A stretch of DNA of 64,000 nucleotides. Source: Bdellovibrionales bacterium RIFCSPHIGHO2_01_FULL_40_29 (GTDB taxonomy: Bacteria; Bdellovibrionota; Bdellovibrionia; Bdellovibrionales; Bdellovibrionaceae). Numbering within the stretch: position 1 is the first letter of the stretch; each line of letters starts with the position of its first letter. The notes beneath the pieces are model-generated. The model saw nothing but the letters and a program-made list of their open reading frames with translations, did no database searches and had not been told where the DNA came from. Made by a program: the position numbers and the translations under genes. The stretch lies in NCBI GenBank assembly GCA_001771815.1, contig MEPU01000013.1:186001-250000 (forward strand). Direction: 5' to 3'. This document shows, piece by piece, positions 1 through 64,000 of this stretch.

Positions 1-1
1 G

Positions 2-634
2 GAAATGAATACTCGACTCCAGGTTGAGCACCCCATCACAGAACTTGTCACTGGATATGATTTAGTTAAAGAACAAATTTGGGTGGCAAAAGGAAAACCA
101 TTAAGCTTCAAGCAATCTGAAATTAAGCAGAAAGGTCACGCTATTGAGGCGCGAATCTGCGCTGAGGACCCTGTGACCTATAAACCCCATCCAGGAGTCA
201 TTCGAGCATGTCGTCATCCACAAGGACCATTCCTCAGAATTGACTCTTATGCTTACCCTGGCTATGAAGTGCCTATTTACTATGACCCAATGATTGCAAA
301 AGTTATCACCTGGGGAGATTCTCGTGAGGAGGCCATTCATCGAATGCAGCGAGCCCTCACCGAGTTTGTTTTGACTGGAATCAAAACAAATATTGTTTTG
401 CACAAAACCATTTTGAATCACCCCAAGTTTTTAGATGGCACCTACACAACCCAGTTTATCGAGAAAAATTTTGAAGTCTTAGAGCCTGAATTATTCAAAG
501 AGATTGATGACCCCGTATTTCTTATCAGCGCCGCCATCACCGCATATCGGGATCGTCAGTCAAAAGATGTCCGCAGATTAAATGTTGCTTCGACCTGGAA
601 ACGCATTGGCCGCAAACTTCAATTAAGAACATAG
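2..634 (+). CDS. accC: Biotin carboxylase, C-terminal part (5'-truncated by window edge)
   Basis: ATP-dependent carboxylation of biotin on a carrier protein, the first half-reaction of an acetyl-, propionyl- or other acyl-CoA carboxylase. The reading frame is open to the left edge, and only about the last 210 of some 450 residues are present. The visible start holds the active-site stretch NTRLQVEHPITE, followed by GHAIEARICAEDP and YYDPMIAKVITWG, all typical of the AccC C-terminal region. The Met at position 5 is internal to the family alignment, not a start. A separate biotin-carrier gene follows after 9 bp, so carboxylase and carrier are on different polypeptides but probably one operon. 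Whether the substrate is acetyl-CoA or a longer acyl-CoA cannot be told without the carboxyltransferase gene, which is not in the window. Confidence 0.9.
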   Translation, partial: EMNTRLQVEHPITELVTGYDLVKEQIWVAKGKPLSFKQSEIKQKGHAIEARICAEDPVTYKPHPGVIRACRHPQGPFLRIDSYAYPGYEVPIYYDPMIAKVITWGDSREEAIHRMQRALTEFVLTGIKTNIVLHKTILNHPKFLDGTYTTQFIEKNFEVLEPELFKEIDDPVFLISAAITAYRDRQSKDVRRLNVASTWKRIGRKLQLRT

Positions 635-643
635 GATAGTAAA

Positions 644-1177
644 ATGTACTTTGAAGCAGAACTACGAGATCGAAAATATAAAGTGGATGTTACCGAGGGC
701 CGACACACGTGGAGGGTCTCGCTTCAGCTTGAGGGACAAGACTGGAAGCATTATGATATTTCAAAATCTGATTTTAAGTCAGCTGAAGAATACATTAGCT
801 TTCTTTTTGAGGGAAAATCATATCTTATCGATGTTCTTGGTCAAGACACTGAGTACACCGTTTTTACTCGAAATTCATTTCGAACCATCAAGATTTTTAA
901 TGATGAAATGCTTTTACATGAATCTTTGAAAAAAGGTGGAGCTCTTGGAGCCGATACACAATTAAAATCTGGAATGCCCGGAAAGATTATTGAAATTTTT
1001 GTATCCGTAGGTGACGAAGTGAAAGCAGGAAAACCTCTTCTCATCATGGAAGCTATGAAAATGGAAAATGAAATGCGGGCCGCCAGCGATGTTGTTATAC
1101 AAGAAATTTGTGTCAAACAAGGCGACTCTGTTGAGTCCGGCGCCGTGCTCATTAAATTCGAACCCCTAAAAAAGTAA
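644..1177 (+). CDS. Biotin carboxyl carrier (biotinyl-domain) protein
   Basis: Carries the covalently bound biotin between the carboxylase upstream and a carboxyltransferase elsewhere. The C-terminal third is a biotinyl/lipoyl domain with the attachment motif EAMKMEN, the modified lysine being about residue 139 of 177; the GMPGKI and [12 protein letters not shown] stretches flank it. The first 100 residues do not resemble E. coli AccB and match the layout of carrier proteins that go with acyl-CoA or pyruvate-type carboxylases. The ATG follows AGGAT with 6 bp spacing. The same operon as the biotin carboxylase is inferred from the 9 bp gap. Substrate assignment stays open. Confidence 0.85.
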
Positions 1178-1202
1178 TGATGAATAACATATATCTTGGC
1201 CT

Positions 1203-1229
1203 TTGCATCAACCATTTGGTGTGATGCAA
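1203..1229 (+). promoter_or_regulatory. Strong RNA hairpin just before a lipoprotein start
   Basis: TTGCATCAACCA (1203-1214) pairs with TGGTGTGATGCAA (1217-1229), giving a stem of about 12 bp with one bulged G and a two-base loop. No T tract follows, so it is not a standard intrinsic terminator. It ends 7 nt before the ATG at 1237 and occupies the ribosome-loading region of the lipoprotein gene, which has no clear Shine-Dalgarno sequence. A role in separating or damping expression downstream of the biotin-carrier gene is inference. Confidence 0.45.
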
Positions 1230-1236
1230 TGGTCGG

Positions 1237-2061
1237 ATGAAAGTTTTAATCTGTTTACTTTTAATTTTTTCAATCGCAGCCTGTACTAAAATTGAATTCG
1301 GCTATAGCCTTGCTCCCCGATCAACGATGAGTCGCCTTGACGACTCCTTTGATTTTAAATCTGATCGCTACAAACAAGTTCGACAACAAGTTGAGAAAGA
1401 TTTTGAAAACAACCGTTCGCACCTCGCCCACCTCGCCGCGACCCATGTTGATGAAATAACTTCTCTGTCTCATAAAAAAGAGACAACCGCTCAGGATTTT
1501 GAAAAGCTATACACCTCGCTACAAAAATCTAGAGTGCAATTAATTCGATTATTCCTTGGCTCTTTTCGCTCTGTCATCCACGAGCTAACCCCTGAAGAAT
1601 CAGAAAATTTAAAAATCTTTTTTGCTAAAAAATCTATGGAATCAGAAAAAAAAATCTCACGAAAATCTACATTTATTGAAAAACAAATGGGAACATTTGA
1701 AAAATTTATGGATTTCTTTTTTGATGGAACCAATGATAATCAAAGAATTATCTATCGTCAGTTTTTAAATGAAAACTATGATTTTTTTATCGCTCAAATT
1801 GCTGCCAAAAAAAGTTTTGCAAAAAGATTCGCTGACCTTTTTCAAGAAAAAGAAAATCTTTTAGCATTTGTTGTCCAGTATTATAGCGGCACTCCCAGCG
1901 CCAAAGACCCCGCCATTCAGGCAGAATATCAACAATTCATTGAAAATTTATTTGTTGTACAAAATAAAATTTGGCTCGCTTCAGATCAGAAACAAAAGGA
2001 TGATCTTGCAGAAAATTTATTGAACCTCAAAAAACAACTTCAGCTCTTGGCTAAAAATTAG
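1237..2061 (+). CDS. Lipoprotein, DUF6279-like
   Basis: The N-terminus is a lipoprotein signal peptide with lipobox IAAC and lipidated Cys16. The rest (about 258 residues) is predicted alpha-helical, rich in Lys/Glu/Phe, with no catalytic motif that I recognise. The segment after the Cys (Tyr-rich, then a Leu-Asp-Asp pair and a KQVRQQVEKDF helix) resembles DUF6279 lipoproteins, whose function is unknown; this family call is tentative. The gene ends 11 bp inside the convergent tatC gene (stop codons at 2059-2061 and 2051-2053). A stable hairpin sits directly upstream of the start. Confidence 0.65.
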   Translation: MKVLICLLLIFSIAACTKIEFGYSLAPRSTMSRLDDSFDFKSDRYKQVRQQVEKDFENNRSHLAHLAATHVDEITSLSHKKETTAQDFEKLYTSLQKSRVQLIRLFLGSFRSVIHELTPEESENLKIFFAKKSMESEKKISRKSTFIEKQMGTFEKFMDFFFDGTNDNQRIIYRQFLNENYDFFIAQIAAKKSFAKRFADLFQEKENLLAFVVQYYSGTPSAKDPAIQAEYQQFIENLFVVQNKIWLASDQKQKDDLAENLLNLKKQLQLLAKN

Positions 2062-2824
2062 AATCGAAAGCTTCTGCGGCTTTTCTTCGTTCGAAAAACC
2101 CAACAACAAGAATAGAAACTTCATACAACACCCAAAGCGGCATCATCAGCAAAATCATGCTCAGCGCATCCGGAGGCGCCAGCACTGCAGAGAGGGCTGT
2201 GATTGTAACAACAGCGTATCGACGATTCTCTTTTAAGAATCTTTCGCTAACAGCTCCTACAAGGCCAAGAAATGAAATAATCACTGGCATTTCAAATGCC
2301 AGGCCAAAAACTAAAGATGTTTGAGTAAAAAAACCAAGATAGTGATCAATCGTAATCATTGGTTTGTCTACATCGCCGCCAAAAGTCATTAAGAATTTAA
2401 ATGCCATCGGAAGCACAATAAAATAAGTGAAAACAACACCTAATAAAAACTGAAGCGTTCCAAAAAAAATGAATCCCAAAGCAAATCGACGCTCATTGCG
2501 ATATAATGCTGGCGAAATAAATTTCCACAAGTGATAAAGCCAAAAGGGTGCTGATAAAAGAACTCCACAAATAAATGCGAGCTTGATATGAGCCATGAAC
2601 TTGTCAATCGGGGCTGTATAGATCAAACCACCTTGCGGAAGGTAGGACTGTATTGGCAAGCGCACAATATCAAAAATATAATCACTAAATCCCCAGCAAA
2701 AAATCATTCCAACAAAAATACCTATTGCCGCACGCGTGATGCGATAGCGCAATTCACCGATATGCTCGACTATCGACATCTCTTTAACTTCTTCGGCTGG
2801 TTGTGCAGGAACTAAATCACTCAT
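2051..2824 (-). CDS. tatC: Twin-arginine translocase subunit TatC
   Basis: Inner-membrane receptor for twin-arginine signal peptides in Sec-independent export of folded proteins. At 257 residues it has the family's six hydrophobic segments. The N-terminal EHIGELRYRI motif before the first membrane segment is the cytosolic region that contacts the RR signal, and FELLLGVVFTYF-type and FGLAFEMPV stretches mark later conserved segments. Its start codon lies inside the end of the preceding tatA/B-like gene (8 bp overlap), so the two are translationally coupled. It converges on the lipoprotein gene with an 11 bp overlap. Confidence 0.95.
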   Translation of the reverse strand: MSDLVPAQPAEEVKEMSIVEHIGELRYRITRAAIGIFVGMIFCWGFSDYIFDIVRLPIQSYLPQGGLIYTAPIDKFMAHIKLAFICGVLLSAPFWLYHLWKFISPALYRNERRFALGFIFFGTLQFLLGVVFTYFIVLPMAFKFLMTFGGDVDKPMITIDHYLGFFTQTSLVFGLAFEMPVIISFLGLVGAVSERFLKENRRYAVVTITALSAVLAPPDALSMILLMMPLWVLYEVSILVVGFFERRKAAEAFDSNF

Positions 2825-3074
2825 CTTTTTTCACTTCTGAGGTTTGTGCTGTTTGGTCTTTTGTTTCAACCGGCTTCTGCATGGTTTGCTTTTGTTTCAT
2901 CAAATCTTCCGGGGTTACCATGGCGTCACGTTTAATATCATCCCATAAACCAGATGTACTTCGTCGAAGATCGTTAAAAAAGCGAGCCACTTGACGAGCA
3001 AATTCGGGCAGCTTGTCTGGTGGAATAACAATGACGGCAATAATAATTAAAATAATAATATGGGACATGCTCAT
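2817..3074 (-). CDS. Tat translocase TatA/TatB-type subunit
   Basis: Short protein (85 residues) with one N-terminal membrane helix (residues about 4-19), a proline hinge (IPPDKLPEFAR) and an amphipathic helix followed by a polar tail: the TatA/TatB plan. The Pro-Asp-Lys-Leu-Pro hinge and the lack of the TatA Phe-Gly pair lean towards TatB, but I do not separate the two with confidence. It is coupled to tatC by an 8 bp overlap. Only one A/B-type gene is here, so either it serves both roles or another copy lies elsewhere. Confidence 0.85.
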   Translation of the reverse strand: MSMSHIIILIIIAVIVIPPDKLPEFARQVARFFNDLRRSTSGLWDDIKRDAMVTPEDLMKQKQTMQKPVETKDQTAQTSEVKKDE

Positions 3075-3089
3075 GCCCTAAAAAATAGC

Positions 3090-3698
3090 TTAGGCTTTCG
3101 AGACTTTCAATTGTTCTTTTGGCAATGTAACAACGCCCAGCTCATTTAGCTTTTCTCGAGCTAACTCTGAGCCGGTGCGCAAATATCGATCATACAGTTT
3201 TAAAACATCTGAGTCTGACTGTACCTGAGATTTTTCGCTCACGTAGTTCAATACGTCCACAAACTCGTTGAAACGCTTAGAAAATGTAGAAAAAATAATG
3301 GATAATGAATCTTCTTTTGTCCATGTTGCTAGATTAAAATAAGCCGCAGAACCAATCTCAGTATAATAATCAATATCTACAATTTTTCTATGCAAAGAAT
3401 CTGCAAAAAAACCCGTTAGATACAATGACTTCTCAGCCACTGTTCGCATCAGTTCTTTGTTTTTTGGCCGCTCAGAGTTCATAGCAACCAAGTACATTTC
3501 AGCAAATGTCTCCGGAGGCTTTTCCAATGAATCGCTTTCAAAAGGATTATGAAAATTTTTAGAAAATAAATACTGCTTCAGAACCTGAACCAAATAAGCC
3601 TCAACCTGGGGATGGGCTTTTACCTGCCGCTCAACACAAGCCTCGCGGACAACCTCCGTAAAATGCTCTTCTGGTGTAATGAAGACAAAAGATTTCAT
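3090..3698 (-). CDS. Conserved hypothetical protein upstream of tat genes
   Basis: A 202-residue soluble protein without signal peptide, membrane helix or motif that I recognise. It is mostly helical by composition, with several aromatic-rich stretches in the middle. It lies 15 bp upstream of the TatA/B-like gene on the same strand, so it is probably the first gene of a tat operon. The start ATG at 3698 is preceded by a weak AGAGG-like purine run. A link to Tat export is only suggested by position. Database homologues restricted to predatory bacteria would be my expectation, not something seen. Confidence 0.6.
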   Translation of the reverse strand: MKSFVFITPEEHFTEVVREACVERQVKAHPQVEAYLVQVLKQYLFSKNFHNPFESDSLEKPPETFAEMYLVAMNSERPKNKELMRTVAEKSLYLTGFFADSLHRKIVDIDYYTEIGSAAYFNLATWTKEDSLSIIFSTFSKRFNEFVDVLNYVSEKSQVQSDSDVLKLYDRYLRTGSELAREKLNELGVVTLPKEQLKVSKA

Positions 3699-3789
3699 TT
3701 TGAGACACCTCTTCTACACATTCTATCTTATCGGTACATTACACCATGTGCTAAAAAATATCTTTGTTTACAGACCTAAGGATGGCTCC

Positions 3790-6399
3790 CTACTTCAACT
3801 CGCGACCCACAATACTAATAACATTGGGCTTAGTGAATAATTTCATCGCTAAATCCTGTATTCGTTTTGCAGTGACTTTTTCATATTCCGCGACAACATT
3901 TAAGCTTTTATGATAATCGTTTCCATAGACCTCATCAAAAACAATCAAGTTACAGATTGCAGATTTTCGCTGAAGCCCAATATCATGCTGGCCTATTAAA
4001 TATTTTTTTGCTCGATCTAGCTCTTCCGCTCCAACGAGGGTGTCGCATATTTTTTTAAACTCAACTTGAAACATTTCAATCGCTTTTTCTACCTTTTCTG
4101 GAGAACATGCAATGTAGCCACCAAAGTACCCGGTCTCGACGGATTCCATTTTAACTGGAGAAACAGAATACGCCAAAGAACTCTTGTCGCGAAGTTCATA
4201 AAAAAGTCGTCCACCCTGCCCGGCTAAAACGGCTTGTATCGTATGAAGAACAAAGCGATCAGGGTCTGTAATAGGAATTCCGCGATATCCAATAATAACA
4301 TGCGTTTGCTCTTTATCCTTTTCGAGAAAAACCCTTTTGCTTTCTGCTAATGGTGCGGGAGCTGGGCCGTTGCTGACTTGACCCTTTTTTGAAAATGACT
4401 CTTCCATTTGATGAGCCATATCAATCCACTGTGATTTGTCGAATTGCCCTACGACTGTCATTGTTAAATTATCCGGCGACAGAATACGGTTTTTAAGATC
4501 GACTAAATCGTTTTGATGAAGCGAGGTGAGCGTCTCAACGGTCCCCAATGATTCATACGCCAACGGATGGTTTCCAAACATAGCCTTATGAAACTGTCGC
4601 GAACACAAATACGAAGGGTGATCCACCTTCGCTTTGATTTGTTGAAAAAGAATTTCTTTCTCGCGCTGAATAACAGGCTCGCTAAGAAGCGGTTTTGTTA
4701 TCGCTTCAATCGCCAATTCTAGAGATTTTTTTTCAAATCCAGTTAAATACTCTAAAGAAAATCCAAAGGTATTCTTTCCAGTAAATGCAGAAATTCCCAG
4801 AGCCAGATCCTCCGTTTCTGCTAAAAACCTTTCTTCGCTGCGCCCCTTTGTTCCACTGAACCAAACGCGTGACATCAACTCCGAAAGGCCCATTTTGTCT
4901 GGAGTCTCCATGCGCGCACCACCACGAAAAGCCAGCTTTGCAGAAACCGTTGGGATATCTTCTGTTGGAAGCATAAAAATTTTCATTCCTGACGCCAGAG
5001 AAATCTCTTCGACTTCGAGGTGCGATTTTTTATGGTGAGCTGGTAGCGCAAGGTTTTCAATTTTTAACTTTTTATCATTACTTTTTTCGACCTTTGCTTT
5101 GCTTAAAAATATTTTTTTCTTCCATGTTTTTGAAATTTCTAAAAGCTTTGCTTCAGCTCGCTTCTTATCCTCGTTGGCCATATAGGAAACACTGAGTTGA
5201 TCCAGCTTAAGATACTTCCGCGCCACCTTTTGAACATCTACCGGTGTGATTTTATTAATAGCCGCTAAATATTTTTTAAATCCGTTCGGATCGCCCAAGT
5301 AAAACTCTAAGGACCCGGCCTTATTCGCTATTCCATCGACTGTTTCAATGGAATAGAATTGTTCAGACGATATCGAAACGCGAGCTCGTTTTATTTCAGA
5401 CCAAAGCGGAAGATTATTTTGAATTTGATCGATTTCATTCAGTATGCCTTCTGTCACTGCATCAAACTTGCCTTTTTCAAATTGAGCAGAAAAAACAAAA
5501 AGTCCTTTGTCTTGAGGGTTATAATTAAATGCAGCAATTGCTGTTGCGACGGGCTCATTGAGACGTAACTTTTTGACCAACCGCGAACTGTCGCCATGGC
5601 CAAGAATCATCGACAACACATCCAGAGCAGGAACATCTTTGTGTTTTACTGATGGAGCTTTAAATGAAAAATGCAGATGCTGATCTTGTAATTCCGATTT
5701 TTCAAATCGACTTGTAAATTTTTTCTGAACAGGCTCGGTTGCTCGCTTTCTGGTTTCGAGCTTAAACGGCTTAAAGGAAGAAAAATACTGGCTGACTTTC
5801 TCCTTCATTTCAGAAATCTCGAAATCTCCAGACACAACGAGAAACATGTTCGAAGGAACGTAGCGCGACTGGTAAAAACTTTTTATCTTTTTTGCGGACC
5901 ATGATCGAACATTTTTGTCGTAACCAATAACGGGGATACCATAGGAATGTTTTTTAAAAGCCGTCGAAAAAAGCAATTGTGACGATCTTCTTTGGGGTGA
6001 ATCTTTACCCATCTTAATCTCTTCGCAAACAACCTCGCGCTCGCTATCAACTTCTGCAGGATCAAAAAGAGGATAGCCCATCATTTGGCTAATAACATCC
6101 AAGGCCACATCGCTATAGCTTTTTGAAATTGTCACATAAAACACCGTTTGATCAAATGATGTGTAGGCATTAAGCTCGCCACCCGACGCTTCGACAATAT
6201 TGGCAATTTCGCCAACCTTGTACTTGTCTGAACCCTTAAAAACCAAATGTTCTATAAAATGACTGATGCCCTCTTCACCTTTTTTTTCATCTGCGCTTCC
6301 GGTCTTAACCCACATCTGGACGCTCACAACCGGCGACTTTTGACTTTGAATTAAAAGGACCTTTAATTTGTTTTTAAGTTGAAATTTTACTTGCTTCAT
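3790..6399 (-). CDS. M16 family zinc metallopeptidase, two-domain
   Basis: Pitrilysin/insulinase-family protease of 869 residues. The N-terminal half carries the inverted zinc motif HFIEH (His47, Glu50, His51) with the distal Glu at about residue 127 (in VVCEEIK). The C-terminal half (from about residue 460) repeats the fold without the zinc site, as is usual for the inactive partner domain. There is no obvious signal peptide, so the enzyme may be cytoplasmic or exported by another route. The ATG is preceded by AAGGAC with 6 bp spacing. Its start is only 13 bp from the start of the divergent hemW, so each gene's promoter overlaps the other's 5' end. Confidence 0.9.
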   Translation of the reverse strand: MKQVKFQLKNKLKVLLIQSQKSPVVSVQMWVKTGSADEKKGEEGISHFIEHLVFKGSDKYKVGEIANIVEASGGELNAYTSFDQTVFYVTISKSYSDVALDVISQMMGYPLFDPAEVDSEREVVCEEIKMGKDSPQRRSSQLLFSTAFKKHSYGIPVIGYDKNVRSWSAKKIKSFYQSRYVPSNMFLVVSGDFEISEMKEKVSQYFSSFKPFKLETRKRATEPVQKKFTSRFEKSELQDQHLHFSFKAPSVKHKDVPALDVLSMILGHGDSSRLVKKLRLNEPVATAIAAFNYNPQDKGLFVFSAQFEKGKFDAVTEGILNEIDQIQNNLPLWSEIKRARVSISSEQFYSIETVDGIANKAGSLEFYLGDPNGFKKYLAAINKITPVDVQKVARKYLKLDQLSVSYMANEDKKRAEAKLLEISKTWKKKIFLSKAKVEKSNDKKLKIENLALPAHHKKSHLEVEEISLASGMKIFMLPTEDIPTVSAKLAFRGGARMETPDKMGLSELMSRVWFSGTKGRSEERFLAETEDLALGISAFTGKNTFGFSLEYLTGFEKKSLELAIEAITKPLLSEPVIQREKEILFQQIKAKVDHPSYLCSRQFHKAMFGNHPLAYESLGTVETLTSLHQNDLVDLKNRILSPDNLTMTVVGQFDKSQWIDMAHQMEESFSKKGQVSNGPAPAPLAESKRVFLEKDKEQTHVIIGYRGIPITDPDRFVLHTIQAVLAGQGGRLFYELRDKSSLAYSVSPVKMESVETGYFGGYIACSPEKVEKAIEMFQVEFKKICDTLVGAEELDRAKKYLIGQHDIGLQRKSAICNLIVFDEVYGNDYHKSLNVVAEYEKVTAKRIQDLAMKLFTKPNVISIVGRELK

Positions 6400-6406
6400 T
6401 TATAAG
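6379..6406 (+). promoter_or_regulatory. Sigma70-type promoter placed for a leaderless hemW mRNA
   Basis: TTGAAA (6379-6384), 16 bp spacer, TATAAG (6401-6406), then six bases and the hemW ATG at 6413. The -10 element therefore occupies -12 to -7 relative to the A of the start codon, so transcription is expected to begin at or next to the ATG. hemW has no Shine-Dalgarno sequence. The -35 lies inside the M16 peptidase coding region on the other strand. Confidence 0.55.
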
Positions 6407-6412
6407 TCCTTT

Positions 6413-7600
6413 ATGGGTTTAGGTATTTATATTCACATTCCATACTGCTTGCAGCGCTGCACATATTGTGATTTTGCAACCTATGTACATTCTGAAATCA
6501 AACCTCCAGAGTTTTATGTTGAAATTGTTAAAAAAGAAATAGCCCTTCGCCATCAATTTTTTGAAAACTTCAAAACAGTTCCGCTTTCAACCATTTACTT
6601 TGGTGGCGGGACCCCCAGCCTGATTCCGGCTGAACACATTGTAAATCTGATTGCAGAGCTTTCCAAGTTTGGTTATCAAACTGGACCACAAACAGAAATC
6701 ACTATAGAAATCAATCCGGCAACAATTGATGAGCGAAAGCTCGAAATTTATTTAGAAGCTGGTGTAAATCGATTCAGTGTCGGTGCGCAGACTTTTTCTG
6801 ATCGCCTGCTAAAAATGGTTCACCGCGAACATAACGCAGAACAAACTCGACAAACCCTGGCTTTACTAAGAAAATACAATCTTAACTTCTCATTTGATTT
6901 GCTTTTTGCTTTACCCACCCAAACTTTGGCCGAGTTGCAAAATGACCTTTCCATTGCTGTTGATCTAGGCTCGAGGCATCTCTCACCTTATTGTCTCACT
7001 GTTCCCGAGGGACATCCCCTTTCGAAAAATCGTCCTCCTGAAAATGATCAAATTGAAATGTTTGAGATCATCCACAGAAGACTTCAGGAAAATGGATTTT
7101 ATCGCTATGAAATTTCGAATTATTCTTTACCGGGATTTGAGTCCAAGCACAATTTATTGTATTGGACGGATCGAAGCTATTGGGGTCTTGGACTTAGTGC
7201 TCACTCGTATATGAAAGAGAGCCAGCTTCCCAACAGTTGGGGGACTCGTTTTTGGAATCAAAATAATTTTGATCTCTATACAGATCAAATACAGAAACCT
7301 CATCAGTCTTCAGATTTGTTTGATTTTTCGGTCTCGCAAATTGAGTTTTTGAAGAAACACCAATCTTTAACTGATTTTTGCCATACCTCTTTGCGACTAG
7401 ATACAGGACTTTCAATCACAGACCTTACACACAAATTTGGAAATCAAATCGAGCGCGTCATTCTAAATCTAGCACAACCACTTCTTGATCGAGACATCCT
7501 CCGATTTAACGGAAACGCCTATAAATTGACCGAAAAAGGAGTGCTCATCAGCAACCAAGTGTTTGAGCAGTTTACCTTTTTAGGCAAAGATATCCTTTAA
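6413..7600 (+). CDS. hemW: HemW-like radical SAM protein (heme chaperone / CPO-III-like)
   Basis: Member of the HemN/HemW radical SAM family, 395 residues. The iron-sulfur motif is C12-x3-C16-x2-C19 (YIHIPYCLQRCTYCDF), followed by the glycine-rich YFGGGTPSL and the EINPATI SAM-binding region. Length and the short N-terminus fit HemW, described as a heme-binding chaperone, better than true coproporphyrinogen dehydrogenase HemN, which has an N-terminal extension; the functional call follows from the family. There is no ribosome binding site, and a promoter 7 bp before the ATG suggests a leaderless transcript. Confidence 0.85.
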   Translation: MGLGIYIHIPYCLQRCTYCDFATYVHSEIKPPEFYVEIVKKEIALRHQFFENFKTVPLSTIYFGGGTPSLIPAEHIVNLIAELSKFGYQTGPQTEITIEINPATIDERKLEIYLEAGVNRFSVGAQTFSDRLLKMVHREHNAEQTRQTLALLRKYNLNFSFDLLFALPTQTLAELQNDLSIAVDLGSRHLSPYCLTVPEGHPLSKNRPPENDQIEMFEIIHRRLQENGFYRYEISNYSLPGFESKHNLLYWTDRSYWGLGLSAHSYMKESQLPNSWGTRFWNQNNFDLYTDQIQKPHQSSDLFDFSVSQIEFLKKHQSLTDFCHTSLRLDTGLSITDLTHKFGNQIERVILNLAQPLLDRDILRFNGNAYKLTEKGVLISNQVFEQFTFLGKDIL

Positions 7601-7686
7601 CAAGAGTCATTTTTATTTCGCCTCTTACATTGACAATTCTAGTAGAAAACTCAATGTTTATAGAGGTTTAGAATTTGGAGCCACAC

Positions 7687-8220
7687 ATGACAAATGATGA
7701 TAAAAACAATACGACGGACATCACGCCGGATCACTCAGAAGCAACCGCGGCAAAAAGCGAGCTAGAGCTCGCCATTGAAGAATCTGCTAAATGGAAAAGT
7801 GATTTTTTATATTTAAAAGCAGAATTTGAAAATTATAAAAGAAATGCTTTAAAGGAGCGCTCTGAATTGCTTAAGTTTGGCGCCGAGCGCATGGCTCGGG
7901 ACTTGTTAGATGTCATGGATAACTTTGAGCGCGCGATGCAGGTTCACCTTTCTGTTGAAACAATTCCAAATTATCGAACAGGAATTGAACTCACAGCAAA
8001 AGAGTTAAAAGATGTTCTTTTAAAGCATGGCATTCAAGAAGTTCCAAGCGAGGGGCAACTCTTCAATCCTTCTATTCATGAAGCTCTCAGCTCTGAACCA
8101 ACCACAAGTGTTCCAAGCGGTCATATTTCAAAAGTTTTTAAAAAACCATACAAGTTTCATGATAAAGTGATTCGAACAGGACAGGTTGTTGTCGCTACGG
8201 CTCCGAAAACAGAGGCTTAA
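7687..8220 (+). CDS. grpE: GrpE nucleotide exchange factor
   Basis: Co-chaperone that releases ADP from DnaK. Residues from about 30 form a long coiled coil ([16 protein letters not shown] onward), and the C-terminal beta domain contains the [20 protein letters not shown] stretch with the conserved NP.xHEA core. The ATG at 7687 is preferred over an in-frame TTG at 7675 because GGAG (7677-7680) lies 6 bp before it. A TTGACA at 7630-7635 could be the -35 of its promoter, but I see no good -10, so this is weak. It is followed after 2 bp by a J-domain gene; dnaK is not in the window. Confidence 0.93.
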
Positions 8221-8222
8221 TC

Positions 8223-9224
8223 ATGTCAAAAAAAGATTTCTATCACATTTTGGGTGTTTCAAAGTCAGCAAAGTCTGATGAAATAAAAAAAGCTTACCGC
8301 AAGCTAGCTATGCAATATCACCCCGATAAAAATCAAGGCAATAAAAAAGCTGAAGAAAAGTTTAAAGAGATTTCTGAAGCCTATGAAACTTTAAGCGATG
8401 AAAAAAAACGACAGGCCTATGATCAATTTGGTCATGCGGGCGCACAAGGAAACCCCTTTGCTGGTGGAAACCCGTTCGGCCGCAGTGGTCAAGCCTCGGG
8501 TACAGATCCGTTTCATGATATTTTTGGAGACGCTTTCGGAGATATTTTTACTGGTGGCGGCGCGCGGGGTCCTCGTGGCAATCCTTTTGGTGGTGCTGGA
8601 CCGCGATCTCGAACTGGATTTGGCAGTCGGCCCGCTCGCGGATCAGATCTTCGTTACTCGTTAGCAATCAGTTTTGAAGAGGCCGCCCTGGGCACAGAAA
8701 AAACAATCAGTTTTATGCGACAGAAAGGCTCAAAAGAAGACTCCGCAAAACTTTCTGTTACCGTTCCTGCTGGCGTTAAAGAAGGCCAGCGCTTGAAGCT
8801 TTCTCAAGAGGGCGATCAGCCCACGGGTGGCGAGGCTGGCGATCTTTATGTTATAGTCAGCTTGCAAGATCATCCCCTTTTTAAGCGTGAAGAATATGAT
8901 GTGATTTTAGATTTGCCGGTGACCTATACTGAAGCCATTCTTGGCTCAACTGCCGAAATTCCAACCCTGTTTGGAAAAGCAGAAATAAAAATTCCATCTG
9001 GCACGCACACTGGTCAAACCTTTCGCCTTAAAGGCAAAGGCTTTCCAAAGCTTGGCTCCGTCGGCGCTGGAGACATGCTTGTCCGAATAATTGTTGATAC
9101 CCCGGATCAGATCAATTCTCGCCAGAAAGAAATCATAGAAGAACTTCATCGCTTTAAAGAAATCACTCCACTTGTTAAAGCTTATCAAGATAAATTACAA
9201 AACCTATTAAGGACCCGTAAATGA
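8223..9224 (+). CDS. J-domain co-chaperone without zinc finger (CbpA/DnaJ type II)
   Basis: Stimulates the DnaK ATPase and binds clients. The J domain is residues 4-70 with the HPD tripeptide at 33-35. A Gly/Phe-rich segment runs to about residue 135 (repeats of [14 protein letters not shown]). Two beta-sandwich client-binding domains follow. The four CxxCxGxG zinc repeats of canonical DnaJ are absent, which places it with CbpA-like proteins; a full DnaJ is probably encoded elsewhere. It is in one operon with grpE (2 bp gap), and its stop overlaps the next start (ATGA). Confidence 0.92.
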
Positions 9225-10960
9225 ATACTTTGACGACCTTATTTTTATTCTTTTTACTTTTAGCAAGCTGTCAAACCTCACACGTGACCATGCACCCTTA
9301 TCGCAAATCCCCTTCTGCGCGGGCTCTTGCACCAGTTCCGCAACAACCTCAAGTTGTAAAAATGCCAACGGCTATTTCCCCGTCAACAACTCCTGGCGCC
9401 CCAACTCCACAAATTATTTCATCTAAAGATTCTACGGCTCCGACTGACGCCGTTGCTGTTCCGACATCTCAAGCTGTTATCGCCGAGCACTCGGATCTTT
9501 TGGCTTTTATTAAATCCCCCTCAGTGACAAAAGAAAAAGTTCTGGCTGCCATAGAACGCGAAACTGAAATTACAAATCTAAATCAAGTCTTGGAACAACC
9601 CATCACGGATCTTCGGGTGCAGCCCTATAAGCCCGCACTTTATTGGCGTGCCGGCCAGCTGGCGCAAAAAAAGCGCCGCTCTGATTTAGCACTTCAATAC
9701 TACCGGGCACTGACGTCTCAGCACCCGCAGTCGCCTTTCGCGACGTTGGCAACTTCAGAAGTTAGTCTTATTTTAGCCAGTCAGGTTGTGGATTCAAAAA
9801 CGATTGGCGTGATTCTTCCACTCACTGGAAAAAATGCAAATATTGGACAGCATGCTTTGAACGCTATTCGCATTGCGCTTGGTTTAAATAAACCCAATGC
9901 AAATTTACGCTTAGCTCTTTTTGACACTCAAGGCTCTGTCGCACTTGCGGCAAAGGCTGTCGAAAAATTAGTTCGCGAAGACAAAGTCATTGCATTAATT
10001 GGCGGACTTTCTTCAAAAGAGGCCTTGGCTGTGGGACAAAAAGCAGACCTGCTTGGAGTGCCTTTTATCGGATTATCTCAAAAGTCCGGCCTAACGGCGA
10101 TAGGTGATTTTGTTTTCCGAAACTCTTTAACTGCGGAAATGCAAATTGATCGCTTGGTTCAGTTTGCATTTGAAAAATTAAATGCAAAAACTTTTGCCGT
10201 TCTTTATCCAAATGATGCCTACGGGGTTGAGTTTGCAAATATCTACTGGGATCACGTACTGGCCCGCGGTGGTAAAATAACAGCAGCTCAGACTTATGAT
10301 TCCAAAGAAAATGATTTCACGATGATGATACAAAAAATGGTTGGCACCTATTATCCAGAGGCTCGCCCTGAGGAATATAAAGCCCGCCTTAAAGAGCTCG
10401 CTTTAGAAAAAAAAGAAAAAGCAGAAAAAAACAAGAACAAACCAAAAAGCACGAGAGCAAATGAGGTTCAAGAAAACATTCTTGAACCTGTTGTTGATTT
10501 TGATGTTTTGTTTATTCCCGACACAGGAAAAACTCTCAGTCAGGTGATGGCCTTTATGAAGGTTAATGACGTTCCCTCGCTGACTTACTTGGGAACAAAT
10601 ATTTGGAACAGTCCCGATCTTGTTAAGCGAGCTGGCACAACCGATAATTTGGTTTTTTTCGTTGATGCCCTTGACCTGTCTGATTCTGCACCTAAAGAAA
10701 CCTCCTTCTTCAAAGATTATTTTGCTGAATATGGGGAAGAACCGACCTTAATTGAAATGCAGGTCTACGAATCTGCAAAAATTATCCGTGATTTACTATC
10801 AAGAGGAGTCTCGAGTCGTGATGAGCTGGCCTCAGATCTGCGTTCATTGGGACGCACCACTGGGGTGACGGGTGAATTACGCATGTCCTCTCAACGCGAA
10901 CTCGAGCGCCCCTTACATATTCTATCGCTTGAAGCTGGCCTCATTAAAAAGGTTGATTAA
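9221..10960 (+). CDS. Lipoprotein with periplasmic-binding (Peripla_BP_6 / LpoA-like) domain
   Basis: The signal peptide ends in lipobox LASC with lipidated Cys17. A Pro/Thr-rich linker follows (to about residue 85), then a short helical region resembling TPR repeats (about 95-190), and from about residue 195 a type I periplasmic-binding-protein fold that starts [16 protein letters not shown]. This arrangement is seen in LpoA, the activator of penicillin-binding protein 1A, and in ABC-type leucine-binding relatives. A charged insertion around residues 390-415 (Lys/Glu/Asn-rich) is unusual. A role in cell-wall synthesis is inferred; amino-acid sensing is the alternative. It overlaps the J-protein gene by 4 bp. 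Confidence 0.75.
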
Positions 10961-11014
10961 AATTTAACCTTTTTTTTAAAACGCACTGTCCTAGTCTCCA
11001 AGCAGGAGGCTAAA

Positions 11015-11422
11015 GTGGCATATAAAACAAACACAACCATAAAAACAAGAAACGGTACGTTAACAGCAGAGCTATTAAAAACCTGTCGAGAAAAGCTCTT
11101 ACAAATGAAGTCTGATATTTTAAATAGATCGCAACAAGCTGCTCAAAATTTCAATCAAATTGATAAGGCCTCTGGAGATGAAATTGATCAGTCCGCAGCA
11201 CACCAAGAAGAACATACATTTTTAATCAACCAATCCCGACTCAAATCCCAGCTCTTAGAGATTGAGCTGGCTCTGGGGCGCATGGAGCAAGGATCTTATG
11301 GAATCTGTGAAGAAACCGAAGAAATAATCGAGAGCGACAGATTGCTTGCAATTCCGCACACGCGCTACAGCATCGAAGGGGCAGAAATGCGTGAAAATTT
11401 AATTAAAAAATTTGCCCGATAA
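11015..11422 (+). CDS. DksA/TraR-family protein with degenerate zinc finger
   Basis: A 135-residue protein with the DksA pattern: a long coiled coil (about residues 20-90), then the GSYGIC turn of the zinc-finger region. Only the first of the four zinc cysteines remains; the others are replaced (EETEEII ... IPHTRYSI), so metal binding by a C4 site is not possible. DksA-like proteins enter the RNA polymerase secondary channel. GTG start with AGGAGG (11004-11009) 5 bp upstream. It may be a regulator working without zinc, as cysteine-poor DksA2-type proteins do; that comparison is inference. Confidence 0.8.
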   Translation: MAYKTNTTIKTRNGTLTAELLKTCREKLLQMKSDILNRSQQAAQNFNQIDKASGDEIDQSAAHQEEHTFLINQSRLKSQLLEIELALGRMEQGSYGICEETEEIIESDRLLAIPHTRYSIEGAEMRENLIKKFAR

Positions 11423-11470
11423 GATTTGTTAATAAGTTCTATAGCTTCACCAATCACATATCGTTTGTGA

Positions 11471-11485
11471 GTGATGATTCATCAC
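11471..11485. promoter_or_regulatory. 15-bp palindrome, candidate operator
   Basis: GTGATGATTCATCAC is a perfect 7+1+7 palindrome, flanked by TTGTGA on the left and ACAAC on the right, which partly extends the symmetry. It lies in the gap between the two DksA/TraR-like genes, 88 bp before the second start. No T tract follows, so it is not a terminator. Binding protein unknown. Confidence 0.35.
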
Positions 11486-11572
11486 ACAACAGTTCCTTTT
11501 TTGATGACACATGGATCTACAAAGTTAATTATTCCCTCACATTTCGGCAACCTTATCTAGGAGGGGAATTAG

Positions 11573-11956
11573 ATGAAGAACACCGAAACCCAAGACAGTA
11601 CTCATGCTGAACTTGAGGCTATAAAACATTCGCTGTTATTACAAAAAAGCGAAATACTGAATAAGAATTTTGAGTTCAAAGAGCAACAATCGTCTTTGTC
11701 TAAAAATTCTGACGAAGCCGATGCTGTTTCACAAGAGCTTGAATCCAATTTAAGTATTCAACTGCATGAACGTGATCGTCATTCGCTGGTTTTGATCGAC
11801 AAAGCTCTATCAAAGTTTGCTACAAATTCTTATGGAGAATGTGAAGGCTGTGGCGACATGATTGATGTGCGCCGCTTGAAGGCTAGACCTTTGGCTACTT
11901 TATGCATTTCTTGCATGGAAGAACAAGAATCACCAACGCGAAATCTCATCCAATAG
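11573..11956 (+). CDS. DksA/TraR-family C4 zinc-finger protein
   Basis: A 127-residue protein with an N-terminal coiled coil and an intact C4 zinc finger: CEGC at about residues 97-100 and CISC about 20 residues later, preceded by the family's SYGEC. An acidic segment (SDEADAVSQELE) lies where DksA carries its coiled-coil tip. The start is supported by AGGAGGGG 5-10 bp upstream. It sits next to a zinc-less paralogue, so the window holds two divergent DksA-like proteins. Which one, if either, answers ppGpp cannot be read from the sequence. Confidence 0.85.
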   Translation: MKNTETQDSTHAELEAIKHSLLLQKSEILNKNFEFKEQQSSLSKNSDEADAVSQELESNLSIQLHERDRHSLVLIDKALSKFATNSYGECEGCGDMIDVRRLKARPLATLCISCMEEQESPTRNLIQ

Positions 11957-12128
11957 TTGTTTGTTTTCTAAGGAAAATTAAGACTTTAGACTCAATTTAA
12001 CTCAATGGATGAGACTTCTGACACGGATGTCGGTCTTGATTTTCATTTGTACTCCAAAACCAGACTCTAAATCATTAAAGCGTTTTTAAGATAGCTCCGA
12101 AATGTTTCTTAAGGAAACAGGAGCCCAT

Positions 12129-14537
12129 ATGACATTTGATAATCAACCAGTTGAGATTCCACAAACACTACCGATGTTACCCGTTCGCGATATCGTGGTG
12201 TTTCCATATATGATCATTCCACTTTTTGTTGGAAGAGAATCATCAATTCGATCCGTCGAAGAAGCCCTTTCAAAGAATCGATTAATTTTCTTGGCCTCTC
12301 AAAAAGATATCGCTGAAGAAAATCCCTCTCCTGAAAGCATTTATGAAATTGGCACTATCGCAAAAATTATGCGCATGCGTAAGCTTTCGGATGGGCGAGT
12401 TAAAATTCTTATTCAAGGTGAAGCAAAGGGACGAATTAAATCCTTCACAAAAACATCTGGCAGCTTCGAAGTGTCTGTTGAGAAAGTTGAAGATGTTTCA
12501 ACCGCGAATACTCCAACGGAAGTCGAGGCACTTGTTCGCACGGCAAAAGAGTATATTGAAAAAACAATCGCTCTTGGAAAAGCGCTTTCTCCAGATATCC
12601 TCTTAGTGTTAGATGATGTTTCTGATCCGGGTCGTGTTGCAGATCTTATTGCAAGCAATATTGGATTAAAAGTTCATGATGCACAAAAAGTATTAGAAAC
12701 TTTGGATCCAAAAGAGCGCTTAACTTTAATTTGTAATTTCTTACACTCGGAACTTGAAGTTTTACAGGCTCAAGCAAAAATTCGTGGCACTGGTCGCGAT
12801 GATCAAAAAACTCAGCGTGAAAATTTCTTGCGCGATCAAATGAAGGCTATCAAAGGCGAATTGGGCGACGCCCAAGATTCAAAATCAGAAGAAATGGAAG
12901 AACTCAAAAATAAAATTTTAGCTGCGGGAATGCCAGAGCACGTCCAGGCTGAAACATTAAAACAGTTGGCTCGACTAGAGCGTATGCATCCCGATGCAAG
13001 TGAGGCCACAATGGTTCGCACTTACTTGGATTGGATGGTTGATTTGCCGTGGGGTAAGCAATCTGAAGACATTATTGATATTAAAAAAGCTAAAGAAATT
13101 TTAGATGATGACCACTACGATCTTCAAAAAGCCAAAGACCGTGTTATCGAGTTCTTGGCAGTTCGAAAGTTAAAAACTTCGATGAAGGGGCCAATCCTTT
13201 GTTTCAACGGACCACCAGGAGTTGGTAAAACATCTTTGGGCCGTTCGATTGCTCGGGCCATGGGACGTGAATACTTCCGCATCGCTTTGGGCGGTGTAAA
13301 AGATGAGGCCGAAATTCGTGGTCATCGCCGAACCTATGTTGGAGCTATGCCTGGAAAAATTATTCAAGCCCTGCGCCAAGCTAAAACACGTAATCCCGTT
13401 ATTGTTCTAGATGAGATTGATAAAATGGCCTCTGACTTCCGTGGAGATCCCGCTTCAGCTATGCTTGAGGTTCTAGATCCAGAACAAAACTCAACATTTC
13501 GTGACAATTATTTAAATGTTGATTTTGATTTATCTAATGTTCTTTTTATCGCGACAGCAAATGTTGTTGAAAATATTCCTGCTGCACTTCGTGATCGTAT
13601 GGAATTGATTAGCATTCCTGGATACACAGAAAACGATAAATTATTAATTACTAAAAAACATTTAATCAATAGACAAATCGAAGCAAACGGAATTACCAGC
13701 GAAAATATTTCATTTACAGATGATGGCTTAAAGTTCTTGATCGCTGGATACACTCGTGAAGCTGGTCTTCGAAATCTTGAGCGTGAAGTTGGTTCTGTTT
13801 GTCGAAAAGTTGCAAAACGTGTTGTTTTGGGTGAATCTTCTTACACAGAAATAACCCCAACAAGTGTTGCTGAATTGCTTGGCCCACCTCGATTTCAACG
13901 TGATGAGAAAATTTTCGAATCTCAAATTGGAATTGTGCAAGGGCTTGCCTGGACTCAAGCTGGCGGAGAAGTTCTTGTTATTGAAGCCCTTAAAATGAAA
14001 GGCAAAGGTGGCTTGATGCTGACTGGCCAGTTGGGCGACGTCATGAAAGAATCTGCTCATGCAGCAATGTCTTATGCACGGGCCCATATGGAGGAATTAA
14101 ATATTCCACCAGAATTTTTTGAAAAAAATGACATTCATATTCATTTACCGGCAGGAGCAATTCCAAAAGATGGACCTTCGGCAGGTATCACATTAACGAC
14201 CGCTTTGGTTAGCTTGATGACGGGAACTGCGGTTCGAAACGATATCGCTATGACTGGTGAAGTGACATTACAAGGACGTGTTTTACCTGTTGGTGGAATT
14301 CGTGAAAAGTGCTTGGCTGCACTGAATCTTGGAATCACGAATATTATTATACCTATGGCAAATGCAAAAGATCTTGAAGACATCCCTCCGGTGTTTAAAG
14401 AAAAAATCAACTTTATCTTGGCGGATAATTTGGATGAAGTTTTTGCGGTTGCTTTTGAAAAATCAGAACATTTTACAAAAAAGACAAGCTCTCGCAAACA
14501 GGACAAGAAGACAAAAAGTTCCACTGCAGCAGCTTAA
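12129..14537 (+). CDS. lon: ATP-dependent protease Lon
   Basis: Cytoplasmic AAA+ serine protease of about 802 residues that degrades misfolded and regulatory proteins. N-terminal substrate-binding domain (PMLPVRDIVVFPYMIIPLFVG), Walker A GPPGVGKTS near residue 360, DEIDK Walker B region, and the C-terminal protease domain with catalytic Ser684 in PKDGPSAG and Lys727. The ATG at 12129 is chosen over an upstream in-frame ATG at 12102 because AGGAG (12119-12123) lies 5 bp before it. A hairpin with flanking A and T tracts ends the transcript. Confidence 0.96.
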   Translation: MTFDNQPVEIPQTLPMLPVRDIVVFPYMIIPLFVGRESSIRSVEEALSKNRLIFLASQKDIAEENPSPESIYEIGTIAKIMRMRKLSDGRVKILIQGEAKGRIKSFTKTSGSFEVSVEKVEDVSTANTPTEVEALVRTAKEYIEKTIALGKALSPDILLVLDDVSDPGRVADLIASNIGLKVHDAQKVLETLDPKERLTLICNFLHSELEVLQAQAKIRGTGRDDQKTQRENFLRDQMKAIKGELGDAQDSKSEEMEELKNKILAAGMPEHVQAETLKQLARLERMHPDASEATMVRTYLDWMVDLPWGKQSEDIIDIKKAKEILDDDHYDLQKAKDRVIEFLAVRKLKTSMKGPILCFNGPPGVGKTSLGRSIARAMGREYFRIALGGVKDEAEIRGHRRTYVGAMPGKIIQALRQAKTRNPVIVLDEIDKMASDFRGDPASAMLEVLDPEQNSTFRDNYLNVDFDLSNVLFIATANVVENIPAALRDRMELISIPGYTENDKLLITKKHLINRQIEANGITSENISFTDDGLKFLIAGYTREAGLRNLEREVGSVCRKVAKRVVLGESSYTEITPTSVAELLGPPRFQRDEKIFESQIGIVQGLAWTQAGGEVLVIEALKMKGKGGLMLTGQLGDVMKESAHAAMSYARAHMEELNIPPEFFEKNDIHIHLPAGAIPKDGPSAGITLTTALVSLMTGTAVRNDIAMTGEVTLQGRVLPVGGIREKCLAALNLGITNIIIPMANAKDLEDIPPVFKEKINFILADNLDEVFAVAFEKSEHFTKKTSSRKQDKKTKSSTAAA

Positions 14538-14564
14538 TCTTTGCATCGCTCCTCCCCCCTAAAG

Positions 14565-14599
14565 CAAAAAGTCAGTTCTATGAACTGGCTTTTTGTTTT
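14565..14599. terminator. Intrinsic terminator, probably bidirectional
   Basis: CAGTTC-TAT-GAACTG stem-loop extended by AAAAAG/CTTTTT pairing, with T-rich sequence on both strands. It lies after lon (+) and after the convergent HTH/coiled-coil gene (-), and can serve both. Confidence 0.8.
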
Positions 14600-14605
14600 T
14601 TGTCG

Positions 14606-15037
14606 TTAGTTTCGAAGGCGATGATTTTCGGATTCAAGAACCTTAATCAGAGTGTTCAGATCTGAGATTTCTTGGTTCAAGTGCATGATTTGCTGTTCTT
14701 TTTCTTGCAGAATTTGAGTGTATGCTTTTTTTAAATCGGCCAAAAGGCGATTTGCAGCCGTAATAACGGACTCGCTCGAGTCCGTTTTGACTTCGGCCTG
14801 ATGATTCTTGATTGGTGCAGAAATTACTCCAGGCTCAGCGTCACTATTAAGGGAGGGGCGATGTTCCTGGATATAATTTGGGGCGCCTTCATCTAAGATC
14901 AGATATTTTCCATCATCAAATCGGAATTGAATATCCTCAGCTTTAATCCGGCGACGAAGAGTTGAAATGCTAACTTTATACTTCATTGAATAGTCAGCTA
15001 ATGGTAACCAACTTTTCTCTGACTGTTCCGTGTTCAT
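14606..15037 (-). CDS. Hypothetical protein: HTH-like N-terminus, coiled-coil C-terminus
   Basis: About 143 residues from the ATG at 15037. Residues about 10-60 read as a helix-turn-helix/MerR-excisionase-like unit (LADYSMKYKVSISTLRRRI), with a following KYLILDEG strand. The last 55 residues form a heptad-patterned coiled coil (LLADLKKAYTQILQEKEQQI onward). A DNA-binding dimer is plausible, but nothing closer can be said. The start is supported by a TTGACA promoter located at the 5' end of the longer reading frame and by GAGGGG before the ATG. It converges on lon. Confidence 0.65.
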   Translation of the reverse strand: MNTEQSEKSWLPLADYSMKYKVSISTLRRRIKAEDIQFRFDDGKYLILDEGAPNYIQEHRPSLNSDAEPGVISAPIKNHQAEVKTDSSESVITAANRLLADLKKAYTQILQEKEQQIMHLNQEISDLNTLIKVLESENHRLRN

Positions 15038-15060
15038 TTCTGAGTCCCCTCGACTACTCA

Positions 15061-15088
15061 AGCCTAGCATGGCCAAAAGCCGTGTCAA
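15061..15088 (-). promoter_or_regulatory. Sigma70-like promoter for the HTH/coiled-coil gene
   Basis: On the minus strand, TTGACA (15088-15083) is followed after 16 bp by TAGGCT (15066-15061). The -35 is a perfect match and the -10 is weak. The expected start point is some 15-20 nt before the ATG at 15037, leaving room for the GAGGGG ribosome site. It also argues against translation from 15088. Confidence 0.45.
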
Positions 15089-15243
15089 ACGTGAATTTCA
15101 AACCAGTCCATAGTCTTGAGTAATCACAAAAACAGCTTGTTTTTTACGCTATCCATCCTAGATCTTGGTCTGAGTATTCATTGAAAAGCACAGAAAATTC
15201 AGGTTTCACGACTGTCGTTTACGTGGTTAACTATTTTTCAGTC

Positions 15244-16458
15244 ATGAATATTCAGAAGAAAAAGAAAATAGCCTTGGTTCTAAGTGGTGGTGGTATTAAA
15301 GCCGCGGCTTACCATATTGGTGTTTGCCTTGCTCTTAAAGAAAAAGGATTTGTTTTTGCGGGTGGACCAAAAGAACTTGTTCGGCAAAAGTTTGCTGAGG
15401 CCCAAAATCCTGATCAACCGACGTCTCCGACAATACGGCTTTATGTTGGGTCTAGTGCGGGATCTTTTGTGGCTTCGGTGTTAGCATCAGGACGATCTCT
15501 TGAAGCCTTGATTACGGCGTTTCAGGTCGGTGCAGGATCGCCCCTTTTTTATGATATTCCCAAAGAAGATTATTTAAAACCCATTGGTTACCGTCATTTA
15601 TTTCATTTGAACTCTCGACGAATCTTGAGCTGGCTTCCAGAAAGTTTGCTTCAAAAATCTTTGCTCACAGGTGGTTTAGAGGTTTTTCTTAAAAAAGGCT
15701 TTACCCTTAATGGCCTTTTTAATACGAATGGAATTGAACGTTATCTTCGAAAGTATGTATTAGACGAGAATGACTTTTCTCGTCTGGGGGTCGAGCTCTA
15801 TGTCATTTCAACCCAACTTAACCACTCCAGAAAAACCATTTTTGGTCCTTACTTAGAAAGCTCAAAAACGGATACAACCCGGTATATTGGGTACTCGTCT
15901 ATTTCTGAGGCTGTTGCGGCATCGACGTCATTACCACCAGTTTATGCTCCTTACCCAATAAAAAAACCCGATGGCAATACACTTTACCATTATGATGGAG
16001 AAATCCGAGATACCCTCAGCACTCATGTGGCTGCAGATCATGGTGCCGATTTAATTATTGCTTCGTACTCGATGCAACCCTACCACTATTCGCCAGAAGC
16101 TGGCTCGCTCCATACTTATGGAATGCCCGCAATTATGAATCAGGCACTCTACCAAGTTCTTGAGCAAAAAGTTGCACGTGGAATTCAGTTTCAACAGAAG
16201 AAAAAAGATGTTTATTACGAGTTAAAAAAAGCCACTGAAGAGCTCAACCTGTCTGTCACCCAAAAAGAAAAAATTCTTAACATTGTAAAAGATAAACTCG
16301 CATTCAATCCAAGCATTGATTATATTTATATCGCGCCACGAGCGCATGACTATGAAATGTTTTTTGCAGACCACTTCTCGCTGAATCCGATTATTTTACA
16401 GAAAATTTTAAAGATTGGTTTTAAATCTGGATTACAGGTTCTAAAAGACTATCTTTAG
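15244..16458 (+). CDS. Patatin-like phospholipase
   Basis: Serine lipid acyl hydrolase of about 404 residues. Oxyanion loop SGGGIKAA near residue 16, nucleophile motif GSSAG near residue 75, and a DG dipeptide (HYDGEIRD) about residue 250 for the catalytic aspartate, which form the Ser-Asp dyad. No signal peptide is visible, so it is cytoplasmic or exported by a non-Sec route. The start is uncertain: ATG 15244 is preferred because the fold begins just after it, but an in-frame TTG at 15181 is possible and neither has a good ribosome site. Predatory bacteria carry several lipases of this kind, yet a role in prey digestion is only conjecture. Confidence 0.85.
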   Translation: MNIQKKKKIALVLSGGGIKAAAYHIGVCLALKEKGFVFAGGPKELVRQKFAEAQNPDQPTSPTIRLYVGSSAGSFVASVLASGRSLEALITAFQVGAGSPLFYDIPKEDYLKPIGYRHLFHLNSRRILSWLPESLLQKSLLTGGLEVFLKKGFTLNGLFNTNGIERYLRKYVLDENDFSRLGVELYVISTQLNHSRKTIFGPYLESSKTDTTRYIGYSSISEAVAASTSLPPVYAPYPIKKPDGNTLYHYDGEIRDTLSTHVAADHGADLIIASYSMQPYHYSPEAGSLHTYGMPAIMNQALYQVLEQKVARGIQFQQKKKDVYYELKKATEELNLSVTQKEKILNIVKDKLAFNPSIDYIYIAPRAHDYEMFFADHFSLNPIILQKILKIGFKSGLQVLKDYL

Positions 16459-16468
16459 AACCTGTTTT
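16436..16468 (+). terminator. Intrinsic terminator overlapping the patatin gene's 3' end
   Basis: AGGTTCTAAAAGA (16436-16448), loop CTA, TCTTTAGAACCT (16452-16463), then GTTTT. The 12-bp stem has one bulged A and contains the gene's last codons and stop. It ends just before the convergent nuoN stop. Confidence 0.75.
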
Positions 16469-16475
16469 ATCATTA

Positions 16476-17936
16476 TTAGCTTAAGCTTTTTTCAATCATT
16501 TGGAATAGTGGACCGGAGGCCAGTCCCAATACAAGAATTAATAGTGCCGAAACGACAACCATAACCACAGTTGCATACGAGCGGTCGTCAGCAACATCGC
16601 ACTCACCTTCGCGCATGTACATCATAACAATAGGGCGTAAATAATAGTAAACGCTCAAAACAGAATTGATAACGCCCCATAATGCTAGCCAGACCAAACC
16701 TTCGTTTACAGCAGATGAAAATAAATATAATTTTCCGAAGAACCCTAAGGTTGGCGGCAATCCGGCAAGTGAGAGTAAAAATACGGTTAAACAAAACGCA
16801 AGCAATGGTTGCTTCTTTGCAAATCCCGCGAGGTTCTCCATTTGAACAGTCGAATTTTCATTTTTTTCAATCATGCTGATAATTGCAAAAGAACCCGTTG
16901 TCATCAGACCATATGCAATGAGGTAAAAAACAACACTGCCCGCACCAAAGGCTGAGTTCTGACTCACTCCCGCGGTGATTAAACCAACAAGAAGATATCC
17001 CGAGTGAGAAATTGATGAGTAGGCCAATGTTCGCTTTACATTCGACTGAACAAGAGCCGCCACATTTCCAACCGTCATTGTGATTACAGCCAGCCACTGC
17101 AAGACATCAAATAAATTCTGAGACCCCAGTAATGGTTTTGTTGCAATAACTCGTAAAAATGCAGCAAAAGAGGCTGTCTTAACAGCTGTTGCCATAAATG
17201 ATGAAAGCGGTGTCGGTGAGCCCTGATATACATCTGGAGTCCATGCATGAAACGGAACAATAGAAACTTTAAAGCAAAAACCGATAACAATAAAGGCCAT
17301 TCCAAAAAGAAACAGCTTGTTTGTTCCCATCAGTGATGCTGCATTTTCCATAAGATCCAGTAAGTTTACGGTTCCCGCCGTTCCAAATATAAAAGAAATC
17401 CCATAAAGAAAAATGGCAGAGGCAAAAGAGCCCAATACGAAATATTTAATTGCAGCTTCTTTTGAAATTTTTTGCTCATGCGACATTGCAATCATTAAGT
17501 AAAGCGATAACGACATCAGCTCTAAACCAATAAAAATAATCAACAAATCCACGGCCGACACTAAAATTAACATTCCAACAATTGAGTTCATCGCCAAGAA
17601 AATAAGCTCTGACAGCTGATTTCCTCTGGTCGCCGGATTTTCATACATTAAAATAAGTCCACCCGCTGCCGCACCAACCGCAATTAAACCCATCCACTGA
17701 GTCAAGCCATCAAAAACAAGCTGACCGTTAAATGCTGTTTTTCCAGAACCGCCAAAAACAATCAAAAGACCTGCGGTTAAAGCCAAGCCAATGAGTGCTT
17801 CAACAATTGTTGCCGAAGGTAGCTGTTCCTTATTCCCTCGCAAAACTTTTATTGTGATTGGAATTAAGCTAAATAAAAAAAGCGCTATGATTGGCGAAAT
17901 TAAAAGAATGTCTGATAAACCAATTGCAATATTCAT
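16476..17936 (-). CDS. nuoN: NADH-quinone oxidoreductase subunit N
   Basis: Antiporter-like membrane subunit of complex I, about 486 residues with some 14 hydrophobic segments. Family landmarks are the FCFKVSIVPFHAWTPDVYQG loop and KRTLAYSSISHSGYLL. It is the last gene of the nuoA-H-J-K-L-M-N operon. The ATG at 17936 follows the nuoM stop by one base; another ATG at 17948 would overlap nuoM by 11 bp, and the choice is not certain. The 3' end converges on the patatin gene terminator. Confidence 0.93.
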   Translation of the reverse strand: MNIAIGLSDILLISPIIALFLFSLIPITIKVLRGNKEQLPSATIVEALIGLALTAGLLIVFGGSGKTAFNGQLVFDGLTQWMGLIAVGAAAGGLILMYENPATRGNQLSELIFLAMNSIVGMLILVSAVDLLIIFIGLELMSLSLYLMIAMSHEQKISKEAAIKYFVLGSFASAIFLYGISFIFGTAGTVNLLDLMENAASLMGTNKLFLFGMAFIVIGFCFKVSIVPFHAWTPDVYQGSPTPLSSFMATAVKTASFAAFLRVIATKPLLGSQNLFDVLQWLAVITMTVGNVAALVQSNVKRTLAYSSISHSGYLLVGLITAGVSQNSAFGAGSVVFYLIAYGLMTTGSFAIISMIEKNENSTVQMENLAGFAKKQPLLAFCLTVFLLSLAGLPPTLGFFGKLYLFSSAVNEGLVWLALWGVINSVLSVYYYLRPIVMMYMREGECDVADDRSYATVVMVVVSALLILVLGLASGPLFQMIEKSLS

Positions 17937-17937
17937 T

Positions 17938-19476
17938 TTAGTTTCCATCGCCTTTCCAGCTGAGGGTGTAGTTCATTTTATTTTGAATCAAATGCTCAAC
18001 ACTTGTCTTAGAAAAATCCATAAAGTGATTTGGAAAAATACCCATCCAAAAAATAAGAATTATAATTGGAGCCAAAACAACCGCTTCGCGAACACTTAAG
18101 TCCTGAAGCGCATGCTCTTTATGACTTAAGCTGTGCTGAACAATTTCTCCTGCCGGACCAAAGAACACTCGCTTAACCATCCACAGCATGTACGTCGCCC
18201 CAAGAACAACGCCAGTAACCGAAAGCGCCGCCATCCACGGAGAGTATTGGAATGAGCCCAAAAGAATCAAAAACTCACCCACAAAGCCATTTGTCATAGG
18301 AACGGCAATTGATGACAAGGTTACTATAATGAATGCAATTGTAAAAAGTGGCAGCGCTGCTGCCAGACCGCCATATTTTGAAATTTCCCGAGAATGAGTT
18401 CTTTCGTAGATCATGCCAATCAAGATGAAAAGTGCGCCTGTAGAAACCCCATGATTTAACATTTGATAAAGCGCACCATTAACACCATAACTATTCATTA
18501 CGAACAGGCCAATAATAATGTATCCCATATGTGATACCGAAGAATAAGCTACTAATTTTTTAACGTCCGGCTGAACCATAGCAACCAACGCGCCATAAAT
18601 AATTCCAATCACGCCGACAGCAATAAAAATCCATGCATAGTGTTCCGTCGCCTCTGGAAAAAGTGGAATAACCCAACGAACAAAACAATACGTCCCCATT
18701 TTCAACATCACTCCGGCCAGAATAACCGAGCCCGGTGTTGGCGCTTCAACGTGAGCATCTGGAAGCCATGTGTGCAGCGGAAATAGTGGAACCTTGATCG
18801 CAAAGGCCAAGGCAAAAGCAAAAAACAAAAGTGTTTGAGCTGTAAAAAAATCTCCCGCAACAAAAGGAATCTGAAGCTTATAAAAATCAATCAGGCTGGC
18901 GCTGATCGAGCCACCAGTAACTTCTGGAGTTAAACGCATTAGAAATATAATTGCCAACAGCATTAACACCGAGCCAGACATTGTATAAATAAAAAACTTA
19001 ATGGTTGCATAGACCCGGCGAGCACCACCCCAAATACCAATCATAAAATACATTGGCACAAGAGAAAGCTCCCAAAAAACATAAAACAAAATGGCGTCCA
19101 TTGCTAAAAAAGAACCCAGCATCGCGGCCTGAAGCACAAATAAACAAGCAAAAAAGCCTTTTCTTTTATCTTCAATAGAGTTCCATGCTGCTAAAATAAT
19201 TATCGGCACTAAAAATGTTGTGAGCATAATCAACATTAGCGAAATTCCATCAATGCCTAAAAAATACGAAATCCCAAACCGCTCGATCCACATTGTTTTT
19301 TCAACCATTTGAAGTTGAGCACTTTCAGGATCAAAGTTTTGCAACAAGGTCAGCGACAACAAAAACTCAAGAATAGAAAACCCAAGCGCAACGTGCCGAG
19401 TGGTGTTGCGCTGAGGCCAAATCGCCATAACGATGGCAAACACTATTGGTAAAAAAATTAATCCCGATAAAATCAT
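17938..19476 (-). CDS. nuoM: NADH-quinone oxidoreductase subunit M
   Basis: Second antiporter-like proton-translocating subunit of complex I, 512 residues. The FYVFWELSLVPMYFMIGIWG segment holds the conserved membrane glutamate, and PLHTWLPDAHVEAPTPGSVI and KKLVAYSSVSHMGYI carry the conserved lysine/histidine path. It follows nuoL after 2 bp and is coupled to nuoN. Confidence 0.96.
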   Translation of the reverse strand: MILSGLIFLPIVFAIVMAIWPQRNTTRHVALGFSILEFLLSLTLLQNFDPESAQLQMVEKTMWIERFGISYFLGIDGISLMLIMLTTFLVPIIILAAWNSIEDKRKGFFACLFVLQAAMLGSFLAMDAILFYVFWELSLVPMYFMIGIWGGARRVYATIKFFIYTMSGSVLMLLAIIFLMRLTPEVTGGSISASLIDFYKLQIPFVAGDFFTAQTLLFFAFALAFAIKVPLFPLHTWLPDAHVEAPTPGSVILAGVMLKMGTYCFVRWVIPLFPEATEHYAWIFIAVGVIGIIYGALVAMVQPDVKKLVAYSSVSHMGYIIIGLFVMNSYGVNGALYQMLNHGVSTGALFILIGMIYERTHSREISKYGGLAAALPLFTIAFIIVTLSSIAVPMTNGFVGEFLILLGSFQYSPWMAALSVTGVVLGATYMLWMVKRVFFGPAGEIVQHSLSHKEHALQDLSVREAVVLAPIIILIFWMGIFPNHFMDFSKTSVEHLIQNKMNYTLSWKGDGN

Positions 19477-19478
19477 AA

Positions 19479-21422
19479 CTACCTCATTAATACGAATGAA
19501 AGCACGACCACAACTCCGACCCCAATATACATCGCATACTGCTGCATATTTCCATTTTGTAATACCTTAAGAAAAGAGCCACCACCCATGGCCATATCTG
19601 CAACTTTGAAAGTCATCTTGTCGATAAAATTAACGTCGATATAATACCAAAGACTTTTGCTAGTTTGAATAAGTGGATTAATAATCCAAGAAAAATACGC
19701 CTCATCAACCCAGTATTTGTTATTCACAACCTCGTATACGGGACGAATTGCTTTTTTTATTTTTTCAGAACTGCCAGGTCGAACAACATACATCCAATAG
19801 GCCGTTATTGCAGAAATCGATGCAATCAACACAGAAGCGCCCATCAAAGCCCATTCTGTAGATGTCTGATGAGACACAATCGCATCTGAAGTCGGTAATT
19901 TTTTAATAACAGGCTCAAGCCAGTGCTCCCAATAATTTGGAATATGGCCAAGGTATTCACCGATAACATGAGGAATTCCAATCCAACCACCCACAATCGA
20001 AAGCAGTCCCAAAACCATCAGCGGAATTGTCATTGTCAGGCCGCTTTCATGCGGATGAACCTTTTTATCGACTCGTGATTTTCCCCAAAAAGTAAGTGCC
20101 ATCAATCGGGTCATATAAAACGCCGTTAATGCGGCACCCAAGGCTCCTGCTGCCCAAAGCGCCCAATGTCCCGATGGTGATGAAAAGGCAAGCCATAAAA
20201 TTTCATCTTTAGAAAAGAATCCTGCAAACGGAGGAATTCCAATAATCGCCAACCACCCCAACAAGAACGTAAAGTGTGTTATGGGCATGTACTTTTTCAA
20301 CCCACCCATTTTACGAATATCTTGCTCTTCGTGCATTCCGTGAATAACCGATCCTGATCCCAAGAACATAAGGGCTTTAAAAAAAGCATGCGTCATTAAG
20401 TGAAACATGCCCGCACCAAAAGCGCCCACGCCCACTGCCAAAAACATATACCCCAGCTGAGATACTGTTGAGTATGCTAATACCTTTTTAATATCATACT
20501 GAGTAAGGCCAATTGTCGCTGCTAAAACGGCAGTTGCCGCGCCAATAATTGCAATAACCATCATTGTATTGGGTGCGACAATAAAAATAGGATTTAGTCG
20601 CACGATCATGTAAACGCCCGCGGTCACCATTGTTGCCGCATGGATCAGCGCCGAAACAGGAGTTGGGCCCGCCATAGCATCCGGAAGCCATACATACAGC
20701 GGTATCTGAGCAGATTTTCCAGTTGCGCCAATAAATAACATTAACGTTCCAAGAGTCACTGCACCCAACCAGCTGGACTCTACAAGAGTTGGAGCTAATC
20801 CATTCAATTCATGAATATTCAACGTGCCAAAGGTAAAAAATAAAATAAACATTCCCAAAATAAATGCGGCATCACCAATACGATTTGTAATGAAGGCTTT
20901 CATGCCGGCCGCAGCCTTCGCAGAATCAGAAAACCAAAAACCTATCAGCAGATAAGAACAAAGACCGACGCCTTCCCAACCAACAAACATTGTTAATAGC
21001 GAATCTCCTAAAACTAAGATCAACATATTAAAAATAAATAAATTCAAATAAGCGAAATATTTTGTAACACCCTTGTCGTGATGCATGTATCCGACAGAAA
21101 ACAAATGAATCAAGGTGCCGACACCTGTAATGATCAAAATCATAATTCCACTGATTTGATCCACAACAAATCCCGCATTCACTCGAAGCTTATCAATCGC
21201 CATCCACTCAAAAAACGACACAGCTAATCGGCGGTTTTCAGGAGATAAATCCACAAGCTGTAAAAATAATAAGACGGCGGAAACAAATGAAATTCCAACA
21301 GCCACCGTGGCAACTGCGCCGGCAATTAAATAATTTGAACTGCGAAACCGAATTCCATTTATAAAAAATCCGAGCAGTGGGCTTAGCAATAAAATCGCGA
21401 TCAATAATTCATGATTAAGCAT
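19479..21422 (-). CDS. nuoL: NADH-quinone oxidoreductase subunit L
   Basis: Largest antiporter-like subunit of complex I, 647 residues, with a C-terminal extension that should form the lateral helix along the membrane arm. Landmarks are FVGWEGVGLCSYLLIGFW (conserved Glu), IPLYVWLPDAMAGPTPVSAL and KKVLAYSTVSQLGYMF. It starts 4 bp after nuoK and is 2 bp before nuoM, which fits one co-transcribed membrane-arm operon. Confidence 0.96.
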   Translation of the reverse strand: MLNHELLIAILLLSPLLGFFINGIRFRSSNYLIAGAVATVAVGISFVSAVLLFLQLVDLSPENRRLAVSFFEWMAIDKLRVNAGFVVDQISGIMILIITGVGTLIHLFSVGYMHHDKGVTKYFAYLNLFIFNMLILVLGDSLLTMFVGWEGVGLCSYLLIGFWFSDSAKAAAGMKAFITNRIGDAAFILGMFILFFTFGTLNIHELNGLAPTLVESSWLGAVTLGTLMLFIGATGKSAQIPLYVWLPDAMAGPTPVSALIHAATMVTAGVYMIVRLNPIFIVAPNTMMVIAIIGAATAVLAATIGLTQYDIKKVLAYSTVSQLGYMFLAVGVGAFGAGMFHLMTHAFFKALMFLGSGSVIHGMHEEQDIRKMGGLKKYMPITHFTFLLGWLAIIGIPPFAGFFSKDEILWLAFSSPSGHWALWAAGALGAALTAFYMTRLMALTFWGKSRVDKKVHPHESGLTMTIPLMVLGLLSIVGGWIGIPHVIGEYLGHIPNYWEHWLEPVIKKLPTSDAIVSHQTSTEWALMGASVLIASISAITAYWMYVVRPGSSEKIKKAIRPVYEVVNNKYWVDEAYFSWIINPLIQTSKSLWYYIDVNFIDKMTFKVADMAMGGGSFLKVLQNGNMQQYAMYIGVGVVVVLSFVLMR

Positions 21423-21426
21423 CTGC

Positions 21427-21753
21427 TTATCCTTTCAAGTGTTCGAAAAAGCGAATATTAACTTCTTTAAATCGTTTGAAAATAGAAACCGCCAGCGCCA
21501 GACCGACTGCGGCCTCTGCTGCGGCAATTGTCATCACGAAAAAAACCATCACTTGGCCATCTATTTTTCCCATATAATGAGAGAAGGCGACAAAACTAAT
21601 GTTTACAGCATTTAGCATCAACTCAATGCTCATCAAAAGAACAATCAGGTTTCGTCGCAATAGAACACCCGCCATTCCCAATGAAAACATAATCGCGGAA
21701 AGCACTAAATAATGATTCAACGTGATTTCGGTGAAAATACTAGTCTCTAGCAT
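21427..21753 (-). CDS. nuoK: NADH-quinone oxidoreductase subunit K
   Basis: Small membrane subunit with three helices, 108 residues from the ATG at 21753. The two conserved membrane glutamates are present (in [10 protein letters not shown] and [11 protein letters not shown]). This start is preferred to one 45 bp upstream because it gives the usual family length and has GGGG before it. It overlaps the 3' end of nuoJ by 14 bp, so translation is probably coupled. Confidence 0.94.
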
Positions 21754-22279
21754 GCGTACCCCCCTTGCTTCGCGAAAGCGCAACTGCGCCAACGGCAATA
21801 ACTAAAAGCATGACCCCCAAAACTTCAAAGCCGAGAACATTCTTGATGAATAAGTTTTCTGCCAGGGCTCGTGTTGTATCTACAGTCGGCGCTGCCGCGA
21901 CATCACTGCTCGCCGTTATAACCACCGGAGTTTTTAATCCCATAGTCACTGCGCCGACAATCAGTCCAGACAAAATCCCAACAGAGGCAATTTTTATAGC
22001 TCCGGTGAGCCGCCCACGAGTAAACGCCTGTATTTCATGCTTTAAATCAAAAAGCATCAAGACCATAACAAACAAAACCATGACGGCTCCGGCGTATACA
22101 ATCAACTGAACTCCCGCTAAAAAATATGCGTTTAACGTCACGAAAATCGCGGCGACACCAATCATCGTCATCGCCAAGGAAAGCGCAGAATAAATTGGAT
22201 TAACCATCAGTATCACTGATAAACCACTGACAACGGTTACAAAAGCCAAAAACCAAAACAAAAAAGCATCTGCTGTCAT
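21740..22279 (-). CDS. nuoJ: NADH-quinone oxidoreductase subunit J
   Basis: Membrane subunit with five helices, 179 residues. The [20 protein letters not shown] and [20 protein letters not shown] stretches (the pi-bulge helix) are typical. The start at 22279 is used because AAAGGA lies 6 bp before it and it clears the nuoH stop; the longer frame would run back into nuoH. A loop rich in Ala/Thr/Val between the last two helices is longer than in E. coli. Confidence 0.93.
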
Positions 22280-22290
22280 CGCGAATCCTT

Positions 22291-23433
22291 TTAAAGTGTA
22301 AAGTGCGAGCCGATAAAAATTATGGCCGCAGTTAATATTGAGTTTGCAAGCGCCCAGGGAAGCATTGTTTTCCAACCCAAGTCCATAAGCTGATCATAAC
22401 GAAATCGTGGAAGTGTCCATCGAACATGAATAAAAATCCATAAAAACAATGCAAACTTAATCGTGTATGACAAAAAATGAATTATTGAATTCAAAACATT
22501 TGCCGTAAACGGTGCCACAGAAAAAGTATTCATTATCCACGAGTGCACCTCTTCCGGTGAAAAGTTCCAAATACTGTATCCACCAAAGAAAAATGTGACC
22601 ATCAAGCCCGAAGCAACCATCATATGGGCATACTCACCGATAAAGAACATCAGCATTTTAAAGCCGCCGTACTCTGTGTGAAAGCCCGCAACGAGCTCAG
22701 CCTCTCCCTCGGCTAAATCAAATGGCAATCGGTTCGACTCTGCAAACGTGGCCGCAAAAAACAAAAGAGCGCCAATGGGTTGATAAAAAATTCCCCAATT
22801 TGGCAACCAATTCGCAGCAACCGTATATCCAAAGCCCTGAAAATTTAAGCTCCCACTTTGTGATTGAATCATTTCAGCCAAGTTAAATGTTCCGTAAAGT
22901 AAAATAACTCCGACAATTGCCAAGCCCAGAGCCAATTCATACGAAATAATCTGAGCCGACGCCCGAAGCGCACCCATCAAAGAAAACTTGCTGCCAGACC
23001 CCCAGCCTGCCATTAAAATGGTATAAGCTGCCAACGAAGAAATTCCCAAAATAAAGACAATTCCAACATTAATTTCATAACCTTGAATTAAAAATGTATA
23101 CGATTCTGTGACTAGTGGAACCGACATGGGAATAGCCATGTAAGCAATCGCACCGGGAATCATTGCAAAAACAGGTGCGCAATAAAATAGAAACCGATTT
23201 CCCTTTTCAGGAACAAAATCTTCTTTCTTTAAAAACTTAACCGCATCAGCCAAAAGCTGAACCAGCCCAAGTGGTCCAACGCGATTTGGCCCAAACCGAT
23301 TTTGAATAAATGCTGATCCTCGACGCTCTAGCCAAACCAAAATTGGTACAGCCTGAACCATCATTAAAAAAACCAAAATTGTTTTAACTAAATTGATTGC
23401 TATCTCAATTGTTGTGCTTCCCATTGTTGTCAT
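22291..23433 (-). CDS. nuoH: NADH-quinone oxidoreductase subunit H
   Basis: Membrane subunit that forms the quinone chamber at the joint between the arms, 380 residues with eight helices. Conserved LERRGSAFIQNRFGPNRVG near the N-terminus and the acidic loop FAESNRLPFDLAEGEAELVA are both present. ATG at 23433 follows the nuoA stop by 2 bp; a GTG four codons earlier would overlap nuoA and is less likely. Confidence 0.96.
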   Translation of the reverse strand: MTTMGSTTIEIAINLVKTILVFLMMVQAVPILVWLERRGSAFIQNRFGPNRVGPLGLVQLLADAVKFLKKEDFVPEKGNRFLFYCAPVFAMIPGAIAYMAIPMSVPLVTESYTFLIQGYEINVGIVFILGISSLAAYTILMAGWGSGSKFSLMGALRASAQIISYELALGLAIVGVILLYGTFNLAEMIQSQSGSLNFQGFGYTVAANWLPNWGIFYQPIGALLFFAATFAESNRLPFDLAEGEAELVAGFHTEYGGFKMLMFFIGEYAHMMVASGLMVTFFFGGYSIWNFSPEEVHSWIMNTFSVAPFTANVLNSIIHFLSYTIKFALFLWIFIHVRWTLPRFRYDQLMDLGWKTMLPWALANSILTAAIIFIGSHFTL

Positions 23434-23435
23434 AC

Positions 23436-23807
23436 TTAGTCCCACTCCAGCGCTTTAGATTTTATTTCCCACCATAAGCCAAAAATAAAAATTCCTAAAA
23501 AAATCATCATTGAGGAAAAAATATAAACTCCCGCGCCGGAAGCAATAAAGCTTTTAAAATTGCTCGCCCATGGAAACATAAAAATAACTTCAATATCAAA
23601 AAGAATAAAAAGAATGGCCGTCAGGTAGAACTTCACAGAAACCTTTGTGTCTTTTTTTTCTTGTACTTCAATGCCACACTCATAGATGTCAAATTTAGCC
23701 TGACTGGTTTTTTTTGCTTTGCCGCCGGTCCATCTCGCTAAATAGATCAGTAGCGTTCCAAAAATAGCGATAAATATGGTGACAAAAATCACTCCACCTA
23801 ATGGCAC
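23436..23807 (-). CDS. nuoA: NADH-quinone oxidoreductase subunit A
   Basis: Three-helix membrane subunit of complex I, 123 residues. The YECGIE loop that crosses between states and the FDIEVIFMFPW helix are conserved. GTG start with AAGGAGG 5 bp upstream. First gene of the operon, about 90 nt after the mapped promoter. In the usual order nuoB, C and D follow; here nuoH follows directly. Confidence 0.95.
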   Translation of the reverse strand: MPLGGVIFVTIFIAIFGTLLIYLARWTGGKAKKTSQAKFDIYECGIEVQEKKDTKVSVKFYLTAILFILFDIEVIFMFPWASNFKSFIASGAGVYIFSSMMIFLGIFIFGLWWEIKSKALEWD

Positions 23808-23903
23808 AAGTCCTCCTTGAAATTATGATGATATTTCAACACCTTAGTTCGAAAAAGCCAACGCCTAAAAACCGCTGAAAAGGTGATCTTCGTTTTTGCG
23901 AAT

Positions 23904-23932
23904 TCTATATAATTTGATGGTGGATACTTCAA
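23904..23932 (-). promoter_or_regulatory. nuoA: Sigma70-type promoter of the nuo operon
   Basis: Minus strand: TTGAAG (23932-23927), 17-bp spacer, TATAGA (23909-23904). It leaves a leader of about 90 nt before nuoA. On the plus strand the same bases contain TATAAT (23908-23913), which could be the -10 of an mfd promoter, though with a poor -35. Confidence 0.55.
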
Positions 23933-23960
23933 ATTTTAGATAAGGTCTAACTTCGAAAAT

Positions 23961-26900
23961 ATGACAACACATCCAACTCACTCAAGACTTGAAGAAATTT
24001 TACTTCGAGGTCTGCAGAAAAATAAGACTCTTTTAACCATTGATGGCACCGCCTCGTCTGCAGCTATTTCATATTTTTTAGCTCAATCTTTATCAAAAGA
24101 AATCAACGACTTACCTCGGCTTGTTGTTGTTTCAAGTTTTGTAGAGGCTGAACTTTTTGCTGAACAGTTGCGTGTTTTTTCGCCACATTTTAGATCTCAT
24201 CTTCTGCAGCATCATGACGTGTCTTACTACTCTGGACTGTATCCCTCGCCGGCTGTAAACCACTCCCGGATTGAGTTTTTATATTGGGCCGCAAAAGCAC
24301 AAAAAAACGACATTTTTATTGCTCCGGTTTCTGCTCTTCTTCAACTGTCAGCCCCTTTCTTTGAATTTTCCAAGCGCTGCTTTGTTTTCAAAAAAGGTGA
24401 TGAGCTTCCCGGCGATATTGCTGCTTTTTTTAATAATCTCGGATATCAACCGGCACCTCTTGTTGAAGACAAGGGGCAATTTAGTGTTCGGGGTGGGATC
24501 ATTGATGTTTTTTCTCCTGCAAATGAAGCTCCCGTTCGTATTGAGCTCTTTGGTGATCAAATTGAGTCTCTTCGTAAATTTTCTATCTCTAATCAACGCA
24601 GCTTAGATGAAGTAGATCTTTTGCATATCGCTCCCGCGTATGAAGTAGATCTTAATGATGACACTCTGGAGCAAACGATATCGGGCTTTCGTAGAGATCT
24701 TGTTGGTCGAAATGTCTTAGCCCCCGAAGTTGAAGAAACTCTTCGCAACATTACCAGTAAAAATTATTTTTCTGGTTGTGAATTTCTACTTCCCTATTGT
24801 TTTAAGTCCCTGACAACACCATTAGATCACTTCAGTTCAGGTTTAAATATTTTTATGCTTGATCCCGCCGAGGTTTTACGCGCCGCTGACCAATATTACC
24901 AAGAACTCCTTCAAGAGGAAAAGTTTTCAACAACTCATTTGTTTCATCCCGCACTTGAAAGAATTCAGCTCCCTTACGATCAAATAGTTTGGCCGGCAGA
25001 ATCTCGACTATTTCAATTTTCAAATCTTTCTTTTTTAGAAGACGAGCACGAAAATGAGTTTCGGGTTTCATATCGAACTCAATCGCTGGCCGAATTTTCC
25101 AATTTGGCGCAAAACCTAATTCCAGCCTCTGACTCTTGGGCTCAAGCCGCGTTACCAAAAATTCGGCTTTGGCAAAATGATGGCTACAAAATTTTTATCT
25201 GTGTCAAATCAATGACTCAGGCGGATCGCTTGCGCGTTCTTTTACAAAAGCTTGAATTGGATTTTGAAACAGCAGCTGTTGATTCCTACGACTGGATTCA
25301 ATGGCTAGAAAACAAAAAAATCACTCTGATTCCACGAGCCCTCAACGAAACCATCCAGTTATCTGAAGATAAAATTATTTTTCTTCGCGATGACGATTTT
25401 TTTGGACGCAAACAACGAAGCCCGCGGACATCGACAAGCTCTTTCGAAGATTTCACAACTCAGGCAAAAAGCCTCAGCTTTGGCGATCTTAAGCCTCAGG
25501 ATCTTGTTGTGCACATCAAACATGGAATCGGTGTCTATGAAGGCCTTAAAATTATGGTTATCGGCGGCGTCGAATCAGAGTATATCCAAGTGGCCTACAA
25601 GGATAAAGATAAACTTTATCTGCCCGTCTACCGTGTTGGCCAACTGCAAAAATTTTCTGGCTCATCAGCCACCTCCGTTCTTGATAAGCTTGGCGGCACG
25701 GGCTGGGAAAAAACAAAGATTAAGGTCAAGAGTCATCTGCGAGATATTGCCTCTGAACTTTTAAAGCTTTATGCCATTCGCTCTGAAATAACCCGCGACC
25801 CAATTCCGCTGGATGAGTTTGCCTACTCTCAATTTGAAAAAGCCTTTCCCTTTGATGAAACAAACGATCAGCTTCGCGCTATTTCAGATTTACAAAAAGA
25901 TCTGAGTTCAACCAAGCCTATGGATCGTCTTGTTTGTGGCGATGTTGGTTTTGGTAAAACCGAAGTCTGCATGCGTGCCGCCTTTCAGGTTGTGAACAAT
26001 AAGCATCAAGTTGCCGTCCTTGCCCCGACAACAGTACTTACTTTTCAGCATTTAGAAACTTTTAAAAAACGATTCCATGGATGGCCTATTGAAATCCGAT
26101 CGCTTAATCGTTTTGTCTCTGCCGCAGATCAAAAGAAAACCCTTGCCGAATTAAAAGATGGGAAAATTGATATTATCATTGGAACTCATCGCCTGTTTAG
26201 CAAAGATGTCGTTTTTAAGGACCTGGGCCTTTTGATTATCGATGAAGAACAAAAATTTGGTGTTGCACACAAAGAAAAAATTAAAAAATTGAAAACCTCA
26301 GTCGATACTCTGACTTTGTCGGCAACCCCAATACCGAGAACACTAAATATGAGTTTCACAGGCGTTCGAGATTTATCCATCATTAATACAGCGCCTATTG
26401 ATCGCCTTCCTACGCGAACTTTTATTTCAAAATTTGATCCCGATTTAATTCGAAAAGGAATTCAATCTGAAATTGCGCGCGGCGGACAGGTTTATTTTAT
26501 TCACAATCGCGTTCAAAGTATCTATGGATTAATGGATGAGCTTCGACAAATTTGTCCTGATGCGCGCATGCGAGTTGCTCACGGACAGATGGAAGAGCAC
26601 GAACTCGAATCCGCGATGCTTAGTTTTTTCAATCATGAAATTGATGTTCTGGTTTGTACCGCGATTGTTGAATCTGGAATGGATGTTCCGCGCGCAAACA
26701 CAATGTTTATTGATCAGGCCCATATGTTCGGACTCTCACAGCTTTATCAACTGCGCGGACGTGTTGGTCGAAGCAAGGCTCGCGCCTACTGCTATTTACT
26801 TTTACCAAAAAATAAAAAAATTGAAAAAGATGCTCAAGAGCGTCTCAAAGTTATTCAAGAAAATACGGCGCTTGGTTCTGGGATTCGAATTGCCCAATAC

Positions 26901-27473
26901 GACCTTGAGCTTCGAGGAGCTGGAAATATTTTAGGTGATGATCAGTCCGGACATGTGAACTCCGTTGGTTATGAGCTTTATATGGATCTTTTAAATGAAG
27001 CTCTTTCTGAGGCGCGCGGAGAAGAGCTGCCAGATCGTGAGCTTGATCCAGAGATCAACTTGCGCGTGCCGGCGCTTATTCCGGATTCCTATATTGCAGA
27101 TATTCGCATTCGCTTGAGTTATTATAAAGCTTTGTCTGAAATAAAATCTCAATCCGATTTAGATCAAATTGAAGCCGAGCTCACGGATCAGTTTGGCCAA
27201 ATCCCAGATCCCGTAATTAATTTAATGGGTCTTATGCTTATTCGAAAACAATGTAAAGATCTGGGCGTTCGCGATATTAGCGCCGGCGCGAAAAGTATTT
27301 CTCTTATTTTCACTGAACGCACGCGGTTAAAACCGGAAACAGCAATTCGCCTAGCCCTACGTGAAAATAAAAAATACTCTATCACTCCAGATCAGCGATT
27401 AAATATTCGGATGAACACCATCACCTGGTCCGCTGTTTATGAGGAGCTCAATTATTTATTAACTCTTATTTAA
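23961..27473 (+). CDS. mfd: Transcription-repair coupling factor Mfd
   Basis: DNA translocase of 1170 residues that removes RNA polymerase stalled at lesions and recruits UvrA. Order: UvrB-homology region (about 20-330, with GGIIDVFSP), the CarD-like RNA-polymerase-interaction domain (about 505-580, with PQDLVVHIKHGIGVYEG), superfamily 2 helicase with Walker A GDVGFGKTEV near residue 660 and DEEQ, TRG motif region and the C-terminal TRCF domain. Transcribed divergently from the nuo operon, with overlapping promoter sequence. The ATG has only a distant AAGG, so initiation strength is unclear. Confidence 0.96.
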   Translation: MTTHPTHSRLEEILLRGLQKNKTLLTIDGTASSAAISYFLAQSLSKEINDLPRLVVVSSFVEAELFAEQLRVFSPHFRSHLLQHHDVSYYSGLYPSPAVNHSRIEFLYWAAKAQKNDIFIAPVSALLQLSAPFFEFSKRCFVFKKGDELPGDIAAFFNNLGYQPAPLVEDKGQFSVRGGIIDVFSPANEAPVRIELFGDQIESLRKFSISNQRSLDEVDLLHIAPAYEVDLNDDTLEQTISGFRRDLVGRNVLAPEVEETLRNITSKNYFSGCEFLLPYCFKSLTTPLDHFSSGLNIFMLDPAEVLRAADQYYQELLQEEKFSTTHLFHPALERIQLPYDQIVWPAESRLFQFSNLSFLEDEHENEFRVSYRTQSLAEFSNLAQNLIPASDSWAQAALPKIRLWQNDGYKIFICVKSMTQADRLRVLLQKLELDFETAAVDSYDWIQWLENKKITLIPRALNETIQLSEDKIIFLRDDDFFGRKQRSPRTSTSSFEDFTTQAKSLSFGDLKPQDLVVHIKHGIGVYEGLKIMVIGGVESEYIQVAYKDKDKLYLPVYRVGQLQKFSGSSATSVLDKLGGTGWEKTKIKVKSHLRDIASELLKLYAIRSEITRDPIPLDEFAYSQFEKAFPFDETNDQLRAISDLQKDLSSTKPMDRLVCGDVGFGKTEVCMRAAFQVVNNKHQVAVLAPTTVLTFQHLETFKKRFHGWPIEIRSLNRFVSAADQKKTLAELKDGKIDIIIGTHRLFSKDVVFKDLGLLIIDEEQKFGVAHKEKIKKLKTSVDTLTLSATPIPRTLNMSFTGVRDLSIINTAPIDRLPTRTFISKFDPDLIRKGIQSEIARGGQVYFIHNRVQSIYGLMDELRQICPDARMRVAHGQMEEHELESAMLSFFNHEIDVLVCTAIVESGMDVPRANTMFIDQAHMFGLSQLYQLRGRVGRSKARAYCYLLLPKNKKIEKDAQERLKVIQENTALGSGIRIAQYDLELRGAGNILGDDQSGHVNSVGYELYMDLLNEALSEARGEELPDRELDPEINLRVPALIPDSYIADIRIRLSYYKALSEIKSQSDLDQIEAELTDQFGQIPDPVINLMGLMLIRKQCKDLGVRDISAGAKSISLIFTERTRLKPETAIRLALRENKKYSITPDQRLNIRMNTITWSAVYEELNYLLTLI

Positions 27474-27494
27474 TTTTATGTTTTAGGACTCGCA

Positions 27495-28361
27495 TTAAAA
27501 CTCGAGCTTTAAACCGACGCCAAGTTGAGCCTCTGCTCGCAAGTCAGGGTCCAAATCTGCAGTTTCAATTGGAGAGTTTGGATCATACAACTCTTGGCTC
27601 GGATCATACCAAGACAAGCTGATATCAAGATAAGTATTTTCTAAACCCGACGATCGCAACCCCTCAGCATGTGTCGTTGGATCAATGGCTGATTCAATCC
27701 AATTTAGTTGAATTAAAATTCCTGCTTTATAATTTAAAGCAAAACCTGTCGTTACGGAATCCTCTGCAATCGTTTCCGCGGCTGTGTACTGTTCCTCGTC
27801 TAGCGAAATTTGATGAATTCCTACTTGGCCATAGGGAACAACCCATGGCTCTTTTAGAATATTATCGAGGTAGTATCCAGCAGCTCCTACATGTCGCTGA
27901 AAACTAACATGTCGTGATGATCCAGCAAGAGATCCTGTTGTTGATCCCGTTGCATAGCTGTATGTCAACGTCAGAGCACCAAGGGCAAAATTAAGCTTAT
28001 ACCCAAGCTCTACCCTGAACATATCAATCGCTTGGCCATCCAAAAAATCATCTACAAAGGCATCATCTAACAACGAATAAAATTCTTGCGGATAGTATTT
28101 TTCCATCCCAATTCCAAAAATAACACCATGTCGTCCTCGGCGTTCTTTATACGGCGCAAATGAATCAACTGATGATTCAACGTACACATCTCCGAGGGTT
28201 TCGGGTTCTTCATACTCAACATATCCCGGAGTAGCCACTTCAACATTTTGCTCGCTCTCGATAATGTCGGTGTAATCGTACGGCTCGGTGTCCTGAGACC
28301 ATGCGCTTCCGCAGAATAAAAACACTGTCGCCAAAGCAAACTGTTGCAATGAATTTTTCAT
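27495..28361 (-). CDS. Outer-membrane beta-barrel-like protein
   Basis: About 288 residues. A Sec signal peptide (cleavage after about GSAWSQ) precedes an acidic stretch, then alternating strands with many Tyr/Gly, and the chain ends in GVGLKLEF with a terminal Phe, the signature recognised by the BAM complex. Start at 28361 is chosen for AGAGGG before it; longer starts put 23 unlikely residues ahead of the signal peptide. No porin subfamily can be named. It stands alone between mfd and the ATP synthase operon, on the strand opposite to mfd. Confidence 0.7.
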   Translation of the reverse strand: MKNSLQQFALATVFLFCGSAWSQDTEPYDYTDIIESEQNVEVATPGYVEYEEPETLGDVYVESSVDSFAPYKERRGRHGVIFGIGMEKYYPQEFYSLLDDAFVDDFLDGQAIDMFRVELGYKLNFALGALTLTYSYATGSTTGSLAGSSRHVSFQRHVGAAGYYLDNILKEPWVVPYGQVGIHQISLDEEQYTAAETIAEDSVTTGFALNYKAGILIQLNWIESAIDPTTHAEGLRSSGLENTYLDISLSWYDPSQELYDPNSPIETADLDPDLRAEAQLGVGLKLEF

Positions 28362-28417
28362 CATCCCTCTATGGTAGATGCATTCGTATTTGTATTTGAT
28401 TAAAGATTCTTTTTGAT

Positions 28418-28452
28418 CAAAAAAAAAGACCAAGGTGTTAAGACCTTGGTCT
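28418..28452 (-). terminator. atpC: Intrinsic terminator of the ATP synthase operon
   Basis: A perfect 10-bp stem AGACCAAGGT/ACCTTGGTCT with a six-base loop, followed on the minus strand by a run of nine or so T and TTGATC. It lies 29 bp after the atpC stop and before the beta-barrel gene. Confidence 0.88.
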
Positions 28453-28480
28453 ACAATGACTCTTTATTTTTGATATACTT

Positions 28481-28882
28481 TTAGTTCTTAACGAGATCCA
28501 TCGATGCGCGAGCTTTTGCAATGTCCTGCATAGCTACTTCATAGTCATGATCAGCAAGAATTTCGGTTCCAAGCTTTTTCTCGGCAGCAGCCATCAACGC
28601 CTGAGAATCTGCCACAACAACCTCTTCAGGTGTTTGCATGTACTCTGCTAAAACATTTACAGATTCAGGAACAACTTCACAGTATCCCCAGCTGATCATT
28701 GCCTTGTGCGTGCGATCACTGCCTTTGATCTTATACTTCAAAATTCCCGTGCCCAGCGTTGTGATAAGCGGCGAGTGCCCTGGAAGAATTGTCATTTCAC
28801 CAGAATATGCCGGCACTGTGACTTCGGTAATTTCCGTGTCATAAACGGCCTTGCGCTCTGGAGTTAACAAATTTAATTTCAT
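28481..28882 (-). CDS. atpC: ATP synthase F1 epsilon subunit
   Basis: Central-stalk subunit that couples rotation and can inhibit ATP hydrolysis, 133 residues. N-terminal beta sandwich (LNLLTPERKAVYDTEITEV, SGEMTILPGHSPLIT) and a C-terminal helical pair. Last gene of the b'-b-delta-alpha-gamma-beta-epsilon operon, followed by a strong terminator. Confidence 0.95.
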   Translation of the reverse strand: MKLNLLTPERKAVYDTEITEVTVPAYSGEMTILPGHSPLITTLGTGILKYKIKGSDRTHKAMISWGYCEVVPESVNVLAEYMQTPEEVVVADSQALMAAAEKKLGTEILADHDYEVAMQDIAKARASMDLVKN

Positions 28883-28907
28883 AAATCCTCAGTTGCTTTG
28901 TTAAAAA

Positions 28908-30329
<1,422 letters not shown>

Positions 30330-30371
30330 TTAAAATTATTAAAAACTACTTTATACAGTGCTACCGAAGAT

Positions 30372-31247
30372 TTACTTCAGCGACTCTGCTCCACTCACGA
30401 TCTCTGTTAATTCCGTCGTGATTTTCTCTTGTCGAGCCTTATTATAATTCAGGGTCAACTTGTTGATCATCTCTTTTGCATTATTCGAAGAATTTTCCAT
30501 AGCCGTCATTCGTGCGCCATGCTCAGAGGCCACAGACTCAGACATTGCTCGGTAAACCTGAAGATTAAAGCTCTTCTTCAAAAGGTCTTCGATTATTTTT
30601 TCTGGCGAAGGATCAAAAATCATATCTGCCGCAAACTTACTGCCCTCTGCAGAAAATGAAGATGTTTCAATTTCAACTGGCAACAAAGTTTCACAAACTA
30701 CTTTTTGAGAAATTGCTGATTTAAATTCATTATAAATTAATCGAACCTCGTCATAATGGCCCTCTTCGTAGTGGGCAATCAACTTCTCAGCAACTGACTT
30801 TGCTAGATTGTATGAAATATCTTTTTCAAGCTTGGTGATGCTTTCCAGGCCCTTAATGTTTTTACGAGCAAAGAAATCTGCGCCACGCTTGCCGATAAAA
30901 ATAAAATCAATCTTTTCATACTTATTTTTATTATCCGCAATGTAACGCTCAGCAAATTTATTAATGCTACTATTAAATGCCCCACACAGTCCGCGATCAG
31001 AGGTTAAAACCACAAGCAAAACGTTGTTGGCGCTTTGCTTTGGCATCATTAATGGATGAGAAACCTTCTGAGTTGCGGCAATATCTGCGATAACTTGTTT
31101 TAAAGTAACCGCATAAGGGCGCATGTTTGTAATATTATGTTGCGCCTTACGTAGTTTTGCCGCAGATACCAGCTTCATCGCTTTCGTGATTTGCTGAGTA
31201 TTCTTTGTCGACTCAATTCGTATGCGTATCTCTTTTAAGTTAGCCAC
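30372..31247 (-). CDS. atpG: ATP synthase F1 gamma subunit
   Basis: Central rotor shaft, 291 residues. N-terminal helix with IRIRIESTKNTQQITKAMKLV and C-terminal helix with SEHGARMTAMENSSNNAKEM and ARQEKITTELTEIVSGAE, the two parts that form the coiled-coil axle. The SDRGLCGAFN motif lies around residue 90. Between atpA and atpD as usual. Confidence 0.97.
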   Translation of the reverse strand: MANLKEIRIRIESTKNTQQITKAMKLVSAAKLRKAQHNITNMRPYAVTLKQVIADIAATQKVSHPLMMPKQSANNVLLVVLTSDRGLCGAFNSSINKFAERYIADNKNKYEKIDFIFIGKRGADFFARKNIKGLESITKLEKDISYNLAKSVAEKLIAHYEEGHYDEVRLIYNEFKSAISQKVVCETLLPVEIETSSFSAEGSKFAADMIFDPSPEKIIEDLLKKSFNLQVYRAMSESVASEHGARMTAMENSSNNAKEMINKLTLNYNKARQEKITTELTEIVSGAESLK

Positions 31248-31267
31248 TTAGCTTTTATCCTTTAGGC

Positions 31268-32791
31268 TTATTTCTTTGATGGTTGAAAAATCGCACCAAA
31301 CTCTGTTAAGCCAGAAACGATTTCTTTTTTTGCATCATCAGAAATTTGTTTTTTCTCTTCAATACCCTTAACAACAGTCGCATATTTTTGTTTAAAGAAC
31401 TGAAGCATTTCTTTTTCGTACCGCTTCACATCTGTTTCAGGAATAGAATCCGTATAACCATTTGTGGCTGCGAAAATCATCAAAATTTGTTCTTCAACTT
31501 TTGCTGGTTGATATTGTCCTTGTTTTAAAACTTCGACCAAGCGACGACCGCGAGCCAATTGTTGCTGAGACGCTTTATCTAAATCAGAAGCAAATGCCGC
31601 AAACGCTTCAAGCGCGCGGAACTGCGCCAATTCTAATTTAATAGAACCCGCAACTTGCTTCATGGCTTTAATCTGAGCCGCTCCGCCCACGCGAGAAACT
31701 GATTTACCGATAGAAACAGCTGGACGAACGCCTTTGTAAAATAAATCTGACTCTAAAAAGATCTGACCGTCTGTAATAGAAATAACGTTTGTCGGGATAT
31801 ATGCTGAGATATCGCCCGCTTGAGTTTCAATAATAGGAAGTGCCGTTAACGAACCAGCACCCTTATCATCAGAGACTTTTGCTGCACGCTCTAATAAACG
31901 ACTATGTAAATAGAAAACGTCCCCAGGATATGCTTCACGACCCGGTGGGCGGCGAAGCAATAAGGACATCTGTCGATACGCTTGGGCTTGTTTTGTTAAG
32001 TCATCATAAATAATCAATGCATGCTTACCAGAATCTCGGAAGTATTCAGCCATTGCCGTTCCTGAGTATGCCGCCAAGAACTGCATCGGAGCCGGATCGG
32101 ATGCTGATGCTGAAATAATTGTTGTATACTCGAGAGCTCCTGCTTGACGTAGCTTTTCAACAACGATTGAAACTGTTGATTGCTTTTGTCCAATAGCCAC
32201 ATAAAAACAGTGAACGCCTTGGCCCTTTTGATTGATAATTGTATCAACCGCAATGGCCGTTTTGCCTGTTTGACGATCGCCAATGATCAATTCTCGCTGA
32301 CCGCGACCAATTGGAATTAAAGCATCAATTGCTTTCAATCCTGTTTGCAGCGGCTCATGAACTGATTTTCGATAAACGATACCTGGCGCCTTCACTTCAA
32401 CAAATCGCGAGTGCGTAGAAGCAATCGGTCCGCGACCATCAATCGGCTGACCCAAAGCATTTACAACGCGACCCAAAAGCGCCTCTCCGACAGGAACAGA
32501 AACGATTTTTTTAGTTCGCTTAACAACATCACCCTCTTTGATCTGTCTGTCTTCACCGAAAACAACCACACCAACCTGAGACGACTCTAAATTTAAAGCC
32601 ATGCCCTGAACGCCAGAAGAAAACTCAACAAGCTCTCCAGCCATAACATTTTCAAGACCGTATACACGGGCAACGCCGTCACCCACAGAAAGCACGCTTC
32701 CTGTTTCGGCAACCTCAACGGCTTTATTGTATTTTGAGATTTGTTCCTTTAGAACGCGACCGATTTCATCGGCTCTGATTTGCGCTTCCAT
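31268..32791 (-). CDS. atpA: ATP synthase F1 alpha subunit
   Basis: Non-catalytic nucleotide-binding subunit, 507 residues. Walker [14 protein letters not shown] near residue 170, [10 protein letters not shown] before it, and the arginine-finger region ([20 protein letters not shown]-type SVSRVGG) after residue 370. Starts 3 bp after atpH. Confidence 0.98.
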
Positions 32792-32794
32792 GTC

Positions 32795-33337
32795 TTATAG
32801 TCCTCTCTTAGAAATTTCTTCTGTTAACTTTTTTAAATGATGTGATGCGGAGTCATCCAACGTCCAACCTTCAACCTGAACCTTAAAGCCAGAAATTAAA
32901 GATTTATCCGTTTGGGTTTTAAGACGAACTTGTTTTTTTAATATTCCCGAAACTTTGGCCTCAAGAGCGGCTTTAAATTCTGCCCCAGGCTCGGTAACAA
33001 CAAAAAGTGTTCCCTCAGCTTCGCCACCAACCTGAGATGCTTTTAATTTAAAAGTATTATTAATATCAACAACCAAGTGAAGGCGTTCATTTTGAACCAA
33101 TGTTGCAACAAAATTAAATACTTCGGCTGAAACCTTTCCCTCAAGTGAGGATTTTGCTGCTGCCAATTTGTTGTCTTGAGAGTTCATTGGGTTTTTAAAA
33201 AACTCAACGATATTTTTTTCTCCAAACGCTAATGCCACGGCGTCGAGCTCATCTGCCACGCTGCTAATCTTCCCCTCAGTTATTGCAACTTGAAAAAGGG
33301 CATTTGCATATCTTTCAACAATAATATCTGCATTCAT
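32795..33337 (-). CDS. atpH: ATP synthase F1 delta subunit
   Basis: Links the peripheral stalk to the alpha3beta3 head, 180 residues. N-terminal six-helix domain (ERYANALFQVAI) and a C-terminal beta/alpha part (SGFKVQVEGWTLDDSASHHL), as in the family. Its ATG overlaps the end of the b subunit gene by 4 bp. Confidence 0.95.
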   Translation of the reverse strand: MNADIIVERYANALFQVAITEGKISSVADELDAVALAFGEKNIVEFFKNPMNSQDNKLAAAKSSLEGKVSAEVFNFVATLVQNERLHLVVDINNTFKLKASQVGGEAEGTLFVVTEPGAEFKAALEAKVSGILKKQVRLKTQTDKSLISGFKVQVEGWTLDDSASHHLKKLTEEISKRGL

Positions 33338-33909
33338 AGAGTCGCCTTTGATGCGTGGGCCTGATCAACCTGATTTAAAAATTGTGCCTCAACTGCTTTG
33401 CCAGAAGTCGCTGCAAGCTTTTCTTTTGCTGCGAAAACAGCTTCGGTCAAAATAATTTGATTAATTTCAGACTTTGCCTTTGCAAGCTCATTTCGAATAG
33501 AAAGTGCTGCATCTGCTTTTAGTTTTTCAGCCTGCGCTTCGGCGTCTTTGATAATATTTGCTTTAATTAAGTTTGCTTCGTGCTGCGCATTTTCAAACGA
33601 CTTTGTCTCGCCCGCCTCTAACGTTGCTAGCTTGGTTTTAATTTCTTTTAACTCAGCCTCAGCCTGGTTCAGCAAAACTTTTGTTTTTTCAGATTGTTCT
33701 AAAAAGTCAGTTTGGCGTTTTGCAAAAGCCTCTACTATGGATTTGCGAATACCAAAAAAAATAATAATCAAAAGCACGCCAAGGTTTGCCGCCTGCCATC
33801 CAATTTTATCAAATGGTATGTGATCGTCTCCATGAGACTCTCCGCCGGATGCAGCCATGACGATTGTTGATAACAACATAATACATGTAAAAATTAAATT
33901 TTGTCTCAT
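33334..33909 (-). CDS. atpF: ATP synthase F0 b subunit
   Basis: Peripheral-stalk subunit, 191 residues. Two hydrophobic stretches: a signal-peptide-like N-terminus (residues 1-20, ending in AAS) followed by an acidic/His segment, then the usual membrane anchor (NLGVLLIIIFFGIRKSI) and a long charged coiled coil. If the first segment is cleaved the mature N-terminus would be periplasmic, as for b subunits with a signal peptide in some deltaproteobacteria. It lies after a second, shorter b-type gene with 4 bp overlap. Confidence 0.92.
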   Translation of the reverse strand: MRQNLIFTCIMLLSTIVMAASGGESHGDDHIPFDKIGWQAANLGVLLIIIFFGIRKSIVEAFAKRQTDFLEQSEKTKVLLNQAEAELKEIKTKLATLEAGETKSFENAQHEANLIKANIIKDAEAQAEKLKADAALSIRNELAKAKSEINQIILTEAVFAAKEKLAATSGKAVEAQFLNQVDQAHASKATL

Positions 33910-34343
33910 AGGGCACCCGTAAGCTTGTTAACAATCGCGCTTGAAACTTCTTGCGCGATACTTTTCACTTGCTGCTCGGCAGACTGTTTCTGTGTTTGCA
34001 CGTGTTTGCGCGCCTCTTCTGTAGTTTGTTGAACTGTTGTTTTTGCAGCCTCTAAAATAATTCCACTGGACTTCAGCGAGTCGTTTTTTGAAGCGTTAAA
34101 TATAGTATTAATTTTTTCATTAATTTCGCGCGCTCGAGCTGAATAAATTTGTGAAAGTTTTTTTGCTTCATCTTGAGTTTCGTTTGCAACCTGATCCGCG
34201 CCCTTGGTTAACTTATGTCGCTCGTCGTAAGCCTTGAAGAATGGTTTGTAAACGACGACTGTTAAAAATGAAACCGAAAGTATGAAAACGATAAACTGAA
34301 TGAATGCGGTGTTGTTCGCGCCGAGCTGTAACAAGATTTCCAT
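33906..34343 (-). CDS. ATP synthase F0 b'-type subunit
   Basis: Second b-type subunit, 145 residues from the ATG at 34343 (AAGGGCG 5 bp upstream). One N-terminal membrane helix (FIQFIVFILSVSFLTVVVY) followed by a charged coiled coil (KGADQVANETQDEAKKLSQI onward). Two different b-type genes in tandem imply a b/b' heterodimer stalk. The upstream part of the longer frame lies over the operon promoter, so it is not translated. Confidence 0.9.
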   Translation of the reverse strand: MEILLQLGANNTAFIQFIVFILSVSFLTVVVYKPFFKAYDERHKLTKGADQVANETQDEAKKLSQIYSARAREINEKINTIFNASKNDSLKSSGIILEAAKTTVQQTTEEARKHVQTQKQSAEQQVKSIAQEVSSAIVNKLTGAL

Positions 34344-34374
34344 TAAACGCCCTTTATAATGAATTAGAGATACT

Positions 34375-34403
34375 TGGATAGCCCACGTGGATTTGAGCGT
34401 CAA
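34375..34403 (-). promoter_or_regulatory. Probable promoter of the ATP synthase operon
   Basis: Minus strand: TTGACG (34403-34398), 17-bp spacer, TATCCA (34380-34375). The start codon of the b' gene follows about 32 nt after the -10. The spacer contains the palindrome CCACGTGG (34383-34390). Confidence 0.45.
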
Positions 34404-34429
34404 GGTCTTAACATTTTTTGGCGTTTTGA

Positions 34430-34762
34430 TTATGCTTTGGGCACGTAAGAGGCGCCTTCAAACACAACGCCTTCTTCAATTTTTAAACTGGGGGTTGTTA
34501 CCGTGCCCTTAAAGTTAGCGGGCGGGATCATTACAACCTTTGTGTGCGCAACAATATTTCCCTCAAACTGTCCCTTAAGAACAACATGGCTGGCTTCAAC
34601 CTCTGCGCTAACAAATGCTGTCTCAGCAATAATTAACTGGTCTCGAGTAAAGATCTCGCCCTTGAAGTGTCCTGCAATTTTTGCCGTTCCACTATAGGAT
34701 AAGCGGCCCTCAAAAGAACTGCCCTCTTCTATAAGCGTTGTAATTGTGTTTTCTTTTTGCAT
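34430..34762 (-). CDS. Bactofilin
   Basis: Polymer-forming cytoskeletal protein, 110 residues. The central bactofilin domain (about residues 12-100) is a right-handed beta helix, visible as regular Gly/hydrophobic repeats (FEGRLSYSGTAKIAGHFKGE, VVLKGQFEGNIVAHTKV). Short charged termini. It is 4 bp downstream of parB, so the gene belongs to the par operon. In Myxococcus, bactofilins (BacNOP) bind ParABS components at the poles; a similar chromosome-positioning or cell-shape role here is inference. Confidence 0.9.
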   Translation of the reverse strand: MQKENTITTLIEEGSSFEGRLSYSGTAKIAGHFKGEIFTRDQLIIAETAFVSAEVEASHVVLKGQFEGNIVAHTKVVMIPPANFKGTVTTPSLKIEEGVVFEGASYVPKA

Positions 34763-34766
34763 GCGG

Positions 34767-35735
34767 CTATATGTTCAATTTTTCATAGATTTGAGTCAAT
34801 TGATCATCACTATAAAAATGCAGGATTACCTGCCCTTTGCCAGATTTATAGTTAATTTCAGTTTTTGTACCCAGCTTTTTTTGAATTTGATCGGCCAACT
34901 CATAGGCAAGCTTTGAGGCAACGTCTATGTCGATTCCCTTTGGATTACTTTCTTCGCCCGTTGCTTTTGTTTTTGATTTAATTTCGTGCTCCAGCGCTCG
35001 CACAGACAAATTTTTTGCTATTGATTCTTTGGCCAACTTAATTTGAATAGCCTTGTCTGCAACCGACAAAAGGGCTTTGGCGTGTCCAACACTAAGAAGT
35101 TTTTCGGTTATAAATTCTTTAATTTCTTGCGGAAGGCCCAATAGGCGAAGAGCATTTGCAACACTCGATCGTTCTTTCCCTACTTTTTCAGAGACCTGTT
35201 GCTGAGAAAACCCAAACTCCGTCATCAGCCGATGATAGCCCTCGGCCTCTTCGATCGCATCCAAGTCTTCTCGCTGAACATTTTCGATAATTGCTAGCTG
35301 TAAAGCCTCTTGATCACCAATGCTTTTTATGATTGCCGAAATTTCGTGCAGGCCGGCCGCCTGAGCCGCTCTCCAGCGGCGCTCACCCGCGATAATTTCA
35401 AATCCGCCAGCCTTGCGCTTTCTCACCGTTATCGGCTGAATAATTCCATTTTGTTTAATTGATTCGGCAAGTTCCGAGATGGCTTCCTTATTAAAAGTTT
35501 TTCGCGGCTGATAAACTCCTGGAACAATTTTATCAATCGCAATTTTCCAAATTCTCAACTCTGGATCAATATCTGTGGCCACTGCTTTCTGGGGAGGGGC
35601 AATGGGCTCTGAAGTTTGTTTAGCTTGATTTGCTGATTTTGAGTAGTCAATGGTCTCTGGCTTCGCTTCTGCAAACAATGAGTTTAGGCCGCGCCCAAGT
35701 CTTTTTTTGTTTTGATTTTCATTATTAATTTCCAT
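34767..35735 (-). CDS. parB: Chromosome-partitioning protein ParB
   Basis: CTPase clamp that loads at parS and organises the origin region, 322 residues. An N-terminal linker with a Lys/Arg start (KKRLGRGLNSLF, which stimulates ParA), ParB/Srx domain with QPRKTFNKEAISELAESIK and the nucleotide-binding GERRWRAA (about residues 145-150), the HTH with QQQVSEKVGKERSSVANALR, and a C-terminal dimer domain. parA is 3 bp upstream. Two matching parS palindromes lie within 1.5 kb. Confidence 0.97.
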   Translation of the reverse strand: MEINNENQNKKRLGRGLNSLFAEAKPETIDYSKSANQAKQTSEPIAPPQKAVATDIDPELRIWKIAIDKIVPGVYQPRKTFNKEAISELAESIKQNGIIQPITVRKRKAGGFEIIAGERRWRAAQAAGLHEISAIIKSIGDQEALQLAIIENVQREDLDAIEEAEGYHRLMTEFGFSQQQVSEKVGKERSSVANALRLLGLPQEIKEFITEKLLSVGHAKALLSVADKAIQIKLAKESIAKNLSVRALEHEIKSKTKATGEESNPKGIDIDVASKLAYELADQIQKKLGTKTEINYKSGKGQVILHFYSDDQLTQIYEKLNI

Positions 35736-35738
35736 AAT

Positions 35739-36548
35739 TTACACCGCTGATTCTTGTTGTTTGTTTTGTTCTTTTCCAAAGTTTTTCGTGCGCTCTACAA
35801 GCTCTTTTGTCAGCTCTAGATACATTAATGCACCAATTGACTTGGAATCATATCCAAAGATTGAAACGCCGTGGCTGGGCGCTTCACTAAGTCGCACGTT
35901 TCGGGGGATAATTGAGTTGAACACCTTTTCCTTAAAGTGGGCTCGAATCTCTTCTACAACCTGATGGCTTAAGTTGTTTCTCTTATCAAACATTGTTAAG
36001 ACGATGCCTTCAATATGAAGCTGGGGGTTGATGCCTTTTTTGACTAGCCCCGCAGTATTCAACAGCTGACTTAAGCCCTCCAAAGCATAGTACTCACATT
36101 GAAGCGGCACTAAAAAGCTATTTGCCGCCGCCAATGAGTTTAAAGTGAGTAGTCCAAGTGAGGGCGGACAATCAATTATTACATAGTCATATAGTGAGGA
36201 CACGCTTTGAATAGCATTTTTTAGCCTGTATTCTCTTTGTGGCATGTCAACCAACTCAATTTCAGCTCCAACAAGATCTGGATTTGATGTTGCTATCCAT
36301 AAATTTTTAGTTTGAGTAGCAAATACGGCCTCTTGAATATTCTTTTCTCCAATTAAAACATGATAGATGTTTTTATCTTCGGCCTCATGTTTTTTTATTC
36401 CAAGACCACTTGAAGCATTTCCCTGAGGATCCATGTCAATAACTAGAGTCTTGAACCCCATTTGGGCTAAAGCGGATGCCAGGTTTACTGTCGTAGTTGT
36501 TTTTCCAACCCCGCCTTTTTGATTTGCGACACAGATGATTTTTATCAT
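35739..36548 (-). CDS. parA: Chromosome-partitioning ATPase ParA
   Basis: Walker-type ATPase that moves ParB-bound origins, 269 residues. Deviant Walker A KGGVGKTTTTVNLA at residues 11-24, switch I DMDPQGNASS, Walker B VIIDCPPSLG. AGGAGG lies 6 bp before the ATG. First gene of parA-parB-bactofilin. One of the parS sites lies about 90 bp upstream, in the gap shared with the divergent lipoprotein gene, so autoregulation by ParB is possible. Confidence 0.97.
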   Translation of the reverse strand: MIKIICVANQKGGVGKTTTTVNLASALAQMGFKTLVIDMDPQGNASSGLGIKKHEAEDKNIYHVLIGEKNIQEAVFATQTKNLWIATSNPDLVGAEIELVDMPQREYRLKNAIQSVSSLYDYVIIDCPPSLGLLTLNSLAAANSFLVPLQCEYYALEGLSQLLNTAGLVKKGINPQLHIEGIVLTMFDKRNNLSHQVVEEIRAHFKEKVFNSIIPRNVRLSEAPSHGVSIFGYDSKSIGALMYLELTKELVERTKNFGKEQNKQQESAV

Positions 36549-36636
36549 TACGTTTCCTCCAGGTGATATTTTAAGACTATTCTAAAGGTTTCCTCTTCTT
36601 TCAACATTTATTTTAGTTTTATGTCATTTGATCCGA

Positions 36637-36652
36637 TGTTCTACGTGGAACA
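36637..36652. other. parS: parS site 1 (centromere-like palindrome, one mismatch)
   Basis: TGTTCTACGTGGAACA, one base off a perfect 16-bp palindrome and one base off the known parS core TGTTCCACGTGGAACA type. It lies between the divergent parA and lipoprotein genes and ends 1 bp before the lipoprotein ATG; its GGA serves as that gene's only ribosome-site candidate. Confidence 0.85.
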
Positions 36653-36653
36653 A

Positions 36654-37154
36654 ATGAAAAACTGGATGCTTTTAACCCTCTTTATTGTATTTGGAGCCTT
36701 TTCTTGCGAGCAGCGCGATCCCGAGCCCGAGCGTAATGATATGGTTTACAAGGATCTTCAAAAAGAGCTTGATCTTATAAACAAAACGCTTCAAGAGGCC
36801 GAAGCAGAATACGAAACCCGCGCGGCCGATCTAAAAACCGTAGTTCCGCAAACGGGACAGATTAAATCATATGAAAAGAAACTATTTGAATCACAAAACA
36901 AGCTGGATCGACTCAGACAACAGAAGCAGTATTTTGAAATAACACTGGAACAGCGATCCTTATATGTTCGCTCAAGATATGCTGAAAGTTTTAAGAAAGA
37001 TGGCCGAGAGTGGCCCGATAAAAAAGAAATTGAAGATTTTCAAAATGCCCAAAAGCTGCAGCGTGAAAAAATTAAATGGGATAAAAACAAGGGTGTTGTA
37101 AAAGATGTTCCACGTGGAACAAAATCAAAAGAAGAGCAAAAACTAGAACAATAA
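36654..37154 (+). CDS. Small coiled-coil lipoprotein carrying parS sites
   Basis: About 166 residues from the ATG at 36654. Lipoprotein signal with FSC lipobox (Cys18), then an almost wholly charged, coiled-coil-rich body (LQKELDLINKTLQEAEAEYE, SYEKKLFESQNKLDRLRQQK). No enzymatic motif. The gene is bracketed by parS: one site ends at the base before the start codon, the other (37106-37121) encodes the residues DVPRGT near the C-terminus. It runs towards rsmG with no gap. Function unknown; I would not rule out that the locus is kept mainly for the DNA sites. Confidence 0.65.
   Translation: MKNWMLLTLFIVFGAFSCEQRDPEPERNDMVYKDLQKELDLINKTLQEAEAEYETRAADLKTVVPQTGQIKSYEKKLFESQNKLDRLRQQKQYFEITLEQRSLYVRSRYAESFKKDGREWPDKKEIEDFQNAQKLQREKIKWDKNKGVVKDVPRGTKSKEEQKLEQ
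37106..37121. other. parS: parS site 2 (perfect palindrome)
   Basis: TGTTCCACGTGGAACA, a perfect 16-bp inverted repeat matching the parS family sequence recognised by chromosomal ParB. It lies inside the coding region of the lipoprotein gene, 454 bp from parS site 1 and roughly 8.5 kb from the candidate origin. Confidence 0.92.
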
Positions 37155-37817
37155 TTAATTAATCTTGTCCGTCTTAACAACAAATAGCTTCATATCACCG
37201 ACAGGCAACTTATACTCGCCCACAAGAATGGGCTGCCAACTTGAACAAAGCTGGATTGGAATCTGAGAAACCTCCATGCTCCATTCCGCTGACTTCATAT
37301 GATACACAAAGCCGCCAAGTCGAACAGCTTTTCGAAGTACCATCAGTGTCTTTGGAAGCGGAGCAAAGCCACGACAAAAGCCCTGGCCTATACTGTCTGC
37401 TGGATAATTTTCTATTTTTTTATTTTCAACACGAACATTCTTTAAATTCAGGGTTAAAACTGCATGGCGCAAAAACTCACACTTGCGATCATCCATCTCT
37501 ACCAGAACCACTTTTTGGTCAGGAAAAAGAATTCCATAGACAATTCCGGGAAAACCATTGCCACTGCCAATATCATATAAGTCTTCGTTTTTATTAATGT
37601 TTTTACAAACAATATTGGACGCATTAATACAATCAGCAAAGTGAAGAGCATCGCAATTTAAAACTGTTTTAGCAGAAATCAAATTAACTGTCTTATTGTA
37701 TTTAAGAAGCTCATTAAAATAAATTTTTAAAGACGCATGCGTTTGTTCACTAAGATCTGGAAACCAGCTTTTCAGTCTCCAGTGAGTTTGAATTTCCGAG
37801 TTATTCGGTGTTTCCAA
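37155..37817 (-). CDS. rsmG: 16S rRNA (guanine-N7) methyltransferase RsmG
   Basis: SAM-dependent methyltransferase (GidB) acting on G527 of 16S rRNA, 220 residues. SAM-binding motif DIGSGNGFPGIVYGILFP around residue 80, then VEMDDRKCEFLRHAV and the FCRGFAPLPKTL region. It overlaps the upstream mnmG by 17 bp, the classic gidA-gidB order beside the origin. Its stop abuts the stop of the convergent lipoprotein gene. Confidence 0.93.
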   Translation of the reverse strand: METPNNSEIQTHWRLKSWFPDLSEQTHASLKIYFNELLKYNKTVNLISAKTVLNCDALHFADCINASNIVCKNINKNEDLYDIGSGNGFPGIVYGILFPDQKVVLVEMDDRKCEFLRHAVLTLNLKNVRVENKKIENYPADSIGQGFCRGFAPLPKTLMVLRKAVRLGGFVYHMKSAEWSMEVSQIPIQLCSSWQPILVGEYKLPVGDMKLFVVKTDKIN

Positions 37818-39693
37818 TATGATTACCCTTTGCCTTATTGTTTAGACTTTTTAAATATATCATCAATGCCTGCAAAGCTGAAGGATTAACGCCACTTATT
37901 CTCTGCGCCTGACCTAAAGTTCTAGGTTTAACACGAGTTAGTTTATCAACCTCTTCTGTCGACAAACCCTTGATCGCTTTATAATTTAAATCGACTGGGA
38001 TCATGAGCTGCTCAAACAGTTTGGTTTTTTCTATAATGTCATTCTGCTTACGAATATATCCCGAATACTTGACATCAATTTCAACAGCCTCGGTCACCTC
38101 TTCAGCCTCAAAAAAATCAAATCCAAGCTGTGCTAAAATTAGAAAATCCACCTCAGGCCTGCGCAGAAACTCCTCCAACGTTGCTGGTTTCAACAACGCC
38201 GAACTTCCCAGCGATTGAATTTGTAAATTAACCTCGGGTTTTGGAAAAATGCTTTGAGTAGCTAGCTCTGACTTTAATTTAATGCGACGATCTTTAATAT
38301 CATGAAGTCTTTCAAGCCCTTGCTCAGATACAATACCAAGGGTTTTGGAAAGCGAACTTAATCGATCAATTGTGTTATCCTCACGAAGGACCAATCGGTG
38401 CTCCGCGCGAGATGTAAACATGCGGTAGGGCTCGCGCGTTCCCTTGGTCACAAGATCATCAATCAAAACACCGGCATAAGCCAAATCGCGACCCAAAACA
38501 AACTCCTCGCGCCCCAGGATTTTATGAGCCGCATTGACTCCTGCAATAAATCCCTGTGCGGCGGCCTCTTCGTAGCCACTTGTTCCATTAATTTGTCCTG
38601 CCAAAAACAAGTTCTCAATCGGACGCGTTTCAAGTCGATGAAAAATCTGAGTCGGCTCAATATAATCATATTCAACAGCATATCCGTAACGAACAACTTT
38701 GACATTCTCTAGGCCCGGAATAGTTTTAAGAAACTGATCTTGAACACTCTCTGGTAATGACGTCGAGATTCCTTGCAAATAAATAAGATCTGTATTTAAG
38801 CCCTCGGGCTCTAAAAAAGTTTGATGTGTTTTTTTCTCGGCGAAGCGAGTGATCTTATCCTCAATGCTTGGACAATACCGCGGACCAACGCCTTCAATAA
38901 TTCCACAAAACATCGGAGACTTGTCTAAATTATTACGAATAATTTCATGCGTCTCCTCTGTTGTGTTCGATAAAAAACACGGAACCTGAGGCAATGTAAA
39001 TTCTCGACGAGATCTGAAGCTAAATGGAAATAACTTTTTATCACCATACTGAGGCGTAGTTTTGCTCCAATCAATGCTGTCTTTATGAAGACGCGCCGGT
39101 GTTCCCGTTTTTAAACGCTTCACTTCGAATCCAAAATGCGCCAATTGATCCGATAGTCCAACAGAGGCCTGATCGCCAATTCGGCCTCCAGCAATTTGTT
39201 TCAAACCAAAGTGCATAACCCCATTCATGAACGTGCCTGTGGTAATAATAACCGCCTTGGCGCGAACCTCAGAGCCATCTTGAAGAACGACACCCTGACA
39301 AATATTGTTTACCAATATTAACCGCTTAACTTCAGCCCCCAGCAGCTCAAGATTCTTCTGAGTCTTAAGGGCGTCTGTTTGAAATGCCGAATAAACGTGT
39401 TTATCACACTGGGCGCGGCTTCCGCGAACAGCTGGCCCACGGCTAGAGTTTAATCTTTTAAATTGAATACAAGAGGCATCCGCGGCCAACCCCATTTGTC
39501 CACCAAGAATGTCGATCTCACGAACCATGTGGCCCTTTGCAAGTCCGCCTATTGAAGGATTACAGGACATATAGGCTATGCGTTCTAAATTTGTAGTGAT
39601 CATTAGGGTTTGCAAACCCAAGCGCGCCGAAGCTAAACAAGCTTCAACACCCGCGTGTCCGGCGCCAACCACTATGATATCGTAAGTTTTCAT
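37801..39693 (-). CDS. mnmG: tRNA uridine-34 carboxymethylaminomethyl synthase, FAD subunit MnmG
   Basis: With MnmE it makes the cmnm5 modification of wobble uridine in tRNA. 630 residues. N-terminal FAD-binding VGAGHAGVEACLASARLG, SCNPSIGGLAKGH, and the conserved GTPARL and GYAVEYDYIEP stretches. It sits between mnmE (upstream) and rsmG. Confidence 0.97.
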   Translation of the reverse strand: MKTYDIIVVGAGHAGVEACLASARLGLQTLMITTNLERIAYMSCNPSIGGLAKGHMVREIDILGGQMGLAADASCIQFKRLNSSRGPAVRGSRAQCDKHVYSAFQTDALKTQKNLELLGAEVKRLILVNNICQGVVLQDGSEVRAKAVIITTGTFMNGVMHFGLKQIAGGRIGDQASVGLSDQLAHFGFEVKRLKTGTPARLHKDSIDWSKTTPQYGDKKLFPFSFRSRREFTLPQVPCFLSNTTEETHEIIRNNLDKSPMFCGIIEGVGPRYCPSIEDKITRFAEKKTHQTFLEPEGLNTDLIYLQGISTSLPESVQDQFLKTIPGLENVKVVRYGYAVEYDYIEPTQIFHRLETRPIENLFLAGQINGTSGYEEAAAQGFIAGVNAAHKILGREEFVLGRDLAYAGVLIDDLVTKGTREPYRMFTSRAEHRLVLREDNTIDRLSSLSKTLGIVSEQGLERLHDIKDRRIKLKSELATQSIFPKPEVNLQIQSLGSSALLKPATLEEFLRRPEVDFLILAQLGFDFFEAEEVTEAVEIDVKYSGYIRKQNDIIEKTKLFEQLMIPVDLNYKAIKGLSTEEVDKLTRVKPRTLGQAQRISGVNPSALQALMIYLKSLNNKAKGNHIGNTE

Positions 39694-39708
39694 GAAAACC
39701 CTTGCTGA

Positions 39709-41100
39709 TTACTTTCCTAGGCAAAATTCTTTAAAAACGCGGTCCATGATTTGGTCATCAAACACATGGCCCAAAATACGTTGTACTGACAGCAATGACT
39801 CTTTCAAATACATCGCGATAAACTCGGCGCCCATCTTTTTTTCAAGCTCTGAAATTGAAACATCAAGCATATCCAGCGAATACTTTGACATCTCATACTG
39901 ACGAGCAGACGTCACAACGGCCTCATCCATAACATTCATTTGCCCTAATTTATTCTTCACTGCAGTTAATACTCTGATCCGAGTGTCGGGATCAAGGTGT
40001 GATGTTAAAATCGTGTCCTTCTCCTCTAGGGTGGGTATAAGGCTTTGTAAAATTTCTCTAGCTTGAGTGATCTGGGGCGAGCTCACGAGATCGCTTTTGT
40101 TGAGTAATATAATTAGCGGTCCCGCGACAGACTGAAGTTGTTGGCGAATTTCCTGGGCATCTATGCTTGTGAGATCAACGACATACAGTACAATATCCGC
40201 TCGCAAAGCCTCTTTGTGGCTGCGATCAACGCCAATTTTTTCGACCTCATCTCGCGTTTCGCGCAGGCCTGCTGTATCGCTTAAGGTAAATCGCAACCCC
40301 TCGAAAAGCGTTGCCCCATGAATGACATCTCGAGTGGTTCCTGCAATTGGGGTCACAATCGCCTTATCATCCTCTGAAAAAAGATTTAACAGACTCGATT
40401 TTCCAACATTTGGTTTTCCCAAAAGGACAGCTTTAATCCCCTCTTTAATCAGTCGACCTGAACGGTATGAACTCACAAGAATAAACATTTCCTGTCGAAG
40501 TGCTTTTAATTTTTCTAATAAAACAAGGGGGTCAACGACATCGATCCCCTCAGTTGAAAAATCAATTGAGGCCTCAATATGTGCCAAACACCACGTTAAG
40601 CGAGATTCAATAGACTCAAACTTCCGAGAAATATGCCCCTGAAGCTGTCGCATCGCTACTCGTGCAGAAGCTTGGTTTTGACTTTGAATCAGCGAAAGAA
40701 CGGATTCTGCCTGAACCAAATCAATTCTATTATTCATAAACGCACGAAATGTAAACTCACCCTTCTCGGCAAGGCTTGCACCATGATCAACTAATAAATC
40801 AATAATTTTTTCAGAAATATACTCGCTTCCGTGACAGGAAATTTCGACGACCTGCTCACCAGTAAACGATTTTCCAGCCTCGAAATAAGTGATTACAGCC
40901 TCATCTAACAGCTCACCGCTAGAATCTCGGATCATAGAAAAATAAGCGCGATGACTCTGAATTGTTTTTTTCAATAGGCCTGGAGAAATTTTTTGAGCAA
41001 GCTGAAGTGCTCCCGGGCCGCTTAAACGGATGACGGCAATGCCGCCAGTTCCTGGCGGAGTCGAAATAGCACAAATAGTCTGTTCACTTCGATTCCGCAT
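39709..41100 (-). CDS. mnmE: tRNA modification GTPase MnmE
   Basis: GTPase partner of MnmG, 463 residues. N-terminal tetrahydrofolate-binding domain (FTFRAFMNNRIDLVQAE), central helical domain, inserted G domain with GKPNVGKSSLLN (about residue 225), DTAGLRET and NKSD, and the C-terminal CLGK, whose Cys is essential in the family. It lies 15 bp upstream of mnmG. Confidence 0.97.
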   Translation of the reverse strand: MRNRSEQTICAISTPPGTGGIAVIRLSGPGALQLAQKISPGLLKKTIQSHRAYFSMIRDSSGELLDEAVITYFEAGKSFTGEQVVEISCHGSEYISEKIIDLLVDHGASLAEKGEFTFRAFMNNRIDLVQAESVLSLIQSQNQASARVAMRQLQGHISRKFESIESRLTWCLAHIEASIDFSTEGIDVVDPLVLLEKLKALRQEMFILVSSYRSGRLIKEGIKAVLLGKPNVGKSSLLNLFSEDDKAIVTPIAGTTRDVIHGATLFEGLRFTLSDTAGLRETRDEVEKIGVDRSHKEALRADIVLYVVDLTSIDAQEIRQQLQSVAGPLIILLNKSDLVSSPQITQAREILQSLIPTLEEKDTILTSHLDPDTRIRVLTAVKNKLGQMNVMDEAVVTSARQYEMSKYSLDMLDVSISELEKKMGAEFIAMYLKESLLSVQRILGHVFDDQIMDRVFKEFCLGK

Positions 41101-41124
41101 ATAAAGCCTTCTTAATCTGTAAAA

Positions 41125-41667
41125 CTAAGCCTCTTCTGTTTCGCTAGCCTCAGTGTTGGCATTCTTTGCAGGAAAAATTTTAATTTTCTTATACAAACCA
41201 TCACCCAATGATCGGCTTTTCACTCGCCCGTCTTGTGCTAAGTATTGATGAACAACTTTACGCTCTTTTGGTGGAAGTGCGCGATAGTAAACGGACTTTC
41301 CCTGTTCAATTGCGATTTTTTTAAGATGCTCAGCGCGCTCAATAAGAGCTGCTTCAGACTCCTCGCGAAACCCACCGCAATCGACAATTACATTTGTCAT
41401 TGTGTCTGCAAAGTGGTGCTGAGTTACTCGCTTAATAATCAACTGAATTGCATCCATCAACTGACCTTTGTAATCTTTAAGAAGCGCCTCGTCGGCGCCC
41501 GAAAACTCAATGCGAACTTCTGTCACATCGTCTTTTTTCTCGAGATTCAACTCATATGATAAATCGAATGCACCCTTCTCTAAAATACCATTTAAAGTGG
41601 CCTCAACAACGGATTCAAGATCTTCTTTTTTCCCGCCCCCAAAAATTTTGCTGAAAAATCCTGCCAT
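41125..41667 (-). CDS. jag: Jag/KhpB-type RNA-binding protein (KH + R3H)
   Basis: 180 residues. A short N-terminus (GFFSKIFGGGKKEDLE), a middle KH-like domain (about 55-110) and an R3H domain with ALPPKERKVVHQYLAQDGRV (R..H core, about residues 130-150), then an acidic tail. In the family it binds RNA with KhpA and influences elongation/division; this role is known elsewhere, not shown here. It stands between yidC and mnmE as in Firmicutes and many other bacteria. Confidence 0.9.
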   Translation of the reverse strand: MAGFFSKIFGGGKKEDLESVVEATLNGILEKGAFDLSYELNLEKKDDVTEVRIEFSGADEALLKDYKGQLMDAIQLIIKRVTQHHFADTMTNVIVDCGGFREESEAALIERAEHLKKIAIEQGKSVYYRALPPKERKVVHQYLAQDGRVKSRSLGDGLYKKIKIFPAKNANTEASETEEA

Positions 41668-41679
41668 GACAAATCCTTT

Positions 41680-43254
41680 CTATGCAGCCTTAGCTGACGT
41701 GTCTTTTAATAAAAAATACTGTTGAATGACTCCGAATAGTGCGCTGACAAAATTATAAAGCGTCAGTCCGCTTGGTAAACTAAACATAAATACCGTAAAA
41801 ATAATCGGCATAAAATTTAAAATCTTTTGCTGCATAGGATCCATTGTCGTCGGAGTCAGTTTTTGCTGAAAAAACATTGTTACGCCCATCAAAACAGGAA
41901 TAACAAAAAAAGGATCATGCGAGCTCAGGTCTTGAATCCATCCAAAAAATGGCTGCTGATAAATTTCAACGCTCGAGCCAATTGTTTTCCAAAGCGCAAA
42001 AAAGATTGGTATTTGAATCAGCATCGGAAGACAGCCGCTCAGTGGGTTTGCCTTATGCTCCTTCATGAGCGCCATTGTTTCTCGATTAACTTTAAGCGGA
42101 TCGCTTTTATAGCGATCTCGGATATCTTTCAATAGCGGTTGAATCTTTTGCATGGCGCGCGCTGATCGAAATGACATAACGTTAAATGGCAATAAGACAA
42201 TTCGCACAACTAATGTCAGGCCGATAATTGCTAATCCCCAATTTCCAAAAATCGAGTGCATGAACTTCATCAACATTAACAGCGGCTTCGCTATGAATCC
42301 AAAAATTCCATAGTCCATAACCTCGGGCATTAATGAATCAATTCTTTTCAAGACATCAGGATCTTTTGCTCCAACAAAGTAAATCTGACGAAGCGACTTA
42401 ACTTGAGAATTTACTGTTTCATAAATCATTTGCATTTTTGCTTGGCCACCCTGAACAGTCATATTCAATACGGGGGCCAGCTCAGACTTGTCTATTGAAG
42501 CAATCGTAAAATACTGTGTACCTATCGACGCCAGCGTGACAGCCGTAGAGCGCTTGTTAAATACTTCTTGTGCGTCCAACGAAGAAATCGGTTCAGATAC
42601 AATTTTTCCAGCTTGTTGATATAAAAAATCTTGTTTTTCAAACGAAGGCATAAAAAAGGAGCCACCAGAAGGCGTCAATTTTTTCTCATCTATTGAAAAA
42701 GTAATCGTATTGAGTGCTCCATCAAATTCAAGATTTGACTCAAAGCTTGAATTATTTTTGTTATACTTCAGTGTTCGCGAAATTCGTTTTCCATCCACTT
42801 GGGCTTCGCCACGAAATTCAACATCTGAAATTGAAGTTAAATTGAAATTTACTTTTTGATTGTTCGCATAAACGCTGAAAAGATTTTCGCTGGATACGAA
42901 CTCGATTTGGCCCTGTTTGCGATCTTTATAATTTTTAAGTTCAAAAGTTTTAAAACCCATTCCATTTGAAGAAAGCGTCCAGCGCACCAATGCGTCTTCA
43001 TAGGAAACTGTTTTTTCTTCGGCTGGAACAACGATTTCAACATCTTTGGCTGCGCCAGATGTCGTTACTGCGGGCTCGCTTGCAGCCTTGTTATCGGTTG
43101 CTATTGGGGTTGTGGTGACTGGTTTTGGCGCCAAAACCTGAGGTGGATATGTTTTATTCATATAATACTGCCAGCCCCAAAGACCTAAAAAAGTCAGAAC
43201 AATCGCAATTAAAAACTTTGGATTACTAAAGGGAGATTCATTTGGTGTGTTCAA
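41680..43254 (-). CDS. yidC: Membrane protein insertase YidC
   Basis: Insertase for inner-membrane proteins such as F0 subunits, 524 residues. N-terminal membrane segment, large periplasmic domain (about 55-320), then the five-helix core with the conserved Arg in RSARAMQKIQPLLKDIRDRY and the NPLSGCLPMLIQIPIFFALW motif. Overlaps yidD by 4 bp. Gram-negative architecture. Confidence 0.97.
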   Translation of the reverse strand: MNTPNESPFSNPKFLIAIVLTFLGLWGWQYYMNKTYPPQVLAPKPVTTTPIATDNKAASEPAVTTSGAAKDVEIVVPAEEKTVSYEDALVRWTLSSNGMGFKTFELKNYKDRKQGQIEFVSSENLFSVYANNQKVNFNLTSISDVEFRGEAQVDGKRISRTLKYNKNNSSFESNLEFDGALNTITFSIDEKKLTPSGGSFFMPSFEKQDFLYQQAGKIVSEPISSLDAQEVFNKRSTAVTLASIGTQYFTIASIDKSELAPVLNMTVQGGQAKMQMIYETVNSQVKSLRQIYFVGAKDPDVLKRIDSLMPEVMDYGIFGFIAKPLLMLMKFMHSIFGNWGLAIIGLTLVVRIVLLPFNVMSFRSARAMQKIQPLLKDIRDRYKSDPLKVNRETMALMKEHKANPLSGCLPMLIQIPIFFALWKTIGSSVEIYQQPFFGWIQDLSSHDPFFVIPVLMGVTMFFQQKLTPTTMDPMQQKILNFMPIIFTVFMFSLPSGLTLYNFVSALFGVIQQYFLLKDTSAKAA

Positions 43255-43499
43255 TTCAGACCTCTTTGGGTTTGGTGATAATCTGCAGCTGGAACTGGGT
43301 CAAAAAATGGCTTCCGGCTAAGCGGATGACAGCTCAAGATGCGTTTTAATGTAAAAAATAATGCTTTAGATGGGCTGTGAACCTCAAACGCTTGCAATGC
43401 ATAATGAGAACAGCTTGGATAATAACGACAATTTCCTCCAAGAAAATGAGCTATTGTCGCTTGATAAAATAAAATAAGGGTTCGAGCTATTTTATTCAT
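43251..43499 (-). CDS. yidD: Membrane protein insertion efficiency factor YidD
   Basis: 82 residues from the ATG at 43499. YQATIAHFLGGNCRYYPSCSHYALQAF is the conserved YidD core with its three cysteines. The longer frame upstream overlaps rnpA almost wholly, so the ATG 5 bp after the rnpA stop is used, with translation coupling since there is no ribosome site. 4 bp overlap with yidC. Confidence 0.92.
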   Translation of the reverse strand: MNKIARTLILFYQATIAHFLGGNCRYYPSCSHYALQAFEVHSPSKALFFTLKRILSCHPLSRKPFFDPVPAADYHQTQRGLN

Positions 43500-43503
43500 A
43501 GAA

Positions 43504-43839
43504 TTAGAGTTTTTTATAGAGCTCGCGGAATTGGGCGTATTTGAGTTGTTTATAAAAGCCATCGGCGGATTGTGGTCGGAACACAAACACAACTTTTTTT
43601 GAATTAAACTGTTCTGGCCATTTCTCTGATCTAACACAGTTACGCACCCATCGTTTAAGCCTATTACGAATGACAGAGGAACCTACTTTTCGAGATATCG
43701 TTAGACCATAATAATTAGATCCATCTGGCGAGGGTAAAACCTGTAAAAGCAGCCATGGGGCTGCTTTTATCTTTCTACCTTTGCTTGATATTTCTAAAAA
43801 ATCTGACGATCTCTTAAGAGGTTTTGGATTATTTGCCAC
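43504..43839 (-). CDS. rnpA: Ribonuclease P protein component
   Basis: Protein subunit of RNase P, 111 residues. The RNR motif ([18 protein letters not shown]) lies about residues 53-70, following the GLTISRKVG strand. The start is GTG at 43839, inside the last codons of rpmH (11 bp overlap). Upstream of yidD, in the usual rpmH-rnpA-yidD-yidC order. Confidence 0.95.
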
Positions 43840-43978
43840 CAGCAGTGATTGCGATGCGCTTACGACCCTTAGCTCGACGACGTGCTAATACCTTTTGTCC
43901 ATCTTTGGTTGCCATGCGGGCGCGAAAACCGTGAGTTTTTTTGCGACGACGATTACTTGGTTGATATGTTCTTTTCAT
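43829..43978 (-). CDS. rpmH: 50S ribosomal protein L34
   Basis: 49 residues, too short for many gene callers. [20 protein letters not shown] is the L34 N-terminus and the chain continues with a Lys/Arg-rich helix ending TAGGK. AGAGGTGTAGA precedes the ATG. First gene of the minus-strand cluster running from the origin, divergent from dnaA. Confidence 0.97.
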
Positions 43979-43996
43979 TCTACACCTCTATATATA

Positions 43997-44014
43997 ACTA
44001 GTTTTTCAACTAGT
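43997..44014 (-). promoter_or_regulatory. Hairpin with GAAA loop in the rpmH leader
   Basis: On the minus strand ACTAGTT-GAAA-AACTAGT forms a 7-bp stem with a GNRA-type tetraloop, 19 bp before the rpmH ATG. It may be a leader structure. No T tract follows it. Confidence 0.4.
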
Positions 44015-44042
44015 GTTCCTACGACGTCATTCACGTCAATTG

Positions 44043-44118
44043 TATAATATTTAAGCAGTCCTAAATATTGTGAATTAAATATAAAGCACATTGCGGCATA
44101 GTGGTCAACTGTTGATAA
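44043..44118 (+). promoter_or_regulatory. dnaA upstream region: -10-like TATAAT and DnaA-box-like site
   Basis: TATAAT at 44043-44048 could be the -10 of a dnaA promoter, though the -35 region is poor. TGTTGATAA at 44110-44118 matches the DnaA box TGTGGATAA in 8 of 9 bases and recurs after dnaA. It lies between the possible promoter and the gene, so DnaA autoregulation is plausible. Confidence 0.35.
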
Positions 44119-44161
44119 GTCGGACTGCTAAGGTTAATCAGTTCAGGTCCAGAGGGGGATC

Positions 44162-45562
44162 ATGGAAATCAATAGTTCGTTTTGGAGTCAAATCAAATCC
44201 TCGATGAAAAGCAAAAACGGAGCTAATAAGCTCTTGGAGAACTGGTTAGACCCCATTGATTTGATTAAAACTGAAAAAATTGATGGTGTATTTAAAATCA
44301 CACTAGGTGTTCCAAATCAGTTTTTTTATTTCTACGTGAATGAACATTTAAAAGAAAAAATCACACTAGAGCTTGCAAGTGTTTCAAATCAACCGACAGT
44401 GGTTGAGTTCATAGTTACTGGAAAAGTAGCCGATGATTACAACACGTCTTTGCAAGATATTATGCAAAATGCAGATCAGGTCTTTCAAACACCTGTTGCG
44501 CCTGTTCTCGCGCCTCAACCTGCAAAGCTCTATGAAAATATTAATTCTGATTTTACTTTTTCGACATTTGTGGTTGGAAAAAACTCTGAATTTGCCCACG
44601 CAGCGACCTATAATGTCTCTAGAAATCCAGGGGCTGATGACTATAATCCCCTTTTTATCTATGGTCCGTCTGGAATGGGAAAGACACACTTGCTGAATGC
44701 AGCTGCGAATGAAATTCGACATAATTTTTCACATCTTCGCATTTCATATATTTCAGCAGAACGCTTTTTAAACGAGTGTGTTTCGGCAATCCGACGTCAA
44801 GAAATGGATAAATTTCGTCAAAAATATCGCGATAACACAGATATTTTAGTTGTGGACGACGTTCAAATGATTGGTCGTGGACAAGCTGTTCAAGAAGAGT
44901 TTTTCCACACAATCAACACTTTTATCGAACGAAAAAAACAGGTTATTTTGGCAAGTGATCGCATGCCAAAAGATATTTTAAATTTAGAAGATCGTTCTCG
45001 AACCCGTTTAGAGCGTGGCTTAATTGCTGATATTACAATGCCAGATCTTGAAACACGCATCGCCATTTTAAGATATAAATCAGAAAATTTTAATTTAAGA
45101 ATTTCAGAAGAAACCATTCAATACATTGCAAAAATTTCAAAAAAATCAATACGAGAGCTTGAAGGTAATCTTAAAAAAATAAAAATGTATTCTGAACTTC
45201 AGGGTCTTAGTATCAATATTGAGCTAGCTCGAAAAGTTTTGGCCCATCATGAAAATACAGTCACCATCAGTGTAGATGAAATTTTACGCATTGTTTCCGA
45301 ATACTATAAAATACGCATAACTGATTTGAAATCAACAAGTCGGGCACGTCCAATAGTTGTTCCACGCCAAATTGCTATGTATTTAATCAAGAAATTTTTG
45401 GATAAATCTTTGGTGGATATAGGGCGCGCTTTTGGAGGCAGAGATCACACGACAGTGATCAATTCCTTAGAAAAGGTACAATCTCTACAGAGTAAAGACC
45501 CTCAATTTAAGAATGATATCGATGAGTTAACCAATGTTATCAACAATATCACCGGATTGTGA
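44162..45562 (+). CDS. dnaA: Chromosomal replication initiator DnaA
   Basis: AAA+ initiator, 466 residues. N-terminal domain I (about 1-90), variable linker, ATPase domain with Walker A GPSGMGKTH near residues 168-176 and VVDDVQ, and the C-terminal HTH domain IV with GRAFGGRDHTTVI, which reads DnaA boxes. Strong AGAGGGGG ribosome site. Flanked by candidate DnaA boxes on both sides. Confidence 0.98.
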   Translation: MEINSSFWSQIKSSMKSKNGANKLLENWLDPIDLIKTEKIDGVFKITLGVPNQFFYFYVNEHLKEKITLELASVSNQPTVVEFIVTGKVADDYNTSLQDIMQNADQVFQTPVAPVLAPQPAKLYENINSDFTFSTFVVGKNSEFAHAATYNVSRNPGADDYNPLFIYGPSGMGKTHLLNAAANEIRHNFSHLRISYISAERFLNECVSAIRRQEMDKFRQKYRDNTDILVVDDVQMIGRGQAVQEEFFHTINTFIERKKQVILASDRMPKDILNLEDRSRTRLERGLIADITMPDLETRIAILRYKSENFNLRISEETIQYIAKISKKSIRELEGNLKKIKMYSELQGLSINIELARKVLAHHENTVTISVDEILRIVSEYYKIRITDLKSTSRARPIVVPRQIAMYLIKKFLDKSLVDIGRAFGGRDHTTVINSLEKVQSLQSKDPQFKNDIDELTNVINNITGL

Positions 45563-45774
45563 TTGTGGATTGTGGAAACTGGTGTTGATAAACTAGTGTA
45601 TTAAAATGTGGGAAAAGTTTCCCCCGTTTTTGACGAAAATTTGAATGTGTTAACAGATTGAGTTTTCCACGAACAAAGGTTAATAGTTTCAGCTGGTTAG
45701 TAGAAATATCCAATTACCAACGGGCCTACTACTACTACTACTTATATATAATACTAATATTAGGAAACAGAAGA
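45563..45774. other. oriC: Candidate replication origin oriC (dnaA-dnaN gap)
   Basis: A 212-bp gap with degenerate DnaA boxes: TGTGGATTG (45564), TGTGGAAAC (45571), TGTTGATAA (45583), TGTGGGAAA (45607) and TTTTCCACG on the other strand (45663). Then the GC cluster CGGGCC (45721-45726), a perfect CTA repeat and a TA-rich tract up to the dnaN ribosome site. This is the order box - GC cluster - DnaA-trio - unwinding element of the basal unwinding system. No box is a perfect consensus. The origin call is supported by strand switching of genes around it. Confidence 0.75.
45726..45742. repeat. CTA trinucleotide repeat = DnaA-trio array
   Basis: CTACTACTACTACTACT on top; the bottom strand reads 3'-GAT-5' five times in succession, the trinucleotide that DnaA filaments bind on single-stranded DNA at bacterial origins. 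It touches the GC cluster on the left and TATATATAATA on the right, with DnaA boxes further left, which is the expected polarity. Confidence 0.7.
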
Positions 45775-46881
45775 ATGAAAATAGAGATACAAAAAAAAGA
45801 TTTATTAAATCTATTAAGTCGTACTCAAAACATTGTAGAAAAAAGAAATACAATGCCCATTCTCATTAATGTTTTGTTAGAAGCTCAAAGCACTTTCCTC
45901 AAAGCCTACGCAACAGATTTAGAAGTCAGTCTTACAGATACGGCACCGGCTCAAATAAAAGAGGCTGGTAAAGTCGCAGTGAGCGCTAAGAGCCTATTTG
46001 AGATTACGAAGGAACTCTTTGATGGACCAATTCAATTAATTAAGAAAGAAAATAATTGGTTAGAAATTAAACAGGGTAAATTTTTATCTAAGATCATTGG
46101 TGTAGCCGCTGATGAGTATCCTGTTTTTCCAACTTATAATTCAGAAAATTTTTCTAAGATCAATGCGGCCGAATTTAAAATGATGATCGATAAAACAATA
46201 TACAGTGTATCAAATGATGAAACTCGATATCACTTGAATGGTGTTTTTTTTGAATCTTATGAAAAAAATCGAATTACAATGGTGGCTACTGATGGTCATC
46301 GATTAAGTATGATTAAGAAAAGTTTTAAAGAATTAAGTTTTAATGAAAAAATCGGCGTCATTATTCCTAAAAAAGGATTATTTGAAATTAAAAAATTAAT
46401 TGAATCAACAGTAGATGATGTTTTTATTGCTGTGGAAGGATCTCAGTTTATTTTAAAAGCTGGAACAAGTATTCTGATGATTCGTCTTATCGAAGGTAAA
46501 TATCCTAATTATCAACAGTTTATTCCACAGAAGTTGACTCATAAAATCACTGTTCCTCGCGAGTCTATTTTATCAAGTTTAAAACGTGTTTCTTTATTAG
46601 CTAATCAAAAATCAAAAGCTATTTTAATGCATTTCACAGAGGGTAAATTAGAAATCACTTCTAATAATCCCGAGCTTGGTGATGCTAAGGAAGAATTAGA
46701 TATTAATTATAAAGGTCCTGAATTAAAAATAGGTTTTAATGCGCGGTATATTGAAGATGTTTTAAAAAATATCGAACAAGATCATGTTGAATTTGAATTG
46801 AATGATCAGCTCTCTCCTGGTGTATTAAAACCAGCTGATAATTCTGATTATTTGAATGTTGTTATGCCTATGAGAATTTGA
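45775..46881 (+). CDS. dnaN: DNA polymerase III beta sliding clamp
   Basis: Processivity clamp, 368 residues, three repeated clamp domains. The start MKIEIQKKDLL at 45775 follows AGGAAA by about 8 bp; the longer frame from 45658 reads through the origin repeat as poly-Tyr and is not credible. The C-terminal end NVVMPMRI fits the family (usual ..PMR(L/I)). Confidence 0.97.
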   Translation: MKIEIQKKDLLNLLSRTQNIVEKRNTMPILINVLLEAQSTFLKAYATDLEVSLTDTAPAQIKEAGKVAVSAKSLFEITKELFDGPIQLIKKENNWLEIKQGKFLSKIIGVAADEYPVFPTYNSENFSKINAAEFKMMIDKTIYSVSNDETRYHLNGVFFESYEKNRITMVATDGHRLSMIKKSFKELSFNEKIGVIIPKKGLFEIKKLIESTVDDVFIAVEGSQFILKAGTSILMIRLIEGKYPNYQQFIPQKLTHKITVPRESILSSLKRVSLLANQKSKAILMHFTEGKLEITSNNPELGDAKEELDINYKGPELKIGFNARYIEDVLKNIEQDHVEFELNDQLSPGVLKPADNSDYLNVVMPMRI

Positions 46882-46897
46882 TTTTAGAAAGATCCTT

Positions 46898-48025
46898 ATG
46901 AAAATTCGTCACGCATCAATTTCGAATTTTCGTAATTTTGAGTCTCTTCAAATTAAATTTGCAGATCGCTTAAATATTTTTGTTGGCGAAAATGGACAGG
47001 GTAAAACAAATATTTTAGAAGCTGTTTATTTTATAATCGAGGGTGAAAGTTTTCGCTATTCAAGATACGACACTCTTATTCAAGAAAATAAATCTGAAGC
47101 CTTTATAAAATGTCTGATTGAAAATCGAAATTTAGATTATGATTTAAAAATTAATCTAACAGCTCATCATAAAAATTTTTTAATTAATGAAAAAAAATCA
47201 TCTCAAATCGCGGCTGAGTTGCCTCCAGCGATTCTTTTTTCTCCTGAAAGTTTAAATAGTATTAAAGAAAGTGCAGACCATCGCAGACAGCTTTTAGATC
47301 AAATACTGATTCAAACCTATACTTTTGGTAAAAAGCTCGTTAACGAGTTCAAGAGAGCTCTTAAAACACGAAATAAACTGCTTAAAGACATCAATTCTGA
47401 AAAAATAGACCGAGAAATTGGAATAAAAACTTTAGAAAGTTTAAACCCCATTTATTTAAAACTGGCGTCGGAATTGACGTTTTTAAGATTAGAAGCACTT
47501 AAAAATATAAAACCTGATGTCCAAAAAACATTGAATGAAATCCATAACGAGAATCAGGCTATTTTTGATTATAATTACATAATATCAGATCAGAATTTTT
47601 GCAATGAAAGTGCTCAAAAAATACTCGAATTTTTAGAAAAAAGGCTCGAAGATTTAGCTATTGCTGAGATCCGCTCAGGAGCTTCTCTAATCGGCCCCCA
47701 GAAGCATGATGTGGTCTTTCTATATAACGGAAAAGACTCACGATTTTTTTGTTCGCAGGGGCAGCAAAGATCCATCATATTAGCTTTCAAAATGGCGCAA
47801 ATTGTGTATCATCATAGGGTTCATGGATTTTATCCTGTGCTACTTTTAGATGATGTGTTGTCTGAGCTGGATTTGAGTAAGCAAGAATCGTTAATTTCGA
47901 CTCTCAATCAAATAGAAACTCAGACCTTCGTAACAACGACAGACACATCTGTTCTAAAAAAATTACGCATGGAAAAAAGTCAAATTTTTCACGTGGATTC
48001 CGGAATTGTTACGCTTCATTCGTAA
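46898..48025 (+). CDS. recF: DNA replication and repair protein RecF
   Basis: SMC-like ATPase loading RecA at gaps, 375 residues. Walker A GENGQGKTNILEAVYF (about residues 30-45), signature SQGQQRSIILAFK near residue 295 and Walker B LLLDDVLSELD. 16 bp after dnaN, before gyrB, as in the ancestral dnaA-dnaN-recF-gyrB order. Confidence 0.96.
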   Translation: MKIRHASISNFRNFESLQIKFADRLNIFVGENGQGKTNILEAVYFIIEGESFRYSRYDTLIQENKSEAFIKCLIENRNLDYDLKINLTAHHKNFLINEKKSSQIAAELPPAILFSPESLNSIKESADHRRQLLDQILIQTYTFGKKLVNEFKRALKTRNKLLKDINSEKIDREIGIKTLESLNPIYLKLASELTFLRLEALKNIKPDVQKTLNEIHNENQAIFDYNYIISDQNFCNESAQKILEFLEKRLEDLAIAEIRSGASLIGPQKHDVVFLYNGKDSRFFCSQGQQRSIILAFKMAQIVYHHRVHGFYPVLLLDDVLSELDLSKQESLISTLNQIETQTFVTTTDTSVLKKLRMEKSQIFHVDSGIVTLHS

Positions 48026-48032
48026 CTGAATC

Positions 48033-48062
48033 TGTGGATAAATCTGTGAAAAATGTTGATAT
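48033..48062. other. DnaA-box cluster upstream of gyrB
   Basis: TGTGGATAA at 48033-48041 is a perfect consensus DnaA box, followed by TGTGAAAAA (48045) and TGTTGATAT (48054). The gap between recF and gyrB is otherwise short and has a good gyrB ribosome site. A role in gyrB control or as a second DnaA-binding region is possible. Confidence 0.5.
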
Positions 48063-48090
48063 GTTTTTTGATGTTTAAATTACTGAGTAA

Positions 48091-50526
<2,436 letters not shown>

Positions 50527-50556
50527 TTTTTCAATGAATGTGAATTAAGGAAATTT

Positions 50557-53016
50557 ATGGATAATAATGAAGTTAAAGGCATAACAAATGTTGATATCAA
50601 CAAAGAGATGCGCGAAGCCTATTTGCAGTACTCGATGTCGGTTATTGTTGGTCGCGCATTGCCCGACGTTCGCGACGGATTAAAACCAGTTCATCGCCGC
50701 ATTTTATTTGCACAGCATGAATTGAGCAACACTCATGATAAGCCGTATAAAAAATCAGCTCGTATTGTGGGTGACGTTATCGGTAAATACCATCCTCATG
50801 GAGATTTGGCAGTTTACGAAACTATGGTTCGTATGGCTCAAGACTTTTCATTGCGCTACCCTTTAATTGATGGTCAAGGAAATTTCGGCTCAATAGATGG
50901 CGACTCTGCCGCAGCTTCTCGATACACAGAAGTTCGCATGACTCGTCTTGCAGAAGAGTTGCTGGCCGATATTGAAAAAGAAACAGTTCCTTTTGGTCCC
51001 AACTATGATGATTCATTAGAAATTCCTTTAGTGTTGCCTGCAAAATTTCCTAATCTTTTGGTTAACGGTTCTTCGGGAATTGCAGTAGGTATGGCAACGA
51101 ACATACCCCCACACAATTTGGGTGAAGTGATCGACGGGTGCATTCACTTAATACAAAATCCAGAATGTGAAATCGAAGAGCTGATCGAGCGAATTCCCGG
51201 CCCTGATTTTCCAACAGCGGCACAAATCGCAGGACGATCTGGAATTTTACAGGCGTATAAAAAAGGCCGTGGTATTATCACAATTAAAGCCAAAACAGAG
51301 ATTGAAACAAAAAAAGATCACGAAGAAATTATTGTTAACGAACTTCCATACCAAGTTAACAAGGCAAAACTTATCGAAACAATTGCCGACTTAGTTCGTG
51401 AAAAAACTGTTGAAGGCATTTCAGATATTCGCGACGAATCGTCTCGCGAAGGAATGCGTGTCGTTATTGTTCTTAAGCGCGGCGAAAATGCATCAGTTAT
51501 TTTAAATCGTCTTTTAAAGTTTACACAGCTGCAAGTCAGTTTCGGTATCAACATGTTGGCCTTGGACAATAAAAATCAACCAATTACTTTTGATTTGAAG
51601 CGAATGCTGGAAGCTTTTGTTGATCATCGTCGTGATGTTGTTACAAAGCGATGTATTTTCGAACTTAAGAAGGCTCAAGAGCGCGCCCATATTTTAGAGG
51701 GCTTGAAAAAAGCCCTGGATCATATTGATGAAGTGATCGCAACAATCAAGGCTTCAAAAGAGCCAACTGTTGCGCGCGAGGCATTGATAGCAAAATTTTC
51801 TTTCACCGAACGCCAAGCGGTTGCTATTTTAGAAATGCGATTACAGCGCCTTACAGGTCTTGAGCGAGATAAAATTATCAATGAGTTGGCCGAGTTAGTT
51901 AAGCAAATTGAATGGCTTCGATTTGTTTTGGCAGACGTAAAAGAAATTTATAAAATTATCGTTAGCGAACTTGAAGACATAAAAAAACGGTATGCAGATA
52001 AACGCCGGACAGAAATTACAGGTGATTTGACGGACATCGAAGATGAAGACCTAATTTCTGACGAACCAATGGTCGTGACCGTTACGAACACAGGCTATAT
52101 TAAGCGAATTTCTACCGAAGAGTACCGAGTTCAAAAGCGTGGCGGCAAAGGCCTAAAGGGCATGGAAACACGCGAAGAAGATTACGTCACAGATCTATTT
52201 ACAGCCTCAACCAAGACACAGCTGTTGGTTTTTACAGATAAAGGAAAAGTTTATTGGTGCAAAGTTCATCGCTTGCCTTTGGGCAGCCGAACTTCAAAAG
52301 GTAAATCATTGGCAAATGTCGTGAATTTGACTGCCGGAGAAAAGGTGAAAGCGATTTTGCCGATCGATGTTTTCAGTGAAAATCAGTACGTTGTTATGAT
52401 TACTGAAAAAGGGATTATTAAAAAAACATCTTTGGATGCTTTTTCGAATCCGCGGCAGGCTGGAATTATTGCACTCACAACAGATCTTGAGGATCAAGTT
52501 GTCGCTGCAAAAATATCTGACGGCCAAAGCGATATATTTATTGCCACGAAAGAAGGAATGTCGATTCGCTTCAATGAAGCCGATGTGCGCGGCATGGGTC
52601 GATCGGCTCGAGGCGTAAAAGGTGTGACTCTTTCGAAGGAAGACTCCGTTGTGGATATGATTGTGCTTGAAAAAGCAACTAAGGATACGATTTTGATGGT
52701 CACATCAAAGGGTTATGGAAAACGCTCTGAGGTTGAAGAGTACAGAACCCAGGGACGTGGGGGTGTTGGAATCATCACTCAGAAAACGACCGACAAGGTG
52801 GGTATTGTTGTTGGAACCAAGAAGGTTTCTGCCACTCAAGAAGTTATTTTATCAACAGATCAGGGACAGGTTATTCGAATGAAAATTTCTGATATTTCTG
52901 TTCTGGGTCGAAACACTCAAGGCGTTCGTTTAATCAATTTAGATGAAAAACAAGAAGTCGTAACAGGGGTCGCCGTCATTGAAGATGAAGACAAAGCTGG
53001 CGAAGAAGTTCATTAA
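50557..53016 (+). CDS. gyrA: DNA gyrase subunit A
   Basis: Breakage-reunion subunit, 819 residues. Catalytic Tyr123 ([11 protein letters not shown]), the quinolone-determining helix [16 protein letters not shown], and the six-bladed C-terminal domain with the GyrA box QKRGGKG, ending in an acidic tail. Residue 84 (E. coli Ser83) is Leu and residue 88 (E. coli Asp87) is Glu. 30 bp after gyrB. Confidence 0.98.
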
Positions 53017-53017
53017 T

Positions 53018-53827
53018 TTGAAAAAGAAATTTACTTTTACGGCAGCGTTACTTTTTAGCGCTGCCGTTTTTTTTGAATCCTGCACTCCTCGATCGGAAAC
53101 GCTGTACAATGACGCTTACCAAGAAATCGAAAACGGTCATTTTCGATTAGCAATTAATCTGCTGGAGCAGTCTGCAAAATTAGAGAAAAATGATAAAAAG
53201 AAAACAAAAGCACTTCTTGAGGCGGCGCGAATCGCGCGATTTGAAATTCAAGACTTTGAGCGATCGATTCGACTGTATCGAGAAATTATTCTTAAATCAC
53301 AAGACTCTCGCCAAAGAATTAATGCTCAAGAGGCTGTGGCGGAAGTTTATTTAGAAAATTTGCAAAACTATACCCAGGCCCTAAAAGACCTTCTTATTTT
53401 GGAACAACTGGATTTAGGCTCTGATCAAAAAGAAAAAATAAAATTAAAAATTGCACAAGCGCAGTTTTTAACTGGAAATGCGGACTCATCATTAGATTAT
53501 ATCGACGGTGCACTGAAAACAGCTCAAAAAGAACGAAAACATCTTTTAAAACTAAAAGCAGAAGTTTTGATTTCTTCTAAAAAGCATGATCAGGCGCTGA
53601 TAACTTACGAAGAGTTGCGTAAGCTGGATGAGGTTTATTTTGCTGAAGAAAATTTGTATATCGCCACATCGATTGCCTATGAAGAAAAAGAAGACTACGT
53701 TTCGGCACTTTCCTATTTAGATAAATATCGAGATCAAATAAAAGATCTTTCTTATTTAGAGCTTCGTGAAAAGCGACTGAAAGAAAAACTAACGAATAAA
53801 CCTTTATTCAAGGGGCGACGGAAATAA
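53018..53827 (+). CDS. TPR-repeat lipoprotein
   Basis: About 269 residues. The N-terminus is a signal peptide with Cys22 after FFES, a somewhat atypical lipobox; the remainder is a chain of tetratricopeptide-like helix pairs (YNDAYQEIENGHFRLAINLL, ERSIRLYREIILKS, ALITYEELRKLDEVYF). The start is not certain: TTG 53018 right after the gyrA stop gives a normal signal peptide, while ATG 52985 or TTG 52979 overlap gyrA. Probably a periplasmic scaffold; nothing identifies partners. Its stop overlaps the atpZ-like start. Confidence 0.65.
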   Translation: MKKKFTFTAALLFSAAVFFESCTPRSETLYNDAYQEIENGHFRLAINLLEQSAKLEKNDKKKTKALLEAARIARFEIQDFERSIRLYREIILKSQDSRQRINAQEAVAEVYLENLQNYTQALKDLLILEQLDLGSDQKEKIKLKIAQAQFLTGNADSSLDYIDGALKTAQKERKHLLKLKAEVLISSKKHDQALITYEELRKLDEVYFAEENLYIATSIAYEEKEDYVSALSYLDKYRDQIKDLSYLELREKRLKEKLTNKPLFKGRRK

Positions 53828-54018
53828 TGAGGAATAAATATATCGTTTTTGCAGCGATTGGGTTTGAACTTATTGGTTTAATCTTAGCATCCCTTTGGTT
53901 TGGGAGTTGGCTCGAGGGCAAGGGATACTCAGGTGCCCAGGCAATTTGTGTTGTTTTGGGGTTTTTAATTTGGTTCATAAGCCTCATTGTAAAATTAAGG
54001 GGTCTAAGAAATGATTAA
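53827..54018 (+). CDS. atpZ: AtpZ-type ATP synthase accessory membrane protein
   Basis: 63 residues with two membrane helices; the LWFGSWLEGKGYSGAQAICVVLGF core and the RNKY start are typical of the AtpZ/AtpI superfamily. Placed ahead of atpI, atpB and atpE. Members have been linked to assembly of the c ring and to divalent cation transport; its exact task is not fixed. Overlaps the TPR lipoprotein by 1 bp and atpI by 8 bp. Confidence 0.75.
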   Translation: MRNKYIVFAAIGFELIGLILASLWFGSWLEGKGYSGAQAICVVLGFLIWFISLIVKLRGLRND

Positions 54019-54361
54019 ACTAACAGCACTCCTGTTGATTTTATTCACAGGCGTTTGTGCTGTGGTTTTGCTTTTCAAATCAGGTCCAGCGGCAGCAAAC
54101 AGCTGCCTGCTTGGTGGGTTGATTATGTTATTGAATTTATTAGGATTTTATTACACATGGCGACTGGTTTTTAAAAAAAAATCAGCCATTCTGGCGGCGC
54201 TTATCATAGGGTTTAAATACATTTTACTTGGATTATTATTGTGGCAAATGAGCCAAATTGAATGGCTTCATCCCGGCGGTTTAATTATTGGCTTATCGTC
54301 TCTTGTAATTGCGATACTTAGCATGACAGCGATCCAAAGTTTTGTTAGAAAAAGCACCTAG
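54011..54361 (+). CDS. atpI: AtpI-like ATP synthase assembly membrane protein
   Basis: 116 residues, four hydrophobic segments, the size and position of ATP synthase protein I, which helps assemble the c ring. Sequence similarity is generic, so the call rests mainly on context between atpZ and atpB. Overlaps atpZ by 8 bp. Confidence 0.7.
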   Translation: MIKLTALLLILFTGVCAVVLLFKSGPAAANSCLLGGLIMLLNLLGFYYTWRLVFKKKSAILAALIIGFKYILLGLLLWQMSQIEWLHPGGLIIGLSSLVIAILSMTAIQSFVRKST

Positions 54362-54385
54362 CAAACTTTTAATCACGAGGATTGT

Positions 54386-55072
54386 ATGCATTTTAATTGG
54401 ACTCAATTAATTCCTGGAGTAGGTCACCACTACACGCATGTTGCTACTTTAATCATAGCCTCCTTACTTATTATGCTGATGGGTGTTCGCGCCGTTGCTA
54501 CTTTGGGAAAAGGTGAAGCCGCGGTTATTCCAACCAATAAGCTTTCTTTGCGCGGAATTTTTGAAGTTTTCACAGAATATATCGGCGGTTTAGCTGATCA
54601 AGTGATTGGTCACAATGGACGAAAATTTGCTCCGTATTTTGCGGCGTTATTTACTTATATCCTCTTTAATAATTTGATTGGCTTGGTGCCAGGAATGACT
54701 CCGGCAACAGAAAATTTTAATACAACGTTTGCATTCGGAATATTTTCATTTCTTGCGTACAATGTTTTAGGCATTAAAGAGGGCGGCTTAGGATATTTAA
54801 AACACTTTTTAGGACCTGTTCTTTGGCTGGCTCCATTGATGTTGATTATCGAAATTATCTCTCACTTTATTCGTCCACTAACACTTGGTCTTCGTTTGGC
54901 AAACGTGATGACAGGTGATCACACAGTGCTTTCTGTATTCTTAGGACTTTTCCCGATCGGCCCAGCAATTCCATTTTATGCAATGGGACTTCTTGTGTGC
55001 ACGATTCAGGCGTTCGTTTTTACTTTGTTATCAATGGTCTACATAGCTCTTGCAACAGCTCACGACCACTAA
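54386..55072 (+). CDS. atpB: ATP synthase F0 a subunit
   Basis: Stator channel subunit, 228 residues. The essential Arg is in PLTLGLRLANVMTGDH (about residue 172), and the C-terminal half holds two further helices. It lies between atpI and atpE, on the plus strand, far from the F1 operon, which is on the other side of the origin. Confidence 0.95.
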   Translation: MHFNWTQLIPGVGHHYTHVATLIIASLLIMLMGVRAVATLGKGEAAVIPTNKLSLRGIFEVFTEYIGGLADQVIGHNGRKFAPYFAALFTYILFNNLIGLVPGMTPATENFNTTFAFGIFSFLAYNVLGIKEGGLGYLKHFLGPVLWLAPLMLIIEIISHFIRPLTLGLRLANVMTGDHTVLSVFLGLFPIGPAIPFYAMGLLVCTIQAFVFTLLSMVYIALATAHDH

Positions 55073-55102
55073 ACACCCGCCCTTCAGGGGCAAGGAGAAC
55101 AC

Positions 55103-55420
55103 ATGAAAAAGGCAATCGTATTTGCAGTAACAGTAATGGCTTCAGTATCAGCATTTGCACAAGATGCTTCTGGAATCACAACAGCTAGCGGATTAGTAGC
55201 AATTGGCGCAGCTTTAGCAATTGGCTTAGCAGTTTTGGGCGGAACATCTGCTCAAGGTAAAGCGGCAGCAGCAGCTTTAGAAGGTATTGCACGTAACCCC
55301 GCAGCTGGAGATAAATTATTTACTCCCCTGATCTTATCTTTAGCTTTGATCGAGTCATTGGTAATTTTGGCGTTCCTAGTAGCGTTCATTAAAATTCCAG
55401 GAGCAAAATTCGGTTTCTAA
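55103..55420 (+). CDS. atpE: ATP synthase F0 c subunit with N-terminal signal-like extension
   Basis: Rotor ring subunit, 105 residues. An N-terminal signal-peptide-like segment (1-20, FAQ) precedes two membrane helices. The ring-loop RNP motif is at 64-66 and the ion-binding carboxylate is Glu84, followed by Ser85, with Gln51 on the first helix. The Gln-x32-Glu-Ser spacing equals that of Na+-type rings (Gln32/Glu65/Ser66 in Ilyobacter). Ribosome site AAGGAG. Confidence 0.95.
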
Positions 55421-55445
55421 TTTTAGAAATTAAAAATTTTGATTC

Positions 55446-55482
55446 AAAAAAAGCCGACGGAAACGCCGGCTTTTTTATTTTT
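55446..55482 (+). terminator. atpE: Intrinsic terminator of the atpZ-I-B-E operon
   Basis: GCCGACG-GAAA-CGCCGGC stem (one mismatch) flanked by A and T tracts, GCTTTTTT downstream. It probably also ends the convergent phosphohexomutase transcript on the minus strand, where an A/T tract is present too. Confidence 0.85.
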
Positions 55483-55490
55483 AGAGAGCG

Positions 55491-56858
55491 CTATAAATAC
55501 TGATTAACCACACTCATGACAGAGTCTTGAATTCGAGCCAAACCATCCGCAGATGTTGATTCAAAGCGCACAACGATAACAGGTTGTGTATTTGAAGATC
55601 GTGCTAAAGCCCAACCATCTGGAAAGCTAATGCGAATTCCATCAATCAGATTAACTTTTATGTTCGGATCCTTAAGGTTTAAAAACTTTTCCTTAACCTT
55701 TTCAACAATGAGAACCTTTTTTTCCTCAGTCGTATCGATGCGAATTTCCGGAGTGTTAAAAGCCTTGGGAAATCCCTCGAGCAATTGAGCTATGTTTTTT
55801 CCAGATTTTGCAAGAATTTCACAAAGTCGTAAGCCTGCATACGGAGCATCGTCGTAACCATAATTTCGGTCTGCAAAGAAAATATGACCGCTCATTTCAC
55901 CGCCGAAGGGAGCCTTTTCAGACTTTACTTTTTCTTTGATCAGACTATGTCCTGTTTTCCAAAGAATCGGCTCGCCACCATGCTTGGCAATATCGGTATA
56001 CATAAAGTCAGAACATTTAACATCACCAACAATTTTTGCACCCTTTGAATTTTCTAGAATAGCTCGGGCATAAATAGTCATCAACTCGTCGCCATAAATC
56101 ATGCGTCCGGTGTGATCAACAACCCCTATTCGATCCGCATCGCCATCAAAACCAATACCCGCAACGGCTCCTGTTTCACGAACTTTGGCCGCTAAGGCCA
56201 CCAGGTTTTTTTCAACAGTTGGATCGGGATGATGATTTGGAAAAGCGCCATCAGGCTGTTCAAATAAAATTTCAGGCTGCAAACCAACGACATTAAAAAG
56301 TTTTCGAGCAATAACACCACCGGCGCCATTTCCACAGTCGAGAACAACTTTAACGGGAGCCATTGTTCCAAATTCTTTTTTATATCGCTCGAGGTATTCT
56401 GGAAAAATATCATAGTCTTTGATTGAGCCTTCGCCTGAAATAAAATCACCGGCCTCCATAATTTTTTTCAAACTTTGAATTTCTTCACCATGAATTGTGG
56501 TTTTTCCCAAAGAGACTTTAAATCCGTTAAAGTCGGGAGGATTGTGACTTCCCGTCACCATAATCGCTCCATCTAAATCCAATTGAAACGTTGAAAAATA
56601 GCACATAGGACTTGTGACTAAACCCAAAACATAAACTTCGGCGCCAGACTCTTTCATACCCTGAGTCACTTTATTCATGATTGGAACCGAGGAAACGCGT
56701 GCATCATATCCAACAGATAAGCGCATATTTTTTTTGCCACTCTTCTTTAAAACGTACGAGGCAAATGTTTTACCGAGCTGATAAGCAAAATCTAAATCGA
56801 ATTGTTGGTTGTACACACCGCGGATATCGTATTCTCTAAAAATAACTGGTTCGAACAT
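55491..56858 (-). CDS. Phosphomannomutase/phosphoglucomutase
   Basis: Alpha-D-phosphohexomutase, 455 residues, interconverting hexose 1- and 6-phosphates for LPS, glycogen or cell-surface sugars. Phosphoserine loop TGSHNPPDFNGFKV (about residues 95-108), metal-binding DGDADRIG (about 240) and the GEMSGH sugar-binding loop. The phosphate-binding RSSNTQPV stretch is near the C-terminus. The bifunctional PMM/PGM type is the best fit; sugar preference is not readable from motif level. Confidence 0.92.
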   Translation of the reverse strand: MFEPVIFREYDIRGVYNQQFDLDFAYQLGKTFASYVLKKSGKKNMRLSVGYDARVSSVPIMNKVTQGMKESGAEVYVLGLVTSPMCYFSTFQLDLDGAIMVTGSHNPPDFNGFKVSLGKTTIHGEEIQSLKKIMEAGDFISGEGSIKDYDIFPEYLERYKKEFGTMAPVKVVLDCGNGAGGVIARKLFNVVGLQPEILFEQPDGAFPNHHPDPTVEKNLVALAAKVRETGAVAGIGFDGDADRIGVVDHTGRMIYGDELMTIYARAILENSKGAKIVGDVKCSDFMYTDIAKHGGEPILWKTGHSLIKEKVKSEKAPFGGEMSGHIFFADRNYGYDDAPYAGLRLCEILAKSGKNIAQLLEGFPKAFNTPEIRIDTTEEKKVLIVEKVKEKFLNLKDPNIKVNLIDGIRISFPDGWALARSSNTQPVIVVRFESTSADGLARIQDSVMSVVNQYL

Positions 56859-56880
56859 AAGACCACCTTTAAAATTGAAC

Positions 56881-57861
56881 TCAACGGGTGAGTTTTAAAT
56901 TAAGTTTAATAGCATCTAACATTGATGCTGGATTTGCCAAGTTTTTATTATAAATGTCAAAAGCCGTTCCGTGATCTACGCTCGTGCGCACAAAGGGAAG
57001 GCCAACGGTTATATGAACTCCAGAGTCTTGTCCATGAACCATTTTAAAAGGAATGAGGCCTTGATCATGGTAAAGACAAATAAATACCGAATACTTAGAC
57101 CAATTTGATTTAAAAAATGCAGCATCTGGAACCAAGGGGCCATGGATATCAGATGCTAATTTTTTTAAACATTTGGATTCAAAATGACCAAGAAGCCCAC
57201 CTTCGCCAGCGTGAGGATTTAATCCCAACAGCGCGATTGGTTTTTTAGATCCAAGCAGGCGCTGAAACTTGCGGGCCGAAGAAATGGCCTGCTTGATCTT
57301 AAGTGGTGTTAAAAATTTTGAAATCGTCTCAAGTGGAATATGATCAGAGGCCAGCAAAACATTAAATTTTTTACCAGCAAAAGCCATGTGCATTGGTTTT
57401 GAAGGAAAAATTTGTCTAAAGGCCCCGGTGTGTCCTATAAAGCTAAATCCAGATTTTTTAATAAGTGTTTTTGACAGAGGACCTGTGACAAGAGAAGTGA
57501 GCTTCTTTGACCGACAGGCTGTTATTGCATCCAGAATCCAATGGGCAGCCGAAGTTCGTTGTGCTATATCAAATAAAAAATGTTTTTTGAGTTTACGACT
57601 TGCCTCGAGGTCATTCGCAAATGCTAAGGCTTTTTCTAAAGACGCAAACGTTAGGCGTGTAAACTTTTGATCAATCAATCTAAAATAACGTGGTTGATTT
57701 TTTTCTTGAGTGACATCACGAAAAATAAAAAAAAGTGTTTTTGGTTGGGGCCCAAGCTGATAAAGCGCCTTGGCCGCAACCTCAAGACCGACTCCACGAG
57801 GGTCGCCCGTTGTTATTGCAATTTTTTTAAAGAGTTGTTTCAAACGTGCTGATGTAGGCAT
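56881..57861 (-). CDS. pdxA: 4-hydroxythreonine-4-phosphate dehydrogenase
   Basis: Enzyme of the DXP-dependent pyridoxal-phosphate route, about 326 residues. KKIAITTGDPRGVGLEV at the N-terminus, GPLSKTLIKKSG, LNPHAGEGG (metal/substrate site, about residue 215) and YHDQGLIPFK with RTSVDHGTAFDI near the end. The start is uncertain: ATG 57861 lies inside the end of the parvulin gene before it (35 bp overlap), and TTG starts at 57879 or 57843 are possible. Other pdx genes are not in the window. Confidence 0.92.
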   Translation of the reverse strand: MPTSARLKQLFKKIAITTGDPRGVGLEVAAKALYQLGPQPKTLFFIFRDVTQEKNQPRYFRLIDQKFTRLTFASLEKALAFANDLEASRKLKKHFLFDIAQRTSAAHWILDAITACRSKKLTSLVTGPLSKTLIKKSGFSFIGHTGAFRQIFPSKPMHMAFAGKKFNVLLASDHIPLETISKFLTPLKIKQAISSARKFQRLLGSKKPIALLGLNPHAGEGGLLGHFESKCLKKLASDIHGPLVPDAAFFKSNWSKYSVFICLYHDQGLIPFKMVHGQDSGVHITVGLPFVRTSVDHGTAFDIYNKNLANPASMLDAIKLNLKLTR

Positions 57862-58798
57862 CTTGTTTTTTGGACTCAAACCAATTTTTTAATTGGCGGG
57901 AAAAGTTTTTTTCAATAAGCGAGGCCTTTATCATTTCTTTATATTTTAAAAACTGAGGGTCCACGGTTGTTTTTTTTGAAAGCAGTTTAAAAATATGATA
58001 ACCCTGTTTGCTTTTTACAATCGGAGTGAAGTCGCCAACAGCTACGGCGCTGACCGCGCGCTCTATTTCAGGATTAAACTCGCCAGTTTTGAATGTGCCA
58101 AGGTAACCATCCTTATTTGTTGAGCTGTCTTCGCTTTCACGATTAGCCAAGGCTTCAAAGCTTTCGCCGAGATTAAGCTTTTCTAATGTGTTTTTTGCTC
58201 GAATAAGAGCGGCCTCGGCTCCTGTTTTTGAGGGGTTAAAAAATATTTGAGCGATTTTAAACTCATTCACATTTGGTTTATAATTTGGATTCTTTGTTTG
58301 ATATTCGCTATAGGCATCTTCATCTGTGATGCGAAGTTTGGCGACTATTTCAGACTCAAAAAAAGACTGTCTCTCGAGTTTATTGCGAAGAATTTCTTTG
58401 TAGTCATCAATAGAAAAACCTTGTTTTGCAATATAGGCTGTAAATTCAGCCCGATTCATTTGGCCGCGCTTGGCCATTTGATTTATTTCAGTCTCAAGCC
58501 GGTCATCAGAAACAGCGAGCCCCTGGCGTTTGATTTCTGCAGAGATGAGTTTTTCGCGAATTAAAAATTGCAACTGAGCTTTGCGATCATTTTTTAATGA
58601 AGAAATGGCTTCACCCAACAGAAGTGATTCATCAATGGCTCCGGGTTTGGCGATTCGAGCCTGAAGCTTTCGAAGGTCTGAAAGAAGGACAACCTCTGAG
58701 TTGACAGTTGCAATAACTTTATCGACAACCTCTTTTGCGGCTTGAGAAGAAAGTGTTGTTAAAAAAACAAGAATTAAAAGTGCTGTTCGTTGAATCAT
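57827..58798 (-). CDS. SurA-like periplasmic chaperone / parvulin isomerase
   Basis: 323 residues. Signal peptide (cleavage near SSQA), SurA N-terminal domain (KVIATVNSEVVLLSDLRKL) and one parvulin domain (about 185-280, with SFEALANRESEDSS and GYHIFKL). SurA of enterobacteria has two such domains, here only one. It precedes pdxA, as surA does in enterobacteria (surA-pdxA), which supports the call. Likely role: folding of outer-membrane proteins. Confidence 0.85.
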   Translation of the reverse strand: MIQRTALLILVFLTTLSSQAAKEVVDKVIATVNSEVVLLSDLRKLQARIAKPGAIDESLLLGEAISSLKNDRKAQLQFLIREKLISAEIKRQGLAVSDDRLETEINQMAKRGQMNRAEFTAYIAKQGFSIDDYKEILRNKLERQSFFESEIVAKLRITDEDAYSEYQTKNPNYKPNVNEFKIAQIFFNPSKTGAEAALIRAKNTLEKLNLGESFEALANRESEDSSTNKDGYLGTFKTGEFNPEIERAVSAVAVGDFTPIVKSKQGYHIFKLLSKKTTVDPQFLKYKEMIKASLIEKNFSRQLKNWFESKKQDAYISTFETTL

Positions 58799-58806
58799 TT
58801 GTGCTC

Positions 58807-59829
58807 CTATTTTTGAGCTGAGCCATCTTGGGTTTCAACATATAAGCTATCAAGAGCCTGTACGTTCTTAAAGACCTTATACTTTTTTATTTGTTCATCC
58901 AACCAGGCAGAGAACTTTGCTGTCTGGCGTAATGCAATAACATCATTTTTTGCCTGTTCGCGAACCTCATTAAATGTCTTTTGACGCTCTCCCCGTCGAG
59001 ATTCAATGCGAAATATATGATAGCCATCTGGCATCTTGATAGGGGCAGAAACCTCCCCGGCGCGCATTTTAAAAAGTTTTTCAAGATCATCATTTGCATC
59101 ACGCTCAACCCAGCCATATTCACCACCAAAGGCAGAGTCTGGACTCATTGAAAATTTTTTAATAACTTCAGAAAACTTTTGAGATCGCGAAAGCTTTTTA
59201 ACAATCTCGGCCTGGTTTTCATCAAGAACTAAAACATGTGAAAGTTTAACGGCCTCTTTTTGTCGGTATCGCTCTTTGTTATTATTGAAATAAGAAAGAA
59301 GCTCATCCTCTGTGGGAGGGGTTACGTTCTGATTCATGTGAGCAAAGGCCTTTTTTCGCTTGAGATTCTGTTCAATTTGTTTTCGCCATTGAGAATAGGC
59401 CATCGATTCTTCAGATAAAATCAAACGAAAACTTTTATCGTCAGGATATCCGCTTTGGAGAGATTTTAATTCGGCATTAACTTCTTCGGATGTCAGCGTG
59501 AGTTTTTGTTCCTGAAACCAGATGAGAATAAGTGATTCGACAACAAAGTCAGAAATAATTTTTGCTTTAAACTTGGATAAAATCGCAGGATCTTTTGCAG
59601 ATAGGGCGTCTAGATTTTTTAGTTTGGCGGCGAGTTGCTTGGAAAACTCTTGAATCGTCATTCTGTGAGGGCCAACCTCAACAACAGTTTTATTTAGAAC
59701 TCGATTGGAAAAAAAATCGCAACCAGAGATCAAAATAAAAACAGAAAAAAGAAAAAGCCCCGACCAGGCAGGGCTTTTGGCAGTTCTGTGGGGGCGAAAA
59801 AATTTACTCAACCAACTTTGAATTAACAT
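58807..59829 (-). CDS. Parvulin-type peptidyl-prolyl isomerase, lipoprotein
   Basis: 340 residues. An unusually long basic n-region, then a hydrophobic stretch with lipobox ISGC (Cys37). SurA-like N-terminal helical domain and a parvulin domain (about 195-295: KLSHVLVLDENQAEIV, GGEYGWVERD, DGYHIFRI). A membrane-anchored PrsA-like chaperone is the closest analogy. Follows the next isomerase gene with 26 bp overlap. Confidence 0.85.
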   Translation of the reverse strand: MLIQSWLSKFFRPHRTAKSPAWSGLFLFSVFILISGCDFFSNRVLNKTVVEVGPHRMTIQEFSKQLAAKLKNLDALSAKDPAILSKFKAKIISDFVVESLILIWFQEQKLTLTSEEVNAELKSLQSGYPDDKSFRLILSEESMAYSQWRKQIEQNLKRKKAFAHMNQNVTPPTEDELLSYFNNNKERYRQKEAVKLSHVLVLDENQAEIVKKLSRSQKFSEVIKKFSMSPDSAFGGEYGWVERDANDDLEKLFKMRAGEVSAPIKMPDGYHIFRIESRRGERQKTFNEVREQAKNDVIALRQTAKFSAWLDEQIKKYKVFKNVQALDSLYVETQDGSAQK

Positions 59830-60619
59830 TTATTTGGTACTGCTTTTTAATACGGTTAAAGAACTCATCAAAAACGGCTTTTCTTTTTTCATCAAAAACG
59901 GCCATGCGAATTTCGCGCTTTGTGGCTTCTTCATAGCTACGGCGACCTGTTAGCTTTAGAATATGGTAACCAAACGGTGTTTCTATAAGGGACTGAGAAA
60001 TTTGACCAACTTTTAGGGCTACGGCAGAATCATAGTAAGGAGAAATCAAGGTGATGCGCGATTGCCATCCAACATCTCCACCTAGATTTTTTGTTGTCGA
60101 ATCATCTGAGTAGAGTCGAACCAACTCCTCAAAGGGGCGCTTTGATTTTTTAACTTCGGCCAAAATTTCTTCGGCGCGCTTCTTTGCTTCGGCTCGTTGG
60201 GCGGGCGTGGCTCCAGGCTTAATTTCAATCAAAATATCAGAAAGCCGGATTTGAGGATTTTTTGCATACCAAGCCTTCATTTCAGCCTCGGACACAGCGT
60301 TTTCTTGAACTTTTTTGCCAAGCTCTTTTTCTAAAAGAGCTTTGTACATTTCTTGATTAAAGCGATCTAGCACAATAGGGTCTTTATCCAGACCACGCTT
60401 TCGGGCCTCTTGCACACCCACCTCATAACGAACAAGGTCTTCGAGGAAAAGCTTTTTTGAAGGAGGGTTTACTAAAACTTGAGATGTGACCTCAGCATAT
60501 TTTTTATTAAAGTCATCTAAAGTAATTTTCTTGTTTCCAACAGTTGCTACGACAGACGATCCTGACTGGGCAAAAACTGTGGTCGAAACCAAAAGTAAAA
60601 TCGATAAAAACCATTTCAT
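59804..60619 (-). CDS. Parvulin-type peptidyl-prolyl isomerase, periplasmic
   Basis: About 271 residues from the ATG at 60619, which gives a normal signal peptide (MKWFLSILLLVSTTVFAQ); an earlier ATG at 60679 would leave 20 polar residues before it. Parvulin domain about residues 125-225 (RLSDILIEIKPGATPAQ, GGDVGWQSR, FGYHILKLTG). First of three parvulin genes in a row. AAAGGA lies 13 bp before the ATG. Confidence 0.85.
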   Translation of the reverse strand: MKWFLSILLLVSTTVFAQSGSSVVATVGNKKITLDDFNKKYAEVTSQVLVNPPSKKLFLEDLVRYEVGVQEARKRGLDKDPIVLDRFNQEMYKALLEKELGKKVQENAVSEAEMKAWYAKNPQIRLSDILIEIKPGATPAQRAEAKKRAEEILAEVKKSKRPFEELVRLYSDDSTTKNLGGDVGWQSRITLISPYYDSAVALKVGQISQSLIETPFGYHILKLTGRRSYEEATKREIRMAVFDEKRKAVFDEFFNRIKKQYQINVNSKLVE

Positions 60620-60675
60620 AACAAGCCAATCCTTTGTTGTATGATTCGAATTTGAGTCTTCGTTAAATGTTACCG

Positions 60676-61335
60676 TCATGGCTTCTGTGCGCCAAACAAA
60701 TTGGTCGCATGCTGCCGCGCAGCAAAGAGTTGATTCTTCAGGGTTTTTGCTAATTCTGGCGATCGTGGATCCTGGTCTTTTGTCACAGGATCCTGGGCCT
60801 TTGTCCAGACGACGAAAACGCGAGCAAAGGGCTTTGGTAAAAAAGTTTTATTCCAAGCGCGAGGAAAATGCCACGCCCGATCACAAGCCACGCCTGCTGC
60901 ATAAATCGGAGATTTGAGCAGTCTAGAAAACTCAAAAACACCAGCCTTTGGTTCGTAAAGCGGGCCTTTTGGACCATCAACGGCAAAGGTCGAGTTGGAA
61001 CCATTTTTACAAAGTTGAATGAGGCCTTTAAGCGCGCTGACCCCGCCGCGAGTTGAAGAGCCCCGCGAAATTCGAGCACCAAGAAGACGTAAAACAGTCG
61101 TCATGATCTCACCGTCTTTGCTGGTCGAGGTCATTGTTGCAATCTTGTAGCGAGGAGCAAGAGAAATTAAAACCAGTTCGTCTTGATGAAAGTGCGACAA
61201 AATGACAGCCTGTTTGTTTTGAATGTCAGACCGCAGGGCCTCGTCTTCGACAACGCGCACGCGCCACGTCGCCGAGAGGATTCTGTAAATAATCCAAACA
61301 ATAAAACCAAGAACGTGGCCGCGGATTTTATGCAT
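60676..61335 (-). CDS. Lysophospholipid acyltransferase-like protein (DUF374)
   Basis: About 219 residues. One hydrophobic N-terminal segment, the catalytic-loop-like LSHFHQDELVLI (His-x4-Asp variant), SRGSSTRGGVSALKG and VDGPKGPLYEPKAG, which is the DUF374 signature. The family is related to LPLAT/lauroyl acyltransferases. The start at 61335 follows the etfA stop by 7 bp; the longer frame overlaps etfA. Likely a lipid A or phospholipid modification enzyme. Confidence 0.82.
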   Translation of the reverse strand: MHKIRGHVLGFIVWIIYRILSATWRVRVVEDEALRSDIQNKQAVILSHFHQDELVLISLAPRYKIATMTSTSKDGEIMTTVLRLLGARISRGSSTRGGVSALKGLIQLCKNGSNSTFAVDGPKGPLYEPKAGVFEFSRLLKSPIYAAGVACDRAWHFPRAWNKTFLPKPFARVFVVWTKAQDPVTKDQDPRSPELAKTLKNQLFAARQHATNLFGAQKP

Positions 61336-61342
61336 TTTGAAA

Positions 61343-62311
61343 TTAATGCTGCAAAACTTTTTTAAATTCAGCCGCCAAAAGAGGAACAATTTCAAAAGCA
61401 TCACCAACAAGGCCATACGTTGCTTTTTGAAAAATTGGAGCATTGGGATCACTATTGATGGCTACGATAACTTTGCTGCCACTCATTCCCGCAAGATGTT
61501 GAATGGCGCCGGATAACCCAACGGCAATATATAAAGACGGAGCCACGGTTTTTCCAGTTTGACCAACTTGCATAGAGTGTCCAACCCAACCCGCATCAAC
61601 GACAGCACGCGAAGCACCTACTGTCGCGCCCAAAACATCAGCCAAGTCATTCAAGATTTTAAAATTTGAAGCCTCTTTTAAACCACGACCACCAGCTACA
61701 ATTATATTTGCTTCGGTCAGATCAAGTTTTTCAGAAGTTCCTTTTACAATAGCCTTAATTAAAGTTTTTAAAGATGGTTTTGTAAATGAAAGCTCAGATT
61801 GAGATGCTGTTTTTGTGGCATCACCAGCCATCACGGGCAACTGATTGGGACGCATCAGCACCATTTTTACAGCAGTATTTTCAAACGTAGCCGTTGCAAA
61901 ACATTTTCCTGCGTAAAAAGGCTTTTTAACTTTTAAATCATCACCGGAGGCTTGAATTTCAATCCCATCAGAGACAACACCAGCCTTGATCCGCGCAGCA
62001 ACGCGTGGAAAAAGATCTTTTCCAGTCGAAGACGACGAGGCCAAAACAGTTGAGGCACCAGATTTTTGAATGGCTTCAACTAATGCGGTTGTAAAAACTT
62101 CGGGGTTGTAAGATTCAAAGTCAGCATCTTTAGAAAACAGAACTTCTGTCGCCCCATGGTGTGCAGCCTCAAGGCCAAGGGCCTCCGCAGCAGGATCCAA
62201 AATCAAAGAAACGACAGGGCTTCCCGACTTTGCAGCAAACTGTAAAAGCTCTTGTGAGCTGCGTTTAATTTTACCGTTGTGTGACTCTGTAAAGACTAAA
62301 AATTTAGACAT
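61343..62311 (-). CDS. etfA: Electron transfer flavoprotein alpha subunit
   Basis: FAD-binding subunit of ETF, 322 residues, passing electrons from acyl-CoA dehydrogenases to the quinone pool. C-terminal FAD domain with VVAGGRGLKEASNF (about 200), SRAVVDAGWVGHSMQVGQTG (about 235-255) and the AINSDPNAPIF end signature. 1 bp after etfB. Confidence 0.96.
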   Translation of the reverse strand: MSKFLVFTESHNGKIKRSSQELLQFAAKSGSPVVSLILDPAAEALGLEAAHHGATEVLFSKDADFESYNPEVFTTALVEAIQKSGASTVLASSSSTGKDLFPRVAARIKAGVVSDGIEIQASGDDLKVKKPFYAGKCFATATFENTAVKMVLMRPNQLPVMAGDATKTASQSELSFTKPSLKTLIKAIVKGTSEKLDLTEANIIVAGGRGLKEASNFKILNDLADVLGATVGASRAVVDAGWVGHSMQVGQTGKTVAPSLYIAVGLSGAIQHLAGMSGSKVIVAINSDPNAPIFQKATYGLVGDAFEIVPLLAAEFKKVLQH

Positions 62312-62312
62312 A

Positions 62313-63089
62313 TTAAATTACCTTTGCTTCGTTTCTAAGTGCTTCGACCAATTGACTGACTTGTGACGCCACATCTCCAGACAAAAGCTTAACGGGTGGT
62401 TTTTCTGGGGGTAGCGCAAATCCAGAATAGCGAACTTTTTGTTCTGTGGTTGTGATGCCAAGAGATGAAAACTCAACCTCTTTGATGATTTTTTTCTTGG
62501 CCTTCATAATTCCGGGAAGACTTGCATAGCGGGGCATATTTAAGCCCTTGTTTGCCGCAACCAGGGCTGGCGACATGAGCTGTATAACCTCTTTTGTGCC
62601 GCCATCAGCATCGCGCTCGACCAAAAAAGATTCGGCCGTAGCTTCAAATTTAGAAACAACGGTGGTGTGTGGAATGCCTAAAAACTCAGCAACCATTTGT
62701 GGGACGGAGGATTGAGAATTATCAATAGCCATCTTACCAGTAAGAACCAAGTGCGCGCCACCCTCTTGCTGGATTGTCTTTGCCAAGGCCTGGGCTGTCG
62801 AAAGAGCATCTAGTCCGTCAGGAGAATTAATAACAATTGCTTCATCTGCACCCATAGCCAAAGCCGTTCGAAGGGACTCTATGGCGCGGGCTTTTGGTCC
62901 TGAGGTTATGGCCCAAACCTGAGCTGTTGGATTTTTTTCTTTAAACTTAACAGCCTCTTCAATTGCAAACTCATCATAGGGATTAACGACCCATTTGATT
63001 CCGGCAGTATCAATACCTGACTGGTCTGGCAAAATTTTAATTTTAGTTTCCGTATCGGGAACTTGTTTTAGGCAGACAAAAACCTTCAT
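62313..63089 (-). CDS. etfB: Electron transfer flavoprotein beta subunit
   Basis: AMP-binding partner of EtfA, 258 residues. KVFVCLKQVPDTETKI at the N-terminus, NPYDEFAIEEAVKFKE, the AMP site TGKMAIDNSQSSVPQMVAEF (about 125-145) and LMSPALVAANKG. Divergent from sdhC over a 171-bp gap in which I see no clear promoter or structured element. Confidence 0.96.
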   Translation of the reverse strand: MKVFVCLKQVPDTETKIKILPDQSGIDTAGIKWVVNPYDEFAIEEAVKFKEKNPTAQVWAITSGPKARAIESLRTALAMGADEAIVINSPDGLDALSTAQALAKTIQQEGGAHLVLTGKMAIDNSQSSVPQMVAEFLGIPHTTVVSKFEATAESFLVERDADGGTKEVIQLMSPALVAANKGLNMPRYASLPGIMKAKKKIIKEVEFSSLGITTTEQKVRYSGFALPPEKPPVKLLSGDVASQVSQLVEALRNEAKVI

Positions 63090-63260
63090 AAAATCACCTC
63101 GTGTTAGCCAGTAAGTTCTAGCCTAAGTGCCTGAAAACAGAAATATATTTTCAACATAACGTGATGCAAAAAACGAGTGTGAAAATGACAATTGTTGTTT
63201 GGGTGAGGTAGATTCGTTAATGAAAATTAAAAGAGAATACTTAAATCTAAGGAATTCAAT

Positions 63261-63923
63261 ATGAAAGATTTTCTGAAGTCGAGCGTCGGGCGAAAATACA
63301 TTATGGGGCTGACGGGCCTAGTTTGGGTGGGCTTTTTATTTGCTCACATGGCTCCCAACATGCTGATACTTTTTAGTGCGGAGCTGTATAACGCGTACAC
63401 CTATTCGGTAACGGCAAACAAAATTTTGCTTTACGCGGTAGAGGCAATTCTTCTTTCGTCTTTGGTTATTCATGTTTTGATGGCCATTTTGCTGACGCGA
63501 CAAAATCGCGTTGCTCGCGGAGCTCAGTATGCCGTTTCTGCAAATGGCGAGAAAGCTGTCAGCTGGGGCTCAAGATATATGGCTGCACAAGGATCAGCTA
63601 TTTTAGCTTTTATTATTCTTCATTTAATAACATTTAAATATGGAACATATTATGAAACGACAGTTAATGGTGTCGTGATGCGAGACATGCACCGCTTGGT
63701 TGTTGAAGTGTTTCAAAGCCCCGCCTATGTGGCGTGGTATTTTATTTGCTTGGGCTTGATGGTTTTTCACGTGAGCCATGGCGCCGCATCTGTATTTCAA
63801 TCTTTTGGAATTTTAGAAAGAAAGCTTCAGGGCGGAATTAAAAAGTTTGCCTGGGTGTACGCGATTGTCATTGTGACAGGATTTTTATCACAACCCGTTT
63901 ACGTTTTCTTATTTCATAAATAA
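63261..63923 (+). CDS. sdhC: Succinate dehydrogenase cytochrome b subunit
   Basis: Membrane anchor of complex II, 220 residues with five hydrophobic segments and a His in each of the heme-facing helices (FAHMAPN, VIHVLM, ILHLITF, VFHVSHG). This is the single-anchor (Bacteroidetes/epsilon-delta-type B) form, which binds two hemes. Followed after 13 bp by sdhA. The first gene of an sdhCAB operon by inference. Confidence 0.92.
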   Translation: MKDFLKSSVGRKYIMGLTGLVWVGFLFAHMAPNMLILFSAELYNAYTYSVTANKILLYAVEAILLSSLVIHVLMAILLTRQNRVARGAQYAVSANGEKAVSWGSRYMAAQGSAILAFIILHLITFKYGTYYETTVNGVVMRDMHRLVVEVFQSPAYVAWYFICLGLMVFHVSHGAASVFQSFGILERKLQGGIKKFAWVYAIVIVTGFLSQPVYVFLFHK

Positions 63924-63936
63924 AGGCGAGGAAAAG

Positions 63937-64000
63937 ATGTCAGTTAAATTAGAAAGTAAAATTCCAAGCGGCCCCATTGAGTCCAAGTGGGAAAATCATA
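63937..64000 (+). CDS. sdhA: Succinate dehydrogenase flavoprotein subunit, first 21 codons
   Basis: MSVKLESKIPSGPIESKWEN, cut by the window end. The SKIPSGP...KW start is typical of the flavoprotein subunit of type B succinate dehydrogenase/fumarate reductase. GAGG lies 5 bp before the ATG, and it follows sdhC directly. Confidence 0.8.
   Translation, partial: MSVKLESKIPSGPIESKWENH

Follow-up and report, generated by a model that had tools for sequence, protein, structure and literature searches.

The 212-bp gap between dnaA and dnaN in the DNA analyzed here (a stretch of 64,000 nucleotides, hereafter the window) is very likely a replication origin, oriC, with a DnaA-trio, and its host is a relative of the predatory Bdellovibrio. 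The host genus appears to be Pseudobdellovibrio. A DnaA-trio origin has already been described in Bdellovibrio bacteriovorus, and the present one is of this known kind; the variant is a degenerate DnaA box beside the trio, found across the genus of the window (Table 1).

The initial annotation had proposed that this gap is an oriC with a DnaA-trio and an adjoining unwinding element. Cumulative GC skew was computed for the 596-kb contig that includes the gap, 1 of the 13 contigs. The minimum, expected at the site of a functional oriC, is at 229,044, 2.5 kb from the gap (231,563-231,774 on this contig), within the contig. Comparison of the dnaA-dnaN gap in relatives showed that the CTA array is retained. 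Thus, neither of the two outcomes that the initial annotation had named as contrary, a skew minimum elsewhere or relatives without the repeat, was observed, and the proposal is supported. The order of the genes, dnaA, dnaN, recF, gyrB and gyrA, with rnpA and yidC upstream, was assigned by reading the translations. As a separate observation, the GC content drops to 0.31 in positions 46001-48000, over dnaN and recF, compared with about 0.40 in the surroundings.

Table 1. Features of the dnaA-dnaN region (positions in the window)
Feature	Position	Strand	Remarks
dnaA	44162..45562	+	466 aa; phmmer vs B. subtilis DnaA 8btg, E 1.6e-87
DnaA-box-like TTATCAACA in dnaA 3' end	45537..45545	+	offset -189 from array
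oriC (dnaA-dnaN gap), very likely	45563..45774	.	homologous to 232-bp mapped B. bacteriovorus oriC
DnaA box CAATCCACA	45564..45572	-	exact match to Bdellovibrio consensus NNWTCCACA
DnaA box GTTTCCACA	45571..45579	-	offset -155, order-conserved position
DnaA box TTATCAACA	45583..45591	-	offset -143, order-conserved position
Weak DnaA box TTTCCCACA	45607..45615	-	offset -119, conserved position
DnaA box TTTTCCACG	45663..45671	+	offset -63; at -63 or -64 in 11/11 genus genomes
Degenerate trio-adjacent box (possible) TTACCAACG	45714..45722	+	offset -12; 3 mismatches to TTATCCACA
GC spacer GGC, 3 nt	45723..45725	+	sequence
DnaA-trio array, 3'-GAT-5' x5 + 3'-GAA-5' on bottom strand	45726..45743	-	sequence
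DNA unwinding element, predicted	45732..45761	.	least stable 30-mer in window
dnaN	45775..46881	+	

The five CTA triplets that had been noticed in the gap are present exactly at 45726-45740. After them come an imperfect sixth triplet, CTT (45741-45743), and TATATATAATA (45743-45753). The bottom strand, with five GAT and one GAA, thus holds more than the three consecutive central-adenine trios that are the minimum for a basal unwinding system (BUS). A GC cluster before the array, CGGGCC, was also found as described (45721-45726); since the array already starts with the final C of this cluster, the true spacer is GGC. The sequence (CTA)5 is present once in the genome (2,926,733 bases searched), and the reversed control pattern has no copy; under a first-order Markov model, about 2e-4 copies would be expected per genome and about 1.5e-8 in the gap. 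The 30-mer of lowest stability in the entire window begins within the (CTA)5 array.

Left of the array, none of the box-like 9-mers is a perfect E. coli DnaA box, in agreement with the initial annotation. Its description of the boxes as only degenerate is correct with respect to E. coli, but several of them are at positions conserved in the order, and two fit the consensus of Bdellovibrio. The gap includes four 9-mers with at most one mismatch to TTWTNCACA, compared with 0.67 expected from the genome. The two minus-strand boxes starting at 45564 and 45571 are exact matches to NN(A/T)TCCACA, the Bdellovibrio consensus derived experimentally (PMC5124646), where 0.06 are expected. In the genomes of the order, box-like sites cluster, far over the per-offset mean, at -63 and -12 in forward orientation and at -155 and -143 in reverse orientation; the fixed offsets relative to the array are -63, -12, -107/108, -143 and -155. 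Fixed box positions are a character of the Bdellovibrio-type oriC, and in the window -63, -119, -143 and -155 are occupied as in the order, while the site at -108 is poor and that at -12 is degenerate. Because the poor boxes of the window match the conserved offsets, they mostly lie at real, conserved box positions. The 9-mer ATATCCAAT at 45706-45714 was considered as a tandem box and rejected, as it is missing from the sister species. Between the boxes at -63 and -12, at 45681-45695, a GTTTACA-like element is conserved in the wider family, and the genus of the window has GTTTCA. In family f26 (L207-L234, same phylum), many genomes have close, co-oriented dual boxes beside the array (for example, TTATCCACTTATCCACA), which resemble those of B. 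subtilis; a second box of this kind is mostly missing from the order of the window.

The array was found at the same place in all 61 genomes of the family examined, although it is imperfect in some of them. Of 40 additional class genomes, 38 or 39 also have it; G105 is without it and G126 is doubtful. About five triplets are located there in nearly all of the 101 class genomes. The trio had been called unusually regular and long; this was not borne out, as the relatives mostly carry the same five-triplet array, and in 54 of the 101 the number of perfect units is exactly five. Of 99 genomes, 92 have 161-166 nt between the dnaA stop codon and the array; the interval from the array to dnaN ranges from 22 to 197 nt. 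The rigid dnaA-to-array distance suggests a fixed nucleoprotein geometry; the spacing of 163 nt to the trio hints at an initiation complex that is geometrically fixed. In family f12 (L177-L206, same phylum), no convincing CTA array was found upstream of dnaN when one strand of 30 genomes was scanned, and the single match over the score threshold (G193) looks like a chance occurrence.

The published BUS rule requires, at most 16 bp from the first trio, a DnaA box that differs from TTATCCACA at no more than two positions. The best site of the window, TTACCAACG at a spacer of 3, has three mismatches and thus fails this rule. In the tree of the DnaA C-terminus, the genus of the window comprises 11 genomes and is monophyletic. 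In these genomes the trio-adjacent site is TTACCAACG or another sequence, always with at least three mismatches, and thus none of the 11 satisfies the rule, while it is satisfied by 45 of the 50 remaining genomes of the family and by 22 of the 38 remaining ones of the class; the box at -63 or -64 is kept in all 11. The DHTTV DNA-contact motif of DnaA has no change that accounts for the degenerate box. These 11 genomes without a good trio-adjacent box are a natural test of the need of the BUS for such a box. The initial annotation had suggested that the trio outweighs the poor boxes. This idea is partly supported, since all genomes of the genus have a degenerate box beside the trio; the greater functional weight of the trio is putative.

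One possible, although doubtful, explanation is that in this genus the box 63 bp upstream, at a distance of six helical turns, is the main source from which DnaA reaches the trio, through looping or a long filament, and that the adjacent site has ceased to be a DnaA box. The uniform degeneration of the adjacent site together with the retention of the upstream box is consistent with this, and three or fewer mismatches at the adjacent site are reached by about one third of shuffled sequences. However, TTACCAACG is common to four species and resembles TTATCAACG, and the site is in the exact -12 register in most cases; a good box is found at this site in most of the family. Because TTATCAACG-like sites are frequent at the trio-adjacent spot in the rest of the order, a weak box is possible in the genus of the window, and 45714-45722 may be such a box.

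An origin located elsewhere, for example in the rpmH-dnaA gap, or a bipartite origin, seems improbable. Three box-like sites with one mismatch lie in 43840-44161, but this interval has single-mismatch sites only, whereas it is the dnaA-dnaN gap that has the conserved array and the DNA of lowest stability, and the mapped initiation point of B. bacteriovorus also falls in this gap (PMC5124646). It is very improbable that the CTA run, a perfect trinucleotide repeat, is a slippage-prone microsatellite without a role: about five triplets are found order-wide, the arrays differ by base substitutions that vary with triplet position and not by length, their position is fixed relative to dnaA, and the genome has one copy. 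Less probable still is that the array encodes YYYYY of an N-terminally extended DnaN, since the frame from a TTG codon at 45658 to 45774 is open in the window but is not kept within the genus (48, 49, 50, 52 or 53 nt from array to ATG), and the dnaN match begins at the ATG. Both the microsatellite and the coding readings were rejected, given the fixed length and position of the array and the unconserved frame, respectively.

The first triplet hardly varies among the 67 distinct arrays. At the central position, read on the trio strand, A is replaced by C in 32 cases, by T in 9 and by G in none. By parsimony on a rough tree of the DnaA C-terminus, T on the top strand changed to G about 22 times, to A 8 times and never to C; for triplets 1-4, leaving aside the fifth as possibly in part an edge of the array, the numbers are 16, 8 and none. 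T to C is a transition, yet it is absent among these top-strand central changes. In f26, arrays were scored on positions 1 and 3 of each triplet alone, so that the scan had no bias to any central base; in the 25 arrays found, the top-strand central base is T 110 times, G 14 times, C once and never A, in a count that leaves out the chance match G193 of f12. In B. subtilis, activity is retained when C replaces the central A and is impaired by G or T; the amine is contacted by Asn187 (PMC10721633). The excess of C and the lack of A to G agree with these nucleobase-capture experiments in Bacillus, although the nine cases of T do not. Evolution has mostly put C for A and never G in these 67 arrays, consistent with the primary-amine nucleobase-capture model; the arrays are in this respect a natural test of the central bases that a BUS tolerates. 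A limited search of the open-access literature found no report of this natural central-base pattern. Tentatively, and with more doubt than confidence, we propose that the BUS of Pseudobdellovibrio has lost its trio-adjacent box, so that DnaA comes from a box exactly six helical turns away, and that the trios of the phylum commonly have a central C, which the published (.A.)n search pattern disallows.

We consider it highly probable that the gap is the chromosomal oriC and works by a box cluster, trio capture and duplex opening. This reading brings together the location and anatomy of the gap, its conservation and rigid spacing, the predicted instability of the duplex, and the conservation of most trio-pocket residues of DnaA. 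By analogy with the experiments in B. subtilis and B. bacteriovorus, DnaA would bind the box cluster from the dnaA 3' end to 45671, with the conserved -63 box as an anchor, and DnaA-ATP would extend rightward across the weak or degenerate proximal site, whose role in initiation is uncertain, onto the 3'-GAT-5' repeats of the bottom strand. There, DnaA would capture two bases per triplet and melt the AT-rich duplex at about 45732-45761.

The oriC of B. bacteriovorus is a dnaA-dnaN gap of 232 bp that was mapped experimentally, with footprints on the boxes, P1-sensitive unwinding, and a RIP-mapped initiation point in the unwinding element (PMC5124646). Its trio array lies beside box 1 with a short GC-rich spacer between them, and two of the bound boxes are within the dnaA 3' end (PMC5124646). 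The window is like this origin in gene order, in the use of the dnaA-dnaN gap, in boxes that run into the dnaA 3' end, and in the succession of GC spacer, trio array and unwinding element. Four trios were counted for B. bacteriovorus (PMC5124646), whereas the genomes that probably represent the genus Bdellovibrio show five CTA triplets. In the latter, the array-adjacent box, 3 nt off, is TTTTCCACG (TTTTCCACA in one genome), whereas the window has TTACCAACG. Unlike the B. subtilis BUS, the window is without tandem consensus boxes beside the trio, the adjacent site having three mismatches, and its nearest good box starts 63 bp upstream. As in the B. subtilis BUS (PMC8287927, PMC10721633), 3'-GAT-5' trios are located behind a GC-rich spacer and are followed by AT-rich DNA. 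The window DnaA also has the dinucleotide-pocket residues of a BUS for the most part: in the phmmer alignment with 8btg, the equivalents of Glu183, Asn187, Ile193, Arg202 and Glu228 are identical, while Ile190 is replaced by Val and Asn196 by Gln.
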